64,000 bases of DNA from Acidithrix ferrooxidans (lineage in GTDB: Bacteria > Actinomycetota > Acidimicrobiia > Acidimicrobiales > Acidimicrobiaceae): positions 124,001 through 188,000 of the forward strand of contig NZ_JXYS01000001.1 of NCBI RefSeq assembly GCF_000949295.1. The letters are read 5' to 3'. Each line of letters starts with the position of its first letter. Within the stretch, counting starts at the first letter, position 1. The translations under genes and the position numbers were made by a program. Under the pieces are notes generated by a model, which did no database searches, had not been told where the DNA came from, and saw only the letters and a list, made by a program, of their open reading frames with translations. This document shows positions 1 through 64,000 of the stretch, in pieces.

Positions 1-541
1 AATGGAAAATGCCGGAACTGCGATCATGGGCGTGGCCACCGCTACGGGTGAGGATCGAGCAGTCACGGCCGTCAAGCTAGCAACTACCTCGCATCTCCTT
101 GAATCTTCAATGGAAGGTGCTCGGGGTGTTCTGATAAATATCGCGGGAAGTCACGATATCAAGGTTCTAGAGGTGAATCGTGCGGCGCAAGTCGTCCAAG
201 AGTTGGCGCATGAAGATGCTAATATCATCTTTGGAAATGTGATTGATGAGAGTCTCGGGGATTCGATAAGGGTTACCGTTATCGCCACCGGTTTTGGACT
301 CAATGACGCTAAGAGCCAAACAGTCGAATCGATTATGAAGAAAATCGATATTTCTTCAATCGATAAGTTTAATAACGAGGCTAATAGCGCGAGTGTTCGT
401 GGCGGCGCAACTGAAGGGTTGAATGGCGATCACGATTCGTTAGTATCTAAGAAGTCAAGCAATGGCTCCAATCATAAAGCTAACTTTGACGAGGATGACA
501 ATGGAGATATCGACGTTCCGTCTTTTTTAAAGAACCTCTAA
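1..541 (+). CDS. ftsZ: Cell division protein FtsZ, C-terminal part (5' truncated by window edge)
   Basis: The reading frame is open from the first base, so this is the last 180 or so residues of the tubulin-like GTPase that polymerises into the cytokinetic Z ring. The segment MENAGTAIMGVATATGEDRA and the following ITVIATGF-type strand (here VTVIATGF) belong to the FtsZ GTPase activation and C-terminal domain. After it comes a low-complexity Ser/Asn/Gly/Lys-rich linker of about 60 residues. The protein ends with DIDVPSFLKNL, the conserved C-terminal peptide (D-V-P-x-F-L) that binds SepF and other partners. sepF lies 2 kb downstream, which fits. The initial Met is internal, not the start codon. 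No obvious rho-independent terminator follows. Confidence 0.97.
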   Translation, partial: MENAGTAIMGVATATGEDRAVTAVKLATTSHLLESSMEGARGVLINIAGSHDIKVLEVNRAAQVVQELAHEDANIIFGNVIDESLGDSIRVTVIATGFGLNDAKSQTVESIMKKIDISSIDKFNNEANSASVRGGATEGLNGDHDSLVSKKSSNGSNHKANFDEDDNGDIDVPSFLKNL

Positions 542-1113
542 CTTGAAGACCTTCCCCAAATGGGATTAAATTTTACTTTTAGGTAGATCTCTCTGGTCTG
601 TTTTTACCGTTGTTTTGATCGATGGCCTCACTAACGCGCATTGCCGTCTAAGTAATTTATTTACATCTTAATAATTAGGACAATGCTGAGCTAAGAGATC
701 AGACCAAGAAATCGAGTTTTGAATTCAAGGTGGAGATATTTCGCCAACGATGGATAAGGTTTTACGACGAGGATGATCCAGAGCAGTACTTAACGATACC
801 GGGAGAGGATACTAGGACAAGACAAGACTCAAAAGTCACCTGGGTAGGCATGTGATCCAATCGGTCTATCGGATGTTTTTGTTTTTTGCTTTTTAGCAAT
901 CGTCTAGCCGAGGGATCGAATCGAACCTTTCGATCGAGTATTTTGGCAGATGGACCTGAGATATGCCCGACAGCGACAGCGACAGCGATAGTGCTATTTG
1001 CTCTTGGTTTCTATTTGGGCATTATCTAACTGTTTGGTCTTGTCCTTGTTTGCGTGAAGGAAGGTACCGCTAGTGACATTAGGCGTTCTTCATATATTGA
1101 TTGGGGTCTTTTG
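542..1113. other. Intergenic stretch between ftsZ and pgeF
   Basis: About 570 bases with no supportable gene. It is AT-rich and contains a short period-6 run (gacagc x3, near 969-990). I see no clear hairpin with T tract. It may hold promoters for the downstream cluster, but none can be assigned with confidence. Confidence 0.5.
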
Positions 1114-1815
1114 ATGGAGCTTCTTTATCGCCATGCAGATGGAAGGTCCGCCTTTTTCTCGAATCGAAGCGATGGCAACGCTAGGAATAGCGAAGTGGCC
1201 GAAAAGCTGATTGTCGCGGCAGGCGGCAGATACCAAAGTCGAGCTTTACTACGTCAGACCCACTCCAGCATCATAAGAGATAGTGCAGAGCTTTCTCAAG
1301 ACGGTGAAATTGGCAAGGGGCAACTGAGAGAACCTCTAGAGGGAGATGCGATTTTTGTTGATGAACCCCGCTCCGTCCCAATAATCTTGGTGGCAGATTG
1401 TGCCCCTGTTGTTATCTTTGATTCTTCCTCATTGTGCTATGTCGCTATTCATGCGGGCTGGCGTGGAATCTATGGCGGCATTATTCAAGGGGCTATCGAT
1501 CGCTTAAGGGCAGCCGGATCTGGTGAACTGATTGGCGTGGTTGGTCCTCATGCGGGGATTTGTTGTTATGAATTCTCCAGCGGTGACGCCGATATCTTCT
1601 CCCAAAAGGTTGGAACCAATGCCAGCGTCCCGCTTGAGGGCGGAGCTGTTGCGCTTGACATCTATGGATCAATTTCGCATCTCTTTCAAAAAAGTGGCGT
1701 CCTTCTGCAAAGTACGCGGCCGCCTTGCACGATCTGTGATGAGAGGTATTTTTCATATAGAGGTGGAGATCTTGCCTCTAGAATGGCCTTGTTTGTCGTA
1801 GGCTCGGATTCATAA
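1114..1815 (+). CDS. pgeF: Laccase-domain (YfiH/PgeF) purine nucleoside phosphorylase / peptidoglycan editing factor family
   Basis: About 233 residues from the preferred ATG at 1114, normal for this family; an in-frame GTG at 1054 is possible but has no ribosome binding site and adds 20 residues with no family resemblance. Signature metal-site motifs are visible: QTHSS, LVADCAPVVIFD with the Cys, and AIHAGWRG. The conserved GVVGPHAGICCYEF and the C-terminal CTICDERYFSYRGG also fit. Family members are reported to act on purine nucleosides, and E. coli YfiH edits wrongly built muropeptides. The position between ftsZ and yggS is the usual actinobacterial arrangement. Which activity this protein has cannot be read from the sequence. 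Confidence 0.92.
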   Translation: MELLYRHADGRSAFFSNRSDGNARNSEVAEKLIVAAGGRYQSRALLRQTHSSIIRDSAELSQDGEIGKGQLREPLEGDAIFVDEPRSVPIILVADCAPVVIFDSSSLCYVAIHAGWRGIYGGIIQGAIDRLRAAGSGELIGVVGPHAGICCYEFSSGDADIFSQKVGTNASVPLEGGAVALDIYGSISHLFQKSGVLLQSTRPPCTICDERYFSYRGGDLASRMALFVVGSDS

Positions 1816-1865
1816 CTGTGGAAGTAGGGATAATTCTCGAGTTGATCTGCATATCGAACTAGGAG

Positions 1866-2537
1866 ATGGCACCTTTGGAAGACAGATCTGAACTTATCTA
1901 TGAAAACTACCAAAAGGTAAAAGACAGGGTCCTTCGTGCTGGTGGGTCTCACGTTAGTGTCGTGGCTGTTTCAAAGCGAATTGACGTTGATGTGATTTCA
2001 AAGGTCAATAAATTGGGAATAGTTGATTTTGGAGAAAATTACCCTAATGAACTTTTGGAAAAGGCCACCGTTCTTTCAAATTCCGTTCTCAACTGGCATA
2101 TGATAGGTGCGATACAAAGTCGTAGAATTCCCAGTCTTGCTGGTGTCGTTGGGGTATGGCACAGTGTTTCGAGGATAAAAGAGCTCGAACTATTGGCTGC
2201 TAATGACTCAAAATCAAAGCTTTTTTTGCAAGTTGATTACTCGAAGTTGCAGCAACGGTCGGGATTTGCTGTATCGGAGGTTGAACAGGCCCTAAAGAAG
2301 GGATTATCGCTTTCTTTGAATGTAGTCGGTCTAATGACAATAACCCCGGTTGTCTCTATGCCAGAGCGCATTTTGATCTTTAGGGATCTTTATCAACTTG
2401 GTAGATCTTTGGATCTTTCGGAATTTTCAATGGGAATGACAGATGATTTTGAGGCGGCGGTCTCAGAAGGGTCTACGATTGTAAGGGTGGGTCGAGCGAT
2501 CTTTGGGGATCGGGAGATAGTTCAAGGCAAGAACTGA
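1866..2537 (+). CDS. yggS: YggS-family pyridoxal phosphate homeostasis protein
   Basis: A 223-residue single-domain alanine-racemase-fold protein (type III PLP barrel). The PLP lysine is K37 in VVAVSKRID. The FGENYPNELLEKA and WHMIGAIQSRRI segments match the family FGENYxQE and WHFIGxLQxNK regions, and the C-terminal MGMTDDFEAAVSEGSTIVRVGRAIFG is the phosphate-binding signature. The ATG at 1866 follows an AGGAG (1861-1865) almost directly. Members have no known enzymatic reaction; they buffer PLP and affect amino-acid balance. It lies 50 bp after pgeF and before sepF, the usual order. FGENYPNE has Pro-Asn where most members have an aromatic or Val and Gln. Confidence 0.93.
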   Translation: MAPLEDRSELIYENYQKVKDRVLRAGGSHVSVVAVSKRIDVDVISKVNKLGIVDFGENYPNELLEKATVLSNSVLNWHMIGAIQSRRIPSLAGVVGVWHSVSRIKELELLAANDSKSKLFLQVDYSKLQQRSGFAVSEVEQALKKGLSLSLNVVGLMTITPVVSMPERILIFRDLYQLGRSLDLSEFSMGMTDDFEAAVSEGSTIVRVGRAIFGDREIVQGKN

Positions 2538-2703
2538 CAATATGAACAACTACGAACGTTCATAGAATGTTAGGTATTTTGAGATCATCCTCTAGGATGA
2601 ATCGCTCGCTTTTAGAATTAAAGATCGTAAATCGTTTTGATTTGGGTAGTAAAACTCCAATCAGTTTGCAAGTTGGAACATAGATGAAAAGTATGGAGAG
2701 ATA

Positions 2704-3339
2704 ATGGCTCCCGCTATGAGGAAAGTACTTGAATGGCTGGGTCTCACCGATTCGCCTGAAGAATTTGATCCGGAATATGATCCCCCTTATGGGGTTCGAA
2801 ATGGTTCCGAGCTCAGAGAAGAAACCTATCCAAGGGGTCCCAACGTTCAGGTTTACCAAGATAATCCGGAACGACCTCCAAGGCAGGCGCCTTCCCAGGT
2901 TCACGCCAAGGCACCAGAAAATGCTGCACATGGGGGACGAAATCCCTTTGGCATAGATTCGGATGTCGCCCTCAAAAATGAGGCGAGATCGAGGCAACCA
3001 GTGGATCTACCAGATAGAGGTAAGATGGCAAGCGGAATTCCAACTATACGTCCAATTATAAATCAGGTAAAGCCTACAGTTCATATCGTCTACCCCAAGA
3101 GATTTAGGGATGCCACTGAGGTGGCCGATCTTATGCGAGATGGCCTTCCTGTTATTTTGAACCTTCAAAACGTAGAGAGCGACCTGCCAAGACGTATGAT
3201 TGACTTTTGTTCTGGAGTTACCTATGCTTTGCAGGGTAAGATGGAGCGAGTAGCCGATGGCGTATTTTTATTGAGTCCGAGCAACGTTACTGTTTCTCAA
3301 GAGGAACGCGCAAATCTGTCCGAACGCGGAGTATTTTAG
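2704..3339 (+). CDS. sepF: Cell division protein SepF
   Basis: 211 residues. The N-terminus MAPAMRKVLEWLGL can form the amphipathic helix that anchors SepF to the membrane. A charged, Pro-rich, probably disordered linker spans residues 20-120. The globular SepF domain is at 125-205 (VYPKRFRDATEVADLMRDGL, VILNLQNV, RMIDFCSGVTYALQGKMERV, VFLLSPSNVTV). SepF tethers the FtsZ C-terminal peptide to the membrane and replaces FtsA/ZipA in actinobacteria, matching the ftsZ tail at the window start. GGAGAG sits just upstream of the ATG. The yggT gene begins 10 bp after its stop. Confidence 0.96.
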   Translation: MAPAMRKVLEWLGLTDSPEEFDPEYDPPYGVRNGSELREETYPRGPNVQVYQDNPERPPRQAPSQVHAKAPENAAHGGRNPFGIDSDVALKNEARSRQPVDLPDRGKMASGIPTIRPIINQVKPTVHIVYPKRFRDATEVADLMRDGLPVILNLQNVESDLPRRMIDFCSGVTYALQGKMERVADGVFLLSPSNVTVSQEERANLSERGVF

Positions 3340-3349
3340 GAGTAGAGCA

Positions 3350-3622
3350 TTGAGGATCCTACAGGAAATTCTTTACCGAGGCCTCGAGGTCTATGTTCTA
3401 ATAATAATTGGACAGATTCTCTTGAGTTTCTTTCCAACACAGCCAGGAAGCCCCTTGTATAGGGTCAACATCTATCTCAGAAGAGCCACAGATCCGGTAT
3501 ATCTACCTCTTCGTCGGATTATTCCTCCGGTAGCTTTTGGCTCGGCGGCTCTGGATCTATCTCCACTGATCATCCTTTTGGTAATACAGATTTTGATGAG
3601 GATCGTCAACCCGGGCCCCTAG
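3350..3622 (+). CDS. yggT: YggT-family small integral membrane protein
   Basis: 90 residues with a TTG start. The AGGAG that sets the start overlaps the sepF stop codon, so translation is probably coupled. It has two hydrophobic segments, about residues 12-28 (YVLIIIGQILLSFF) and 62-85 (SAALDLSPLIILLVIQILMRI), separated by the YggT motif with NIYLRRATDPVYLPLRRIIPP. The family sits next to sepF and divIVA in most Gram-positive division clusters; its precise function is unknown, with a role in division or membrane organisation suspected. Confidence 0.92.
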   Translation: MRILQEILYRGLEVYVLIIIGQILLSFFPTQPGSPLYRVNIYLRRATDPVYLPLRRIIPPVAFGSAALDLSPLIILLVIQILMRIVNPGP

Positions 3623-3803
3623 GGTCGAGTTGCCCAAATTTGCGCTCTAGAGCTACTTTGAGGGGCAAGAGTACATCAAAGAGGATCGTCGATTCTCTCA
3701 TTGGGGTGTGATCGTGCTGCCAAAGGGTACATATGACCGCAATCCTTTGAATTTGTTTGAAAAAACCATCCTTGTAGTTTTGTAAGTTGCTACCCTTTAA
3801 AGG

Positions 3804-4478
3804 ATGGACTTTGACGCAAAGGCGATAAGAGAAGCGCAATTTCGCGAGAAGATGCGAGGTTACAACCCAGACGATGTCGATGCTTTTTTAGAGCAGGTTG
3901 CAGCCGGTGCTGAAAGTCGTGAAAAAGAGATCAGAGATTTAACTTCCAAACTGCTTCGATCTGAACAAGAGGTCGAGCGATTGAAGGTTCGATTAGCCCA
4001 AGCTGAGGCAACTCAAGGTGGTGGCTCATTCCAAGTCGAGCCGATACCGGCACAGGTACCACCAGCCTCTTCTATTCCTGCCGGAGATCGAATCTTGTCG
4101 ATCTTCCTCCATGCCGAACAATCGGCGGACGAGATCATCGAAAAGGCTAAATTCACCGCTGAGGATACCTTGTTTAGGGCTCGCCAAGAGTCCGACATGA
4201 TGCGTACAAAGGTTGCGCAAGAGGTAGCTGAGATGCGGGATGCCGAATTGACACGACTCGAGATGGACGTCTCGGATCACAAGAGGCGTAGGGATGAGCT
4301 CAAGAGCGATATTAAGCGTTTGGGCGCTGTAGCCTCTGAAGCCCGTTCTACGGTTCGTCTAGCCCTTCACAGTGCGCTTGACGCGGTTGAGAACTCATTT
4401 GCTGATTTATACAGCGAAGAGGGCGAGAACCCTCAGCTTCCGGAGTCAACAGAGTCTCCGTCGGAGTTCAACGGATAG
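3804..4478 (+). CDS. divIVA: DivIVA/Wag31-family polar coiled-coil protein
   Basis: 224 residues. The DivIVA N-terminal domain is at 1-35 (MDFDAKAIREAQFREKMRGY then NPDDVDAFLEQVA), which binds curved membrane. It is followed by a coiled coil (about 35-75), a Pro/Gln-rich break (about 75-95) and a second long coiled coil (about 100-205). In actinobacteria DivIVA/Wag31 marks poles and septa and directs peptidoglycan synthesis. An AAAGG lies immediately 5' of the ATG. A strong terminator at 4500-4552 closes the sepF-yggT-divIVA run. Confidence 0.95.
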   Translation: MDFDAKAIREAQFREKMRGYNPDDVDAFLEQVAAGAESREKEIRDLTSKLLRSEQEVERLKVRLAQAEATQGGGSFQVEPIPAQVPPASSIPAGDRILSIFLHAEQSADEIIEKAKFTAEDTLFRARQESDMMRTKVAQEVAEMRDAELTRLEMDVSDHKRRRDELKSDIKRLGAVASEARSTVRLALHSALDAVENSFADLYSEEGENPQLPESTESPSEFNG

Positions 4479-4499
4479 TTTTTGTAGCTTTGGATGGAT

Positions 4500-4552
4500 C
4501 CATTGGTACTTAGGTTGATACTCTTCCTAGGTGCCAATGGGTCTTTTATTTT
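4500..4552 (+). terminator. Rho-independent terminator after divIVA
   Basis: A 15-bp stem (4500-4514 with 4526-4540; all pairs form if two G-U wobbles are allowed), an 11-nt loop, then a T-rich run GTCTTTTATTTT. It starts 22 bp past the divIVA stop codon. Confidence 0.88.
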
Positions 4553-5716
4553 AAAGCCACTTGACAGTCGAGATAGGCTCCTTCTTCCGAGCGGTGAGGG
4601 TGAAATGAGCTTTTTTAGTCGTGGCGATGTCATAGGTGGTCGGTGGAGCCCAAATAAGCGATGAAGCGATGGCTTTATACGACTTCGCTTGTGCCGGGTG
4701 CAAGAGGACTTTAGCATTTAGATTAATAGTTAGTGGCGTCCAGGATACCTTTTGATTGGATGTTTTCAATGCAGTTTTAGATGGCGAATCGCTACAGCTG
4801 TTCTCGCCTTCACAAAATAATTCAAAGAAGAAATGAAGTCAATGGATGGTAACCCACAATCCCGATGAATATATGCGATAGCTGGGACAGAAATTAGCTC
4901 ATGAGGCCTAAGCTGCGCAAAGTATTGTTCGGTTCGCTCCTGCCTCAAAAGCTATTGAAGGCCAAATTGATAAATTGGTACTATCGGAACGTCTGATATT
5001 TTGTTTTACTTCTACGTAGTCTGTTGCCATCTCTCTTTTTCTGGCTCCATCTCTCTTTTTCTGGCTCCATCTCTCTTTCTGTTGCCATCTCTCTTCTTCT
5101 GGAGTCGTTGGTCGTTGGTTTTTGGTCTTCTGAGATTACTGAGTTTGTGTTGGTTGATGCACGATCGCTTATAACGGGTACTGCCTTATTGAAGCCCATC
5201 ATTTTTGAGACACTGAGGTCACCAAGACCGATGTGGAGGACTATGAATAGCCACTCTGATTCACACTCGACTGGTTTGTGGCGGGCATGAGTCAAAGTGT
5301 AGTTAAAAGAGATCTGGTGAGCCGTGGTATTTTCGAGTGACTACCAAGGGTGACGATCTTTGTTTTTTATAGATTGAACTTTGAATTTTTTGCCGAGCCC
5401 AAAAGATGCTTAGAAGTAGATGGTTTTGAATAGGTCGATGGGCTCGCCTTGATCCTTATTATGGAATTTTGATTTACGTATTTAAGGACAGCTTATCCGC
5501 CAGGTGTATGCGTAGCATGTGATAGCGTGGTTATTTGTTGGGGAATCAAATACTGCTCTTGAAGTTTTTAGAAGTTACCTCTGGGATTGTGTATTTAAAT
5601 GAAGGGTCGCACCAGATATGTTTAATAGTTGCAACTTACGTCTTTGGCCCTTCAAAGTATTGTCATCCGATAGTGCCAATGAGCATCGTGCCAATAGGTA
5701 TGGTAACAATAGAAGA
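4553..5716. other. Gene-free stretch downstream of divIVA
   Basis: About 1.16 kb. Short open frames of 60-105 codons occur on both strands, but none has a recognisable product, a good ribosome binding site or a conserved motif. It contains the 20-bp tandem array at 5021-5100. The far end must carry the promoter of the large secreted protein gene. Confidence 0.5.
5021..5100. repeat. 20-bp tandem repeat, four copies
   Basis: Four consecutive 20-base units of the form CTGGCTCCATCTCTCTTTTT or CTGTTGCCATCTCTCTTTTT with a few substitutions. Strongly pyrimidine-rich on the plus strand. Intergenic. Confidence 0.9.
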
Positions 5717-8341
5717 ATGTGGTCCCTTTTGGGTACTCGAGGTTTGAGGCGTACGCGAGATATAGCGCTGTCAATCGTTTGTCTTTTTGGCATGGTTGGG
5801 ATTTTGATAGCCGGACCTGGACCTGCTTATGCTGGTTCTTCTTCTACCACAAGGTACGTATCTACGAGTGGAACTGATAAAGGTGGTTGTACTTTCGCAT
5901 CTCCATGTTTGACTATTGCATACGCAATAGCGCAGTCCAATGCCGATGATACTATTGATGTTTTGGCAGGGAACTATAATACATCAGCAAGTGGAACTAT
6001 CGTCATAGGTAAAGATATAAAGATTCTTGGGGCGGGTTCCTCGACAACTTTTGTAGGTGGAACTGCAAAGAATAAAAGGGTTCTAGGCCCTGTGTTTAGA
6101 ATAAAAAAGAATACGACTGTTTCAATATCGGGTTTGACCATTCAATATGGCAATGGTATCCACAAGACTCATCCGTCTCACAATGGCGGTGGGGGAATCT
6201 ACAACAAAGGTAATCTAACTCTTTTCAATGACACTATCTCGCACAATGTGGCTTTACATAGCTCTCTCGGTGGCGGTGGAATCTACAGTGGCGCATCGGG
6301 TATATTACTGGCGACAAATGATGTGATTTCCTACAATCGAGCCAAATCCTCCAAGGGCGGTTTGGGAGGTGGAATTTCTATCGATGGAAAGGCAAAACTT
6401 ATAGGCGATAAGATCTCACACAACCATGCTCGCGGACAAGATGGCGAGGGTGGCGGACTCTATTTTTCTGGCAGTAAGAGCCTGGTTGCAACCAATGATA
6501 TATTTAGCTACAACGCAACACCAGGGGCGCTCAGCGGTGGTGGTGGATTGGCCATAAATGGTTCGAGTTCGGCCAAAATTAGTCTGTCCAACGATTCAAT
6601 CACCCATAATGTCTCCGGTGCACGGGGACAAGGCGGTGGAATCTATATCCTCAAAGGCACAGTGAACTCTAGTTACGACATTATATCGAATAATCGTGTT
6701 GGTAAAAACGGCGGTGGTAAATCTGGTTACGGCGGGGCTATCTGCAACTGGTTTGGCACTTTTAAGTCATCTATGGATCAGATAGAGAACAATAGCGCCA
6801 AGGGAGGTCATAGCCTTGGGGGTGGAATATTCAGTTATGTTGGCGGCCAATTGAATGATGACGAAATCTCTAATAATAGTGCCTGGTCTGGCGGCGGATT
6901 CTATAATGCGGGTTCGGTTACCCTGACGAATACGACATTCTCCGGTAATTTGGCAAAGAAGTCGGGCGGCGGATTCTATAGTGCGGGTTCGGTTACCCTG
7001 ACCAATACGACATTCTCCGGTGATTTGGCAAAGAAGTCGGGCGGCGGATTCTATAATGACAATTCAGCAACTGTAACGAATTCGACCTTCTCTGGTAACA
7101 GCGCCCCAACTAGAGGAGGTGGAGCAATCTATGATTCATCCGCTGCAAAAACCACACTTGCTGGGGATATTCTCGCTAATTCCACCTCCGGTGCAGCGTC
7201 CACCACTGGATCACCGCCCGCAACTGCTGCAATTACGGCCAACTGTGCTGAAAAAAGTGCGACTAGTAGTTTTTTTGACTTCGGCTACAACCTTTCAAGC
7301 GATAGCTCATGTGGATTTACCTCGACATTTTCGCTAAGTACCACTGCTCCCAACCTTGGATCTCTGGTCGATAACTCTGGACCAACTCTAACGATGGCCA
7401 TTGTGCCAGGTTCGCCTGCTTATGATGTTGTGCCGGTTTCAAGTGGACTTTGTGGTCCGCCTGCAACTTCAACTAGCTTTGTTCCAAGCGGTGCTGTGAT
7501 ACCTTCAAGTGATCAGCGAGGATTTCCTCGTCCAACTGGTGGATCTAGTTATTGTTCTATAGGTTCATTTCAATACCAACCAATAGTTGCTGCCATAACA
7601 GTGCCAACTCCCCCAACTCTAACTTCAGCTACCTCCTCGTTGGGCTCGCCGACAGCGCCATCTCCTAGCTCGTCGCCAGCATCTGTAACTCTTAATTGGA
7701 ATCCTCCAGCTAACGACGGTGGCTCCGTGGTGAGTGGATATTACATCTACGAAGGTACCTCTGCGGGATCGGAGTCAGCCGTCGCGGTCAATTCATCTCC
7801 GATTGTGGGAACTTCCTATGTGATAACAAACCTAAAAGAAGCAACAACGTATTATTTTTACGTAAAGGCACTTAACCAAGCGGGCTTCTCTCAAAGCTCA
7901 AATGAGCTTTCGGCTACAACTTCGGCGCTATCTCCGTCCACTTTGACCCCGGCTCTATCTCCATCTGCGATCTCGGAGGGATATAGATTCACAGCTGGAG
8001 ACGGGGGAGTCTTTGACTACGGATCAGCGGCATTCTACGGCTCGTTGGCTAATAGCCATCTAAACCAACCAATAGTTGGAATCGCCTCCACACCTGATGG
8101 AAAAGGCTATTGGTTAGTTGCAGCCGATGGAGGCATCTTCTCTTTTGGAGATGCAACGTTTTATGGTTCACTGGCTAACCATAATCTAAACCAACCAATA
8201 GTTGGAATCGCCTCCACACCAGATGGAAAAGGCTATTGGTTAGTTGCAGCCGATGGAGGCATCTTCTCTTTTGGAGATGCAACGTTTTATGGTTCGATGG
8301 GATCAATTCCGCTAAATAAGCCAGGTGTTGGAATTGAATGA
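5717..8341 (+). CDS. Large secreted surface protein: beta-helix repeats, fibronectin type III domain and GYWLVAADGG repeats
   Basis: 874 residues from the ATG at 5717; the frame is open to 5618, but the start at 5717 places a proper signal peptide (RRTRDIALSIVCLFGMVGIL, then GPGPAYA cleavage region). After a YVSTSGTDKGGCTFASPCLT segment typical of secreted right-handed beta-helix proteins come many GGGIYN/GGGFYN and NDTISHN/NSTFSGN rungs, about residues 145-480. A fibronectin type III domain follows (about 665-740; VTLNWNPPANDGGS and TYYFYVKALNQAG). The C-terminus has three copies of the FGDATFYGS/GYWLVAADGG repeat. The protein stops in the middle of a repeat (PGVGIE), unlike proteins with more copies, so it may be shortened. 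Function unknown; likely adhesin or envelope component. Confidence 0.85.
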   Translation: MWSLLGTRGLRRTRDIALSIVCLFGMVGILIAGPGPAYAGSSSTTRYVSTSGTDKGGCTFASPCLTIAYAIAQSNADDTIDVLAGNYNTSASGTIVIGKDIKILGAGSSTTFVGGTAKNKRVLGPVFRIKKNTTVSISGLTIQYGNGIHKTHPSHNGGGGIYNKGNLTLFNDTISHNVALHSSLGGGGIYSGASGILLATNDVISYNRAKSSKGGLGGGISIDGKAKLIGDKISHNHARGQDGEGGGLYFSGSKSLVATNDIFSYNATPGALSGGGGLAINGSSSAKISLSNDSITHNVSGARGQGGGIYILKGTVNSSYDIISNNRVGKNGGGKSGYGGAICNWFGTFKSSMDQIENNSAKGGHSLGGGIFSYVGGQLNDDEISNNSAWSGGGFYNAGSVTLTNTTFSGNLAKKSGGGFYSAGSVTLTNTTFSGDLAKKSGGGFYNDNSATVTNSTFSGNSAPTRGGGAIYDSSAAKTTLAGDILANSTSGAASTTGSPPATAAITANCAEKSATSSFFDFGYNLSSDSSCGFTSTFSLSTTAPNLGSLVDNSGPTLTMAIVPGSPAYDVVPVSSGLCGPPATSTSFVPSGAVIPSSDQRGFPRPTGGSSYCSIGSFQYQPIVAAITVPTPPTLTSATSSLGSPTAPSPSSSPASVTLNWNPPANDGGSVVSGYYIYEGTSAGSESAVAVNSSPIVGTSYVITNLKEATTYYFYVKALNQAGFSQSSNELSATTSALSPSTLTPALSPSAISEGYRFTAGDGGVFDYGSAAFYGSLANSHLNQPIVGIASTPDGKGYWLVAADGGIFSFGDATFYGSLANHNLNQPIVGIASTPDGKGYWLVAADGGIFSFGDATFYGSMGSIPLNKPGVGIE
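6889..7064 (+). repeat. 66-bp coding tandem repeat in the beta-helix region
   Basis: Nearly identical DNA units encode GGGFYNAGSVTLTNTTFSGN then LAKKS; the first two copies differ at only a few bases and a third is more diverged. The low divergence points to recent duplication inside the gene and possible length variation between strains. Confidence 0.85.
8027..8305 (+). repeat. 126-bp coding tandem repeat (42-residue surface repeat)
   Basis: Two almost identical 126-bp units, for example the shared segment starting at 8071 and at 8197. Each encodes NQPIVGIASTPDGKGYWLVA followed by ADGGIFSFGDATFYGS and a spacer. Same repeat family as in the secreted wall hydrolase at 18991-20361. Confidence 0.9.
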
Positions 8342-8549
8342 GAGGTCATTTCGGGATCTATAGGTTTCAGGATGGCCTTAGACTGACTCAATTGAATCGA
8401 GGTCTACTTCTCATTAAATCACCCATTAAGCGTCCGAAGGGATCAGTTAAACTGGTCTTTTTGAGCTGGAGTTGCATTCTTAGAAGCTGCTAAAAACTTG
8501 TAATGTTGATTCCAATAAGTGGAGATATATCGAATATTGGTCCTTTTAA

Positions 8550-8594
8550 GATCGCCCTTACGAGGATTGTTGATGACGTCTTATAAGGGCGATC
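8550..8594. repeat. Inverted repeat, 11-bp perfect arms
   Basis: GATCGCCCTTA at 8550-8560 pairs with TAAGGGCGATC at 8584-8594 across a 23-nt loop. No T tract follows, so termination is uncertain. Confidence 0.7.
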
Positions 8595-8795
8595 TAGCTA
8601 TTTGGTCGAATTCATCGGATCTTGAGATATTCGATTTGGCTATATTTAGCACTAGGTAGCGATAGAACTTCCGGTCGTATTGTCAATGGATTCATCGGCT
8701 AGCATGCCTACCCGACTAGGGATTTCATCTTATTGCGGCTACTATAACCAGATAGTTGTGTGCTCAGTGCTATCTATTATGTGCGAAGTAAAAAG

Positions 8796-8837
8796 ATCTA
8801 TGAGGGCGAATTATTATTCTAAATCGCCCTCATAGAT
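8796..8837. repeat. Inverted repeat, 14-bp perfect arms
   Basis: ATCTATGAGGGCGA at 8796-8809 pairs perfectly with TCGCCCTCATAGAT at 8824-8837 across a 14-nt AT-rich loop. It could form a stable hairpin on either strand downstream of ileS. Confidence 0.75.
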
Positions 8838-8969
8838 AGTTGTACTGGTAGCTGTAAGCAATAGCTATCTGTAATTAATGCCTTTACCACGGCAATTGAA
8901 TATGGTCGACAATCATGGTTCTTTGTAAGCAGTTAATTTGCTACAACTCCTGGTCAGGTTTTTCCTGGG

Positions 8970-11900
8970 CTAGGCCTTTTCTACCTCAATTGTCCAGTTT
9001 TCGCTGGATGTACTTGCTTCATCCATAGAGAGCGAGTCTGCTAAGGTTTGAGTAAGGATGTAGTCGATCCACTTTCTTAGTGCTCCAATTAAGTTAGCAT
9101 CTTCCCTTACGGATACCGTAATATTAATGCGGTCTGTTATGTTTAGATCAGCTTCTTTTCGAAGATTTTGAACCTGGCGAACGAAGTCTCGGGCTACACC
9201 TTCAGCGATCAATTCTTCTCCGGGCTCAATGTCAAGTACCACTACCCCGGTCTGTTCAAAGAGGGGCCGAGACGCCTCTTTTGAGATCACATCCACTGTG
9301 AGTTGGAATTCGCCTTCTAGAAGCTCATAGCCACCAGCTGTGACCATTCCCTCCGGTGTTTTTATCCAGTTGTTTGTTTTTGCCGCGTCAATTACCGTTT
9401 GAGTTGCTCCACCAAGGCGAGGTCCTAGCTTGCGGGGTACTATCGCAAGGGTCTCTTTAGCTAGGACGGACGTATCTTCGAGGAGTATCACCTCTTTTAC
9501 GTTGGTCTCTGAGGCGATTAGGTCGATAAATGGTGTCAGACTAAGGGCGCCTTTAGTGGCTATCGTCAGGCTGGCTAGAGGGAGGCGGGCCCTGAGCCCT
9601 CGTGCTTTTCTAATCGAGTGGGCCTGCGAACAGGCTTCACGCACTAGATCCATCTGCGAAACTAGGTCGTTATCTAAGGGTAGTCCTTGTGTTGTGGGCC
9701 AGTCAACTAGGTGAACACTTCTCTCATCTGTGAGACCTTTATAGACATATTCCGAGACCATAGGAAGCATTGGCGCCACTATTTTGCATAGGTAGACCAA
9801 GGCGGTGTGGAGGGTATTGTATGCATCTAACTTATCTTGGTCGTCGGTGACCTTTTTAGGAGTCTCGCGCCAGAACCGATCTCTTGAGCGACGGATATAC
9901 CAGTTCGTAAGAGCCTCTAGGTAGTCTTCTATCCCAGTTGCAGCACCGTATAGGTCGTATTCATCGAGAGCATTGGTAGTGGACTCAATCAATGCCGACG
10001 TCTTTGCGAGGATATATCTATCGATTAGATTCGTGGACGAGGAATCTAGGGTACCTTTGATTCCATCTGCGTTGCCATAGAGGCTTAGGAAGTAATAAGC
10101 GTTCCAGATTGGGTTTATGACTCGCTTTAGAGCGTCAACTATCGATTCGCGATCGACAATAGCGTCTTGTCCCCTTAGAACCGGTGACGACAGAAGGAAC
10201 CAACGCATGGCATCGGCGCCAATTTCTTCGAAGACTTCCCATGGGTCGGGGTAGTTGCCCAATCTCTTTGAGAGCTTTCGTCCATCTTGTCCCAATAGGA
10301 TGCCGTGGGCCATACAGTTTTTAAATGGCGGTCGATCAAAAAGGGCAACGCCAAGGACATGGAGGGTGTAGAACCAGCCCCTAGTTTGGCCAATGTATTC
10401 CACAATAAAGTCAGCAGGGAAGTGTTCTTCGAAGTTTTCGCGATTTTCAAAGGGATAGTGCAATTGCGCATATGGCATTGACCCAGATTCAAACCAACAA
10501 TCTAGAACGTCAGTAACTCGGACCATTTTGGATTGTCCGCTGGGATCGTCTGGGTTTGGTCGCGTAAGCTCATCTATATAGGGCCTATGAAGATCCTTGG
10601 GCCTAACTCCAAAGTCTGCCTCAAGTTCATCCAATGAGCCATAGACGTCGACACGGGGGTATTGGGGGTTGTCGCTCTTCCAGATTGGAATCGGAGCACC
10701 CCAGAATCGATTTCGCGTGAGCGTCCAGTCTCGCGATCCTTCGAGCCACTTCCCGAACGATCCATCTTTTATGTGGCTTGGCGTCCAGTTGATCATTTGA
10801 TTTTTGGCGAGCAGGCGATCTTTGATAGCTGAAACGCTTACGAACCATGAGCTTTCAGCCTTGTATATAAGTGGGGTATCGGTACGCCAGCAGTGCGGGT
10901 AGGAGTGTTCATAGTTCAAAAGGGAGATCAAGAATTGGTGTTCGGTTAGGTATTTTACGATCTCTGGGTTTGCTTCAAAGACCTGAAGTCCTACATAGTC
11001 CACGACCGGATCTATGAATCGAGCTCTTGAGTCGACTGGGCAGACGACTTCGATTCCGTAACTCTCACACAACTTCTGGTCATCCTCGCCAAAGCCAGGA
11101 GCCATTTGGACTGCGCCAGTACCTTCTTCTGTGGCTACAAAGTCTCCGACCATTACTAAGAATGCATTGGGAGCATCGCTAAAGTAGTCAAAGATCGGCT
11201 TGAATCTGCGCCCTTCGACTTCACGGCCCAGAACTTCACCTAGGTAGGTTGCTCCTTCAAGCTCTTGGGCATAGTTTGAAGCGCAAGCGGCTGCCAGAAG
11301 GACCTTACGACCCCTTAGGGGGTGGTCAAAGACGCTGTAGGAGATCTCAGAGCCCAGTGCTATTCCAAGATTGGACGGCAGGGTCCAGGGCGTCGTCGTC
11401 CACGCCCAAATCTCGATCTCTCCACCAAGAAGGGGATTGGTCTCATTTGCATCCTCTATGAGGCGAAAACCAACAGTAACCGAAGGATCGACTCTGGGTC
11501 GATAGGAGTCGTCCTGTCGAGTTTCAAAGTTGGATAGAGGGGTTTCACACTCCCAGCAGTAAGGCAGAACTCTTCTGCCTTCATATATCAGTCCTTGGCG
11601 ATGAAGTTTTGCGAATGCCCAAATCACCGATTCCATAAAGTCGATATCCATCGTCTTGTAGTCGTTTACGAAATCGACCCATCGTGCTTGCCTACTGACG
11701 TATCGATGCCACTCGTCAGTAGTGCGCTGAACTAGACCTCGACAATGGTCATTGAACTTGTCTATTCCAAAGTTGATGACTTCATTTCGTCCGGTGACTC
11801 CCAGCTCTTTTTCTGTCGCCATCTCTGCGGGCAGACCGTGGCAGTCCCATCCGAAGCGCCTCTCGACTCGAAACCCTTTCATCGTCTGATATCGTGGGAC

Positions 11901-12143
11901 AGCATCTTTTACGAATCCGGTCAATAGATGGCCGTAATGTGGGAGGCCATTGGCGAATGGGGGGCCGTCATAAAAGACGAACTCTTTGTCACCTTGGCGA
12001 CGATTTTCTATCGACGCTTTAAATGTGTCGTCTATCTTCCAGAAGTCGAGAATCGATTCTTCAATTTGTGGAAGACGTAATCCAGGGGTCAACTTTGGAT
12101 ATTGCGTTTTATCGTTGTTCTCGTTTGGGTGATTAAAGGCCAT
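8970..12143 (-). CDS. ileS: Isoleucyl-tRNA synthetase
   Basis: 1057 residues, the length of the long (eukaryote/archaea-like, IleS2) type. It charges tRNA-Ile with isoleucine in the cytoplasm. The class I signature HYGH is at residues 69-72 (PPFANGLPHYGHLLTG), followed by FGWDCHGLPAE. The editing domain is inserted from roughly residue 200 to 400 (WAWTTTPWTLPSNLG; TGAVQMAPGFGEDD). The KMSKS loop appears as KLSKRLGNYPDP near residue 622. An anticodon-binding domain follows. IleS2-type enzymes are often less sensitive to mupirocin. I looked for a T-box leader upstream on the minus strand and did not see the conserved antiterminator. Confidence 0.97.
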   Translation of the reverse strand: MAFNHPNENNDKTQYPKLTPGLRLPQIEESILDFWKIDDTFKASIENRRQGDKEFVFYDGPPFANGLPHYGHLLTGFVKDAVPRYQTMKGFRVERRFGWDCHGLPAEMATEKELGVTGRNEVINFGIDKFNDHCRGLVQRTTDEWHRYVSRQARWVDFVNDYKTMDIDFMESVIWAFAKLHRQGLIYEGRRVLPYCWECETPLSNFETRQDDSYRPRVDPSVTVGFRLIEDANETNPLLGGEIEIWAWTTTPWTLPSNLGIALGSEISYSVFDHPLRGRKVLLAAACASNYAQELEGATYLGEVLGREVEGRRFKPIFDYFSDAPNAFLVMVGDFVATEEGTGAVQMAPGFGEDDQKLCESYGIEVVCPVDSRARFIDPVVDYVGLQVFEANPEIVKYLTEHQFLISLLNYEHSYPHCWRTDTPLIYKAESSWFVSVSAIKDRLLAKNQMINWTPSHIKDGSFGKWLEGSRDWTLTRNRFWGAPIPIWKSDNPQYPRVDVYGSLDELEADFGVRPKDLHRPYIDELTRPNPDDPSGQSKMVRVTDVLDCWFESGSMPYAQLHYPFENRENFEEHFPADFIVEYIGQTRGWFYTLHVLGVALFDRPPFKNCMAHGILLGQDGRKLSKRLGNYPDPWEVFEEIGADAMRWFLLSSPVLRGQDAIVDRESIVDALKRVINPIWNAYYFLSLYGNADGIKGTLDSSSTNLIDRYILAKTSALIESTTNALDEYDLYGAATGIEDYLEALTNWYIRRSRDRFWRETPKKVTDDQDKLDAYNTLHTALVYLCKIVAPMLPMVSEYVYKGLTDERSVHLVDWPTTQGLPLDNDLVSQMDLVREACSQAHSIRKARGLRARLPLASLTIATKGALSLTPFIDLIASETNVKEVILLEDTSVLAKETLAIVPRKLGPRLGGATQTVIDAAKTNNWIKTPEGMVTAGGYELLEGEFQLTVDVISKEASRPLFEQTGVVVLDIEPGEELIAEGVARDFVRQVQNLRKEADLNITDRINITVSVREDANLIGALRKWIDYILTQTLADSLSMDEASTSSENWTIEVEKA

Positions 12144-12538
12144 TTAACCAAATTAGGCGGTTTTAGTGGCAATCGAATCCGTCTAGAGCAATGCGATTGG
12201 GATACAAGCTGGCGGTGAGCTACAGGGCCTAGGTAATTCTCGGATAGTGTATAATCTTCGAAAACATTAGAGCACTAGAAAAGTGATAAGGTATTTTGTC
12301 TTCGTAATGGTTTGAAGGTGGATGGTTAACTCCAGCATCCCGAGGCTAATTCGCATGATTTCTTTGTTTTGCCATCGTCGATTTAGCAGCCAATTGGAAG
12401 TTTGCAGATATTGTGTCAGTCGATTATGAGTCGATCTCGAAAAATTGACTCAATCTGTATACGGGCATAAGTTTGAAAGGCTCGTCGTTTGATCTCTAAC
12501 GGCGAATGTGATCTTAGGTTTACAAGATTTGAAGGTTG
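12144..12538. other. Divergent intergenic region, ileS and dksA-like gene
   Basis: About 395 bases between two divergently read genes, so it should contain both promoters. AT-rich. I cannot assign -35/-10 boxes with confidence and see no riboswitch or tRNA. Confidence 0.5.
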
Positions 12539-13105
12539 ATGACAGAAAAAAAGAATGTTGCTAAGGTAGTTTCACCAATGAATAAACGACCCGCAGGTAT
12601 AAAAAGTAACGCCATATCGGCCGATTCAATAATGGACGACCGAGGAGATGTCAAAGGCAATCAGGAGGCTGTGATGGCAACATTGACCAAAGAAGAGATC
12701 GATGCTCTTAGCGACGACGAGTATGATTCTTTGAGCCACGAAGATTTCATGGCAGCTCAAGTAATTCTCCTTGAGGCAGAGAAGTCGGTCTATCTCACAC
12801 AGGCTGAGATGTTCAAAGAAGAGGCTGCAACCTTAGCAAGAGAGTCCGAGCCCGGCGACGTTCAATTCGATGAAGAGTCTGGTGAAGGTGGCAATTCGAC
12901 TATGGAGCGCGAGCGCGATCTAGCATTGCTTGCCTCGCATATGGCAACGGTCTCTGAGATTGACGAGGCGATTGAAAAGATTGCTAAGGCCGCCTATGGT
13001 AAGTGTGCGAACTGCCATAGTGAGATTCCGAGAATTCGTCTAAGGGCTCTGCCGTATGCGCGACTTTGTGTTCACTGCAAGAGTGGATCGATAATAAGGC
13101 GTTGA
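12539..13105 (+). CDS. DksA/TraR-type C4 zinc-finger protein
   Basis: 188 residues from the ATG at 12539 (an adjacent in-frame TTG at 12536 is less likely). The C-terminus carries the DksA/TraR zinc finger: YGKCANCHSEIPRIRLRALP with Cys156/159, then LCVHCKSG with Cys177/180. The preceding helix ERDLALLASHMATVSEIDEA corresponds to the coiled-coil arm, which is short. The N-terminal 90 residues, acidic and low-complexity, have no recognisable domain. Proteins of this type often sit near lspA and ileS in actinobacteria. DksA binds RNA polymerase in the stringent response, but this shorter class may act differently. Confidence 0.85.
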   Translation: MTEKKNVAKVVSPMNKRPAGIKSNAISADSIMDDRGDVKGNQEAVMATLTKEEIDALSDDEYDSLSHEDFMAAQVILLEAEKSVYLTQAEMFKEEAATLARESEPGDVQFDEESGEGGNSTMERERDLALLASHMATVSEIDEAIEKIAKAAYGKCANCHSEIPRIRLRALPYARLCVHCKSGSIIRR

Positions 13106-13115
13106 TCCTAGCTAT

Positions 13116-13145
13116 CATCTTTTGGTAGGTGCCTACCTAAAGATG
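13116..13145. terminator. Probable terminator after the dksA-like gene
   Basis: A 14-bp hairpin (13116-13129 with 13132-13145, one mismatch) with a 2-nt loop begins 10 bp after the stop. The T-rich run downstream is weak, so it may instead separate or modulate read-through into lspA. Confidence 0.5.
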
Positions 13146-13215
13146 AAGAGGCGGGTTTTATCTTCCTGCCTTGTAGACTCAGATAGACCCTTTGACTTTT
13201 TGTAAAGGAAGATTA

Positions 13216-13692
13216 TTGACGGCTCGACTTTTGAGGCTCCGATTTCTTGGATTGCTTGTCGCGGGAATCTGGATAGTTCTAGATCAGATATCAAAGACCT
13301 GGGCTCAGAGTAATTTAATGGGTCATCCTCGTTTCTTATTTGGACATGTTGGCTTCGAGTTGATCTATAACTCTGGGTTTGCTTTTGGCATCGCCTCGGG
13401 CTCTTCGGCAATCATCACTATCTTTGGCCTTATCGTATCAGCAGGCTTAATCTTCGCCCTATGGCGTACTTCACGTAGGACGATTGCCCTAGGAATTGGC
13501 CTCGTCTTGGGGGGTGCCTTGGGCAATGTGGTGGATCGCCTCTTTCGTCACAATGGGGGCGCGGTAATTGACTTTATCCATTCAGGATTTTGGCAGACAT
13601 TCAACCTGGCTGATATGGGTGTAGTGGTGGGACTGATTGTTATTATGGTTGGTTCTCGTCAGCGACAGGTATCATCGTCATCAAATCGTTAA
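13216..13692 (+). CDS. lspA: Lipoprotein signal peptidase (signal peptidase II)
   Basis: 158 residues from the TTG at 13216, chosen because AAGGAAG (13205-13211) lies at ideal spacing; the frame stays open to a TTG at 13192. This membrane aspartyl protease removes signal peptides from diacylglyceryl-modified prolipoproteins. Four membrane segments are visible. The catalytic pair is D119 in GAVIDFIHSG and D133 in FNLADMGV. VLDQISKTWA, YNSGFAFG and GGALGNVVDRL are the other family blocks. It is followed 86 bp later by the rluD-type gene, the standard pair. Confidence 0.96.
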   Translation: MTARLLRLRFLGLLVAGIWIVLDQISKTWAQSNLMGHPRFLFGHVGFELIYNSGFAFGIASGSSAIITIFGLIVSAGLIFALWRTSRRTIALGIGLVLGGALGNVVDRLFRHNGGAVIDFIHSGFWQTFNLADMGVVVGLIVIMVGSRQRQVSSSSNR

Positions 13693-13778
13693 GGTCGCTA
13701 GGCTTATAGGTACTGTTTCTGCTTCAACTTTTTTGTTCGAAGTAGAAAGAAGTTCGGACTAGAAGACTGCAGGTAAAT

Positions 13779-14771
13779 TTGAGCAATGTGATCCGAATCG
13801 ATGAACCTAGTGACGACGACACCTTGGTATCTTATGATGTGCCGGAGTCGTGTGTAGGACTGAGGCTTGATCGGGCGTTGTCGACCCTTACGGGTTGCTC
13901 AAGGGCGCTCGCGGGTTCAACTATTGACAACGGTCAAGTTGGAATCGACGGCAAGTTGGCAACGTCTCGCTCTACAAAGCTTTCTAGCGCCAACGTAATT
14001 ACCTTTCCAGCCACATTACTAGAGGGCGTCGAGGATATCCCTATTGAGGCTGATGGGAGCGTTGACTTCGATGTGATCTATGCAGATGAGGACATCATAG
14101 TTATCGATAAGCCTGCTAACTTAGTTGTCCATCCTGGAGTTGGAAATCCCTCAGGGACTCTCGCCTCTGGATTGTTATTTAGATATCCAGAGATTGTTGG
14201 TATAGGTTCTCCTTTGCGGCCAGGAATTGTGCATCGCCTTGATCGTCCCACAACAGGGTTGATGGTGGTGGCTCGTTCGGCTTTAGCCTATGACCTGCTC
14301 GTTGGTCAACTCAGCAACCACAGCGTTGAACGCCGTTATCTGGCCCTGGTACACGGAGTAATACTACCTCCGAGTGCACTTTTGGAAGGGCCAATTGGAA
14401 AGTCAACTCGTGGTTTCGGAATCATGTCTGTTAGTGCCCAAGGTAAGTGGGCACGGACTCACTATAGCCGTTTGGCCATCCTAAGCCTAGGTGATGAGAT
14501 CTACTCTTTGGTGGACTGTTCGCTGGAGACTGGGCGGACCCATCAGATTCGGGTTCACCTATCTTCTCATGGATTTCCGATCGTGGGGGATGTGGTCTAT
14601 GGATCAAAGTACGACTTTGGCCCTCGAGTCTTTTTACACGCCTACGAACTGAGTTTTTTGCATCCTCGAACTAATGAGGAAGTTCGATTTAGTGCTCCAG
14701 CACCTCTCGATTTGCAGGAACTGATCAGTCAAATGACCATTGTCGAAGGGACAATCGACTATTTCAATTGA
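13779..14771 (+). CDS. rluD: RluD-type rRNA pseudouridine synthase
   Basis: 330 residues. An S4 RNA-binding domain (about residues 27-85, LRLDRALSTLTGCSRALAG) precedes the RsuA/RluA catalytic domain. Catalytic Asp is D155 in GIVHRLDRPTTGLMVVA. IDKPANLVVHPG, ERRYLALVHG and LETGRTHQIRVH are further family motifs. It isomerises specific uridines in 23S rRNA. The TTG start at 13779 has GCAGG upstream; a GTG at 13788 is an alternative. The target positions cannot be told from sequence alone. Confidence 0.93.
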   Translation: MSNVIRIDEPSDDDTLVSYDVPESCVGLRLDRALSTLTGCSRALAGSTIDNGQVGIDGKLATSRSTKLSSANVITFPATLLEGVEDIPIEADGSVDFDVIYADEDIIVIDKPANLVVHPGVGNPSGTLASGLLFRYPEIVGIGSPLRPGIVHRLDRPTTGLMVVARSALAYDLLVGQLSNHSVERRYLALVHGVILPPSALLEGPIGKSTRGFGIMSVSAQGKWARTHYSRLAILSLGDEIYSLVDCSLETGRTHQIRVHLSSHGFPIVGDVVYGSKYDFGPRVFLHAYELSFLHPRTNEEVRFSAPAPLDLQELISQMTIVEGTIDYFN

Positions 14772-15177
14772 GGGATCTTCCTCAATGGCACTCCTTAGTG
14801 GTTAAGGTGAGCGTGTTCTATTTACTCCCAGAGCACTTCTAGATCGACCTAAGGATCTACCATGGAGCTTTGCCCGGTTGGTTTTGCTAGTTAGGCTTTG
14901 GCCCAGTAGCTCTATGTCTAATAACCATACAACTATTAGCGATGCAGCTAGTAACGATCTTTCTAAGAGTCGAGCGCGCCTTTTTTGGAAACGCTAGACC
15001 AAAATGGCTCCAACTCTGGAGCGTTCGAAGGCCTCACTGGTTGAAGATGGGTGTGTGGTCGACTCTGGATTTTCATTAGAGATTGAGTTATGGGCGAATC
15101 GAGATGAGATTTGTCATTTCTAAAAACTATCCAGGGGGATCTTCCTAAAAGATTGAACTAGGCCAGGATGGATTGAA
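14772..15177. other. Intergenic stretch between rluD-type gene and metX 3' ends
   Basis: About 400 bases between convergent genes. A short perfect hairpin overlaps the rluD-type stop codon (ATTGAGG/CCTCAAT, about 14766-14785) without a clear T tract. The 16-bp direct repeat at 15151 reaches into the metX end. No gene seen. Confidence 0.5.
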
Positions 15178-15186
15178 CTAGGCCAG
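15151..15186. repeat. 16-bp direct repeat spanning the metX stop codon
   Basis: GATTGAACTAGGCCAG occurs at 15151-15166 and again at 15171-15186 (period 20). The second copy includes the metX stop codon and its last codons, so the duplication copied the gene end into the intergenic DNA. Confidence 0.9.
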
Positions 15187-16338
15187 CGCCTTGTTTATGA
15201 AAGTGGCGACTGCGCTCTCTTCAATCAGAAAACCATCGTGTCCATAGGATGATTCGATACCGACAAATGATTCGGTTGCCCTTATGGAGCTGGCAATCTC
15301 TTTTTGTTGATAGAGGGGATAGAGGCGATCCGATTCGATGCCAGCCACGAAAGTCCGGGCTTTGATTTGACCCAATGCTCGGTCTACACCCCCACGATCA
15401 CGTCCAAGATCGTGGCTGTTCATAGCTCGTGACAGGGCTATATAGGTATTTGGGTCGAAGCGTCGATTGAGCTTCTCACCGTGGTAATGGAGGTAGCTTT
15501 CAACCTCAAATGCACGTGGGTCTAGAGGTTCCTTGCCTTTTACCAATGTGCGACCAAACCGATCGCCAAATTCTAAATCGCTTCGATAACTCAACATCGC
15601 CAATTTTCTAGCGATCATCATCCCTGCGGTTGGTCCTTGGCCGTCACCCACGCTGTAATAGTCGCCGCCATGAAAGTTAGAGTCTAATTCGATAGCTTCG
15701 ATTTGGATTGAGCAAAGGGCAATCTGCTCGGCGGATGCCGATGCGGTTGTAGCTAGTACTATCAATCTTTCAGTTGAATCGGGCTCTAAGACGGCGTGTT
15801 CAAGTGCCCTCATCCCTCCCATGGAGCCCCCGATGACCGCCTGCCATCTCTCAATTCCAAGGTAACGTGAGAGTTCTATTTCGAGCCTTGCTTGGTCACG
15901 AATTGTAATTTTGGGAAAGCGTGAGCCAAAGGGCAACATGGAGGAAGAATCGATTGAGGATGGGCCAGTAGTTCCTTGGCATCCGCCAAGAACATTTGGG
16001 CAGACCACGTAGTAGCGGTTGGTATCAATAGCCATGCCTGGTCCTATCTGGCCATCCCACCAACCCGGTGTAGGGTGACCTGGACCCGCATTTCCTACGG
16101 CATGAGAGTCACCAGTTAAGGCATGTAAAACAAGAATCGCATTTGACTTGTCAGCCTTTAGCTCTCCCCATGTCTCATAGGCGACAATAGTACCCCTGAG
16201 CTCCCCTCCGTATTCGAGGTGGAGGGGAGTGTCAGAAAATAGGGTGGCGAACCGCTTGTGACCGGGATCAGATTCAGGTAAATGAATTTGCCTGCTTATG
16301 AGACCGTGCAGCTCGGTCGGTTCGCCATGGTCAGCCAC
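15178..16338 (-). CDS. metX: Homoserine O-acetyltransferase
   Basis: 386 residues, alpha/beta-hydrolase fold. It transfers an acyl group from acyl-CoA to homoserine in the methionine pathway. Key blocks: AYETWGEL, LVLHALTGDSHA, PGWWDGQIGPG, and the nucleophile elbow IGGSMGGMRALE with Ser172. The acid is near residue 340 (ESDRLYPL) and the His is in SSYGHDGFLIE near 370. The start codon lies 2 bp after the metY stop, so the two are one operon that performs successive steps. Acetyl versus succinyl specificity cannot be fixed by homology alone, hence the conventional name. Confidence 0.94.
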   Translation of the reverse strand: MADHGEPTELHGLISRQIHLPESDPGHKRFATLFSDTPLHLEYGGELRGTIVAYETWGELKADKSNAILVLHALTGDSHAVGNAGPGHPTPGWWDGQIGPGMAIDTNRYYVVCPNVLGGCQGTTGPSSIDSSSMLPFGSRFPKITIRDQARLEIELSRYLGIERWQAVIGGSMGGMRALEHAVLEPDSTERLIVLATTASASAEQIALCSIQIEAIELDSNFHGGDYYSVGDGQGPTAGMMIARKLAMLSYRSDLEFGDRFGRTLVKGKEPLDPRAFEVESYLHYHGEKLNRRFDPNTYIALSRAMNSHDLGRDRGGVDRALGQIKARTFVAGIESDRLYPLYQQKEIASSIRATESFVGIESSYGHDGFLIEESAVATFINKALA

Positions 16339-16340
16339 TT

Positions 16341-17630
16341 CTACTTTGCAGCCCGGAATCCGGCTTCAAGGTCGGCGATGATATCGTCAATACTCTCTAG
16401 TCCGACTGAGATACGAATCAGATCCTCACTTACGCCCGAGGCCAGTTGTTCCTGGGGAGTTAGTTGCGAATGTGTTGTCGATGCCGGATGTATAACGAGT
16501 GAACGCACATCTCCTACGTTAGCAAGGTTTGTGTGAAGTTCAAGCGAGTCTACGAATGTCTTTCCGGCTTTTAGGCCGCCTTCTATCCCAAAGCTTAGGA
16601 CTGCTCCTGCCCCACGAGGTAGAAGTTGGCTTGCTCGTGCGTTCCACTTTGAGGACTTTAGGCCTGGATAGTTGACCCAGCCTACCTCTGATCGCGACTC
16701 TAGGAACTCTGCAACTGCCTGTGCATTTTGAACATGTCGTTCCATTCGCAGCGAAAGGGTCTCAAGGCCTTGGATGATTAGAAATGCATTGAATGGAGAG
16801 ATAGCTGCCCCGAGGTCTCGAAGGCCTTGGAGGCGAGCTTTAGCTGCATAGGCGCCTGGACCTAGTGCCTCCCAGAATTTGAGGCCATGATAGGATGGGT
16901 CTGGCTCGGAAAATCCAGGGTGACGTGGGCTCTCACCGAAGTTGAATGTTCCGCCATCGACGATGACGCCAGCGACAGAGGTGCCGTGGCCGCCAATGAA
17001 TTTAGTTGCCGAGTGAACTACGATGTCGGCTCCATGCTCTAGTGGACGGGCTAGGTATGGTGAGGCAAGTGTGTTGTCGACGATCAGTGGCAAAGAATTC
17101 CGATGTGCTACGCCGGCTATTCCAGGGACGTCAAGGACATCACCGCGTGGGTTGCCGATCATTTCGCCATAGAGTGCTTTGGTGTTTGGCTGAATTAGAG
17201 CTTCCCACTCCTTGAGATCGTCAGGATTGGATACAAAGCTTACCGAGATGCCTAGCTTTTCGAAGGTGTAACGAAACAGGGAGTAGGTGCCACCATATAG
17301 TGACGATGAGGCTACTATGTGGTCGTTAGCACCGGCCAAGTTCAAGATAGCCAAGGTTTCAGCTGCTTGTCCCGAAGAGGTTGCTAATGCGGCTACGCCA
17401 CCTTCGAGGCTGGCTATGCGCTCCTCCATAACTGCCTGCGTTGGGTTCATGATTCGCGTGTAGATATTGCCGACTTCTGTCAGTCCAAAGAGCGCAGCGG
17501 CGTGATCGGAGTCTCTAAATTCATAAGACGTGGTCTGATAGATCGGAACGGCACGTGCTCCTGTTGTTGGATCTGACGTTGCTCCAGCATGAATTTGGCG
17601 GGTTTCAAAGCCCTTGTAATTTGAGGTCAT
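16341..17630 (-). CDS. metY: O-acetylhomoserine sulfhydrylase (PLP-dependent)
   Basis: 429 residues, Cys/Met metabolism PLP-enzyme family. It makes homocysteine from O-acetylhomoserine and sulfide. PLP lysine K210 is in VVHSATKFIGGHGTS; YTRIMNPTQAVMEERIASLE, ATSSGQAAET and the Asp of LIVDNTLASPYL are also visible. The length and the long FNFGESPRHPGFSEPDPSYH insert mark the MetY subgroup instead of cystathionine synthases. First gene of metY-metX. Immediately upstream is a perfect 14-bp palindrome that could be an operator; I saw no SAM riboswitch. Confidence 0.94.
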   Translation of the reverse strand: MTSNYKGFETRQIHAGATSDPTTGARAVPIYQTTSYEFRDSDHAAALFGLTEVGNIYTRIMNPTQAVMEERIASLEGGVAALATSSGQAAETLAILNLAGANDHIVASSSLYGGTYSLFRYTFEKLGISVSFVSNPDDLKEWEALIQPNTKALYGEMIGNPRGDVLDVPGIAGVAHRNSLPLIVDNTLASPYLARPLEHGADIVVHSATKFIGGHGTSVAGVIVDGGTFNFGESPRHPGFSEPDPSYHGLKFWEALGPGAYAAKARLQGLRDLGAAISPFNAFLIIQGLETLSLRMERHVQNAQAVAEFLESRSEVGWVNYPGLKSSKWNARASQLLPRGAGAVLSFGIEGGLKAGKTFVDSLELHTNLANVGDVRSLVIHPASTTHSQLTPQEQLASGVSEDLIRISVGLESIDDIIADLEAGFRAAK

Positions 17631-17635
17631 GACTT

Positions 17636-17649
17636 ACAATATATATTGT
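17636..17649. promoter_or_regulatory. Perfect 14-bp palindrome in the metY leader
   Basis: ACAATATATATTGT, self-complementary, lies 5 bp upstream of the metY ATG. Its position would let a bound repressor block transcription or translation initiation of metYX. It may also be chance in AT-rich DNA. Confidence 0.4.
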
Positions 17650-18990
17650 TGACCATATTAGTCGGCTTTTTGTGACTTGTAAAGTAGATTCTAGAGGGTT
17701 CCAGTTGCTACTTAAGTTTATTGCATTGACCAAGGGGACTCGTAGAGGTCTAGATATTGGTCTCTTCCCACCCTTGCCATAGGGGAGAATGGCATTTAAG
17801 TCGCTCGTTTTTTTTGGGCCCTTGGATGACTTTTCTGTTATCTTTGAACGTTGATTCCATAATTTTTGGACTACCTCGCCGAAATATTCGGACCAACTGA
17901 TTTTTCGTCTGATTAACTTTCTTTGGTGTCTTAAAAAATGCGGATACCAAAGGAAGTGCGGGCATTTCGCCTTGCTTTTCTAATATGCACCTGGCTACCT
18001 GGCTACCTCTACTGCTTTCGCCATTTCTACTATATTTCAGTCTTTTTTTCAGCCGATTCTAGGGTATCATGTGAATGTAACGGTTTTAGTCGATTCATAT
18101 ATGGTCTAACCGAGAGTTATCAATTAAAAAAGTTAGCTGACTCAGATCTATAATGAGTAAAAATGACGCTCCTAACACTAATGTGGGTCAGCAAGACCCT
18201 AAAACCGATCTGTTGTTCCTGTGATAACAACTTTTGGGTGTTTGCAAGAATTGAATGAAACGTGCAGAACTTCTTGAACCCTAAATTTGAAGTTATGAAC
18301 ACGGATTTCTAGGATTGTAACACAGTATGCCAACTTTCTAGTCAAGAAGTTGTATAACACTGAAGGTGTCAGAAGTAAACGATACTGTTATCTTTTGCGT
18401 TAAAAGTATCGCCATTAGCCGGTGAGGGCCAGATTCTTGCTTTACGGGAGACCATCGTGATCAGCTGTCCTTCTCAAGTGCCAAGATGGATAAAGCAACA
18501 TTTACGATGCTCGGCCAGATTGCCCTGAAAACTTCTCGGGCGGTCATTGGGAAAACCCCAACGAACTTGCGAAGGTTTAGTTTTATATCCAAAACCAACC
18601 AAAGCTTCAATGATTTCCATGGATTCTTTGTTATCTTTTATTTGGGGCCCAGCCTCGGCATTAGGACCGTGTGTAAATCCATAATGGCGCGAGATAATGG
18701 CTTTCATTCTTCTTTTTTCTCAAGAAGTGATAGCCAGAGGGATTTTGCGTGCCCACTCTAGGGTCCAGGGGAACCGAGAGTGGGCCGTCACGCTAGGCGG
18801 TCATCCGATATGTATTTTTCGTGTTCATATTCATCCATTCCAAATGGCCGTTGACAGTTGGTTTTTTTGATATATATATATATATATATATATCCGTGGC
18901 TGAGATTCAGTGGAGGATGGCAAATGCACTAACCGGTCATCTGCGACCCTTTGATGCGTCTTTCAACTCTTTATAGTCTTATGTCTGAGG
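17650..18990. other. Gene-free stretch upstream of metY
   Basis: About 1.3 kb. Several frames of 60-90 codons exist on both strands but none shows a recognisable domain. It holds a perfect 9-bp inverted repeat GCCCACTCT/AGAGTGGGC (18751-18785), an (AT)12 run at 18870-18893 and a short period-8 duplication near 17990. The metYX promoter must be near 17650-17750. Confidence 0.5.
18870..18893. repeat. (AT)12 dinucleotide microsatellite
   Basis: An uninterrupted AT run of about 24 bases. Such runs are slippage-prone and rare in bacterial DNA. No adjacent start codon that would suggest a phase-variable promoter. Confidence 0.95.
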
Positions 18991-20361
18991 TTATTGGGGC
19001 TCGCCATAGCCATAGATAGGGTCGCCATCCACCTCTGTGGAACGACCAGCTTGAAATGGACCATTGATCGTGACTCCAAGGTATCCATCCGGGCCTGGCC
19101 CTGAGTCGCCTTCTACGGTAATAATAGATCCATCGGGCCATACTTGGACAACAACGCCAGCGTGGACCGACGTTGCGGTATTGGCTGGACTTGTTCCGTA
19201 GAATGCTATGTCTCCAGCGGCTGGCGTGGAGGTGCCGCTAATAACATTCGTGTGGGTGGCAGCCCAATTATAGAGGTCGCCAGTAAAGCCATCTGACACG
19301 CTGGGTACGCCACCTCGATTCCAGACCCAGGAGCTAAATAAGGCGCACCACTCTTCACAAGGTCCATAAGGGTTGCAAAATCCTCCACTAGTGACTGGTC
19401 CTACTTGAGATTGAGCTGCTGCCACGATTGCGGAAGAGTTACTGAAGGTTCTTTCATTTGCGATGATGGAAAAGCTGTATTTGAAGGAGTCAGGTGACAG
19501 TAGCCAGTAGCCGAGATTGTTTGGAGAAGGAATGATCGAACTGATTGGTGTATTAGGTAGAGCTGATCCAAGTGAGCCATAAAAGCGGGCATCCCCAAAG
19601 GTAAAGACCCCTCCATCGTTGGCCACCAACCAATAGCCTTTGCCATCAGAGGTAGGGGCCATAGCCATAACCTGAGCATTTAGACTCTGTCCGCCCATGG
19701 AGCCATAAAATGGAGCATCCCCAAAGGTAAAGACCCCCCCATCGCTTGCAGCAAGCCAGTAACCGAGTCCTGATGGAGTCGCGCCGGCTCCTACTACGGC
19801 AGCATTTAGATGTTGCCCTCCCATGGAGCCATAAAAGCGGGCATCACCAAAGGTAAAGACCCCTCCATCGGTTGCTACTAGCCAGTATCCTCCGCCTGAC
19901 GGTGTCGAAAGCATGGCGACTATTGGTCCATTTAGTTTGGTCTGTGAGAGATCGCCGTAGTTCTTGGCATCCCCAAAGGCATAGACTGCTCCATCTGAGG
20001 CCGCCATCCAGTAACCTCTCTGATCTGGAGTTGGCACAAATGCGATTATAGGCGAATTCAAAGCGGTCTGTGAGAGATCGCCGTAACTATTGGCATCGCC
20101 GGTCGTAATTACCTGTCCATTTGCAGTTGCGTACCAATCTCCAGCGCCGCTATGGGTTGTCGCTGCTCCAATTACGACCGAGGTTGGCGTGATTTGGGGC
20201 ATTGGCGCCGAAGGCACGGCTCCAAAGCCGACCATTCCAGGCGTTGAATATGAAACCGGGGTAGAGACCTTAGAGATGTTTAGCGGAGAGTCGATTGCGC
20301 CAATCAAAGCACCGAGTGAGAGTGAGAGTGTAATTGTCCGTATGACTTTTGGTTTTTTCAT
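18991..20361 (-). CDS. Secreted CHAP-type cell-wall hydrolase with GYWLVAxDGG repeats
   Basis: 456 residues. Signal peptide at the N-terminus (KPKVIRTITLSLSLGALIGA). Residues about 75-290 hold six copies of a repeat of roughly 42 residues with FGDARFYGS, LNxxIV and GYWLVATDGG cores, possibly a propeller or a wall-binding array. The C-terminal domain (about 320-456) resembles CHAP/NlpC cysteine amidohydrolases: catalytic Cys in CEEWCALFSSWVW near residue 339, His in VHAGVVVQVW, acid in VEGDSG. Such enzymes cut peptidoglycan peptides. The repeat is the same family as in the surface protein ending at 8341, implying a shared anchor. Single gene; no partner nearby. Confidence 0.85.
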   Translation of the reverse strand: MKKPKVIRTITLSLSLGALIGAIDSPLNISKVSTPVSYSTPGMVGFGAVPSAPMPQITPTSVVIGAATTHSGAGDWYATANGQVITTGDANSYGDLSQTALNSPIIAFVPTPDQRGYWMAASDGAVYAFGDAKNYGDLSQTKLNGPIVAMLSTPSGGGYWLVATDGGVFTFGDARFYGSMGGQHLNAAVVGAGATPSGLGYWLAASDGGVFTFGDAPFYGSMGGQSLNAQVMAMAPTSDGKGYWLVANDGGVFTFGDARFYGSLGSALPNTPISSIIPSPNNLGYWLLSPDSFKYSFSIIANERTFSNSSAIVAAAQSQVGPVTSGGFCNPYGPCEEWCALFSSWVWNRGGVPSVSDGFTGDLYNWAATHTNVISGTSTPAAGDIAFYGTSPANTATSVHAGVVVQVWPDGSIITVEGDSGPGPDGYLGVTINGPFQAGRSTEVDGDPIYGYGEPQ

Positions 20362-20663
20362 GGTTGGGTTGCCCTTTATATAGTTTTTTAAGAACCTAAC
20401 TATCTGGAGATGAATCTATCTTTAAATAGTTAAAGCCTCGTTGCACAATGGTTAAATTGTTTTATCGGATATGAGAGATCTACAAAGTGGCCCGTTGCTA
20501 CAGCTCGCCTTCTTCAGGGCGACTGAATTTGAGCATCTTCGAATTTCACCATCGCTTGGGCAGCCCAAGGGGTATCACCTAAAATAAATCAAGGACCGCA
20601 ACAAGTTGTCGGGACCGTCTAAAAGTTGTGGACTGGTGGAAGCCTAGTGCGCCTTCGTCTCAA
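20362..20663. other. Intergenic stretch upstream of the wall hydrolase
   Basis: About 300 bases. I looked for a ydaO/c-di-AMP type leader, which often precedes actinobacterial wall hydrolases, and did not recognise one. No gene seen. Confidence 0.4.
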
Positions 20664-21374
20664 TTACTCGTTTGTTTTAGAAGCTAAGTGTTGGGCGAAG
20701 AAGACCAGTAGCCGTGACCAAGAATCCTCAGTAGCTTGTGCGTTGTAGTTCTTGGAGGATGGCGAGTTGAAAAAGGAGTGTTTGGCCCCTTGATAGATCT
20801 TGATATCGTGTGCAATTTCATATTGCGCCAAAGTCGCCTCCAGTGCACGCCCAGACTTGGCAGTTACATCTGAAGCGGGGAAGGATCCTACTATCGGACA
20901 AGCGCGGCTAAGCGCCTCTTTTGGCCTTGGATTGAAGCTGTAGAACGGGGCTATCGCCCTAAGTCTGTTGTCTGATGTGGACCATGCCAGCGCCAAGGAT
21001 CCACCAAGGCAAAAGCCAACCGCGCCAAGGCGGGCTTCATCTACATATTCAAGCTTGGCTAGGTCGGTCAAGGCTTGCTTCAATTGGTCGATGGCGAAAT
21101 GGTCTGTCGAGCTTGTCAGCATTTTAGAGAAGATCCGAGCCATGCATATGGCCTTAGTCTGGTTTGAAAAGAGATCTACCGCAAGTACGACGTATCCCTC
21201 AGCGACGATCTCTCCCGCAATCCTTCGGATATCTTCGTTTAGTCCAAAGATCTCATGGATTAGAACCACTCCAGGGCGCTTGATCGAGGGGTCCCATGAA
21301 GGATCGCTAAAAAGTTCTGCGTCCATAGATGTTGATTTCACATTGATCTGGATCTTGTCGTTTCGAACTGGCAT
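20664..21374 (-). CDS. Dienelactone hydrolase family protein
   Basis: 236 residues, alpha/beta-hydrolase fold with a cysteine nucleophile. The family block VVLIHEIFGLNEDIRRIA opens the domain; C122 sits in the elbow GAVGFCLGGSLALAW; the acid is probably in ASDVTAKSG near 170 and the His in GAKHSFFN near 203. Classic members open dienelactone in chlorocatechol degradation, but most genomic members are uncharacterised carboxyl-ester hydrolases, and no aromatic-degradation gene lies nearby. Apparently monocistronic. Confidence 0.88.
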   Translation of the reverse strand: MPVRNDKIQINVKSTSMDAELFSDPSWDPSIKRPGVVLIHEIFGLNEDIRRIAGEIVAEGYVVLAVDLFSNQTKAICMARIFSKMLTSSTDHFAIDQLKQALTDLAKLEYVDEARLGAVGFCLGGSLALAWSTSDNRLRAIAPFYSFNPRPKEALSRACPIVGSFPASDVTAKSGRALEATLAQYEIAHDIKIYQGAKHSFFNSPSSKNYNAQATEDSWSRLLVFFAQHLASKTNE

Positions 21375-21847
21375 TCATCCGATTATATGGCTCGATTGCG
21401 CTAATTTGATCAGCCACAGCCATCGGTAATAGATCTAAGTTGGACTAATCCTTTTTTGGCGGGGAGCATTGACCTTGGAGATCTCAGATCATCTTTGTCG
21501 GGGATAATCGGACCTTAATTACTCTATTATTCTTGAGTTTAGGTAGTACTTTTGTCACCTCGATCTACGCCATCATCTATGGCTAACGCCTCGGCTAGCT
21601 CGTCGGCCTGGGATCTTTGAAGGACCCGTGGGGTTGACTGTTTCATCTGGCATTGTAGCGACCTTTGAATTTTGTCCCAGATGATTTTTGCAATTGGTGA
21701 ATTGGCGCAATTTTCGCCGGTAAAGCTAGATAAAGCAGAGATCAATAAAGTATGGATCCATAAAATAAAACACCACTGCTAATGAGACTCCGCAACTAAG
21801 TAGAATGCCATCGGTAGTGGTGTTTTAGAATTTTTTGTCTGATTATC
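21375..21847. other. Intergenic stretch between the hydrolase and the sigma factor gene
   Basis: About 470 bases. A 68-codon minus-strand frame at 21539-21745 is Ser/Asp rich with no recognisable domain and I do not call it. The terminator of the sigma gene lies at 21767-21826. Confidence 0.5.
21767..21826. terminator. Terminator downstream of the sigma factor gene
   Basis: Perfect 11-bp arms AAAACACCACT (21767-21777) and AGTGGTGTTTT (21816-21826) around a 38-nt loop, with A/T flanks on each side so it could work on both strands. It begins 21 bp past the sigma gene stop. Confidence 0.7.
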
Positions 21848-22795
21848 TTAAGCAGCTGGAGCTTTGAGGCCGGGATGCTCAGCGAGTCGATCTAAAGCCG
21901 CGGCTTCGAGACGACGCGCTCGTCGAGGTCCAATTCCAAGATGTTTGGCAGTCGCTTCTAATGAAGCAGGTCTGTTGCCATCAAGGCCGAATCGCAGAAT
22001 AACTACGGCACGCTCTAGGGGATCTAGCTCTTCGAGTGCCTTTCGAAGTTGATCGCGCGTGAGCGCTTCGTCTACCTCATCCTCAAACGTGTTTTCGCTA
22101 CCGATTACCAGGTCGCCGAGGCTTGTCTCTCCTTCGGGGCCAACTGCTTGATCAAGAGAGGCTACAACTCTAGCTGCATGCCTCACATCTGCCAATTGGG
22201 CAGGTGAAAGATTCGCACTCTTTGCTATCTCTAACTCCGTTGGATTACGTTGGTTCTCATTTTGCAGCTCTCGAGTTACATTATCAACTCGACGTGATCT
22301 CTCTGCGGCCTCCATTGGAAGGCGAATGGCTTGGCCGTGGTTATGAACTGCACGCTGCAGGGATTGCCTAACCCACCAGGTGGCATAGGTAGAGAATTTG
22401 AAGCCTCTTCTCCAGTCAAATTTTTCGACAGCACGAATCAGTCCGAAGGTGCCTTCTTGAATTAGGTCTGAGAGTTCGACTCCGCGATCTTGATATCGGC
22501 GTGCCCAGTGGACTACTAGGCGAAGGTTTGCGGCCACCATCTCAGACTTAGCCGTCTCATCTCCGGCACGTACGCGCTTAGCTAGTTCCACTTGTTCTGC
22601 TGGAGAGGGTAGAGGGTGACGTGCTAAGTCATCTAGGAAAAGACGTACTGCATCTGCGCCTAAACCTGAGATATTTAATATCGCATCAACCGTCGCTGCG
22701 TCATTTTTCGATCGCCTCTTGCGAGGAGCCTTTAATGCCGGGTCTACTTTTTCCTTCTCAACTTTCTTGCGTGTCGTCACTGTCGTCTTCGTCAT
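21848..22795 (-). CDS. RNA polymerase sigma factor, sigma-70 family (RpoD/SigB-like, without region 1.1)
   Basis: 315 residues. A basic tail (1-40) precedes region 1.2 (DAVRLFLDDLARHPLPSPAE), region 2 (AANLRLVVHWARRYQDRGVE, DLIQEGTFGLIRAVEKFDWR, FKFSTYATWWVRQSLQRAV), region 3 (RNPTELEIAKSANLSPAQLA) and region 4 (LDPLERAVVILRFGLDG; ATAKHLGIGPRRARRLEAAA). It directs core polymerase to promoters. The region 4.2 recognition helix reads GPRRARRLEAAAL where primary sigmas usually have RERVRQIEAEAL, so it may be an alternative group 2 or 3 sigma instead of the housekeeping one. Monocistronic with its own terminator. Confidence 0.92.
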   Translation of the reverse strand: MTKTTVTTRKKVEKEKVDPALKAPRKRRSKNDAATVDAILNISGLGADAVRLFLDDLARHPLPSPAEQVELAKRVRAGDETAKSEMVAANLRLVVHWARRYQDRGVELSDLIQEGTFGLIRAVEKFDWRRGFKFSTYATWWVRQSLQRAVHNHGQAIRLPMEAAERSRRVDNVTRELQNENQRNPTELEIAKSANLSPAQLADVRHAARVVASLDQAVGPEGETSLGDLVIGSENTFEDEVDEALTRDQLRKALEELDPLERAVVILRFGLDGNRPASLEATAKHLGIGPRRARRLEAAALDRLAEHPGLKAPAA

Positions 22796-24561
22796 AATTT
22801 TAAATGCCTTAATAAATTTTGAACGCTACATTCTATCTTAATGTAGCTATGTCACGTACACAAACTTTGCGCCAAACTTCACTTCGACGTTTTATCGCCT
22901 TTGCTTGACGTCTCGTAGATTTTGCCAAAATTTGGCCGCACTTTCATTGGAATGAAACTAAGTTCTACAAATGAGTTCGTCATAATCGAAGTGCCGCCTT
23001 TAACTGTTTGGACAATCTGGTTGACCTAAAGTAGCAGATGCGCGACCACCGTATCCTTAGTTTCACCTGTTTTATGGAACAAACTTTATTAGCGACTAAT
23101 TTCGTAAACGATACTATTTATCTAACGATTGAACCGATGCACTCTCCGAATCTGTTGCGGCTACTTCAGCTGGCATAAAACCTAGAACTTTCAATTATGC
23201 CATAAAGTTGGCCATTATGCAAGTGCCAGAGAGTCCATTGTTGGTTGTTTTTCTCTTAGGCGTCTTAGAGATTTAGGCAATTTAGTTCAGCTGGGCTATA
23301 GGCGGATGATCATATTTGCCTATTAGGACGAGAGTACATTCTCATTATCTGCGCGAGAGTGGCTCCCAAGTTGTATTGCTGGCGTCTCGACCTTGCTTAT
23401 CTTTTGCTATCCAGCTCATCAATTTGAGCGTAGCCTCAAGTAGCTAGAGATCTAGAGTGCCAATTGGCCAACTAGACGACGCATGAATCTTCTCGGTGTG
23501 TCGACTTGGGTAGGGCAACCCATCGGGTCACGGTGGTTGCAAAGGCGCAAGAGTATTGGTGTGATTTATGATCGCTGATCGGATGTTGAGGCAGATGGGC
23601 CTGTTGGCCTTATTCGATATCTTGAATCTATCAAATGCGAGATCGATCTTTTCATTTGCTTTCTCTAACAATCAATTTGTCCTGATAGTGTCAGCGAACC
23701 GGCTCTTGTGAACTTTTGAATCTGAAGACCTTTGAATGGTGATTAGGAAGTCTTGAATCCAAGGTTAGCTTGCGCAATAGAGTATCGATCTGGAGATTGT
23801 GGATCTGGATGCCAAATCTTGCCATTGCCTGGAACCAGTCCTGCTGCCGGGTAGATTCTGGGTAATTACGACATGGTTAGTACAAACTAGTTAGTTAGGC
23901 GTTTGGTAAGTGCCGATTAGATTAAGTGCCGATTAGATGACGACGCTAGAAGATGAGGTACTGCTTTATTTCGCCTTGAGCACTCTGTGTGATCGCCCCA
24001 AGGCTGGTGTTTTTTCGCTATAACGAATCACTCTGTGCCTATGAGAGATCACGTAAGGCTGCGACCATTTGGTTAGTTGGCCCTGAAAGACGGGACGGAC
24101 CTGGAAGATGCGGGTCACTTGATCTAGAACATCGAGATCTCGCGTGTACCTATTCTCGAATTTGATGACTTTGGTTGTGGATTTTCCCAGATCAAGTCCA
24201 AGTTTACTTTGAAAACATGGCGCATTGCATGTTGTCTTGTTTGGTCTAATCTTTGGTGAAATTGAGTGTTTTCTGTAGTTACTTGGCGAGACCACTTGAA
24301 GGCTTGCAATCCCTAATCCAGCATTTCTAATTTTCAATCATAGGATCGTCGTTTCGGTCATGCTCCCCGCCATCTAGAAGCTTAAATTGGTTGACAAGGA
24401 AAGGTTGGTCATTGGAGCGGTAGTTGTCTATTCTGTGAGGTAGGTCAAGCTGGGCTCTATGAACTGAGAGTCATCAAACATTCAGCCAAAGTTAATATTT
24501 CTGATGTAATAAAATGAATATAAAACAGTGATTTTGCGTTAAACGATATACAAGAGACGAA
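22796..24561. other. Longest gene-free stretch of the window
   Basis: About 1.77 kb. The only sizeable frames are on the minus strand at 23966-24337 (123 codons) and 24124-24309, neither with a recognisable domain or convincing start. A short imperfect palindrome CTACATtctatcttaATGTAG (about 22826-22846) sits in the sigma gene leader. A 16-bp tandem duplication is at 23907-23938. Decayed coding sequence is possible but I cannot prove it. Confidence 0.5.
23907..23938. repeat. 16-bp tandem duplication
   Basis: TAAGTGCCGATTAGAT occurs twice head to tail (starting at 23907 and 23923; the first junction base pattern is intact). Confidence 0.9.
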
Positions 24562-25770
24562 ATGGATGGTTTCAAGATGAATTTGAATACCGGCAATACT
24601 ACAAATGATGGCTCAAAGGCCAATAGCTCCTTTCGAGATCGAAATCGACGGCGTTACATCTCTCGTCTGGCTATACCTTCAGTTTTGGGAGTCGGAGTAG
24701 TAGCAGTAGCTGGTTTTTATCCCGGTGTAGTCTCTGCATCTGTACCCAACCTTTCTCCGATTAGCGCATCAGCCTTGATCACCAAGGCACTAAGTGCAAA
24801 GGCACCTATCTATTCGGGCTCGATAATTGAGACTGGCAATAGCGGGATCCCTTCCCAAGCGATATCAGCTTTAGGTGGCAAGGCGTCTTCGAATCCACTT
24901 ACCACGCTTTTGACCCAAGCGCTCACCTCCTCGGTGTCGGCGAACTACTGGGTTAATGGAACTGGAAGCTTGAGGGTTCAAATCCCAAATGCAACTGGAG
25001 AGTCGGATCTATATTCGACTAATGGCGTGACATGGCTCTACAACTCGACCAACAATAGTGCGACCAAGATCGTTAGCGGACAAAGCCAACCGACCTCTCC
25101 AACTTCGGCTCTTGCCAAATCAAATGTGGTCACTCCAGCAGCTATTGCCTCCAAAATTCTCGCTTCTTTGCCTGCAGGATCCACCACTTCGGTAGATAGT
25201 TCGTCATACGTTGCAGGTCAAGCTACCTACACTTTGACCGTTCATAGCAATGATCCAAATTCGTTGATAAAAGATGTAAGATTCTCAATCGATGCCACTA
25301 CCGGGGATACCTTGGGTGTCTATATCGATTCGTCCTCTTCTTCGACGGTCTTTTCTTTGGCGTATCAGTCGCTTTCTTATCAAAAGCCGGCAAGTTCCGT
25401 CTTTAGTTATTCGCCAGCACCGGGCACGACTCTTAAGACGACAGTTCTTGGTGGTACAAGTATGACACATCCCCCGATGATCTCTTCAACAGCTCCTGGT
25501 ACTAAAGCGCCTTCTCTAACCCATAGGGTTATCGGCAGTGGCTTTTCTGAGGTAGTTGTTTTGAGTGGGCCCGCTGGCTCAGCTTCGTCCACTGGTACTT
25601 CAACATCTAAAGCCTTGGCAATGCTAAAGGCAATAGGGGTTCCTAAGACGACTTCGTTGGGTAGCGGATATCTGATCACGTTGAACTTTGGCTCTGCGTT
25701 CATCTCTCAAAATGGAACGGTAGCCTTTGGAGCAGTGCCAGGTTCGGTGCTGTTGAACGACCTAGGCTAA
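24562..25770 (+). CDS. Secreted LolA/RseB-like (DUF2092-type) protein next to an ABC exporter
   Basis: 402 residues. A basic N-terminus (RDRNRRRYISRL) and one hydrophobic segment (about 40-65, AIPSVLGVGVVAVAGFYPGV) form a signal or anchor, with SASV as a possible cleavage region. The rest is Ser/Thr/Gly-rich beta-sheet sequence with the layout of actinobacterial LolA-like or sigma-E-regulator-like proteins: YWVNGTGSLRVQIPN, DLYSTNGVTWLYNS, YTLTVHSNDPNSL, VRFSIDATTGDTLGVYI. Homologues often sit before an ABC ATPase/permease pair, as here. Assignment rests on this layout and on context and is moderate. A hairpin between this gene and the ABC pair suggests separate or attenuated transcription. 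Confidence 0.7.
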   Translation: MDGFKMNLNTGNTTNDGSKANSSFRDRNRRRYISRLAIPSVLGVGVVAVAGFYPGVVSASVPNLSPISASALITKALSAKAPIYSGSIIETGNSGIPSQAISALGGKASSNPLTTLLTQALTSSVSANYWVNGTGSLRVQIPNATGESDLYSTNGVTWLYNSTNNSATKIVSGQSQPTSPTSALAKSNVVTPAAIASKILASLPAGSTTSVDSSSYVAGQATYTLTVHSNDPNSLIKDVRFSIDATTGDTLGVYIDSSSSSTVFSLAYQSLSYQKPASSVFSYSPAPGTTLKTTVLGGTSMTHPPMISSTAPGTKAPSLTHRVIGSGFSEVVVLSGPAGSASSTGTSTSKALAMLKAIGVPKTTSLGSGYLITLNFGSAFISQNGTVAFGAVPGSVLLNDLG

Positions 25771-25949
25771 AGCATGGCGCATGTCTAGATAGTTGAGCTT
25801 ATGAATTTTTGAGGGTTCTGTTCGACTTTGAACCTTACCTAATGAGATTTCAATGCGATATTTGTCATTTTTACTTGAATCGATAAGGAATCAGAACTTT
25901 ATCATTTGAAATTTTGGCTTTCTGATTTGTAAATACGGACGTTTGTAAT

Positions 25950-25986
25950 GCGCTACCTCTTCCTTGATAGGGGTAGCGCTTTGTTC
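25950..25986 (+). terminator. Hairpin between the LolA-like gene and the ABC exporter
   Basis: GCGCTACC (25950-25957) pairs perfectly with GGTAGCGC (25972-25979), followed by TTTGTT. It ends only 14 bp before the TTG start of the ABC ATPase, so it is either the terminator of the upstream gene or an attenuator. Confidence 0.65.
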
Positions 25987-26000
25987 AGTTAGGTTTTCTT

Positions 26001-26957
26001 TTGGAATATTTGATTCAAACCACAGCCCTTACCAAAGAGTATGGTGGGCGTAAGGTGGTTAATTCATTAGATCTTGTCGTGCCCGAGGGTTCAATTTATG
26101 GATTTTTGGGGCCAAATGGATCTGGCAAGACAACTACGATTCGAATGCTTCTTGGTTTGATCTTCCCTACTTCAGGAGAGATGAAGGTTTTGGGGAGGTC
26201 GATGCCAAAATACTTAGATCAAGTCCTTCCTCATCTAGGAGCAGTGGTAGAAGGACCCGGTCTATATCCGTCGTTATCGCCGAGTAGATACTTAGAGCGC
26301 ATGGCGAACAACTCTAAAGCAATCCGTAAAGCCGCAGCAAAAGCTTCTCCAGAGCTGGCTGCCCTTGAGACTGATATCGCAGCTGCTTTAGATCGAGTCG
26401 GCTTGTCCAAGGTGGCTCAACGGCGCTCCAAGGCGCTGAGCCTAGGCATGAAACAGCGCCTGGCACTTGCAAATGCGCTTTTATTTCCTAGACGACTACT
26501 GATCTTAGATGAACCTACAAATGGGATGGATCCTCAAGGCATCGTCGAGATGCGTGATCTGATTATGGAACTCTCAAGCTCGGGAACTACTGTCTTTATC
26601 TCCTCACACATTCTCTCTGAGATAGAGCAGCTCTGTAGCCACGTTGGAGTGATTCAACACGGAGAATTGTTATTTCAGGGCGAATTGAGCGAGCTGCAGA
26701 GCCAACTTCCTACGAAGTTGGTAATTGGAGTTCGGGAGGTAGAAGAGGCAAAGGCTCTGCTCTTGGCAAAATACTCCTTCGAATTTCAAGATGTGAGTGG
26801 GGGCCTCTTTTCGGTTTCGCGCGGTGAAATCCCAATCGAACAGATCGTGAAAGATTTAGTTCAAGAAAACTATGGTCTATTTAGAATCGCCGAGGATAAA
26901 TCAACCCTCGAAGAGGCATTTGTGCACCTGACGGGGGTAACTTCTGATGTTTATTGA
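26001..26957 (+). CDS. ABC transporter ATP-binding protein (ABC-2 exporter type)
   Basis: 318 residues with a TTG start. Walker A GPNGSGKTTT at 37-46, Q loop near 85, signature LSLGMKQRLALANALL near 148, Walker B RLLILDEPTNGMDPQG near 166, H loop in VFISSHILSEIEQL. The C-terminal 80 residues form the extra domain usual in drug, lantibiotic or lipid exporter ATPases. A 30-residue insert with Ala/Lys (KAIRKAAAKASPELAALETD) sits between the Q loop and signature. Its stop overlaps the start of the permease by 11 bp, so the two are co-translated. Substrate unknown. Confidence 0.94.
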   Translation: MEYLIQTTALTKEYGGRKVVNSLDLVVPEGSIYGFLGPNGSGKTTTIRMLLGLIFPTSGEMKVLGRSMPKYLDQVLPHLGAVVEGPGLYPSLSPSRYLERMANNSKAIRKAAAKASPELAALETDIAAALDRVGLSKVAQRRSKALSLGMKQRLALANALLFPRRLLILDEPTNGMDPQGIVEMRDLIMELSSSGTTVFISSHILSEIEQLCSHVGVIQHGELLFQGELSELQSQLPTKLVIGVREVEEAKALLLAKYSFEFQDVSGGLFSVSRGEIPIEQIVKDLVQENYGLFRIAEDKSTLEEAFVHLTGVTSDVY

Positions 26958-27750
26958 AGAACTTCGCTTTATATTATTCCGTCGACGTACGTTAATAAGC
27001 TTTATCGTATTGGCCGCAATTCCAATTATTTTAGGGCTAGTCGTTGCTACCTTTGGTGTCGGCAATGGTGGAAATGGACCGAATCCATTTATCGATCAAA
27101 TCACCCATAACGGCGTATTTCTCTCGATTACCGCAATTACCACCTCGCAGTTTGTGATCATACCCCTGATAATCTCAATAGTTGCTGGTGAAGCTTTTGC
27201 TAGCGAAGCGGCATCTGGGACGCTTAGGTATCTTCTCATCTCTCCAATTCGTCGTTCTCGCATCCTTATTATCAAGTCTTCGGCAATTTTGACGTACGCA
27301 CTATTGGCGAGCCTCTTTATGGTTGTAATTGGTCTGATAGTGGGTGCACTATTGTTCCCAATAGGAGCCGTAACAACCCTCTCTGGTTCGCAGATTCCTC
27401 TTAGTCAAGGGATTATCCGAGTGCTTGGATTGGGGTTTTTTGAGGGTATCTCAGTTTTTTCGGTCGTTGCCATTGGAGTTATGGCGTCTACTCTTACTGA
27501 CTCCGCAATTGGTGCATCTGCAATCTCGTTTGGATTTGTTGTAATTGTCGAGATCCTCAATACGATTCCGCAGCTGATTCACTTTGCTCCTATAATGCTT
27601 CCCAACTATTGGGGTGCGGGGACGGATCTGTTTAGGAACCCAGTCATCTTTAGCGGGATCTATAAGGACTTCTTGGAGCAGCTAGGGTGGATGGCTCTTG
27701 CGTTTTCGATAGCGTGGGCGAGATTCTCGACAAAGGATATCACCTCTTAA
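26947..27750 (+). CDS. ABC-2 type transporter permease
   Basis: 267 residues with six predicted membrane segments (for example residues 15-40, 60-85, 105-140, 165-185, 190-215 and 240-255). The block EAFASEAASGTLRYLLISPIRR is the characteristic ABC-2 permease coupling region (E-x-x-x-G-T). It starts inside the last codons of the ATPase gene. With that protein it should form a homodimeric-permease exporter. Unlike most, it is short and single-domain. Substrate unknown; the LolA-like neighbour suggests an envelope role, which is inference. Confidence 0.9.
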   Translation: MFIEELRFILFRRRTLISFIVLAAIPIILGLVVATFGVGNGGNGPNPFIDQITHNGVFLSITAITTSQFVIIPLIISIVAGEAFASEAASGTLRYLLISPIRRSRILIIKSSAILTYALLASLFMVVIGLIVGALLFPIGAVTTLSGSQIPLSQGIIRVLGLGFFEGISVFSVVAIGVMASTLTDSAIGASAISFGFVVIVEILNTIPQLIHFAPIMLPNYWGAGTDLFRNPVIFSGIYKDFLEQLGWMALAFSIAWARFSTKDITS

Positions 27751-27751
27751 T

Positions 27752-27783
27752 TACCCCTAGGAGTCGAGAGGTCTTTTATTTTA
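27752..27783 (+). terminator. Weak terminator after the ABC permease gene
   Basis: A short stem ACCCCT/AGAGGT (one G-U pair) with CTTTTATTTTAG after it, starting a few bases beyond the stop. Confidence 0.4.
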
Positions 27784-27958
27784 GTTCTAGATTGTTTTGG
27801 ACTTGGTGCCAATAGTTAGACTTCCTCTAACTATTTAGGGTTTTGTTGTGTTTTCCTACAACCGAAAACTCCGACCTGTTGTTGATAAGGTCTTGTTTTT
27901 GGGTACCTTATTGGGGTAACTTTAGAGCATATGAATTTTGTGAAAGAGGACGTTTTAC

Positions 27959-29425
27959 ATGCGTGATGAGGAAAGTAAAGTACTTGCATCTATAGAGAAG
28001 CGGCTCTATATTGGTGGCGAATGGATCGAAGCTAAAGGAAATGCTACTTTTGACGTTGAAGATCCTGCAACGGGAGCGACGATTGCCAAGGTTGCTGACG
28101 CCACACCTAGCGACGCTCTATCAGCCTTAGATGCTGCGCATTCCGCCTTTGGCGAATGGTCACAGACGGCTCCTCGCTATCGGGCTGAGATAATACGCCG
28201 AGCCTATGAACTGATCATGCAGAAACAAGAAGAGTTGGCTCTTTTGATGACTCTTGAGATGGGAAAGCCCCTTCCTGAAGCCAGAGGTGAGGTTGCATAT
28301 GCTGCCGACTTCTTTCGTTGGTTTTCAGAGGAGGCAGTCCGTATCGACGGACGCTATTACGTTGCGCCAGATGGTAATTCGCGAGTATTGACGCTCAAGC
28401 AACCGGTGGGCGTGGCCTATATGATCACCCCTTGGAATTTTCCCCTTGCTATGGGAACCAGGAAGATCGGCCCAGCTCTCGCGGCGGGGTGTACTGTTAT
28501 TCTAAAGCCGGCTGAGCAAACGCCGCTTTGTTCTCTTGCTCTCATGTCGATCATGGTCGAGGCAGGACTACCCAGTGGCGTCTTGAATGTGATTCCCACG
28601 AGCGATCCAGCCGCGGTTACCGACGTCTTGTTAGAAGATCCAAGACTGCGTAAGTTGTCCTTTACCGGTTCAACTGATGTAGGTCGGATGTTGGCTGGGC
28701 GAAGCGCCAACAAGCTCTTGCGAGTCTCAATGGAGCTAGGCGGGAATGCACCATTTATCGTCTTTGACGATGCAAATATCGACCTTGCGGTGGATCAGGC
28801 GATGATTGCCAAGATGCGCAATATGGGCGAGGCGTGCACCTCGGCGAATAGGTTTTTAGTGGCCGCGTCGGTCGCCGACGAATTCGCGCAGAAGCTTGCT
28901 AGTCGCATGGGTGCTCTCAAGCTTGGACGAGGGACCGAGGCGGACAGTAACGTTGGTCCTCTTATCGATCTCGATGCCATTGCTAAAGTTCAGAGACTAG
29001 TAGGAGACGCTATTGCTCTAGGAGCTAAGGTTTTGACGGGTGGTGAGGCTGTTGCGGGAGATGGATACTTTTACAAGCCTACAGTTCTTGTAGACGTACC
29101 TTCAAACGCAGCTATCTCTACTAATGAAATCTTTGGTCCAGTGGCACCAATAGTTACCTTTGCTAACGAGGAAGAGGCCGTTCGTTTAGCTAATTCAACT
29201 GAATATGGGCTCGTTGCTTACATCTTTACATCTAACGTCTCTCGTGCATTACGTGTCTCGGAGTCCCTTCAAACTGGAATGGTTGGCCTCAATCAGGGAA
29301 TGGTATCCAACGCCGGCGCGCCATTTGGTGGCGTAAAGAGTTCAGGTTTTGGTCGCGAGGGTGGCTTCGAAGGAATCGAAGAGTACCTAGACCTAAAATA
29401 TGTAGCTATCAACCACCGCGCCTAA
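27959..29425 (+). CDS. gabD: Aldehyde dehydrogenase, succinate-semialdehyde dehydrogenase (GabD) type
   Basis: 488 residues, full length. NAD(P)-dependent oxidation of an aldehyde to the acid. Catalytic and binding residues seen: N160 (ITPWNFPLAMGTRKIGPALA), K183 (ILKPAEQTPL), E259 (MELGGNAPF) and nucleophile C293 (GEACTSANRFLV). The whole layout, with AGLPSGVLNVIP and GVKSSGFGREGGFEGIEEYL, is the GabD/SSADH branch. AAAGAGGA (27943-27950) sets the ATG at 27959. Single gene with a strong terminator. No GABA transaminase is adjacent, so the physiological aldehyde is uncertain. Confidence 0.9.
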   Translation: MRDEESKVLASIEKRLYIGGEWIEAKGNATFDVEDPATGATIAKVADATPSDALSALDAAHSAFGEWSQTAPRYRAEIIRRAYELIMQKQEELALLMTLEMGKPLPEARGEVAYAADFFRWFSEEAVRIDGRYYVAPDGNSRVLTLKQPVGVAYMITPWNFPLAMGTRKIGPALAAGCTVILKPAEQTPLCSLALMSIMVEAGLPSGVLNVIPTSDPAAVTDVLLEDPRLRKLSFTGSTDVGRMLAGRSANKLLRVSMELGGNAPFIVFDDANIDLAVDQAMIAKMRNMGEACTSANRFLVAASVADEFAQKLASRMGALKLGRGTEADSNVGPLIDLDAIAKVQRLVGDAIALGAKVLTGGEAVAGDGYFYKPTVLVDVPSNAAISTNEIFGPVAPIVTFANEEEAVRLANSTEYGLVAYIFTSNVSRALRVSESLQTGMVGLNQGMVSNAGAPFGGVKSSGFGREGGFEGIEEYLDLKYVAINHRA

Positions 29426-29457
29426 CTTAATTAAAGGCGGGTAGGTTTTAGATATTT

Positions 29458-29505
29458 GTCCATCTCAGGCTAGCTTTTTGGCTGGCATGAGATGGACTTT
29501 TATTT
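29458..29505 (+). terminator. Rho-independent terminator after gabD
   Basis: Perfect 10-bp arms GTCCATCTCA (29458-29467) and TGAGATGGAC (29488-29497), 20-nt loop that can itself pair (GGCTAGC...GGCTGGC), then TTTTATTT. Confidence 0.92.
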
Positions 29506-30026
29506 AACGTCTACGATTAGATGGCGAACCCGAGATGGCCAGTGAAATCCCATCTGAGAAAGTTTTCTTTAACTCAATTTGGAGTCTTTTAAAATCAATT
29601 GATCCCTTCTTTGGACCAGTCCAAGATGCGATTTTGGTCACCTTTGGAATCACTACTGGCGCATTTTGTGAATTCTCTGTAGAAATGTTGCCAATGGTTG
29701 GATTTTTGTGATTGCTTAGCGAAAAATGGAAGATTCGACATTAGCCAGCCATTCCATGAGCCAACCAGCCATACATGAGTCATATAGGGTCAATTTACTT
29801 GGTGGTTATCGTGGATTTGCTCACCATGGTCTATTAGAACTGCGGGTTGGTGAGTGCCCAAAGGAGCTCGATTGCTTCTGTGCGGTTGTGGTGCTGTCTG
29901 TTCCTTGTAGATAGCGCTATATGTTTCAACATAGGCTTGAATACAAGTACATTTGTCGAATCGAATCCAATCAGTAAGTTATCGACTCTTTGGTTTGGCT
30001 AATCGTTGAACTGTTGTAATTCTGAT
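29506..30026. other. Intergenic stretch between gabD terminator and the aldo/keto reductase
   Basis: About 520 bases between convergent genes. Two overlapping 62-codon frames on opposite strands have no recognisable product. I see nothing else. Confidence 0.5.
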
Positions 30027-30994
30027 TTAAATTCCAGCGACCGGATGTGGCAGATATGGTGCCTGTAGTCTTTCTATCTCGGTATGGGTCAGGCTTATCG
30101 ATGTCGCGTCAATCGCTTCGCCCAATTGTGCCATAGATGTAACGCCAATGATTGGTGCTGTGATAATTTCCTTGGATAGGATCCATGCCGTTGCCACCTG
30201 CGCCCGTGAGATCTCTCGTTCGAGTGAGATCTTTCCGACTTCATCGACAATTTCATGGTCACATCGCGGCTATGACGAGCCGATATGGCCTCTAGCTGGC
30301 CCCGCCTTGTGCTCTCATCCCACCCTCGAGCAAGGCGTCCTCCACCGAGAGGACTCCATGGAATGACCCCAATACCACTCTGGTCGCATAGGGGATGCAT
30401 CTCCCGTTCTTCCTCTCGATAAAGGAGATTGTAGTGGTTTTGCATCGATATAAACTTAGTCCACCCATTTGCCTCCGCTAGATTTAGCATCTTTGAGAAT
30501 TCCCACGCATACATAGAAGAGGCTCCTAAATACCGAGCTTTACCCGCTTTTACGATATCGGTGAGCGCTTCGAGAGTCTCTTCTATGGGGGTGGTTGGAT
30601 CTGCTCGATGGATTTGGTAGAGATCCACATAGTCGGTACCTAGTCGCTTGAGACTTTTGTCTATTTCGGTCATTATTGCTTTTCTAGAGAGGCCGCTATT
30701 GTTTGGGCCGTCTTTTATTCGTCGACCCACCTTTGTGGCGATGACTACCTCTTCGCGCTTGGCGAACTCTTTGATAAGGCGACCGGTTAACTCTTCGCTG
30801 GCGCCATCTGAATAGATGTTGGCAGTGTCGAAGAAGTTTATGCCAGCTTCAATGGCACGCTTTAGGATTGGACGAGCTTCCTCTTCGCCGAGGGTCCATG
30901 GTTGATTTCCTCTTGTGGGATCCGCAAAGGCCATACAACCCAAACATATCCGCGATACCTCTAGAGCGCTATTGCCTAAATTTCTAAATAACAT
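30027..30994 (-). pseudogene. Aldo/keto reductase, frameshifted near the C-terminus
   Basis: The N-terminal about 245 residues are a normal aldo/keto reductase (NADPH-dependent carbonyl reduction): MLFRNLGNSALEVSRICLGC, FFDTANIYSDGASEELTGRL with catalytic Asp and Tyr, EEVVIATKVGRRI, YVDLYQIHRADPTTPIEETL, GVIPWSPLGGGRLARGW. At 30257-30272 the frame breaks: the original frame continues as unrelated basic sequence to 30095, while the neighbouring frame resumes the family C-terminus (HEIVDEVGKISLEREISRAQ, VATAWILSKEIITAPIIGVT) and ends PYLPHPVAGI at a TAA, 30027-30029. A single-base indel explains this; it is either a real lesion or a sequencing error. Confidence 0.88.
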
Positions 30995-31085
30995 TGCGTC
31001 GATACTATCGCTTTAAGTGCATAAACCAACTCACATTAACGACAACTCGCATTTAACTGTGGCTAGAGGTTGAAGTTCCATTTTT

Positions 31086-31578
31086 ATGAAATCGCTTACG
31101 ATGCGACATAGGGGTTCTGTCAGAATAGGATTGAACAAGACTCCATTGGAGAGCCCTGTGGAAAAAGGCTATAAAGCAATTGCCAAGATCTTGTTTGGCC
31201 TAGACGATATTAATGTTATAGGCCTCGAAGATAATGACGGTGAGCCTTTGCATATTCACATTGAGTGTTCTAATTCGCTAAAACAATGTCCAACATGTGG
31301 ATGCGAAGTTCACCATAATGGCCTAAGTGTTGTTGAGCTTAAGTGCCAACCGGTTTTTGGTCGTAGCGTCATTTTTTTGCTCTAAGCACAGATGGCTATG
31401 TGCAGATTCACAATGCCCCAACCGTCTTTTAGCGATGTTGATCCATGAATAGCTCAATATCAAATGCCTACAAGGCCGTCTTCGTCTAAGTGATCGGGCA
31501 GGTAGATGGGCGAACCGTGTCGCTACATCCGAGCATCGTAGCGCTTCTTGTGCAGATAGGGAACTTGGCTGTGATCTC
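31086..31578 (+). pseudogene. ISL3-family transposase remnant (N-terminal part)
   Basis: The first 99 codons read ILFGLDDINVIGLEDNDGEP and then a zinc-finger segment CPTCGCEVHHNG, as in ISL3 transposases, and stop at 31385. A run of seven T at 31372-31378 marks a frameshift: in the next frame the homology continues as CSKHRWLCADSQCPN, passes a TAG at 31450-31452, and goes on as LSDRAGRWANRV...ADRELGCDL up to a second TAG at 31576-31578. The DDE catalytic core is missing downstream. It is a decayed insertion sequence; terminal repeats were not found. Confidence 0.75.
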
Positions 31579-32611
31579 TAGGTGTTAGGGGTGGTGTACT
31601 CCTTGGGAGAACTCATACCTTCTAGGATGATGAGATCTAAGCCTGGCACTCTTGCAATGTTACCAAAGGGCCTAACCAAGCTATGAACAGCTAGGTTAGG
31701 GTGAGAAAGCGTGTCGCCTTTTTTGTGACTAACTTCTATAACTTTACGTATTCGAAGACTTCTTGATGGCGGCAAGGTCAACTGGGACCTTTTAGAAACA
31801 GTGACGGTGGTATTTCGTTAATCTTCAGCGTGGCAAATAGAAATTCATAGCCTTATTAAGTTGATCTTGTCTAGCTACTAGCTACTAGTTACAGTTCCCC
31901 GTGGTCGAAGGTCATTGGAATAAGCCTAAAGCCTTGCTTACTGCTCATTCTGACTATTTTCCTAGCAATTTGCCACAGGGTTAGTCAATCTTGGTAATAG
32001 AGCTCCTAGTGCGGATCTGTATTTTGTTGTATTAGGACCCAGGGGCTATTGCGATGCGATCCGTCGCACCTTATCGTCGCGACAGAGGGATTTGGTTCAA
32101 GTTGGCGCTTATATCGTGTCGTTTCCATCGATCTGATGCCCACCAATGGCGGTTATATTTCAATTTTTTCCTATAGTCGTAGATTCATCAGGTGGGATAG
32201 ATGTTCAGGTAGGTGTTTGGGTTCGTCAATGACGAACCCAAACACCTACATAATGACTTTTAAAGATCTCGATTGGGTTATGACTCGTCGCCCAAGGAGC
32301 CATTAGACGAGTCAATACAAATCTCTATGGCCCAAAGCCAGAGACTTAATCTGATTCAGAAGCTAACTTGCTACCGTTGAATCCGAAGTCCCAAATCGAC
32401 GATCTAGTCTCCTTAGACATCTTTTCAAGACGGTCTGGGGATGCCGAAATTGACATGGCGGATCCTTGAGTTGGGCCGGGGAAAAAGAGAGATAGAGGAG
32501 AGAAGGAGAGGTCCTTCTCCGGTCCAAGTAATCCATCTAGAGAGCGCTAGGGACCTTTGATGAATTAGGCGAACTACTTGGTGGGTCTTTGAAGTGTACA
32601 TGTCAATCCGG
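31579..32611. other. Gene-free stretch after the ISL3 remnant
   Basis: About 1.03 kb with no supportable gene. It contains the 41-bp palindrome at 32209-32249. The rest may include unrecognisable debris of the ISL3 element. Confidence 0.5.
32209..32249. repeat. 41-bp near-perfect palindrome
   Basis: Two exactly complementary 20-base arms (32209-32228, GTAGGTGTTTGGGTTCGTCA, and 32230-32249) separated by a single A. No T tract directly follows. Such a long stem with almost no loop is unusual; it could form a cruciform or a very stable RNA hairpin. Confidence 0.9.
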
Positions 32612-35314
32612 TCAATTTAACGATCTGGTCAGTGCGCTAGCCATTGGTGACCAGTCGTTAACAAGAATCTCTACATCCTTTATATAGGCACCAGTGGGGG
32701 TGGAGACCAAAGTAGCTTCCAGGTTTGATATTGCATAATGGTCATCGATGAGTGATCCGAGTCGAGCGATCAGGTCATAGATTGATGTCAAGTCGTGTGC
32801 CATTCTTTTTGAGCTACCTTTGATGAGCCCTATTGCGGGAATCGAGTCGATAAAGGGTTCTATATCTGAGGTATATAAGGGCAATGTGGCATATGCCTTT
32901 GAATCTAGATATTCTGAAAGCTCGCCTGCAACTCCCATGGAAAGGATTGGACCAAAGAGTCGATCGTGGACTATTGAAACTTCAAATTGAGTAGCAACCT
33001 CGAAGCTTAGATACCCTATGACCTCAACGTGATCCTTGGCTGTGATGCCGTATTTTTCTAACAACTGCAGCCCCTCTTGACCAACGATCCAGGCTGTTGC
33101 TGGACCACCTGGTTGGCCGTCTTCCATTTGGACTCGCGACTTGTCTAGCGAATTTCGAATTATCAGCGCTGCTCCGTCTGCGTCGACCTCATTAAATTCG
33201 GGGACCTCTCCATCGTCCTGTGACTTCCAAGCGGAGTGGTCGGCCATTCGAGATAGTACGGTTGCCGCCATCTCCGGGAAGTCGAAGCTAGGTATTTCTC
33301 TTGGGTGGCGCCTAAGTTCGACTTCGATTCCAGGAAGTGCTAGAAAGTTGGCCAGAACTGGTTTTGGCTGGGAGCTATTTTCTTGTTGTGCTGCCTTGGA
33401 TATTGCTGCTGCAACCCCCTTTGCCGCTGTAATTGCGGGAAGTTCAGTTGTTCCCCTGCCATTGGAGAAGAAGCTGGCCTCTCTCAGATTGCTCTTCCCG
33501 GTCATTCGACCCGTGATCGTTGGTACATAGAGAACGAGAACCGAATCAACGTTTTCATCGTTCAAGAGAACCTCTAGAACTTTCCCATAGGTACTTGGAT
33601 CAACTTCTGGGCCGAGTTCAATAGGGTTTGAGATTCGTTTGTTGGAGATTAGTGCGCTCAATGCCTCTTTTGAAGTTGATGTTAGTTTGGCCATAACCAA
33701 TCCGCCATTTTCACAGGCGTCTTGGGCTAGTGGAGCTGGTCCTCCTCGATTGGACAAGATCGCCACGCGCCGACCCCTAGGAAGGGGTTGGGCTACCATC
33801 CCATGGCCTAATTCAAAGAGTTGCTCCAGCGAATCGACCCTTATGACGCCGGTATATTTCATTAGAGCATCCACGGCAATGTCGACAGAGATCGATTTTA
33901 CGATCTTTCCAGACGGGGAAAGTGCCTGCCCTTCAGAAGGTGTTTTTTCTGAGAGGTTCCTAGCAGAAGGCGTTTTACCTGCGGTGTATTTCCGCGCCTT
34001 TACCGCGATTATCGGCTTATTGCGCGCTACTCGTCGGGCGACACGAGCGAAAGTTCGTGGATTTCCAAAGGTCTCTAGATATAGAAGTATGACATCGGTA
34101 TTGGGATCTAGCTCCCAATAGTGAAGTAGGTCGTTGCCGGATACGTCTGCTCTGTTCCCCGATGATACAAAGCTCGATAGGCCAATTCCGCGCCGCCTAG
34201 CCTCTTCGACTATCGCGAGGCCAAGAGCACCCGAGTGTGAGATCAGTGCCGCACGACCTGGTTCTATCCCAAATGGTGCAACTGTGGCATTTAGTGAGAC
34301 TGCTGGATCTGTATTTGCGACTCCCATAGAAGCGGGACCCACCACGCGCATCCCGTTTCGACGGGCTGCGCGAATGATCTCTCGTTCTGCTAGCGCTCCT
34401 TCTTCGTCGGTGTCGGAAAAGCCAGATGAGATGATGACCAGTCCGCCAACTTGCTTGTCGGCGGCCTCTGAAATGAAACTGCGAATTTCACTTGCAGGAA
34501 TTACCACTATCGCGAGATCGATTTCGTCGGGGATCTCTGAGATGCAAGAGTATGCCTTGACTGAGGAGACGTAGGTGGTCGAGGTGTTGACAGGATAGAC
34601 CGGACCCGCGAAGCTGCTTTCTAGAATGTTTCGAAAAATTACATTGCCCACTGAATAGGGATCGCGCGAAGCGCCTACGACCGCAATCGAACGAGGAGCT
34701 AAGATTCGTGCTATCGAGCGAGCAACGGCCCTCTGCTCGCGAGCTTGCATTCGCTTGACCGACTGTAGGGTTGGGTTTATCTCAAATCGAACTCTAATTA
34801 CACCATCTTGGAACGATCGTGTATCTTTGAAACCTGCATCCCTAAAGACTCTAAGCATCCGTGAATTTTCAGGTAGCGTGTCTGCGATGAAGGTGTGGAT
34901 ACCTGCTTCCTTGGCAGCTTCAACCAAGAACTCCAACATGATTGTTGCTAAACCACGACCTTGATGTGCATCGTCTACTAAAAATGCGACTTCAGCAGTG
35001 GAGTGGCCAGGTAGCCTATCGTATCTAGCGACCGCAATTATGTCGTCCCCCAATAGGGCGACAAGGGCCATTCGATCTATATAGTCAACGTTGACAAATC
35101 TTGAAAGCATTGCTTCGCTGAGCCGGGGAAGTGGCGTGAAAAACCGAAAGTAGATCGTCTCGGGCGAAAGCCGTGAGTGCATTGCCTCGATTCGTGGCGC
35201 ATCTCCTGATTTGATGGGCCTAATGGCTACCGTTCCTCCATCAGATAGGACTGTGTCAGTCTCCCATTTGAACGGGTAAGAAAATGGCCGGGGATCTGAA
35301 CCTGTATCTAACAC
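32612..35314 (-). CDS. GNAT acetyltransferase fused to NDP-forming acyl-CoA synthetase (PatZ/Pka-like protein acetyltransferase)
   Basis: 900 residues. Order of domains: GNAT acetyltransferase (about 20-165; YDRLPGHSTAEVAFLVDDAH then QGRGLATIML acetyl-CoA loop), CoA-binding Rossmann domain (about 200-300; SIAVVGASRDPYSVGNVIF), succinyl-CoA-ligase-like domain (about 305-480; PGRAALISHSGALGLAIVEE; SSGNRADVSGNDLLHYW), a second ligase-like part (about 520-640; RVAILSNRGGPAPLAQDA) and a C-terminal ATP-grasp segment (about 720-890). The GNAT-first order matches type II protein lysine acetyltransferases, which regulate acyl-CoA synthetases. Whether the ligase half is active or only senses ligand is unknown. 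Monocistronic, next to the Rrf2 gene. Confidence 0.9.
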   Translation of the reverse strand: MLDTGSDPRPFSYPFKWETDTVLSDGGTVAIRPIKSGDAPRIEAMHSRLSPETIYFRFFTPLPRLSEAMLSRFVNVDYIDRMALVALLGDDIIAVARYDRLPGHSTAEVAFLVDDAHQGRGLATIMLEFLVEAAKEAGIHTFIADTLPENSRMLRVFRDAGFKDTRSFQDGVIRVRFEINPTLQSVKRMQAREQRAVARSIARILAPRSIAVVGASRDPYSVGNVIFRNILESSFAGPVYPVNTSTTYVSSVKAYSCISEIPDEIDLAIVVIPASEIRSFISEAADKQVGGLVIISSGFSDTDEEGALAEREIIRAARRNGMRVVGPASMGVANTDPAVSLNATVAPFGIEPGRAALISHSGALGLAIVEEARRRGIGLSSFVSSGNRADVSGNDLLHYWELDPNTDVILLYLETFGNPRTFARVARRVARNKPIIAVKARKYTAGKTPSARNLSEKTPSEGQALSPSGKIVKSISVDIAVDALMKYTGVIRVDSLEQLFELGHGMVAQPLPRGRRVAILSNRGGPAPLAQDACENGGLVMAKLTSTSKEALSALISNKRISNPIELGPEVDPSTYGKVLEVLLNDENVDSVLVLYVPTITGRMTGKSNLREASFFSNGRGTTELPAITAAKGVAAAISKAAQQENSSQPKPVLANFLALPGIEVELRRHPREIPSFDFPEMAATVLSRMADHSAWKSQDDGEVPEFNEVDADGAALIIRNSLDKSRVQMEDGQPGGPATAWIVGQEGLQLLEKYGITAKDHVEVIGYLSFEVATQFEVSIVHDRLFGPILSMGVAGELSEYLDSKAYATLPLYTSDIEPFIDSIPAIGLIKGSSKRMAHDLTSIYDLIARLGSLIDDHYAISNLEATLVSTPTGAYIKDVEILVNDWSPMASALTRSLN

Positions 35315-35418
35315 TGGGCTCCTATCTGAGAATCTTGGATGAAGTTGACCTACCTAATTTGGATCGCGAATTGGTAAGTACGCTCTATAGGCGATTCTAC
35401 AGCTTTTATTCAGGGATT

Positions 35419-35904
35419 CTATGATAAATGGTGATCTGGAGTTTTGATAGATTCAACGCTCTCGCCTCGAGCCCTCTTGACCATATTTGCAAGTGTAAAA
35501 GAATTGAGGTGCTCTCGCATATGTTGGCCAACTTCGTCCCATACGCTCAAGAGAACGCATTGGCCCTCATGCTCGCACGCGCCATTTTCATGAGGCAGAC
35601 CAAAGTCTCCCGCTACGATAGGTCCGTCCACTGCACTCACTATTTGACCTAGAGTAATGGTTTCTGGAGAGCGCGCCAAAATGTAGCCGCCACCGACGCC
35701 TCGTTTGGATCGCACAAGGCCAGCACCTTTGAGTGCAAGCAAAATCTGTTCTAAGTACGGTTGAGGTAGGCCAGTTCGTTTGGCAACCTCTTGGACCGAG
35801 GTAGGCCCCGGTTCATCTGAATGTAATGCGAGTGACAGTAATGCTCTTGATGCATAGTCGCCTCGGGTCGATACTCTCACGCATTCAATCGTAGCGTCGG
35901 CCAT
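35419..35904 (-). CDS. Rrf2-family transcriptional regulator
   Basis: 161 residues. Winged helix DNA-binding domain (about 8-85): VRVSTRGDYASRALLSLALH, SVQEVAKRTGLPQPYLEQIL, GLVRSKRGVGGGYILARS. Only two cysteines of the usual three iron-sulfur ligands are present, C110 and C116 (C-x5-C, GACEHEGQCVLL); the upstream one is absent. A start at the in-frame GTG of codon 9 would match the family better (MRVSTRGDYA), but the ATG is kept as neither has a clear ribosome binding site. It lies 104 bp upstream of the acetyltransferase fusion on the same strand and may regulate it, or the divergent phosphodiesterase gene. Confidence 0.88.
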   Translation of the reverse strand: MADATIECVRVSTRGDYASRALLSLALHSDEPGPTSVQEVAKRTGLPQPYLEQILLALKGAGLVRSKRGVGGGYILARSPETITLGQIVSAVDGPIVAGDFGLPHENGACEHEGQCVLLSVWDEVGQHMREHLNSFTLANMVKRARGESVESIKTPDHHLS

Positions 35905-36002
35905 CCAAAGTACCTACGTCTGGCCAAAGTTGTGATTGCACGTAAAGGGTGCCTTCGATGGTGTCGAAGTCGTTCTTTAGGTGTTTGACGCTTTTTCTAA
36001 TT

Positions 36003-36038
36003 ATCTCGGTCACAAAGTTTATCTCGGTCACAAAGTGG
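36003..36038. repeat. 18-bp tandem duplication in a divergent promoter region
   Basis: ATCTCGGTCACAAAGT is repeated with period 18 (36003 and 36021) between the rrf2-type gene and the divergent phosphodiesterase gene. The duplicated unit could double an operator, or be a chance duplication like others in the window. Confidence 0.85.
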
Positions 36039-36177
36039 AGCACTGGAGCCACCGTTTTCACCAGTGCCGATTTGCGATAGCTGGTACCATCGCTAGACCC
36101 AAGAGGCCGGGGGAATCTATTTGATTTCGAAGTTGTGATAATATGGAGGTTCAGGTTATGGGAAGTTTCGTGGTCAG

Positions 36178-37386
36178 GTGAAAATGGTTCAGGAGACGAT
36201 GTCGACTCCAATTCCAACGTACTCGGGCGCGTGTATATCTAACGTCGTAGGCGCTATAGCCATCTCGTTGGCTAAAAACCGTGACGGTGATAGGTGGCCA
36301 AGTCCGGATCGTATATATTCAAAATTGGACTCTAGTGCCTCCGAGATGGACCTAGATGCGAGCGACTGGTTCCCAAAGGCGATTCAATCGGCAAATCAGA
36401 CTGTTCTGTTTGTGGTGGATGGTTTGGGGAGCCATCAATTAGAACGATATGCCAAGGATCTGCCGAATTTCTCGAGACTCCTGGGAACGACAATCTCTTC
36501 TGTGGCACCAACTACTACCGCTACGGCACTCACATCGATTGCTTCTGGCCTTTCACCAATCCAACATGGGATCGTTGGATATCGCATGCGACTGGAACCT
36601 GGTATAATCTTGAATTCTCTTACCTGGACTGGTAGAAATGCTCCAGAAGGGTTTTCACCGGATCCACGGACTGTGGTAACCAATGAGCCATTTTTTGGTC
36701 TGGATGCGTCGATCGTCTCCAAGTCGGCCTACGCCAACACTGGATTTACCCGAGCATATTTAGGCGACTCCAAATCCATTGGGTTTAGGTTTCCATCAAC
36801 TATGATTGCGGAGGTTGGTGGCTTGCTCGCAGAAGGTGCTCCATTTGTCTATTGTTACTACGAGGGCCTTGATTCCGTAGCTCACGAATATGGCTTTGGT
36901 GGATACTACGAGGCTGAACTCCGGGTCGTCGACTATTTTTTAGGCCTTTTGATCGACCTCTTGCCAAGTGGAGCGTCGTTAGTTCTAACCGCTGACCATG
37001 GTCAAGTGGAGGTCGTAGGGCCGCCCATTGTCTTGGACTCTGGAATTGATAAATATGTGACTCAAATGAGTGGCGAAGGGCGTTTTCGATGGCTGCATTT
37101 GCAGCCAGGCTCGCTACAGAGGTGCCAGGAGAAGGCAAGTGAACTCTATGGGGATTTGGCTTGGGTGCTCACCAAGCAAGAGGTAATAGAGTCAGGCCTC
37201 TTTGGTCACTTTGATTCATCGCGGGCCTCCGTATTGGGGCGACTTGGCGACTTGGCCCTTGTTTCAAGGGAGCCAGTGGCATTTTATGATCCAACAGATG
37301 CGGGTCCAATGGAACTTATCTGTCGTCATGGTTCGCTCACCAAGGAGGAGATGGATGTTCCTCTCATTGGGCTTTTAGCTACTTGA
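36178..37386 (+). CDS. Alkaline-phosphatase-superfamily phosphodiesterase / nucleotide pyrophosphatase-type protein
   Basis: 402 residues. The NPP-type metal and nucleophile blocks are present: TVLFVVDGLGSHQLE with D81, SVAPTTTATALTSIASGLSP with the nucleophilic Thr (112-114), CYYEGLDSVAHEYG with Asp and His, and VLTADHGQVEV with Asp-His. Actinobacterial relatives are annotated as alkaline phosphatase family proteins that hydrolyse phosphodiesters, with substrate unknown. No signal peptide, so probably cytoplasmic. The GTG at 36178 is the widest start; ATG at 36184 or 36199 (with CAGGAG just upstream) are equally possible. Confidence 0.85.
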   Translation: MKMVQETMSTPIPTYSGACISNVVGAIAISLAKNRDGDRWPSPDRIYSKLDSSASEMDLDASDWFPKAIQSANQTVLFVVDGLGSHQLERYAKDLPNFSRLLGTTISSVAPTTTATALTSIASGLSPIQHGIVGYRMRLEPGIILNSLTWTGRNAPEGFSPDPRTVVTNEPFFGLDASIVSKSAYANTGFTRAYLGDSKSIGFRFPSTMIAEVGGLLAEGAPFVYCYYEGLDSVAHEYGFGGYYEAELRVVDYFLGLLIDLLPSGASLVLTADHGQVEVVGPPIVLDSGIDKYVTQMSGEGRFRWLHLQPGSLQRCQEKASELYGDLAWVLTKQEVIESGLFGHFDSSRASVLGRLGDLALVSREPVAFYDPTDAGPMELICRHGSLTKEEMDVPLIGLLAT

Positions 37387-37501
37387 CTTGAGCTTAGAGA
37401 TCGGTGATCGCTTGCAAAGTTAGCCTCTTGTTGAGATTGCTTTTTGCGAGTCGAGATATCAGCGTGGTGTTTTTTTCAAATTTCGCCTAAATTGTGTGGT
37501 A

Positions 37502-38008
37502 ATGACTGAAGAACAAATTGAGCATCCAAACCAGATTCTATTCTTGCCAGAGTCCAGCGATCCGTTGACCGCTACGCAAGAGGGCGAGAATGACCCAGAG
37601 GGTGAGACTGAAACCGTTTCGTCGCCATCTAAAGTTCTAAGAATCGGAACTATGATAAAGACCCTTTTGGAAGAGGTTCGTCAATCTAGTCTCGACGATT
37701 CTACTCGAGCACGTCTAAAAGATATCTATACGACTTCAATCGTGGAACTCAAAAGTGGCCTTTCCCCTGATTTGGCCTCAGAATTGGACCGACTTTCACT
37801 TCCATTCGTTGAAGTAGATGCACCATCTGACTCTGAGTTGCGGTTAGCCCAAGCTCAACTCGTAGGGTGGCTTGAGGGACTTTTCCATGGAATTCAAGCG
37901 ATGTTGTTCGCTCAACAAGCTCAAGCGAGATCCCAATTAGAAGAAATGCGAAGGCGTGGACTGCCTGCTGGTACTGAGGATGCTCATCGACCAGGTACTT
38001 ATCTTTAG
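37502..38008 (+). CDS. bpa: Bacterial proteasome activator (Bpa/PafE family)
   Basis: 168 residues from the ATG at 37502 (a GTG lies two codons upstream). The first 45 residues are acidic and disordered. The helical core includes KVLRIGTMIKTLLEEVRQSS, DDSTRARLKDIYTTSIVELK and RLAQAQLVGWLEGLFHGIQA, as in the Mycobacterium Rv3780 (DUF2587) family. The C-terminus RPGTYL matches the G-x-Y-L tail that docks into the 20S proteasome alpha ring and opens the gate without ATP. So the organism should have prcBA, which is not in this window. Typical members have GQYL; here the third last residue pair is GT. Confidence 0.9.
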   Translation: MTEEQIEHPNQILFLPESSDPLTATQEGENDPEGETETVSSPSKVLRIGTMIKTLLEEVRQSSLDDSTRARLKDIYTTSIVELKSGLSPDLASELDRLSLPFVEVDAPSDSELRLAQAQLVGWLEGLFHGIQAMLFAQQAQARSQLEEMRRRGLPAGTEDAHRPGTYL

Positions 38009-38437
38009 TCAAATCGGCCTATAGACATTGCTCGGGCGTTCTTTCTATTGGTTGAGCCGCCCATGGAAGCAATGCTATCTTTGGAAAACTTTGACTAAGG
38101 CTATTAGGATAAATGGCCTTTAATCCAAGCGATTCGAGAGCTTTGTAGTTTTTGATTCTCCTAGGCATCCACAAAGGCGATTTTAGGGATCAGTTGAGCT
38201 AAATGGCTAAGGATTGACTAAGGAAAACAAAGAGCCGATTTTGATTTTATAGCGGAGAGTTTTTATAGTGATGATTTGATTCGGGGTAAAGGGTGTGCCG
38301 TTTCTGCTCGAGCCTGAATTGGTGATTTTCTGTGGTAAATAATTTCGCCTGTCAAGTCGTGATCTCGTTAGATTTTTACCAAATTAGGCTATTCAAATAG
38401 GTTTGAGCCGAAACAAGTTGATGTAGAGGGTGACGTC
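38009..38437. other. Intergenic stretch between bpa and rpiB
   Basis: About 430 bases, AT-rich, no gene or clear terminator seen. It presumably contains the rpiB promoter. Confidence 0.4.
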
Positions 38438-38911
38438 GTGAAGATAGCTATTGGAAGCGACCATGCGGGCTTTTTGCTCAAGAAGGATTTGATAGATCAC
38501 CTCGTGGGCCTGGATTACAAGGTTGAGGATTTGGGTACTCATTCGATTGATCCGATCGATTATCCAGAGATTTGTGCCAGCGTGGCTAGGCGAGTTCGTG
38601 GCGGCGAGGTCGACTTTGGCATAGTCCTTGGTGGAAGTGGCCAAGGCGAGCAGATAGCCGCAAATAAGATTCATGGTGTTCGTGCAGCTCTGTGCCCGGA
38701 TGAATTTACAGCTCGGTTGGCCAGAGCCCATAACAATGCCAATGTCATCTCTATGGGCGCTCGGGTAGTGGCCCCCGCCTATGCGGTTGCTATTTTGGAC
38801 GTCTTCCTGACTACCCCATTTGAAGGTGGACGTCATCAAAGTAGAATCGATCAAGTCGCCGAATTGGAGCACGAAGAGGCTTTATTTGAGGCAGTTGCAC
38901 ACGGGAAGTAA
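38438..38911 (+). CDS. rpiB: Ribose-5-phosphate isomerase B
   Basis: 157 residues with a GTG start. It interconverts ribose 5-phosphate and ribulose 5-phosphate in the pentose phosphate pathway. Family motifs: MKIAIGSDHAGFLLKKDLID, VEDLGTH, DYPEICASVAR, GIVLGGSGQGEQIAANKIHG and ALCPDEFTARLARAHNNANV. It has the Glu-type active site (GSGQGEQ) of actinobacterial RpiB instead of the Cys (GTGxGC) of E. coli. A secreted hydrolase gene starts 9 bp after its stop, so they may share a transcript. Confidence 0.94.
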   Translation: MKIAIGSDHAGFLLKKDLIDHLVGLDYKVEDLGTHSIDPIDYPEICASVARRVRGGEVDFGIVLGGSGQGEQIAANKIHGVRAALCPDEFTARLARAHNNANVISMGARVVAPAYAVAILDVFLTTPFEGGRHQSRIDQVAELEHEEALFEAVAHGK

Positions 38912-38919
38912 GATAGCAA

Positions 38920-40008
38920 TTGTCTTCAAATAGTCAAGGAAATAAAAGCTCCTATCGTCTTGGAAGACGCGCCAGACTGATTAGGTCGCTTATGATCTTT
39001 TTGATTTTGGTCGGCGGCGGAATCTATGGCATCACTAAGTTTGCATCTAACACATCTACACACACAAAGGTAACAGTACTGCCCACTATCGGGCCCGCTT
39101 CGGTATTTATACCGCCGGGATCAGCTAGGGGTAGAACGGCATACACCTATGCAAGTTATCAAGTAGCTGTCGCTGAAACTGGCACGAAGTTGTGTGTGCC
39201 GAACGGAACATCACCTGCTGGCGCTGCTCTTACAACTTGTGGTCTTCGAACGCTTCAACTCGGAGTCTATTACCCGGCGCTATCATCGGGCTCTAATATC
39301 GTTCCATATCGCGGGAGCGACCCACTGCCCCTTGTCGTCTTCGCGCCGGGGTACGATCAGTACTATAGTGCCTATGCTCCCTTGATCGAGGCTCTAGTGA
39401 CCTCGGGTTTCGTGGTAGTGGGAGTGAATTTTCCACTGAATGACCCCAGTTCTCCTGGCGGTCCAGATGAAGCAGACATTTTAAATGAACCTGGGGATAT
39501 GACAGCGGTCATTAATTGGGCGCTACAGTCGAATCAGACTCAAACTTCGCCACTGTATCAACTGATAAATCCCAATAAGATCGTGGTGGCAGGTCAATCC
39601 GATGGTGGTAACGTTGCTTTGGCAACTGCATACAACACATGTTGCCGTGATTCACGAATAAAGGCCGCGATAATCTATTCCGGTGCAGAGCTGCCGACAT
39701 TCCCAGGAACCTACTTCCCTTCGGGCTTGTCGATTCCACTTTTGGTAGTGCAAGGTACCGCAGATACCATAAACTTGCCCAGTGCGTCCGATCAGATCTT
39801 TGCAGGAGCGCCCTCGCCAAAGTACTATCTTCACCTAATTGGAGCAGATCATTTGGCGCCATATACAACTCCAGGGCAATTTCTATCTATAACTGCATCG
39901 GTTTCAGCCTCTTTTATCAATGGATATGTGAATGGATTATCTGGCGAAATCAACAAGATGGCTATTACTGGTAACGTTCCCGGAGTTGCAACCTTCCAAT
40001 CAGGCTGA
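38920..40008 (+). CDS. Secreted or membrane-anchored alpha/beta hydrolase
   Basis: 362 residues with a TTG start. A basic segment followed by one hydrophobic stretch (about 24-42, LIRSLMIFLILVGGGIYGI) anchors or exports it. The catalytic domain contains PLVVFAPGYDQYYSAYAPLI, the nucleophile elbow VVAGQSDGGNVALATA with Ser near residue 230, and the His in LIGADHLAPY near 310; LLVVQGTADTINLP supplies the acid. It resembles the chlorophyllase/PAF-acetylhydrolase/dienelactone-like branch of the fold; the substrate is not predictable. Confidence 0.83.
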   Translation: MSSNSQGNKSSYRLGRRARLIRSLMIFLILVGGGIYGITKFASNTSTHTKVTVLPTIGPASVFIPPGSARGRTAYTYASYQVAVAETGTKLCVPNGTSPAGAALTTCGLRTLQLGVYYPALSSGSNIVPYRGSDPLPLVVFAPGYDQYYSAYAPLIEALVTSGFVVVGVNFPLNDPSSPGGPDEADILNEPGDMTAVINWALQSNQTQTSPLYQLINPNKIVVAGQSDGGNVALATAYNTCCRDSRIKAAIIYSGAELPTFPGTYFPSGLSIPLLVVQGTADTINLPSASDQIFAGAPSPKYYLHLIGADHLAPYTTPGQFLSITASVSASFINGYVNGLSGEINKMAITGNVPGVATFQSG

Positions 40009-40189
40009 TCGATTTTTTATAATTTGGCATTCATAAAATCTTCTTGGTCAAATTTAAATTTTGTTGGCCTTGGAGTCGCAGATAGTTTTTCGTCGGGCTT
40101 TGCTTGATCTGCGTTCGCACCCTGTTCGATTTTATCAAATTTGAAATTAGAGATCGGATTAAGCGTTGCATAATGTGTAGCGCTGCCAG

Positions 40190-40262
40190 TGCGATTACTA
40201 GAAACAGTGTGATTACTAGAAACAGTGTGATTACTAGAAACAGTGTGATTACTAGAAACAGG
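40190..40262. repeat. 18-bp tandem repeat, four copies
   Basis: GTGATTACTAGAAACAGT repeated four times with only end variants. A period divisible by three keeps frames open through it, which creates spurious ORFs. Confidence 0.93.
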
Positions 40263-40294
40263 GTGATTTCTGGTGGCAATGAGGGTTGTTGCAA

Positions 40295-40346
40295 CATTTG
40301 GATTTTTGCTTGTGAATCACCGACCCACAAGCAAAAAAGCCAAATG
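40295..40346. terminator. Long imperfect hairpin, probable bidirectional terminator
   Basis: Inner arms TTTTTGCTTGTG/CACAAGCAAAAA pair perfectly and outer arms CATTTGG/CCAAATG extend the stem across a small bulge, with A and T runs on both sides. It is 290 bp past the hydrolase stop and upstream of the amidase gene. Confidence 0.65.
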
Positions 40347-40443
40347 TTTGGCAGGTCTATGGCAAAGTGACATGGAAGAGCAGGCTATTTTGGCGGGCCG
40401 AGTTTTCCTAATGAGGCTTGTAGGGATCGATTCTGTGTAAGGA

Positions 40444-41688
40444 TTGGCTAGGTGGGCGTTGGGAGTTTGTAGAGTGGGCACAGCGACAGATAATTATAAC
40501 TGGAGGATTGGGGACTATCGAGGGCAGGACTTCGGCGGAATAACTATCGCCATAAAGGACCTTATTGATCTCCAAGGGGTTGTGACTACCGCAGGATCGC
40601 GCCTTGTAGCCTCTAGGGCGCGCAAAGCGACCAAGGACGCAAATTGCTTGGTCCGTGTTCGAGATGAGCGTCTGACCATCGTTGGCAAGACAAATTTAAC
40701 CGAACTCGCCTTTGGTACGACGGGAATCAATCATTGGTGGGGAACACCGCCCAATCCTATCGATCCATCGTTGATTCCAGGAGGATCATCTAGTGGATCT
40801 GTTGTCGCGGTAACTGGCGGCTTTGCTAATATTGCTCTTGGTAGCGATAGCGGCGGTAGTATTCGCATCCCAAGTGCTGCCTGTGGCGCATATGGGCTCA
40901 AGACCACCTGGTCGAGAGTGTCCAATGAGGGTGTGTGGCCTCTGGCGCCTTCCTTGGATTCCATTGGGCCGATCGCCAACGATATGGACGGCCTTGCCTA
41001 TGGGTTTGGCCTATTGTCCAAAATCACAGACCTTGCCGTTTCTGATCGGCCCCTAAGGGTAGGGTTGATTTCAAATTCTCAAGATGAGTCCTTCAATAGT
41101 CTCTTTCGAAGCCTCGTTCGAGAAGTCGGATGGGAGTTGGGCGAGGTGAAAGAACTCGATCTTCGGTTGGCACATGAAGCGGCTTCTGTCATCTTGGTCT
41201 CCGAAGCCGCCCGTTCGAACTCAAAACTGTTCAACGAACTTCATCGGGTTGACCCAGTGGTTCGGTCACGACTTCTCGGAGCGGATGAGATCGCCGACTC
41301 TGAGTACGTTCGGGCTCTTCGCTATAGGCATAGCTTTGCCCATCTCCTTGATACGGAGTTCGAAAGATATGATCTTTTGATAAATGCAACTATACCGTTT
41401 GATATTCCAAAGCTTTCCAATGCTTATTCGAAGGTTCTCAACACAAATACAATTCCCTTTAATTTCTCGGGGAATCCAGCATTGGCAATTCCTTTGTCGA
41501 TTGACTTTTCCTCTGAGGTGACCGGATCCAAAGTAAGTATTCAGGGCGGTCAGATAGATATGCCAGTTCCGGTTTCACTTCAGGTAATTGCTCCCATGGG
41601 TAGCGAGGAGTTGTTGCTCTTTGCAGGAAGAGAGATTGAGCGTAAGGGTCTTTCTTATCTAAGAAGTAGCACTCGCGCTATCAAATGA
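40444..41688 (+). CDS. Amidase signature family protein
   Basis: 414 residues with a TTG start. The Ser-cisSer-Lys triad region is complete: K38 in ITIAIKDLID, the GGSSSGS block at 113-119 and S139 in GSDSGGSIRIPSAACG. GKTNLTELAFGTTG is the conserved block before it. It hydrolyses amide bonds of small molecules. At 414 residues it is shorter than GatA (about 480), and no gatB or gatC is adjacent, so an independent amidase is more likely than the tRNA amidotransferase subunit. Alternative starts within the first 15 codons are possible. Confidence 0.88.
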   Translation: MARWALGVCRVGTATDNYNWRIGDYRGQDFGGITIAIKDLIDLQGVVTTAGSRLVASRARKATKDANCLVRVRDERLTIVGKTNLTELAFGTTGINHWWGTPPNPIDPSLIPGGSSSGSVVAVTGGFANIALGSDSGGSIRIPSAACGAYGLKTTWSRVSNEGVWPLAPSLDSIGPIANDMDGLAYGFGLLSKITDLAVSDRPLRVGLISNSQDESFNSLFRSLVREVGWELGEVKELDLRLAHEAASVILVSEAARSNSKLFNELHRVDPVVRSRLLGADEIADSEYVRALRYRHSFAHLLDTEFERYDLLINATIPFDIPKLSNAYSKVLNTNTIPFNFSGNPALAIPLSIDFSSEVTGSKVSIQGGQIDMPVPVSLQVIAPMGSEELLLFAGREIERKGLSYLRSSTRAIK

Positions 41689-42086
41689 AACAGCATCAGA
41701 GAGATTCTCAATATTTGCCTTGAATCATTTCAACCGATTCTCGATTTCCGACTTGGAAATTGATTGCCATTTGTTTTTGTAGCTGCTACGAAGTGTTTCA
41801 AGTGGACCATGGCTTTTAAATTGGCATCTCAGTAGTTGTCAATCGCTGGGGTTGAAGGTGTATCTTGGATAGTTGTAAATTCTCGTTTAGAGTCAAACAA
41901 TTGTGATAGCATCACCTAATGGCGATATAATCGAAAGCAATACTGAGCCGTCTCGGATCTAAGATATGCAGGATATCTCCCAAGGTTTCTTAGACAATAA
42001 TGGGGTTAGCAATTGCTTTTGGTCTATCTCTAATTTCATCTGTCGGTACTTGTTGTACTTTGTCAATGGTGTAGGAGAAACTAGAA
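41689..42086. other. Intergenic stretch upstream of the P450 gene
   Basis: About 400 bases, AT-rich; no gene, clear operator or terminator recognised. Confidence 0.4.
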
Positions 42087-43343
42087 GTGAAACCCAAGGT
42101 TGTCTTTTCGATCGATGAGATAAATCTATCAGATCTTGACTTTTGGAGAGAACCTCTCGAGGTGCGTGAGGCTGCCTTTGAAACTCTACGTAGAGAACGT
42201 CCCGTCGCCTTTATGGAGGAGATGGATTACGGGTTTTTGCCAGCAGGGCCTGGTTATTATGCAGTCTCAACCTATCGTGATGTGGTTGAGGCATCTAGAA
42301 GGCCAGATATATTTTCTTCAGCTAAGGGTGCTACGAGTATCCCTGATCTTCCAACCCCGTTTCTCGAGTATTTCGGTGGAATGATCAATGTTGATGATCC
42401 ACGTCATGCCAGGCTGAGACGAATTGTTTTGAGAGCCTTTACGCCTAGGAGACTTGATGCTATCGAGGCTCAAATAGCAACTGTCGCCTCTCAACTAGCA
42501 GATAAAGCGATAGAACTTGGCACCTTTGACCTGGTTGCTGAGGTCGCCTCTCAACTTCCCTTGACGATTATCTGCGAGATGATGGGGATTCCACTCTCGA
42601 AGCGTCAGGAGGTTTTGGAGAAATCGAACGTGATTTTGGGGGTCGGCGATCCTGAATTCGTACCTGAGGGCGAAGATATTGGCATGACGCTGCTCACTGC
42701 AGGCTTTGAACTCTCCGAATTGATGAAGAACCTTGCACAAGAGAGGATCGATGACCCAATGGACGATATTACCTCTGCTCTGGTCAATGCAGAGGTCGAT
42801 GGCGAGGCCCTGACACCAGATGAACTCGCATCATTTTTTATTCTTTTAGTAGTGGCCGGGAATGAGACGACGCGAAATGCAATTACCTGGGGAGTGGAGC
42901 TGCTCTCTCAATATCCACGTCAAAAAGAGCTTTGGATGAGCGATTTTGATCGCTTTACCCCAAGTGCAATCGAAGAGATCGTGCGATTTGCTTCTCCAGT
43001 TATCTTCATGCGTCGCACCCTCACGCAGCCCTATGAGCTCTCTGGCGTCACCTTGGCAAAGGATGACAAAGTTATTTTGATGTATGGTTCTGCCAACAAG
43101 GACCATGAAGAGTTTGAGGATCCCTATGACTTTAGGGTTGACCGGATGAATAACAAGCATGTTGGATTCGGTGGATATGGCCCCCACTATTGTTTGGGAG
43201 CTCATCTAGCTCGTCGAGAGATAACCTTGATCTTCAAGGAGATCTTTGGAAGAATTCCTAATCTTCATCCTGTATCTCCTCCCTCTAGATTGACGTCATC
43301 TTTTATCAATGGAATTAAGCACCTAGAAGTTTCGGTCGTATGA
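42087..43343 (+). CDS. Cytochrome P450
   Basis: 418 residues with a GTG start preceded by AGGAG. The I-helix oxygen-binding motif VVAGNETTRNAI, the K-helix ExxR in EEIVRFASPV, and the heme loop VGFGGYGPHYCLGAHLARRE with the axial Cys near residue 369 are all present. No membrane segment, as usual for bacterial P450s. The sequence style resembles actinobacterial CYP124/125/142-type sterol and fatty-acid hydroxylases, but I cannot assign a subfamily. No ferredoxin or reductase gene is adjacent, so electrons must come from elsewhere. Confidence 0.93.
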   Translation: MKPKVVFSIDEINLSDLDFWREPLEVREAAFETLRRERPVAFMEEMDYGFLPAGPGYYAVSTYRDVVEASRRPDIFSSAKGATSIPDLPTPFLEYFGGMINVDDPRHARLRRIVLRAFTPRRLDAIEAQIATVASQLADKAIELGTFDLVAEVASQLPLTIICEMMGIPLSKRQEVLEKSNVILGVGDPEFVPEGEDIGMTLLTAGFELSELMKNLAQERIDDPMDDITSALVNAEVDGEALTPDELASFFILLVVAGNETTRNAITWGVELLSQYPRQKELWMSDFDRFTPSAIEEIVRFASPVIFMRRTLTQPYELSGVTLAKDDKVILMYGSANKDHEEFEDPYDFRVDRMNNKHVGFGGYGPHYCLGAHLARREITLIFKEIFGRIPNLHPVSPPSRLTSSFINGIKHLEVSVV

Positions 43344-43412
43344 TTTCTCGTTGTTGAGCTAGTGGTGATATAGGGCATTGCTAGCTCAATGACGGGATGA
43401 TAACTCAAATTA

Positions 43413-43518
43413 GATAGCTCAGATTAGATAGCTCAACCGCGATAGCTCAGATTAGGTAGCTCAACCGCGATAGCTCAGATTAGGTAGCTCAACCGCGATA
43501 GCTCAGATTAGGTAGCTC
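43413..43518. repeat. 28-bp tandem repeat, nearly four copies
   Basis: Unit of 28 bases beginning GATAGCTCAGATTAGGTAGC and ending TCAACCGC at 43413, 43441, 43469 and a partial copy from 43497. Copies differ by a single base. There are no spacers, so this is not a CRISPR array. TAGCTCA is itself repeated inside each unit. Confidence 0.93.
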
Positions 43519-43662
43519 CTATATGCGTGATCGCACTGCGGTGATAATCGTGATTTATGTCTGGGACTGTACTGAATTGTACGGTGCTGGGCTTTGGTCA
43601 AGACCTAATTATGCAGTGGTGGAGGCCATATATGATATCTAGCGCTGACCGCCAATATCTCC

Positions 43663-43700
43663 CTAGCGATCGATCTGAAAACTAGCGATCGATCTGAAAA
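43663..43700. repeat. 19-bp tandem duplication
   Basis: CTAGCGATCGATCTGAAAA occurs twice head to tail (43663-43681 and 43682-43700). Confidence 0.92.
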
Positions 43701-43908
43701 AGAGATCTAAGCCGATAGATTTTGTTCTCCATTTCAAGTTTAGCTTGGTCAGACTAATTTAGATGGTGTTTCAACCAAACGCGCAGCTGCAAGCAAACGC
43801 GCAGGCCAAACTAACAGCCCAACCTGGTCTAGCACTACTATGGGATCTATAGGCTCCTTCCTTCCTTCCTTATCTTTCTGAGCTGGCCTAATGCAATAAA
43901 ACAGGATG

Positions 43909-45402
43909 TTACCAACCACCAATGCGGTTGTATACGTCCTCGCCGTAGCTTGTAGAAAGTGGTTCGCCCGGTGTTAGCTTAAAGTTTCGCCCCGCCGTAC
44001 CTTGCCGTCCTGCTTGAAGAAATAAGGCTGAACTCGCATCGTTTTGGTAAAACCTCAAAGCCAATTCACTTAGGTGGGTAACGACGATCGTTCGCACGTC
44101 GGAATCGATCAACGCCCTAATTACTTGATAGGCAATTTCGGATCCCTCTCGCTCATTCGTAGCTGAAAACGACTCATTGAGGAGAACTATGCACTTTGGC
44201 GTGATTGCGTCGACCACTTCGCTCATTCGGGCCAATTCCTCGTCTAGTTTTCCACTTGTCATGGACGAGTCTTCTTCTCTAACGAAATGTGTAAAGAGGC
44301 CTTCGCAAACGCTTGCAGTAAATGACTTGGCTGGAACAAACATTCCAGAGCGCATCATTACCAAAGCAACTCCAACGCTACGCAAGAAAGTCGATTTACC
44401 ACCGGAATTCGCTCCAGTGATAACAACTAGGGAGTTGTCGTCGGCGTTAGCATCATTACCGATGACAGACGTTTGGCTGCGCAATGAAAGACAGACATCG
44501 TAGAGCCCTATGAAATTTAGGAGTGGCGGACTCCAAGGTTTGGCGACGGCATTACATGTTGGTTCATTCTTAGCCGATAATATCTCCTTCAAGTTGAGGG
44601 CGGCCACGAAGAATGCCAGCTCAGTACGGAGCATGGCAAAGAAATTGGTAAGGTGGTCAGCCGCTTGCGTCAAGGAGTTTGCGGCTGAGTTCATACCCTT
44701 GCTCATGATAACATTCAGTGCATTCATACCAGCTTCATCGCGCGAGTTGATGTCAAAAGAGTAGGATTTTCTACCTCCAACTCCGAGGCGCTCCTTCAGG
44801 GATTGTTTGGTATTGCGCGAATCACGCAATACGTAATCCATGCCTGTGTTCCCAAAGGTTAGTTTCGCACTGATTAGGGTACCATCTCGAAATTTTAGTT
44901 GGTTGAGGTTATCGTCAACTACAGAAAAATAGTCGTCACTGAGCTCTTCTTTTAGTACTCTAAAGAGGGTAGTCCAGCCTTCAGAGCTAAAGGTTTCTCC
45001 GTGCTCGTCGACAATTTTGCGTAGCTGTTTTAGGTAACCCATAAACATGCCAATTACTTGAGGGGACTGCGCCATCATTCCAGTTGGACTGTCCTGGCGC
45101 GTAAACCAGAACATCTTGTGCTTGTCAAAAAGAGCTTTAACTGCAATTTCATAGATTTGACGTACAATCTCAGAATGAGACGAGCAGTCATCTAAGACCG
45201 ACTGGCGATAGGCAATCTCTGTGGGATTAGTCAATCCATTCAAAAGCGCGACTCGTGAAACTTTGAGTAAGAACTCATCACCTCCAGCCATAGCTCCCAA
45301 AAGGGTGTCAAGGTCGAGGTCGTGTACGAGGTAGTGCTCATTAGGGGGTAGCGGTTGGAGAAGATTGAAATCCTTATCGCGGAACATCAAATGTGCCTTC
45401 AT
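43909..45402 (-). CDS. MutS-like ATPase, second of an adjacent pair
   Basis: 497 residues. The C-terminal third is a MutS-type ABC ATPase: Walker A VITGANSGGKSTFLRSVGVA near residues 325-336, EEDSSMTSGKLDEELARMSE as the signature region, Walker B IVLLNESFSATNEREG, and VVTHLSEL as the H loop. The N-terminal two thirds are helical, like MutS core and lever regions, but the mismatch-recognition domain (F-x-E) is missing, and so are Smr and HNH nuclease domains. Its start overlaps the stop of the preceding MutS-like gene by 4 bp. Walker B has Asn-Glu (LLNES) where MutS has Asp-Glu. Likely partner of the upstream paralogue. Confidence 0.85.
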   Translation of the reverse strand: MKAHLMFRDKDFNLLQPLPPNEHYLVHDLDLDTLLGAMAGGDEFLLKVSRVALLNGLTNPTEIAYRQSVLDDCSSHSEIVRQIYEIAVKALFDKHKMFWFTRQDSPTGMMAQSPQVIGMFMGYLKQLRKIVDEHGETFSSEGWTTLFRVLKEELSDDYFSVVDDNLNQLKFRDGTLISAKLTFGNTGMDYVLRDSRNTKQSLKERLGVGGRKSYSFDINSRDEAGMNALNVIMSKGMNSAANSLTQAADHLTNFFAMLRTELAFFVAALNLKEILSAKNEPTCNAVAKPWSPPLLNFIGLYDVCLSLRSQTSVIGNDANADDNSLVVITGANSGGKSTFLRSVGVALVMMRSGMFVPAKSFTASVCEGLFTHFVREEDSSMTSGKLDEELARMSEVVDAITPKCIVLLNESFSATNEREGSEIAYQVIRALIDSDVRTIVVTHLSELALRFYQNDASSALFLQAGRQGTAGRNFKLTPGEPLSTSYGEDVYNRIGGW

Positions 45403-46997
45403 GACTTGAGTCGCCCCCTAATGTCATCGTAGGTTAGTTGGTGCTTCTGTGCAATTGCTAAGGCGTATGCAAGGCCATCTGCTGGCTGTCGAACTATTTT
45501 GAAAGTGCGATCGGCAGGATTCGTGGGATTGACAGTGCTTGTCATACTTACGACCCAAGGGCCTATTCGACTCAATTCGTCGATAAAGGTAACCACTACG
45601 CACAGCGCATCGAGGTTTTGGATCTTATCAATTACTTTCAGACCTAAACCAAGAGCATCCAAAGCAGTGGTTGAAGCGAAGATCTCGTTCATAATAATGA
45701 TGCTGTTTGAGGTAGCTTGATTCAAAACGGCACGAATCCGAATTAGGTCTTCCTCTAATTTTCCACTTTGGTAGGTAGGGTCCTCCTCTTTACCAAAGTG
45801 AGTATATAGCTGATCATAGAGGTATAGTTGGGCTTGTTGGCCGGGAACCAGACATCCGATGCTGGCTAAGTAGTGGATCTGCCCAAAAGTCCTAGCAAAA
45901 GTGGTCTTTCCTCCTTGATTTGGACCTGAGACTACAATAATTCTCTCAATACCCTCGAGATGTAAATCATTGCGCACAACCACCATTCTCTGAAGTTCCA
46001 ATTTATGAGCCAGGGCGAGGTCGAAGGTCTCAACCGCTGAAATCTCTTTCGAAGTTTCTAGGATCTCCGGGATGCAAAATGAAAGGCCTTGTGCTTTTAG
46101 TGGTGCAATAAAGTCGAGATAGGAGAGATAGAACTGAATCTCACGTTCAAAAAGAGTGACCGTTTGATTTAGGAAATCGCTCTCTTGTTCGCAGAATGAC
46201 TCAATGGATGAGAAAAGATCACTAAAGAGAAGCGCCACGCGGTCGACGATCATCGCCTCCACGTGATTCATATTGGGCCAGTCTGAAATAGATCGGCGGT
46301 AGTCTTTGACGGTACTTTGCTGAAATCTCTCGAAGGTCTTTATGATCTCAGCGCCGTAATCTTCTTCACCCTCGTACTTGACAACTCGAACATGAAGTCC
46401 TTTGAGATTGATGCAATAGCGAACTTGGGAGAGTTGATCTTTCAGCAAACTCGTAGCGCTAGCGAGCTGCTCAAAAGGACTCGATGAAGCATAAGCGTTT
46501 AGAGATTCTCGAAAACCCATCAAAGCGGCAGAGTTGATCTCGGTCTCCTTTAGCACCCTAACAAGACTCGCTACAGCGTTGCAGTAGCGATGGGCAGCAT
46601 CTAAGTGAAGGGCGCGACGATGCTGCACGAAGGACGACTTGGCGGACCAAGCTAGCCTTTGGCGGACCTCGAGCATCTGACTTTCGAACGTTCTGATACT
46701 GCTGGTAAGAGCCTGGTTCTCAAGGTCGCGCCACACCTCGTACCGAAAACGAATTTCATCTGCGTCATGAAGGTGATCATAAAAAAAGGGTAGAAGTTGA
46801 TAGTCGTTTCGGTCCTTATTTATTGACGAAAAGACCTGATCAAGTAAGAGGTCATGAAAACAGTTCGGCTCAGATTCACCACCGTCAGCCATAGCCTCTT
46901 TGGGCTTCGAATAAAGGATGCTGCAGGTTTGTCTTGCCATGGCAGATGAGGGATCTATGTTATCAACTGGAGCATCCAGTCGGCCGAAGGTCGTCAT
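45399..46997 (-). CDS. MutS-like ATPase, first of an adjacent pair
   Basis: 532 residues from the ATG at 46997 (a GTG at 47006 is in frame). The ATG overlaps the TGA of the 50-residue gene upstream (ATGA), so this start is preferred. Helical N-terminal core with DELxxRYEVWRDLE-like segments, then a MutS-type ATPase: Walker A VVSGPNQGGKTTFARTFGQI near 352-363, signature EEDPTYQSGKLEEDLIRIRA, Walker B SIIIMNEIFASTTALDALGL, H loop VVTFIDEL in which Phe replaces the usual His. No mismatch-binding or nuclease domain. Only about a quarter alike to its neighbour by eye, so an old duplication or two distinct subunits. Confidence 0.85.
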   Translation of the reverse strand: MTTFGRLDAPVDNIDPSSAMARQTCSILYSKPKEAMADGGESEPNCFHDLLLDQVFSSINKDRNDYQLLPFFYDHLHDADEIRFRYEVWRDLENQALTSSIRTFESQMLEVRQRLAWSAKSSFVQHRRALHLDAAHRYCNAVASLVRVLKETEINSAALMGFRESLNAYASSSPFEQLASATSLLKDQLSQVRYCINLKGLHVRVVKYEGEEDYGAEIIKTFERFQQSTVKDYRRSISDWPNMNHVEAMIVDRVALLFSDLFSSIESFCEQESDFLNQTVTLFEREIQFYLSYLDFIAPLKAQGLSFCIPEILETSKEISAVETFDLALAHKLELQRMVVVRNDLHLEGIERIIVVSGPNQGGKTTFARTFGQIHYLASIGCLVPGQQAQLYLYDQLYTHFGKEEDPTYQSGKLEEDLIRIRAVLNQATSNSIIIMNEIFASTTALDALGLGLKVIDKIQNLDALCVVVTFIDELSRIGPWVVSMTSTVNPTNPADRTFKIVRQPADGLAYALAIAQKHQLTYDDIRGRLKS

Positions 46998-47146
46998 TTC
47001 CCGCACCTACAGATTTTTGGATCCACCTTAGAAGGCGCTACGGTAGCTCCAAAACACGAATCGAGGCCATCGATTAGAAGAGATGTAGTTTCTAAAATTT
47101 CCCGTCGCGAACGCGAGTAACTCTTGGTTCTAATCTCAGCTTTCAT
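46994..47146 (-). CDS. 50-residue basic protein, first gene of the MutS-like operon
   Basis: Starts at an ATG (47146) with a perfect AAGGAG at 6-nt spacing (47153-47158), reads MKAEIRTKSYSRSRREILET and continues to a C-terminal KICRCGK, and ends with a TGA that overlaps the ATG of the MutS-like gene. A longer frame up to 47230 lacks a ribosome binding site. Many basic residues, three Cys (one internal, CRC at the end). Not recognised. The excellent ribosome binding site and ATGA coupling argue that it is a real, translated gene that feeds translation of the two ATPases. Confidence 0.6.
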   Translation of the reverse strand: MKAEIRTKSYSRSRREILETTSLLIDGLDSCFGATVAPSKVDPKICRCGK

Positions 47147-48039
47147 TGTCTTCTCCTTAAAGCCGTCAATTGACAGGTAGAAGCCATTAGCCATGAAAGC
47201 AGTTCGGACTACGGTCCGCCGGAGCATCATCCGACATCTATAATGATAGCCGATCCCCCTCGAATCTGCAATGATGCCAAGATAGGGGTAGGTCCCAAAT
47301 CAACCGACGGGCATAGGGTCGCCTTGGCCGAAACGAATATATTTGCCAATGCGATTCAATTTCACCTTCGATAAAGCCGGATACTTGCCGCTAGCTTACT
47401 ACCTGGTAGCAGCAACATTCTTATATAAATCTTTATGAACTATGGTGACAAGTTGTTCAAGTCGTCAAATGACACGACAGATAAAATTCATTCAGGTGAT
47501 CAGTAAGATGAAGTTCATTCGAGCCATTTGGACAATTGGCAAACTTGCAATCGCAAGGGTCATAAACAGCTTGTCTGGCCCCCCCAATAAATTTTATGTG
47601 AGAGTAGCTTTTATGTGAGAGCAGCTTTATGTGAGAGCAAGAGGTCTGCTCCCATCCGTTCGACCCAGTGGATACGACCTAACACGCCTCGCGATGGTAC
47701 CTTGTATTTTTTATCCTTGAAGCGCGGATCGTCTCACCTGTTTTTAGTATCGATTGCCAAAGAGATACGCCAGAATCGTTTTTATGGAAAAACCAACCTG
47801 TTCAAAGAGTCATTTACATCTCCTGCATCTCGATGGGAAGGCTTGATTGCATGCATCGGTTTAAAGTCTATAAATCACGCCGAATTATGGAAAATAGATC
47901 GATATGTAGTTCAGAGATTGCTGAATCCGAAAGGCAATTCGACAAAGCTATACCATTTGCTCGAGATAGTTAACACCCACAAATTGGAGAGACTCGCCAA
48001 AACATGTTAGCTTGACACAAAAGCCTAAAGGAGATCCAG
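47147..48039. other. Region between the MutS-like operon and enolase
   Basis: About 890 bases between divergent genes. A 131-codon plus-strand frame (47615-48010, GTG start) has no recognisable domain, no ribosome binding site and begins inside the 17-bp repeat; I leave it as a doubtful hypothetical. Both the operon promoter and the eno promoter must be here. Confidence 0.45.
47592..47640. repeat. 17-bp tandem repeat, three copies
   Basis: TTTTATGTGAGAGTAGC, then TTTTATGTGAGAGCAGC, then a slightly shorter TTTATGTGAGAGCAA copy. Confidence 0.9.
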
Positions 48040-49302
48040 ATGGTAAAAACGGTATCCAAAGTCTCAGCAGTCCAAATACTTGATTCTCGTAGCCGACCAA
48101 CTTTGGCGACAACTGTCACCTTGAGCGATGGAACCTCAGCACGTGCAGGAGTTCCTTCGGGGGCTTCGACTGGTTCGCGCGAGGCTGTCGAAGCCCGCGA
48201 TGGAGATTTAAGTCGATTCAATGGAGGCGGTGTACTTGATGCCGTAGCACATGTGAACGGCGAGATCAACGCTGCATTGGCAGCTAGAGCGTTCGCCAAC
48301 CTCGCCGAAGTTGACCAAGCGCTGATTGACCTGGATGCAACAACGAATAAGTCACGATTGGGAGCCAACGCGATTGTCGGAGTCTCCATCGCTGCCGCCC
48401 GGGCATTCGCTAACTCCGAAGGGCTGGCACTTTGGGAATATCTACAACCGGCCGGAGTCAACGCAAGACTTCCAGTGCCGCACTTCAATGTCGTAAATGG
48501 AGGCGTGCATGCACCCAACAACCTCGACTTTCAGGAATTCATGATAGCGCCGATTGGCGCACCATCAATCGCCGAGGCGGTTAGAGCAGGATCAGAGATA
48601 TATACCAAACTTAAGCAATTGCTTGCTAGCAAGGGGTTCGCAACAGGCCTAGGCGACGAAGGCGGCTTTGCCCCGCAGATCGACCGCCCAGAAGACGTTC
48701 TTGCGCTTTTAGTCCAGGCTATCAACGAAGCAGGGTACCGACCCGGTCGCGATGGAGTAGCTATCGCTCTCGATCCGGCATCCAGTGAATTTTACCGTGA
48801 TGGATTCTATAAAATTGCCGGCGAGTCGCTCTCGAGTACCGAGATGATCGATCGGTACGAGGAGATTATTTCGACCTATCCGGTATGGCTTCTAGAGGAT
48901 GGACTTGCCGAATCCGATTGGAGCGGATGGGAACAACTTACAGCTCGACTAGGCGATCGCGTCGAGCTCGTCGGTGACGACCTCTTGTGTACGAACCCTG
49001 CGATCATCAAAGAGGCTATTGCCCGCCATGCTTGCAACGCTAGCCTGATCAAGGTAAATCAAATCGGTACCGTAAGCGAGACGCTTGAGGCTATGCGTAT
49101 CTGCCGCGACGCTGGGTGGGCGCAGTTTGTCTCACATCGCTCAGGAGAAACCGAGGATACTTTCATCGCTGATTTGGCCGTCGCGACTGGTTGCGGTCAT
49201 CTAAAGAGTGGGGCACCTGCTCGTGGTGAACGAGTGGCTAAATACAACCGTTTGATTGAGATAGAGACTGTAAGCACTCTGGGGTACGGATTGACTACCT
49301 AG
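48040..49302 (+). CDS. eno: Enolase (2-phosphoglycerate dehydratase)
   Basis: 420 residues. AAAGGAG lies 7 bp before the ATG. It converts 2-phosphoglycerate to phosphoenolpyruvate in glycolysis. Conserved blocks: ARAGVPSGASTGSREAVEAR, VPHFNVVNGGVHAPNNLDFQ, GLGDEGGFAPQI (catalytic Glu), WLLEDGLAESDW, VGDDLLCTN, SLIKVNQIGTVSETLEA (catalytic Lys) and SHRSGETEDTFIADLAV. Odd points: the N-terminal signature reads LDSRSRPTLATTV instead of the near-universal DSRGNPTVEVEV, and the ALDPASSEFY region replaces ALDVAASEFY. It stands alone instead of in the usual eno-divIC-ppx neighbourhood. It may be a diverged or second copy. Confidence 0.93.
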   Translation: MVKTVSKVSAVQILDSRSRPTLATTVTLSDGTSARAGVPSGASTGSREAVEARDGDLSRFNGGGVLDAVAHVNGEINAALAARAFANLAEVDQALIDLDATTNKSRLGANAIVGVSIAAARAFANSEGLALWEYLQPAGVNARLPVPHFNVVNGGVHAPNNLDFQEFMIAPIGAPSIAEAVRAGSEIYTKLKQLLASKGFATGLGDEGGFAPQIDRPEDVLALLVQAINEAGYRPGRDGVAIALDPASSEFYRDGFYKIAGESLSSTEMIDRYEEIISTYPVWLLEDGLAESDWSGWEQLTARLGDRVELVGDDLLCTNPAIIKEAIARHACNASLIKVNQIGTVSETLEAMRICRDAGWAQFVSHRSGETEDTFIADLAVATGCGHLKSGAPARGERVAKYNRLIEIETVSTLGYGLTT

Positions 49303-50159
49303 GAGAGAGAAACAGTCATCTCGTTACAAATGAGATTGATTGATTTGCCTTGCCTAACTGCCTTGCCTAACTGCCCGGAGCATTGCTAGGAAAGCAATTT
49401 TGCAATGGGCAGAACATTTTGCTTATGGTCACTTACAATGACCTTCGACCACTGGGATCTCTAGCTAATATCAAGATAGCTAATAGCGCCTAGCTGTGCT
49501 AGCTCAGCTTGAGAGGGCTCTGCTGTTAGGAAATATCGGTATTGCCTTTGCTCAAAGCTTCTAATTGACCTTGACCTTGACCTTGACCTTGTAATTGTAA
49601 TTGCTATTGGTCTTGTAATTGCAATTGCAATTGCCATTGGTCTTGACCGTGCCATTGTCGCTGCCAATGCCACGGAGTGTATGAATCCGAAAAGTCAAGG
49701 AAGCCGGTCACGGATAAAGACGACAGGCTTTATTGGCTTTACCAAGTTGCTCATAGTCTAAGTAGGTCATTTGCGCGACATGACAAGGGTGACAGGTGGG
49801 ATCTCCCTATTCCATGAGGTAAGATTTCGCCCAAGAGCTATATCTTCGCTGACTGCTAGGGCCTTATTTACCTTGGCGCCAATGTGGAGGGTTGAGATTT
49901 GCCTATTTATTTGCAGCTAGGTGAGCGGCGGTTGAGCTGTTGTTGAAGTTGAGTCGAATTTGTATCGATCTCTCACATGGGTTTTGTTCTTGATATTCTG
50001 CATTGCTTAAACCAAGTACGACCAAGATGATTGGTGGTCCAGCTTAGGAACTATGCGAGCGCCTATTGCCATTGCAAGGTGAACCTGGGTTGAGGCTAGG
50101 TTTGTTATGAGAAGAAATGGTTCGACAGATAACTCAAAGGCAAGAATTAAGGGTGGCAA
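49303..50159. other. Gene-free stretch after enolase, low-complexity
   Basis: About 860 bases. A 13-bp tandem duplication lies at 49347-49375 (GCCTTGCCTAACT twice). Around 49564-49650 the sequence is low-complexity with (TTGACC)n and ATTGCAATTG/TTGGTCTTG repeats; the 70-codon minus-strand frame over it (Ala/Ile/Arg/Ser only) is an artefact. No gene seen. Confidence 0.6.
49564..49650. repeat. Low-complexity repeat block
   Basis: Four TTGACC units followed by interleaved TAATTG, GCAATTG and CCATTGGTCTTG units. Period 6 dominates. Probably built by slippage. Confidence 0.85.
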
Positions 50160-50789
50160 ATGATGGAAGATTCAACCGCGGTAGCAGCGGTTCTAGACAC
50201 AATGGTGTCGGGTGATGAGACTACGACTTCAGTACGTAGAGTCGTCTTTTTCTCTCTTTTAGATGGGGTTTCGCTCAGCTTCTCAGAGATCGCAACCAAG
50301 ACGGGGTTGGCGATAGAAGTTGTAAGATCGGTCGTTGAACAAGCGATCCTGGGTGGCGTTGCTACGATTGACGGGCCTCTTGAGGGTGATCCCAAGGTCG
50401 TGGGCGCAGAGGGACTTACCTTGGTTGAAAGTCGTCACAATCTACTCATTGATGGTGTGGATCTTTACACTTGGTGTGCGTTTGATATCGTAGGAATTCC
50501 AGCAGCTCTGGGTGTCGACGCTACGGGTGAGACTACGTGTGCGACTTGCTCTGCTGTAATTTCAATCGTAATCACAGGTGGTGAGCCTCTAGAATCTGAT
50601 GTTGTGGGATGGTGGCCACTGGGTAGCACTGGACCGGTAAATGAATCGTTCTGTCCAACCGCTTCAATGTTTTGTGATCCCTCCCATCTTGATAGTTGGA
50701 GGCGCAATTCAGGTGCCAATGGAGAGATGCTATCTCTGGTCGACCTAGCTGCGCGAGGCCGTATTACCTGGGCCAAGTTTGCAAGCTAG
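50160..50789 (+). CDS. MerB-like alkylmercury lyase family protein
   Basis: 209 residues (ATG at 50160 or 50163). N-terminal winged-helix-like part (about 25-75; LDGVSLSFSEIATKTGLAIE) then the MerB catalytic fold: LTLVESRHNLLIDGVDLYTW with Cys106 and Asp109 in YTWCAFDIVGIPAAL, and Cys165 in NESFCPTASMFCD. The spacing matches the MerB triad Cys96-Asp99-Cys159, so protonolysis of carbon-mercury bonds is possible. No merA, merR or mer transporter is adjacent. Many chromosomal family members are uncharacterised, so a metal-detoxification role is inference. The arsenate reductase is 6 kb away. Confidence 0.78.
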   Translation: MMEDSTAVAAVLDTMVSGDETTTSVRRVVFFSLLDGVSLSFSEIATKTGLAIEVVRSVVEQAILGGVATIDGPLEGDPKVVGAEGLTLVESRHNLLIDGVDLYTWCAFDIVGIPAALGVDATGETTCATCSAVISIVITGGEPLESDVVGWWPLGSTGPVNESFCPTASMFCDPSHLDSWRRNSGANGEMLSLVDLAARGRITWAKFAS

Positions 50790-51109
50790 GGCGCAATACG
50801 ATAGAAACGGTTCGCAGGGGATTCCTTCCAATTGCTTGATTAGCCTCTCCGAGTTGGTCCTTGGGCGATGGCCATTTTGGTAAGTTTAGAGGCTTTTTGG
50901 CCGTTAACTTGCAGTTCTCAATGGCCATCAATTGAGCAAAACTGGAAACCTGCAAAGCTAACTCATGGTGCAACCGCAACCGCGTCCATTGCACAATTTA
51001 TATGCAATGGATGCAGGCAATTTCATTTGAAATTAGGGCGAGTTAGTTGGAAAAGAAGGCCGATCCGTCTTTGTAGCTCGAAGCGTCGTATTTAAGTTTA
51101 AGTTTCGAA
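50790..51109. other. Intergenic stretch between convergent MerB-like and MFS genes
   Basis: About 320 bases. It holds an inverted repeat CCATTGCA/TGCAATGG (50987-51011). The 21-base segment TTGCAGTTCTCAATGGCCAT, near 50910, recurs with one change near 54770. No gene called. Confidence 0.45.
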
Positions 51110-52549
51110 CTATTTGATTTGCAAAGCGAGCATGCTGGAAAGTTCGACATTGTCGTTGGTTGCTTTCTTTTTTCGGCCTACTGAAGTTGGAATGAAAAGT
51201 GAAGCAATAGATCCAACAAGTACAACTATGGCCCCGACGATTATCGCGGATTGGAGTCCATTGACAAAGCCTATAGCAGAGCCATATCCGCCAGAGGTGG
51301 AGAATATTGCGCCAAGTGATGCGATTCCAATGACTCCTCCAACTTCGCGAACGGTGTTATTGACACCCGATGCAACACCTTCAAGTTCCCTTGGTACTCC
51401 AGCTAGGGTAGCTGAGGCGGTGGGTACAAAGAACATTGCCATCCCGATCCCAGAGATTACAAAGGCCATGACGATCGAACCATATGAAGTTGTTATTGAT
51501 ACCTGAGACGCTATCCATGCGAGACCTCCAGATTGAAGAGCTAGTCCAATCGCTACGATGCGTCCAGCGCCAAATCGATCAACGATACGACCCATGAATG
51601 GTACGACTAAAAGCGGCATGGCAGTCCAGGGGAGAATTCTGACCCCCGATGCAAGTGGTGAGAGACCTCGGACGATTTGAAAGTACTGAGCGAGAAAAAA
51701 GACCGATCCGAACATTCCAAAGCTCATCAAAGTTGAGGCGACATTGATAGCGCTAAAGCCACGATCTCGAAAGATCGAAAGCGGGACCATCGGTGACTTA
51801 GATTTAAGCTCCACCGTAATGAAGGCGGCTAGCCCGATAGCGCCAAAGGCGAAAGACCCAAGAACTAGGCTCGAGATCCAGCCATGACTAGAACCATTCA
51901 CAAGAGCGTTAGTAACGCCAAATAGGCCAATTGTCGCGGTTATCAGCCCGAGCGGATCGAGTTTCGCATCTTTTTCGGAGGTTGATTTCAGGCTTATTGC
52001 AGCTATCGCGAGAAGTATCATTCCGACTGGAACGTTGAGCCAAAAGATCCATTGCCAAGATGCACCTTCAACTACCGCACCACCAAGGAGTGGCCCTAGT
52101 GCAATGGCTAAACCTCCAATTGCACCCCAAATTGAAAGAGCGAAGTTACGACGCTCATGGGGGACACCGCTGGCGAGGATTGTGAGGCTAAGTGGAACCA
52201 TGAGTGCGCCGCCGATACCCTGAATGGCTCGAGCGGTTATTAGTTGAGTTGAGGTGGTGGATAGCCCCGCATAACCCGAAGTGATAGTAAAGATAGCGAT
52301 CCCTAAAAGGAAGATTTTCTTGGTTCCAAATCGTTTACCAAGACCGGCGCCAGTTAGTAGGAGGCTTGAAAAGGAGAGAGTGTATGCATTTACCATCCAT
52401 TCGAGTGAGGAGAGATTTGCATGAAGATGGACCTTAATCACAGGCAATGCGGTGGTGACAACGAGGTTATCCAGGCCAGCCATGAATTGCGCAAGGCCCG
52501 TAGCGATGATAATCAGTGCCAGCTTTGAACGTTTCATCGCGGTATCCAC
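51110..52549 (-). CDS. MFS transporter, DHA2 (EmrB/QacA-like, 14-segment) drug exporter
   Basis: 479 residues and about 14 hydrophobic segments. Family motifs: FMAGLDNLVVTTALPVIKVH (motif D1), GLGKRFGTKKIFLLGI (motif A), ARAIQGIGGALMVPLSLTIL (motif B) and ALGPLLGGAVVEGASWQWIF (motif C, antiporter signature), WIFWLNVPVG. Proton-driven export of drugs or toxic compounds across the inner membrane is the family role. The TetR gene lies 145 bp upstream on the same strand and a perfect inverted repeat, likely its operator, overlaps the promoter 11 bp before the ATG. Confidence 0.93.
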   Translation of the reverse strand: MDTAMKRSKLALIIIATGLAQFMAGLDNLVVTTALPVIKVHLHANLSSLEWMVNAYTLSFSSLLLTGAGLGKRFGTKKIFLLGIAIFTITSGYAGLSTTSTQLITARAIQGIGGALMVPLSLTILASGVPHERRNFALSIWGAIGGLAIALGPLLGGAVVEGASWQWIFWLNVPVGMILLAIAAISLKSTSEKDAKLDPLGLITATIGLFGVTNALVNGSSHGWISSLVLGSFAFGAIGLAAFITVELKSKSPMVPLSIFRDRGFSAINVASTLMSFGMFGSVFFLAQYFQIVRGLSPLASGVRILPWTAMPLLVVPFMGRIVDRFGAGRIVAIGLALQSGGLAWIASQVSITTSYGSIVMAFVISGIGMAMFFVPTASATLAGVPRELEGVASGVNNTVREVGGVIGIASLGAIFSTSGGYGSAIGFVNGLQSAIIVGAIVVLVGSIASLFIPTSVGRKKKATNDNVELSSMLALQIK

Positions 52550-52559
52550 CTAGTTATTT

Positions 52560-52585
52560 AGTTAGTAAGTGAGTAGTTACTAACT
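52560..52585. promoter_or_regulatory. Probable TetR operator in front of the MFS exporter
   Basis: Perfect 9-bp arms AGTTAGTAA (52560-52568) and TTACTAACT (52577-52585) with an 8-nt spacer, 11 bp upstream of the MFS start codon. Size and symmetry are typical of TetR-family operators, and the TetR gene is next to it. Confidence 0.65.
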
Positions 52586-52694
52586 TATCATATACCGAAC
52601 TACGCTAGATGTGTTCCTGGCGCCGGTTAGTTTTAGATTTAATTTTTTCCTTGGCCAACTGTGTTATGAACACTTGGCCACTAAGGCGTCTTGG

Positions 52695-53330
52695 CTAAGG
52701 TAATGAGATTATCTCGTTGGCAGTAATCCACTCGGGTTCTTCTTCGAACATTTGCATTCCAGCTAAGACTGTTAGGAGCATACCTTTGGAGAAGATGTCG
52801 ACCATTTGAACGTTGCTTGCTCCAGTGCTCGCTTTGATAAAGTCCCAGAGGTCGCAATAGCGACTTCGAACTAAAGGTCCAATCTCGGGCTCGCTCCCAA
52901 GGGCATAAGCTTGGAGCTGAGATCCGAGAAGGTCTTTATCTAATAGGTACTTAAGGTAGGTAGCACCGATTGCCTCTAGGGCCTCTTGTCCGCCTTGATT
53001 TATAATCGCCTTGGCGAATTCATTTTTGACTAGATCAAACGAATAGTGGATGCATCCCTGGAAGAGGCTCAGCTTGGTTGGAAAGAGTCGAAAGAGATAG
53101 GCTTGAGAGATCCCAGAGTTCGCGGCTATTTGTAAGGTCGAACTTCCTGAAAAGCCATTTTTAGCAAATTCTGCTAAAGCGGCGCGAATGATTACTTGTC
53201 GTCGTTCCGCGACGCTTATGCGCTTTGAGGGGGCGGATTCTTGCGCATGGGACTTTTTCGCAAGGGAACCTTGCGCTGTGGTTTTGTCGCTATTTTTTAT
53301 TGCGTTTTTTTTCCTAAGTTCCTCTTGCAC
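52695..53330 (-). CDS. TetR/AcrR-family transcriptional regulator
   Basis: 211 residues. After a 35-residue basic, disordered N-terminal tail comes the TetR helix-turn-helix: AERRQVIIRAALAEFAKNGF, SGSSTLQIAANSGISQAYLF and RLFPTKLSLFQGCIHYSFDL. The C-terminal ligand-binding half is divergent, as usual. It reads toward the MFS exporter gene and probably represses it from the inverted repeat at 52560-52585, with release by a substrate of the pump. The ATG has no strong ribosome binding site; starts further in would still keep the HTH. Confidence 0.92.
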   Translation of the reverse strand: MQEELRKKNAIKNSDKTTAQGSLAKKSHAQESAPSKRISVAERRQVIIRAALAEFAKNGFSGSSTLQIAANSGISQAYLFRLFPTKLSLFQGCIHYSFDLVKNEFAKAIINQGGQEALEAIGATYLKYLLDKDLLGSQLQAYALGSEPEIGPLVRSRYCDLWDFIKASTGASNVQMVDIFSKGMLLTVLAGMQMFEEEPEWITANEIISLP

Positions 53331-53499
53331 GCTACACCTTGTCTAAAGCTCTTCCTACCCTACGATACATGCAAAGGGGGTTAAATCGGCTCTAGCAACC
53401 CTAACGGCAAATGTCGCAAAACATGATCGGTTAAGTCATAATTCAATTTAGAATGCCTCTAAATAGTTATTTGAGTACACGTAAAGGGGTAGTGAAGCT

Positions 53500-54078
53500 A
53501 TGTCGGTTTTGAAAGAGGTACTTGATGCAAATTTGCAATATGTGAGCGAATTTGGAGACAAAGCGCAGTTGGCGATGCCACCAGCTCGTCGCTTTGCGAT
53601 CTTGACCTGCATGGATGCGCGCCTTGATCCTGCTAAGTACGCTGGTCTGAGCGAAGGTGATGCTCACGTCATAAGAAATGCAGGCGGACGTGCCAGCGAC
53701 GATGCAATTCGCTCGCTTGTAATATCTTATAAGTTGCTTGGAACTCAGGAGTGGTTTGTGATTCACCATTCAAATTGCGGTATGGAGTTCTTCAACAATG
53801 AATTGATGGGCGATCTTTTGGAATCCAGTTTGACGACAGCAGCTTTGAGTGACAAGGGGTTTGTAGACGTCGGTGAGGGTCCTGGTTCGAGCGAGGGTAA
53901 GTACATTAACTGGCTTACAATCGCAGATCAGGCGGCATCGGTGATTGAAGACGTTACGCGGATTAAAGCTCACACCTTGGTACCCAGTTCGATTCCTGTC
54001 TATGGCTTTATCTACGATGTTGCCACCGGAGCGCTTCTAGAAGTAACCGAAGCTACCAAGATAGGTGTGGCTTCCTAA
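53500..54078 (+). CDS. Beta-class carbonic anhydrase
   Basis: 192 residues. Reversible hydration of CO2 to bicarbonate in the cytoplasm. Zinc ligands C37 (TCMDARLDP), H90 and C93 ([11 protein letters not shown]), with the Asp39-Arg41 dyad; [18 protein letters not shown] is the family block. The small size and sequence resemble the mycobacterial Rv1284 (CanA) type. GGGGTAGTGAAGC lies upstream of the ATG. For an acidophilic autotroph-like organism, CO2 or pH management is a reasonable role (inference). Confidence 0.94.
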
Positions 54079-54189
54079 CGGGAATCTAGGTCCAGTACGG
54101 CATTTCAAGCCGCTGCAACATTCCCGCCCAGCACAACACGTCAAACAAATGGAGGGTAGTGCAGCTATTTATTGGCTGATAGCAACTGC

Positions 54190-54221
54190 GCTGGCGATGC
54201 GAGTGGGCTGGCGATGCGAGT
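54190..54221. repeat. 15-bp duplication, period 17
   Basis: GCTGGCGATGCGAGT at 54190 and again at 54207. A partial third, GCGGTGCGAGT, follows. Confidence 0.88.
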
Positions 54222-54523
54222 AGTGTAGCGGTGCGAGTACGTGCCTTTCGCTAACTGCCACGGTATGGGCCACTGGTTACTTGACGAGGTGCAGCTCTTT
54301 TTTATTTATTGCCAGAGGATTCCTGCAAAGTAGTGTTTACAAGGTAGCATTTTAAGGGTGGGTTATATCGGATAAGAGCTGGCGCGCGGTAGTTGTAGCT
54401 CGTTAGATTTTTGGGATACCAAAAGTGATAAGTTACGAGAGCATTCCTGATAGGTCTAGTTCCTAAAATGCAGAGAATAAGGATTTAGACTCAGCTCCTA
54501 AGGCCAGGGGTTTGCAGATAAAA

Positions 54524-54552
54524 GGGCCAATCAGACTAGTTCTGATTGGCCC
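54524..54552. terminator. Perfect 12-bp hairpin
   Basis: GGGCCAATCAGA (54524-54535) and TCTGATTGGCCC (54541-54552) with a 5-nt loop, followed by ATTTTCC. It probably terminates a transcript from the carbonic anhydrase side, or both directions. Confidence 0.75.
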
Positions 54553-54630
54553 ATTTTCCGTTGATGGTTTTAGGCTGTCATATTTCCGATTGCGCTGGCT
54601 ACTTTAGCTGAATTTTATTTGGTTGTAGGA

Positions 54631-54662
54631 CGTCTTGTGGTTCTGTCGTCTTGTGGTTCTGT
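54631..54662. repeat. 16-bp tandem duplication
   Basis: CGTCTTGTGGTTCTGT twice head to tail, exact. Confidence 0.93.
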
Positions 54663-55088
54663 GGATTGGTGGGCGAGGCTTATCAACGGCCATTAGAAAA
54701 TGCATAAATATTGCTGTTTGGAATGAATGGATATGGCCACATGTATGCATTTTGCGTGGCTGCTACCTTGCAGTTCTCGATGGCCATTGACATTGATTGG
54801 TTTAAAAGCTCCCCTAAGAAAGGGTTGATTGATCCATGTCTATGCTATGGGAACCATAACCAAATGGTGAGTGGGGCAATTCAACCTGACGTATTGGGGC
54901 CATAGTAATCTCGCGTTTTCAGCTTTTCGGAATCTACCAAAATGTCACACGGCGTCACATCTCTGACGGCCTTTTGTCCCTAGATAATTGATCAATGCTT
55001 CTAGGGAAAGCCCTTATTTCAACAGATGACGCTCCGGGCATTATCAATAGCTCGAAACAATCTATCTTCGGGTAACAGGTAAAAAATA

Positions 55089-55117
55089 GGAGGAGCGGCC
55101 CAGTGGGCGGCTCCTCC
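55089..55117. terminator. Strong GC-rich hairpin, bidirectional terminator
   Basis: GGAGGAGCGGCCC (55089-55101) pairs with GGGCGGCTCCTCC (55105-55117) with one mismatch and a 3-nt loop; CGCTTTT on the plus side and CTATTTTTT on the minus side. It shields the HEPN-like gene start from upstream transcription. Confidence 0.82.
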
Positions 55118-55200
55118 GCTTTTAGAAGGTGGCTAAATGCCTGCTTGCATAATAGCATAAGATTGTCCTTCCGTGCGATCAAATGAGTCCAATTAAGTGA

Positions 55201-56808
55201 GTGTACGATGATGCGACCAAGACCTTGGGCCGGCTTTTAGATTTTTTTGGTCACAACACCCCGTGGCCCCGTCGTCTATGGGGTATTGGCGTCGTCCTTG
55301 GATTGCGTGAGATAATCGAATATAACAAAGTCGCAAGGGAAGGGAATCTTTCTAATGATGGCCTAAAATATGCCATCGCTTCTATGATGAAGGAGATCGT
55401 TTTCGATAGGGTTATTCTCTCGTTCGTCAACGAAGTTAACAAAATTCTGGAGAACGTCCCCGCCAATGAAAAAACATCGATTTATTTATCCGAGCACGAC
55501 GAAGCAAAATTAGAGCAACTGACTCAGCGCCTAGACGAACGATATTTCGACTGGTGGATTGAGTCTGCTGAAAAAGGCATGCTGCCGCCCGTTGAACGTA
55601 CGGCAAGATCAATAGCGGCTTACCTTCTTGATAATGGTTTCAGTCCGGATCTATTGTATCGATGGCTTGACGGCTACATGCGGAACAACGAGGAGCCGAA
55701 TCTCACGGAACTATTTATTCAGGCGAAAGACATGGTCAGCAAATCTCTCTCTAGGCCATACGAAGTTGTAGTACCGTGCGTCGCGCCCATCCAAATAAAT
55801 AAGCTACCATCAGCTGTTAGTTGGATGAATCCCAGTGAGACAGCGGCGTTTATATCGGATCTAAGTCTCCAAGGGCCAAAGCCTCGCCAAAATGGTTCAC
55901 TTGTACTTCGTGTGGTAGCACGTGACAACTGGGCAGCCATAGAAGCAGCCAACGATCTCGTGGTCCGCGTGGTAGCACGGATGCAGGTCGGTTTTCCAAA
56001 ACGAGTATCGCTTGCTCCGGTGGGGAAAGCCTATATCAAAGGCACCTCAAAGGAATTCGAACTTCGTTCTCGTCGGCGGCAATTGGACATTCACGCCCTC
56101 GATCGGCAAAATGCCGTATTCAACGTTGATAGTGCCGACTTCCAACAGTTGGACGACGCCCTTGAGCTAGCTTCATACATGAAAACTGGCAGTATTGGAG
56201 CGGCTATTACAGGAGGGTGGGCAGCAATAGAAGGACTTCTTGTTTACCCGAAGGAGCCCAACCGAGTAGCTGCGGATCGGTTAGCTGCTATCGTCTCTTG
56301 TTCGGTGGGTCGCGCGGAACTGACCTCGATCGCGTTCGCACACTCAAACTTTGGCAATGATCGGCTGGCTGATGAACTACGGAATTTGGACACCGAGGCC
56401 CCGAACTACGAACGCGTCAGATTAGTAGAAGGTCATATTCGAAAGTCAGGTACTATGACTCTCTCCGACCCAAGCAATCAAGCTGCCTTGGATCGGGTTG
56501 TAAAAATGATAAATTCTCCAGCAACCGAGATATCGCACATCAGACAATATGTCCAAGATACATTTCGTCGCCTCTACAATCAGCGCAATTTGGTCATGCA
56601 TGGAGGCTCTTTCCGTTCCGTAGCACTTCCTGCTACGTTGAGGACAGCACCTCCACTCGTAGGTGCTGGTCTTGACCGTATTGTTCACGCCCAGTTGCGT
56701 CATGACCAGACTCTCTCTCCACTGTCATTGGCTGCACGAGCCGATAACGAACTTGCCCTTCTCGGTGAATCTGGATCCTCCTGGATTGTTGACTTGCTTG
56801 GACGCTAG
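55201..56808 (+). CDS. Large protein with a C-terminal HEPN-like domain (putative ribonuclease/defence)
   Basis: 535 residues with a GTG start, no clear ribosome binding site. Residues 1-330 show no domain I recognise (helical, with acidic patches). Residues about 345-470 resemble Apea-like HEPN domains: AAITGGWAAIEGLLVYP, RVAADRLAAIVSC, then the R-x4-H motif in YNQRNLVMHGGSF (Arg462 and His467), which is the catalytic pair of HEPN RNases. No antitoxin gene is adjacent. The protein lies in an accessory region with IS elements and has its own terminators. HEPN domains of this sort are found in antiphage proteins such as ApeA, so defence is a hypothesis, not a proof. Confidence 0.7.
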   Translation: MYDDATKTLGRLLDFFGHNTPWPRRLWGIGVVLGLREIIEYNKVAREGNLSNDGLKYAIASMMKEIVFDRVILSFVNEVNKILENVPANEKTSIYLSEHDEAKLEQLTQRLDERYFDWWIESAEKGMLPPVERTARSIAAYLLDNGFSPDLLYRWLDGYMRNNEEPNLTELFIQAKDMVSKSLSRPYEVVVPCVAPIQINKLPSAVSWMNPSETAAFISDLSLQGPKPRQNGSLVLRVVARDNWAAIEAANDLVVRVVARMQVGFPKRVSLAPVGKAYIKGTSKEFELRSRRRQLDIHALDRQNAVFNVDSADFQQLDDALELASYMKTGSIGAAITGGWAAIEGLLVYPKEPNRVAADRLAAIVSCSVGRAELTSIAFAHSNFGNDRLADELRNLDTEAPNYERVRLVEGHIRKSGTMTLSDPSNQAALDRVVKMINSPATEISHIRQYVQDTFRRLYNQRNLVMHGGSFRSVALPATLRTAPPLVGAGLDRIVHAQLRHDQTLSPLSLAARADNELALLGESGSSWIVDLLGR

Positions 56809-56913
56809 CAGCTAGAACCTTTTTACAAGAATCTTTGGAACTACGACCCTTGTTTCTCGTTCCTTTCCAAATTGCCGGGCCGTGTCTACTGGACCTTCGA
56901 TTTCATCATGCGT

Positions 56914-57390
56914 TTAATCGTCGATCCCGATGCGCTTTAGCCGTTCTATGAAGTTAGGATCTGAAAGTGAGTAATCTTTCGATAACAGTTCTATGAAACT
57001 TTCGATGCGCTGATTCATAAGCTCATATGCCGCCTCAAATGCCTCGTCGATCTCTTCCTCGGTGCCTTGAACGATAGAGGGGTCGTCAACTCCCCAATGG
57101 GCACGAAGTGCATTACCGAGATAGGCAGGACAACTTTCACCTGCCGCAGAGGAGCAAAGGGTGATTACTATTTGGGGAACCACCGGTAGATCATTCCATG
57201 ATTTTGAATGAAGTCCTTTTACCGGTATTGCTTTTTTGATTAGAAGCTCGATTGCTCGTTGATTGACCGCTTTGTTGGGGTTACTTCCAGCACTGGACGC
57301 ATGCCAGCCATTGCTAGCTTTGGAATTGAATATGGCTTCGCTGATGATCGATCTACAGGTGTTGCCGGTGCATATGAATAGTATCTCCAC
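56914..57390 (-). CDS. arsC: Arsenate reductase, LMW protein tyrosine phosphatase fold
   Basis: 158 residues. P-loop CTGNTCRS with C7 and R13 (C-x5-R), then the redox cysteines C79 and C87 in ITLCSSAAGESCPAY, and the general acid loop HWGVDDPS. Three cysteines with this layout mark thioredoxin- or mycothiol-linked arsenate reductases rather than plain phosphatases. It reduces arsenate to arsenite. No arsR, arsB or acr3 gene is adjacent, so export must be encoded elsewhere. It converges on the HEPN-like gene with about 100 bp between them. Confidence 0.9.
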   Translation of the reverse strand: MEILFICTGNTCRSIISEAIFNSKASNGWHASSAGSNPNKAVNQRAIELLIKKAIPVKGLHSKSWNDLPVVPQIVITLCSSAAGESCPAYLGNALRAHWGVDDPSIVQGTEEEIDEAFEAAYELMNQRIESFIELLSKDYSLSDPNFIERLKRIGIDD

Positions 57391-58469
57391 TTATGAGTCC
57401 TTTGGTCGGTACGAATATCAAGATGTCAAGTAGGTAAAATTGCTGCTGGTGATTATGACATGCTAGACACTTTGTTATGCAAATCGTATGGCCATAATTT
57501 ACTAGTTTTGGGGATCAGTCGGGTTTGATTTTCCTTATCTTAGCGGGCTCTATTGTCGCGGATCATCGTGGATCGTCGTGTTATGGGGTTGACTAAGAAG
57601 TGTGTTGAATTTGCCTGAAAGCAAAAATGAGCAAGTCGTTGACCCTGACAACGGTGCAATAGACGTCGGACTAAGAGATATTCGGACTAAGAGATCGAGG
57701 TATCTATTTTTAATTCTTACCTTACTATATCCTTGGTGGGGTTAAACCTTCAAATTGACTCTTCTGTGATTCTTAACTTTTTGGGGTCGGGGGCACATCT
57801 GGGTCGATTCAATCTAGTGCTTCTAAACGTCATGAAGCTCAGCCTTTTGTGGCGCGTTGCATGGTCAACAAGCCAATCAAGAGGTGTCAATTTTCACCTT
57901 TCGCTACACCGGTGTTGCTATTCAGCAGATGAATAGTCCACCGATCTGGTTCTTACCGATGGATAGCGTTCGTTACTCAAAGCTGACGTTTCGCTATCGC
58001 GGTGGAGTTGAAATCACGCAGTTCCTTCGTATGATTGGCACCTACGACGACTTCATTGAATCTGCACTTTTGAATGAGGCTTTTGAATGAGTGTTAAGGC
58101 AATGAAAGCACCTTAGAGCTGGATGGCAATCACCTTCGATGCAACATTAACGGCCTTTACTCTTATGCCTATTCTCTAGCCTTCGTGAGGTGTTCGCCTA
58201 AATATACTTCAAAATCTTTCCTTTTAGAGATCCGATCACGCCACTAAAGTCGTCCATTCAGACATTAAGGAAAGCTGAATAATTGATTTTTGACTTCATT
58301 GAAAATTTGACTTTGTAGCAAATGGGCAATTGTTCATTTGAACTAATATTGGATTAGAGACTAATTGTTATGATATTTCGCCCTTTGGACTATCGGTTTA
58401 CCGTGAGGGGCAGGGACAGGTTGAATTCGAAGTGGTCTAATATCAAGACCATCGCAAAGGAGCCCTCGC
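57391..58469. other. Gene-poor stretch with possible remnant
   Basis: About 1.08 kb. Two overlapping plus-strand frames (57733-57936 and 57857-58090) look somewhat protein-like toward the end (IFTFRYTGVAIQQMN, LTFRYRGGVEITQFL, YDDFIESALLNEAFE) and may be pieces of one broken gene, but I recognise no family. A 16-bp period duplication TCGGACTAAGAGAT is at 57666-57696. Confidence 0.45.
57666..57696. repeat. 16-bp period tandem duplication
   Basis: TCGGACTAAGAGAT at 57666 and 57682, with two bases between. Confidence 0.85.
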
Positions 58470-58889
58470 TCAACTGATCCACTTCCAGAACGAGGTCGGT
58501 TCTGCCATTTCTCGTTCGGTTTTGTTTATCAATAATTGTGCGGTTGGCTTTGACACTTCTAGGAATTGTGCCATCACTTCTGCATCGGGCTTGCGCTTAT
58601 CGTTCGCGATCAGATACGCTGCGATGAACCATTTTCTAAGAGGAACCTTGCTAGCTTGAAATATCGTACCCGATTTCAATGATGTCTGGTAGTGGCACGA
58701 CTTACACTCAATGAGAGTTTTTTGACTGGTCGATTTGCTATGAGTCTTAGAATGAACCAATACGAATGAATCGTCGTCACATCTTCGACAACGAAGTCCA
58801 TTGTCGCAGCGGAATTGAAAGAGGTGCTCCTCGCACGCCGACTCGCTAGAGTATCGCCTTATTAATTGGGCAAGGTCCATTGTATCCAC
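58470..58889 (-). pseudogene. IS1595-type transposase, N-terminal zinc-ribbon fragment
   Basis: 139 codons. Zinc ribbon with RCRRCDDDSF and ECKSCHYQTS, followed by LKSGTIFQASKVPLRKWFIA and the helical AYLIANDKRKPDAEVMAQFL region, the order seen at the start of IS1595 transposases. It ends at TSFWKWIS, before the DDE catalytic domain, and the sequence beyond in all frames shows no continuation. So it is a truncated element, or less likely a solitary zinc-ribbon protein. Confidence 0.75.
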
Positions 58890-59245
58890 TTGAGCTAGTA
58901 CATGTGTTCGACTATTATTATACTGCTGATTGAGGTTCCCGTACCCGGATTGACAGAAATTCTATTGGCTCTAGAACATGTTTAAATTAAGATCAAAACG
59001 GCGTCGACCTACGAGATACTCACTGTCGGTTTCGCCCATTCCAACACGTGGATGTATCTGCTTTATCTGCGTTTTAGGTATCGAGCGTGACTGATCCGTC
59101 TCGATGAAACATTGGGTATGGGTAAGAGTTTTTGTTTAGAGTATTGGTTTTTGATTTTCCATTTGGTTGTCGTGTTGGCTGGGTTGTACCTTTTCAAGGA
59201 TCTTTGGGGAATTGGTTGCTGAGATTACTGGAAATCATTTGTTAT
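58890..59245. other. Intergenic stretch before the GIY-YIG/DUF2075 gene 3' end
   Basis: About 355 bases; no gene, hairpin or repeat recognised. Confidence 0.4.
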
Positions 59246-61123
59246 TCAATTCCGGTTGTCTAATCCGTCGCGGGCACTAAATGCGTCAATCAATAAATTG
59301 TGGATCTTAGGATCAACCGCATATACGAACGTTCCAAGGATCCCTCGGGACATCAGGACTCGGTAAATATTGAGAACCAGCTCTAGCTGATAGGCATCAT
59401 CGAACTCGAGGTTGAGAAGGTTGTTTCTTTCTTTTGCTTTGTTGTCAAAGTATTTCGATCTGACAAATTTGAAGTTAGATGTTTCTTGGTCGAATTCCAA
59501 CTCTGGACCCACTATCACTCCCGCATAGTTAAGGTCGTAACCTTGAACGGTATGGATTGAACCTACTTCAGCACAACCTTTTACCGAGTTGATCCAATCC
59601 TTGGATTTTTGGTTCCATCTCCTTTTGACATTTCCAATTTCAATGTCGTATGCGTTTTTGTCCTTCTTGCTTACCCATTTGAAACCATACCCTGCGGTAA
59701 GCCGGCAAAGTCCAACTTTGCCTTCAAGCGCATCGAGATCCGATACCATTTTCTCGAGATCGTTGTAAATCCGTATGTCGTATTGCGTTGCGACTAACGG
59801 AACATCCCTTGTTGGAAACGAACTAAAAAGCTTCTTCAAATTTTCAAGATATGCATTACCGCCATCTGGAAGTCGCATTTGAGTTTTGAGTTGGAAGTAG
59901 TTACCGTTGTTCTTGGCCGACGATATAAGCTCGGCCTGTTGTTCAGTAGAGAGGTCGGTCGGTCTGACTCTTTGTGATTCGTCGATAAAAATTATCTGTA
60001 CATCTGATTTTTTATAGAGCCAATCGATCTCGGTCTTGGAGTAGTCGTCTTTCCCAAAGAGCTTGATATTGATATCTTTGTCTCTGGTTACGCTTAGTCC
60101 GTTACTGTGGTTGGCTCGTCGACGTAGACGATGTGCCTCGTCGACCAGAACAATATCAAAGTGTTTATCGCTTCCGGCAAAGTCCTGTGGAGAATAGACC
60201 ATAGATGAGTCTAAGTTGTGAATCTTTTTGAATGACTTTTTCAGTGTCTCTCTAAATGACTGTTGTGGAATTACGATCGCAATCTCGAGCGACTTGCTTC
60301 TCATGGTGATTGTCTCGATGAGGCCTTTCAGGTCCAGCCATCCAGAATCGCCCGAATCCAAATCTTTTTCTTCAGGAGTGTGATTCGAATCTGCAAGAAG
60401 TTTTGCGAGATAGGCGAGGAGGACGCTTTTGCCAGTTCCGGCGCCACCATTAATTACAATTAGATTTTGGCTCGAGGTCGCAATGGTATTTGTGATTGAC
60501 ACCATGACATCTTGGGTGATGCTACTTTGATCGCTATTTAGAGATTTATAGGGGGATAATTTATAGAGGTCGGAGTTCTCGATTTCGGAAATCGAAAGTG
60601 AAAACAGCCCTTCGTTTCGAAGCGCCTCGTAGATGTCATTAAACGATTCGAGATAGCGATCTCGATTGAAGTAGTTGACGTCGACGATTCCGAGATTGCG
60701 GTTAAGCACTTGATACTTAGCTTCGCCCGCCAATAATCGAATTAGTTTTGACTCGAGGTCCAGGCACGCCGACTTGTTGAAGGTTTCATCTAGAACTACT
60801 CGGATCTGATCCAAGTGGTACTTTTCTTCATTTTTAGCGTGTTGACGATATCGTTGTACGAAGTTGACTGTTTCTCCCACATAGATGCTGCTGCGGTTAT
60901 TCAGAGTGTAAACAACGGGCCAGTCGTGAAGGTTACTATCTTGGAGAGCTGAATCGTTTAGTAATTCCATCGATCGATGGTGCTCGATTGTAAAGTTCGA
61001 CCTCGAAGGGCTTTGGGGATCGGCCATAATGAATCTCTTTCGAATCTTCTGTTTCACTAGGTTAGCATTCGGTTGTGGCGTCGGCACTTTGATATCTCGA
61101 TGAACCTGAATTTTGCTAGTCAA
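59246..61123 (-). CDS. GIY-YIG nuclease domain fused to a DUF2075 P-loop helicase-like domain
   Basis: 625 residues with a TTG start; an internal ATG at 61027 (codon 33) is a plausible true start. A GIY-YIG domain sits at about 68-150: VVYTLNNRSSIYVGETVNFV with R91 and a probable catalytic Glu124 in LESKLIRLL. The DUF2075 ATPase/helicase part follows at about 195-615: Walker A GGAGTGKS at 226-233, Walker B FDIVLVDEAHRLRRR at 322-331, a second Asp-Glu motif VQIIFIDESQ, QMRLP, SIHTVQGYDLNYAGVIVGPE (motifs V-VI). Such fusions are found scattered in accessory islands and have a Schlafen-like ATPase; nucleic-acid cleavage and unwinding as defence is probable but untested here. Single gene. Confidence 0.85.
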   Translation of the reverse strand: MTSKIQVHRDIKVPTPQPNANLVKQKIRKRFIMADPQSPSRSNFTIEHHRSMELLNDSALQDSNLHDWPVVYTLNNRSSIYVGETVNFVQRYRQHAKNEEKYHLDQIRVVLDETFNKSACLDLESKLIRLLAGEAKYQVLNRNLGIVDVNYFNRDRYLESFNDIYEALRNEGLFSLSISEIENSDLYKLSPYKSLNSDQSSITQDVMVSITNTIATSSQNLIVINGGAGTGKSVLLAYLAKLLADSNHTPEEKDLDSGDSGWLDLKGLIETITMRSKSLEIAIVIPQQSFRETLKKSFKKIHNLDSSMVYSPQDFAGSDKHFDIVLVDEAHRLRRRANHSNGLSVTRDKDINIKLFGKDDYSKTEIDWLYKKSDVQIIFIDESQRVRPTDLSTEQQAELISSAKNNGNYFQLKTQMRLPDGGNAYLENLKKLFSSFPTRDVPLVATQYDIRIYNDLEKMVSDLDALEGKVGLCRLTAGYGFKWVSKKDKNAYDIEIGNVKRRWNQKSKDWINSVKGCAEVGSIHTVQGYDLNYAGVIVGPELEFDQETSNFKFVRSKYFDNKAKERNNLLNLEFDDAYQLELVLNIYRVLMSRGILGTFVYAVDPKIHNLLIDAFSARDGLDNRN

Positions 61124-62213
61124 TACGGGGCGTTTGCTGCAGGCGAATCTGTTGAAGCATTGAGGGAAATGGTGCCGGTTTTTGTGATTCGATTTTCGCC
61201 AGAAAAGTAGGGTTTGGGGTTGGTGTATTTTCAGAGTTCCAAAAAGTTGTCTAGGAGATTGTAAGCGTTGTCGACTCTTCTTGGATCGCCTAGTTTCTTG
61301 TGCAGGATAGATGGGGTTCCTTTTGATGGCCAGTATTTTTCGCTGTAGCTCTGTAGCTCTGTAGCTCTGTTTTGTTCAAGGTGCAATTGATTTTGGACGT
61401 TTAGATGGCTCTTTATTGCTTTATATATCGACTGAATGCTTCGCTGGTGTGTCGGCGAGAATTTAGAGGTGACACCCCTCGTTGTGGGGGTGAGTCTGTC
61501 GCTTGGTTTGTCGTAGAAGGTTTTTCAAGTGAACTCCCTACTTCTGAGCTGACTTAGAGCTTCACAAAGATTTGAGGGTGGCGACAGCAGTTGAAATTTG
61601 GTAGTAATAATTTGGTAGTAAAAGATACAAAATAGTTCCCAAGGGCTAGGTGGATCACAATATCATCACAGGCATTAGAGCTCTCTTCATCGGCTTGGGG
61701 CTATCAAGTGTTCTGCTATCGTTTGGGTAGCCATCGCGCCATCAAGAGTTGGGAATGCCACGATTTTTCCTGGAATGTGGATCTGTCGACTTTATTTTAA
61801 CTGTCCAGTTTTTCGTCGGCTTTTTTTTGGTCCACCGGAGGTATCTTTGCTGAGTAGAAAGTGACATCGATAATTTGCCGGCTCTAGAGCTTTTCTGCCT
61901 AGGCGGCAACTATACTTACCATTGTATTTCCGTTGAGCTACTTGTTCCTATCGGTAATCTTCGCCACACCTTTGCTTGGCTGACCCCAGGTTTAAAGAAT
62001 GTCTCCTTTGAGCTTCACGATAACTTCGTCCATCTTGATTATGATTTGAAACCAACATTAGCAGCGGGTCGAACAATTGAGAGTATTCCATAGGGAGTTG
62101 AACGGCGCGCGTTCGTCGATAAATAATGTGACTAAATTCACAAAATGACTTGCAAGGACTACCGATAGTTTGATATCCTTTATTCGGACGTCCTACTAAG
62201 TTCGTCTCTGCTA
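61124..62213. other. Intergenic stretch before the IS630 element
   Basis: About 1.09 kb. A period-8 array (CTGTAGCT x3.5) is at 61343-61370. A 72-codon frame at 61875-62093 (TTG start) has no recognised domain; not called. The target TA of the IS630 element is at 62212-62213. Confidence 0.5.
61343..61370. repeat. 8-bp tandem repeat, 3.5 copies
   Basis: CTGTAGCT three times plus CTGT, exact. Confidence 0.92.
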
Positions 62214-63368
62214 CGAGGTATTAAAGATCAATAGCTTCGGGCTTTCTATTCGCATAACACTCTGAAATGCTCCAATGAGCCCTTTTAATTTCTTGTGGGG
62301 TGTGTTAATCTTCTCATGACATGCTTACACCCGAGGAACTCGCCACTATTGAAGCATTCATGGCGAAGACTGAAAACATCGACGAATATAAGCGGGCGCT
62401 GGCAGTTCTCACCCTTGAAGATGGGAGTCCCCTCAACAGGACAGCCCTCTCTGTCAAGCATGTACAGCGAATTCGACGGTCATTCCGCAGCATTGGCACT
62501 GAGGCATTCAAGGACAAGCGCCATAACAACGCTCCGGTACTTCTCTCAAAGTCTCAAAGAGATGAAGTGGCAATCATGCTCACGACTACAACTCCCAATG
62601 ACCACGGCTATAGCAGTTCCCCGTTTTGGTCAACACGGATCCTGGCTACAGTACTCAAGCGCAGATACGGTGTTCTCTATGCCTCTAGGACTAGCTATTA
62701 CGTTCTGTTTCGGGAAAGTAAGTTCAGCTTCCATCTGCCGGGCAAACAGTACGAGAAGGCTGATCCACAAGCGGTAGCTGAATGGAAAGACGAGCAGCAA
62801 GAACGTCTGAAAGAAGCATTCTCTGATCCAGATACGGTGATTCTCTGTGAAGACGAGATGGTTCTCACTCAGGCGACAACTACTCAGAAAGTGTGGATAC
62901 CGAAAGGAACCACACCAGCTGTAATTGAGACCAATGGAACCAGAATGAACCGGAGCATCTATGGGTTTTTAAACCTCAAGACAGGCAAGGAGCATGCATT
63001 TGCAACAGAGCGCCAGACTATGCATGAAACAGCGGCCATACTGCTGGCGATCCGCAAGATCTACCCAAGAGAGAAGATTCTGCTTATATGGGATGGGGCA
63101 GGATGGCACAGAGGGAGCGTCGCTCAAGAGGCAATTAGGGAGCATCACATCGAAGCAGTCCATTTCCCTCCGTATTCTCCGCAACTCAATCCCCAGGAAC
63201 ACGTTTGGAAGCAAGGGCGCTCTGCTGTAACCCACAATCGCTTCATTCCCAAGATTGAACCAGTCACAAAGGAATTAGTCGACTATCTCAACACGACGAC
63301 ATTCCCATACTCTTTGCTTGATTTCAAGGAGCAAGTCAGAGTGTGAGCTCTATATCTTTATTAGCTCG
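62214..63368 (+). mobile_element. IS630-family insertion sequence, complete
   Basis: 1155 bp. The ends are 15-bp inverted repeats CGAGGTATTAAAGAT (62214-62228) and ATCTTTATTAGCTCG (63354-63368), 13 of 15 matching, and each is flanked by TA (62212-62213 and 63369-63370), the target duplication typical of IS630/Tc1. One transposase gene inside, intact. The element therefore looks recent and possibly active. Confidence 0.88.
62321..63346 (+). CDS. IS630-family transposase (DDE)
   Basis: 341 residues. N-terminal helix-turn-helix region (about 1-75; TALSVKHVQRIRRSFRSIGT). DDE catalytic triad: Asp in LCEDEMVLTQ (near residue 178), Asp in LLIWDGAGWHRGS (near 257), Glu in SPQLNPQEHVWKQ (near 293). 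ETNGTRMNRSIYGFLNLKTG and HFPPYSPQLNPQEHVW are IS630 hallmarks. Unbroken frame inside the intact element at 62214-63368. It cuts and pastes the element into TA sites. Confidence 0.95.
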   Translation: MLTPEELATIEAFMAKTENIDEYKRALAVLTLEDGSPLNRTALSVKHVQRIRRSFRSIGTEAFKDKRHNNAPVLLSKSQRDEVAIMLTTTTPNDHGYSSSPFWSTRILATVLKRRYGVLYASRTSYYVLFRESKFSFHLPGKQYEKADPQAVAEWKDEQQERLKEAFSDPDTVILCEDEMVLTQATTTQKVWIPKGTTPAVIETNGTRMNRSIYGFLNLKTGKEHAFATERQTMHETAAILLAIRKIYPREKILLIWDGAGWHRGSVAQEAIREHHIEAVHFPPYSPQLNPQEHVWKQGRSAVTHNRFIPKIEPVTKELVDYLNTTTFPYSLLDFKEQVRV

Positions 63369-63370
63369 TA

Positions 63371-63595
63371 GGGGCTAAATGGGGAATGGCATTAAGCCAA
63401 AGCAGTTGCTTTATTCGGTAAAGGGTACCGTCCAAGCACTGGTTTATGTTCAAGTTTAAGGTACACATTCGGTGATCCCGTCAAACAAGCGGTGCTGTAG
63501 ACACTCGATGATGGCGTAAGGTTGGGGTAGCTGGCCTATCCTCTGTGGCCTAGGGTGGCTGGACACGGCGCTTTAATTGTGATAGTTATAGTTAC
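63371..63595. other. Short stretch between IS630 and IS66 transposase gene
   Basis: About 225 bases; probably contains the left end of the IS66 element, but I could not identify its terminal repeat with only one end in the window. Confidence 0.4.
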
Positions 63596-64000
63596 GTGGC
63601 AAAAACAGTGCGCCAATACGACAACGAGCGGATCGCTTCGCTGGAGGCCGAGAACGTCGTCCTTAGGTCCGAGCGTGACGAGTTGTCTGCCAAAGTGGAT
63701 GCACTCACAGCCAAGATCGTCGAGCTAACCAAACAGGCTTTCGGGCGTCGCTCCGAACGGGCGAAGATGGCTCAGGATGTGAACGCAGAACCAATAGGCG
63801 CCTTGGAAGAAAGTAGCGACCCTGAGCCTGATGAGGTGCCAAGGCGCAAGAGAGGTCAACAACTCGGGCACCGCGGCCATGGTCGACGCAGCTATGACCA
63901 CCTACCACGCGTACAACAGATCCATGAGCCCGATTCCAAGCTGTTGGTCTGTGGGAGCTGTGGTGCGCCTTATGCGCCTTTCGGAGAGGAACGCTGCGAG
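63596..64000 (+). CDS. IS66-family transposase (TnpC), 5' part, runs off the window
   Basis: 135 codons from the GTG at 63596, open to the last base. N-terminal leucine-zipper-like helix (ERIASLEAENVVLRSERDEL and on to TALTAKIVELTKQAFGRRSE), the basic linker, RRKRGQQLGHRGHGRRSYDH and a zinc-finger pair LVCGSCGAPY. These are the hallmark features of IS66 TnpC; the DDE domain would lie beyond the window. GC content is visibly higher than in the surrounding genes, consistent with recent arrival. No tnpA or tnpB upstream in the window. Confidence 0.92.
   Translation, partial: MAKTVRQYDNERIASLEAENVVLRSERDELSAKVDALTAKIVELTKQAFGRRSERAKMAQDVNAEPIGALEESSDPEPDEVPRRKRGQQLGHRGHGRRSYDHLPRVQQIHEPDSKLLVCGSCGAPYAPFGEERCE

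Follow-up and report, generated by a model that had tools for sequence, protein, structure and literature searches.

What do two different MutS-like ATPases do side by side in a bacterium, when neither carries the domains expected of a mismatch repair protein? This question is raised by a short operon in the 64,000-nucleotide stretch of the Acidithrix ferrooxidans genome that we analyzed (the window). On the minus strand, the order is aptamer, 50-codon open reading frame (ORF), ATPase A and ATPase B, with an enolase gene nearby.

47171..47241, minus strand: fluoride-riboswitch aptamer-like element, a sub-threshold match to Rfam RF01734; first element of the operon
47153..47158, minus strand: AAGGAG motif serving the leader ORF as its ribosome-binding site, read from the sequence
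46994..47146, minus strand: 50-codon leader ORF, its TGA overlapping the start of ATPase A
45399..46997, minus strand: MutS-like ATPase A, 532 aa, with Asn in Walker B and Phe in place of the switch His
43909..45402, minus strand: MutS-like ATPase B, 497 aa, with Asn in Walker B and the switch His retained
48040..49302, plus strand: second enolase gene, oriented divergently to the operon

The AAGGAG (47158-47153) is separated by six bases from the start of the 50-codon ORF at 47146, the TGA of the ORF (46996-46994) shares bases with the ATG of A at 46997, and the end of A (46997-45399) has 4 bp in common with the start of B (45402-43909). The first-pass annotation of this DNA had described this operon structure, all of which is present in the sequence, while overlooking the riboswitch-like aptamer immediately ahead of it.

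A and B belong to a MutS-related family of their own

No Pfam family other than MutS_V (PF00488) exceeds its gathering score in either protein (A, 74.8 bits; B, 79.6 bits; cut-off 30.2), and the Pfam scan found no mismatch-recognition, connector or Smr domain in them. Scores against the equivalog models of MutS1 are far below their cut-offs, both for TIGR01070 (78.2 and 59.1 vs. 641.7) and for NF003810 (85.1 and 70.4 vs. 480), as are those against the MutS2 model TIGR01069 (56.0 and 72.5 vs. 400). The ATPase motifs are distinctive as well. Walker B reads Asn-Glu in 47/47 A and 43/43 B sequences (90/90) and Asp-Glu in 32/32 MutS1 and MutS2 sequences, while the signature is G-K/R-L in A and B vs. 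S-T-F in MutS1 and MutS2. These counts omit the near-copies L086, L077, L078 and L008, together with the missing or cut B rows of L024 and L026, and their rows include related genomes and are not independent. A is homologous to B over its full length, and in a 64-row tree A, B and MutS2 form one clade each, with MutS1 and MutS2 set apart with 100/99 support. At the sequence level, A and B are therefore one family separate from MutS1 and MutS2, an ordinary MutS1 or MutS2 identity being excluded by domains, scores, motifs and tree. This bears out the first-pass view of two different MutS-like ATPases lacking mismatch and nuclease domains, on which the Pfam scan, the tree and the full-length homology agree. 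No further MutS_V protein was seen in the Acidithrix genome.

The two proteins differ at the position of the switch His, which is Phe in every A and His in every B. This suggests that they form a heterodimer, as had been conjectured, and an asymmetric one, an arrangement that is plausible for two proteins that are adjacent, co-inherited and asymmetric at this position, and that we consider likely on sequence grounds. AlphaFold models built from seven-sequence alignments were poor, with a mean pLDDT of 47.5 for A and 48.6 for B. A role in defence, also raised in the first-pass annotation, found no backing: PADLOC returned nothing for A and 15 weak P-loop matches, of 17.9 bits or less, for B. 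With no specific match for either protein, an anti-phage defence system was rejected.

The operon is preceded by a fluoride-riboswitch-like aptamer

A targeted scan of the 1301-base stretch 46900-48200 with 4227 Rfam families gave RF01734 as the sole match at E ≤ 10. The aptamer matches this model over its full length (1-64) with a score of 22.0 bits, which is under the gathering score of 34 bits, and its structural match is better than chance in the window (E = 0.002). The ordinary Rfam scan of the window produced no aptamer match. In the closest relative, L085, whose A is 72% identical, the orthologous leader scores 26.9 bits (E = 0.0024), and the aptamer core is almost invariant between the two. 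The Acidithrix genome has another fluoride switch elsewhere, scoring 56.6 bits. A riboswitch serving the window enolase was discarded, as the scan of 46900-48200 returned just the one match at E ≤ 10. In the ligand-free minimum-energy fold, the AAGGAG is paired with the 3' strand of the aptamer, the fold being nonsignificant (z of -0.8; 40/200 shuffles equally good). The AAGGAG is probably a switch-controlled ribosome-binding site.

Does the 50-codon ORF encode a small accessory subunit, as the first-pass annotation had it? L085 has a 50-codon ORF at the equivalent position, in which the start codon, a good ribosome-binding site, the length and the stop/start overlap are kept, as would be expected of a functional, rapidly evolving accessory protein. 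However, only 10/50 residues of its product are identical to those in the window, and substitutions are spread evenly over the three codon positions (26/29/25), with no third-position bias; the corresponding numbers for ATPase A are 105/81/269. Moreover, tblastn found no homologue of the 50-aa protein at E ≤ 1 in 45 other loci, and the protein has no Pfam match. Codon analysis and homology search thus rule out a conserved small subunit, and make even a fast-evolving accessory protein very improbable.

The pair recurs widely and is linked to fluoride riboswitches

Pairs of A and B were found in Actinomycetota, Spirochaetota and Verrucomicrobiota. The 4-bp overlap seen in the window recurs at 34/42 loci, the other eight having offsets of -19 to +9. 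The 42 loci are 44 rows minus L024 (spurious, with B off the contig) and L008 (a repeat of L026), and include the near-copies L086, L077 and L078. In all six loci found later, B comes directly after A. A and B co-occur as a pair across these loci, and by scores and tree they are not of the MutS2 type.

In 37 of the 55 assessable loci, A has a riboswitch on the same strand no more than 1.2 kb upstream (23/26 relatives, 4/13 distant Actinomycetota, 7/10 others and 3/6 held-out loci). The 18 loci without one include 9/13 distant Actinomycetota and L088 from Verrucomicrobiota. This tally omits L018 and L079, for which upstream sequence is lacking, and L087, where it spans 229 bp, scores near-copies separately (G035:C5/C68; L085/L086; G144/G176/G166) and credits L086 with a switch via an aptamer string identical to that of L085, not via its own scan. 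Scored as misses were G144 and G176 (E = 0.59), G050 (E = 0.24), G111 (opposite strand only) and G010:C280, where the switch is ~4 kb upstream with CrcB in between. Across 60 relatives, 51 switches were detected, 22 of them immediately ahead of a pair; the chance of such adjacency is ~0.00018 per locus, with loci treated as independent and genome sizes rounded. Fluoride-linked expression of the operon is, on this evidence, very likely.

Enolase and pyrophosphatase are targets of fluoride, according to passages of PMC11139923. Relatives of enolase, pyrophosphatase or CrcB occur near the pair at 8/45 loci, a count that covers these three alone, over stretches of varying length that are very short at some loci. 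In L085, the pair is surrounded by iPGM, enolase, pyrophosphatase, two DUF190 genes and CrcB, the orthologue of the window enolase being an enolase by Pfam and 87.6% identical. L025 and L032 have CrcB ahead of the pair, L002 and L024 have a pyrophosphatase-like ORF there, and in L088 the pair is followed by an enolase. The Acidithrix genome has two enolase matches, the other copy being on contig C31. The neighbor names HyfC, FtsB, MazG-like and metal-ABC (L139) were read by eye from translations.

Possible functions of the A/B pair

The riboswitch and the neighboring genes point to fluoride stress, which the first-pass annotation had not considered. Since A and B lie behind a fluoride-switch-like RNA and beside a spare fluoride-sensitive enzyme, they probably help the bacterium to survive fluoride, not to mend mismatched DNA. 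We propose that the riboswitch in the 5' leader, like others of its aptamer family, would raise expression as fluoride rises. As the overlaps suggest, the leader ORF would be translated first, passing ribosomes on to ATPase A, with A in turn coupled to B. The two proteins, a pair from a MutS-family clade distinct from MutS1 and MutS2, would then form an asymmetric heterodimer that probably acts as an ATP-driven clamp, gripping and remodelling something jammed in fluoride stress. A clamp is probable, rather than mismatch repair, because mismatch-recognition and nuclease domains are missing. We are fairly confident that the operon encodes a heterodimeric ATPase for fluoride stress, whatever its target might be. 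That it has a non-DNA remodelling role, acting on protein or on the ribosome, is a more tentative proposition, somewhat less likely than not.

What could the target be? Repair or recombination of DNA induced by fluoride, with a heterodimer that binds branched or damaged DNA via its core and lever helices in the manner of MutS2 and guards the genome when fluoride disturbs DNA enzymes, would suit members of the MutS family. B aligns with MutS2 over the ATPase and part of the lever, and crcB-linked mutS was termed DNA repair in 2010, in a section of PMC2864571. We nevertheless regard this as rather unlikely, since A and B have neither a mismatch nor an Smr domain, the fluoride neighbors found are metabolic enzymes and exporters, and no DNA-repair gene was recognized among the named neighbors of the pair, which are a subset of all neighbors. 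By analogy with KamC, an ATPase said to reactivate lysine 5,6-aminomutase, A/B might alternatively be a reactivase that opens metalloenzymes, such as enolase or pyrophosphatase, locked by Mg-fluoride-phosphate. Among NCBIfam models, the KamC equivalog NF052383 scores highest against B (77.5 bits), while A matches it less well (49.9 bits), and the pair has an enolase or pyrophosphatase, both of them fluoride targets, as a neighbor in the window, L085, L088, L002 and L024. However, the match is limited to the ATPase part (A 302-475, B 323-448) and far under the cut-off of 300, neither enzyme is nearby at most loci, and our literature searches yielded no publication that describes KamC as a reactivase, making this reading improbable.

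We give little credence to a more detailed version, in which a fluoride-induced heterodimer, one of its ATP sites degenerate and the other functional, would reactivate enolase or pyrophosphatase locked by Mg-fluoride-phosphate, its charge-swapped sites (Asp to Asn, signature Thr to Lys/Arg) allowing it to keep working when there is enough fluoride to stall ordinary Mg-ATPases. If true, reactivation would be a new kind of resistance, in which poisoned enzymes are mended and the poison is not exported. Equally doubtful is ribosome rescue, in which A/B, as a stripped analogue of MutS2 without KOW and Smr, would split ribosomes stalled by fluoride-trapped translation GTPases. MutS2 rescues collided ribosomes through an ATP-driven change, as excerpts of PMC12292046 describe, and the MutS2 chains of the solved entry 7qv3 match B over 248-483. 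Yet the KOW and Smr domains that, in the same excerpts, serve to recruit MutS2 are missing from A/B, and no conserved translation gene was recognized beside the pair.

Comparison with known systems

MutS2 resembles A/B in being a MutS-family ATPase without domains I and II, with a profile match over lever and ATPase. It differs in that A/B are without Smr, score far under the MutS2 cut-off, form separate clades, and have a Walker-B Asn and another signature. KamC, named as a lysine 5,6-aminomutase reactivase ATPase, is likewise a short MutS-like ATPase and has a named non-DNA role, but in a comparison made by profile the ATPase part alone matches A/B, far under the cut-off; in six genomes reached through the loci, KamC had no match over its family cut-off. 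Closer are single-gene MutS-like proteins of ~570 aa from three Spirochaetota genomes (L124-L126), which are homologous to B over its full length and have the Walker-B Asn of A/B in 3/3. Unlike A/B, they have no paired partner that we could see, and none of the three stretches contains a fluoride riboswitch at E ≤ 1. Many prokaryotic MutS subfamilies without domains I and II, largely uncharacterized, have been known since Ogata 2011, as mentioned in part of PMC12292046, so the A/B clade may already bear a subfamily name. In our literature searches, no paper dealt with how A and B are paired, with their motifs or with their function.

The FRM operon of Enterobacter cloacae combines a fluoride riboswitch with crcB, enolase, phosphoglycerate mutase and pyrophosphatase, a gene set that, as given in portions of PMC5533749, is comparable to the L085 island. 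It also has UspA, and the words "MutS" and "mismatch" are absent from the main text of that paper. That a "mutS" lies behind a fluoride riboswitch has been known since Weinberg 2010, where, in the sections available of PMC2864571, DNA repair (mutS) is among the genes with a crcB motif in the 5' UTR; reviews, in the extracts available, repeat that such mutS genes encode DNA repair proteins. The crcB motif is Rfam RF01734, the aptamer family found here. Those sections do not state the pairing, the missing mismatch domains or the changed ATPase motifs, all three of which are seen here. In this operon, the "mutS" behind the switch consists of two paired MutS-family ATPases that lack mismatch domains and have altered ATPase sites, and such pairs sometimes lie amid fluoride-sensitive enzymes, which makes an unexplained part of the fluoride response testable and could give the MutS family a non-DNA function.

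A Probable Fluoride Riboswitch Upstream of Paired MutS-Like ATPases

All three of the overlapping ORFs that the first-pass annotation had described are indeed present in the sequence. Between this operon and a divergent enolase gene lies an aptamer that the annotation did not include, giving the following arrangement.

48040-49302, plus strand: enolase
47171-47241, minus strand: fluoride riboswitch-like aptamer (Rfam RF01734)
between aptamer and ATPase A, minus strand: 50-codon ORF
ATG at 46997, minus strand: start of MutS-like ATPase A (532 residues)
45402, minus strand: start of MutS-like ATPase B (497 residues)

When 46900-48200 was scanned against 4227 Rfam families (E≤10), the fluoride riboswitch was the single match, full length and on the operon strand (22.0 bits, E=0.002). 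An ordinary Rfam scan of the window returned nothing because this score is under the curated 34 bits, and a stricter-filter scan of relatives reported only another switch for this genome. In the closest relative, an Actinomycetota MAG (locus L085), the aptamer scores 26.9 bits (E=0.0024); its core is nearly invariant between the two, while the sequence past it is not.

Counting same-strand switches that lie no more than 1.2 kb upstream of ATPase A and reach E<0.01 in the scan that detected them, we found one in 37 of 55 loci (18 misses). These comprise 23/26 loci in relatives (22 from the scan of relatives, plus the window), 4/13 in distant Actinomycetota, 7/10 among L085, L086, L088-L090 and five Spirochaetota stretches, and 3/6 found later by profile. 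Among 60 relatives, 22 of the 51 switches detected are directly upstream of the pair (chance ~0.00018 per locus, independence assumed). The pair is patchily distributed: ATPase A is matched in 23 of these 60 relatives and, at E≤1e-40, in 10/296 genomes of the class, and full-length ATPase B in 15/396 Actinomycetota and 5/198 Spirochaetota genomes. At L074, ATPase A of genome G111 reads across two frames (two tblastn pieces); the fluoride switch there is on the other strand, close to what by eye looks like a cation/proton antiporter gene.

The 50-codon ORF had been proposed to encode a small accessory subunit, which our comparison does not support. Searches of Pfam, NCBIfam and PADLOC gave no match for it. 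In L085, its start, length and stop overlap are kept, but only 10/50 residues are identical and substitutions are even over codon positions (26/29/25, vs. 105/81/269 over 530 codons of ATPase A); its amino acids show no visible selection. We read the ORF instead as a putative translated leader linking the switch to ATPase A. The predicted ligand-free fold pairs the AAGGAG ahead of the ORF with the 3' strand of the aptamer, an arrangement that a translational ON switch would require, but this fold does not outperform shuffled sequences (z -0.8; z -1.9 for L085).

Two Related ATPases with Altered Motifs

PF00488 is the one family above the Pfam gathering score in each ATPase, and repair domains are absent from both; the window genome (98% complete) has no other PF00488 match. 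The alignment of A with B spans 479 columns. Against MutS2, A matches the ATPase end only, and B the lever plus ATPase. A spirochaete family encoded by a single gene also aligns with the whole of B. A tree of 64 rows gives one clade each to A, B, this spirochaete family, MutS1 and MutS2, with the last two grouped together away from the others. Where 32/32 MutS1/2 proteins have the Walker-B Asp, Asn takes its place throughout A (47/47), B (43/43) and the spirochaete family (3/3). The S-T-F signature of MutS1/2 (S 32/32, T 31/32, F 29/32) reads G-K/R-L in A (G 43/47, K or R 45/47) and B (G 43/43, K or R 43/43). Phe occupies the switch His position in 47/47 A, whereas His is retained in 43/43 B, 3/3 spirochaete and 32/32 MutS1/2 proteins. 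By analogy with ABC-type ATPases, this asymmetry points to a degenerate site paired with a working one, and therefore an obligate heterodimer.

In the scanned L124-L126 stretches, which carry the spirochaete family, no fluoride switch was detected; the family could reveal the ancestral role.

Genomic Neighborhood

The L085 gene order starts with iPGM, a switch ahead of an HTH gene, DUF190, enolase and pyrophosphatase; a second switch then leads into A and B, after which come a histidine phosphatase, another DUF190 gene, CrcB, an MFS protein and a subunit resembling proton antiporters (PF00361). Positions 2756-18395 of L085 (~16 kb) form a fluoride island, in which the MutS-like pair and two switches share the stretch with iPGM, enolase, pyrophosphatase, CrcB and both DUF190 genes. 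Elsewhere, CrcB-like stretches precede A in L032 (two; G050) and L025 (one; G010), CrcB is farther upstream in L038, and enolase is downstream of B in the Verrucomicrobiota locus L088. Pyrophosphatase-like ORFs precede A in L002 and L024. Lying between switch and A (about 441-851 in L002), they have diverged (37% and 26% identity to the L085 enzyme), and by eye the active-site stretch of L002 seems altered, which means that this ORF may not encode an active enzyme. Overall, enolase, pyrophosphatase or CrcB is near the pair in 8/45 loci (window and L085 included), and none of the three in 37.

Of the genome's two enolases, the one that is not in the window adjoins genes that by eye look FtsB-like and MazG-like, in what seems a housekeeping setting. 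The single CrcB match is on another contig. A strong switch elsewhere in this genome (56.6 bits; L148 2686-2746, G000:C110:6185-6245) is followed, 29 bases on, by a membrane gene that looks HyfC-like by eye, with more membrane genes after it; formate hydrogenlyase is a named class among fluoride-switch genes (PMC11139923).

In L139 (Spirochaetota, 4168-7528), switch and pair lie inside an apparent metal-type ABC transporter operon (read by eye), with the binding protein upstream and transporter ATPase and permease downstream. Window positions 40104-40370 and 49461-49673 are intergenic short tandem repeats, with ORFs reading VITRNS repeats and runs of KV.

Possible Function

We infer that fluoride would induce the pair, which would act as a heterodimer in remodeling. 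DNA repair under fluoride, by proteins in which PF00488 alone passes the gathering score, seems unlikely, if the least so of three alternatives. Enzyme reactivation by A and B is rather less probable: it leans on KamC, a lysine 5,6-aminomutase reactivase ATPase by its NCBIfam name (NF052383), and literature searches found no paper on KamC as a reactivase. Ribosome rescue is more doubtful still.

In literature on the fluoride riboswitch or crcB with MutS or DNA repair, judged from titles and abstract starts, we recognized no description of the paired genes or their motifs. The link between mutS and the switch is itself already known: mutS has been linked to the crcB motif in print since 2010 (PMC2864571), and the same linked genes were later repeated as DNA repair proteins (PMC7266159, PMC9495176).
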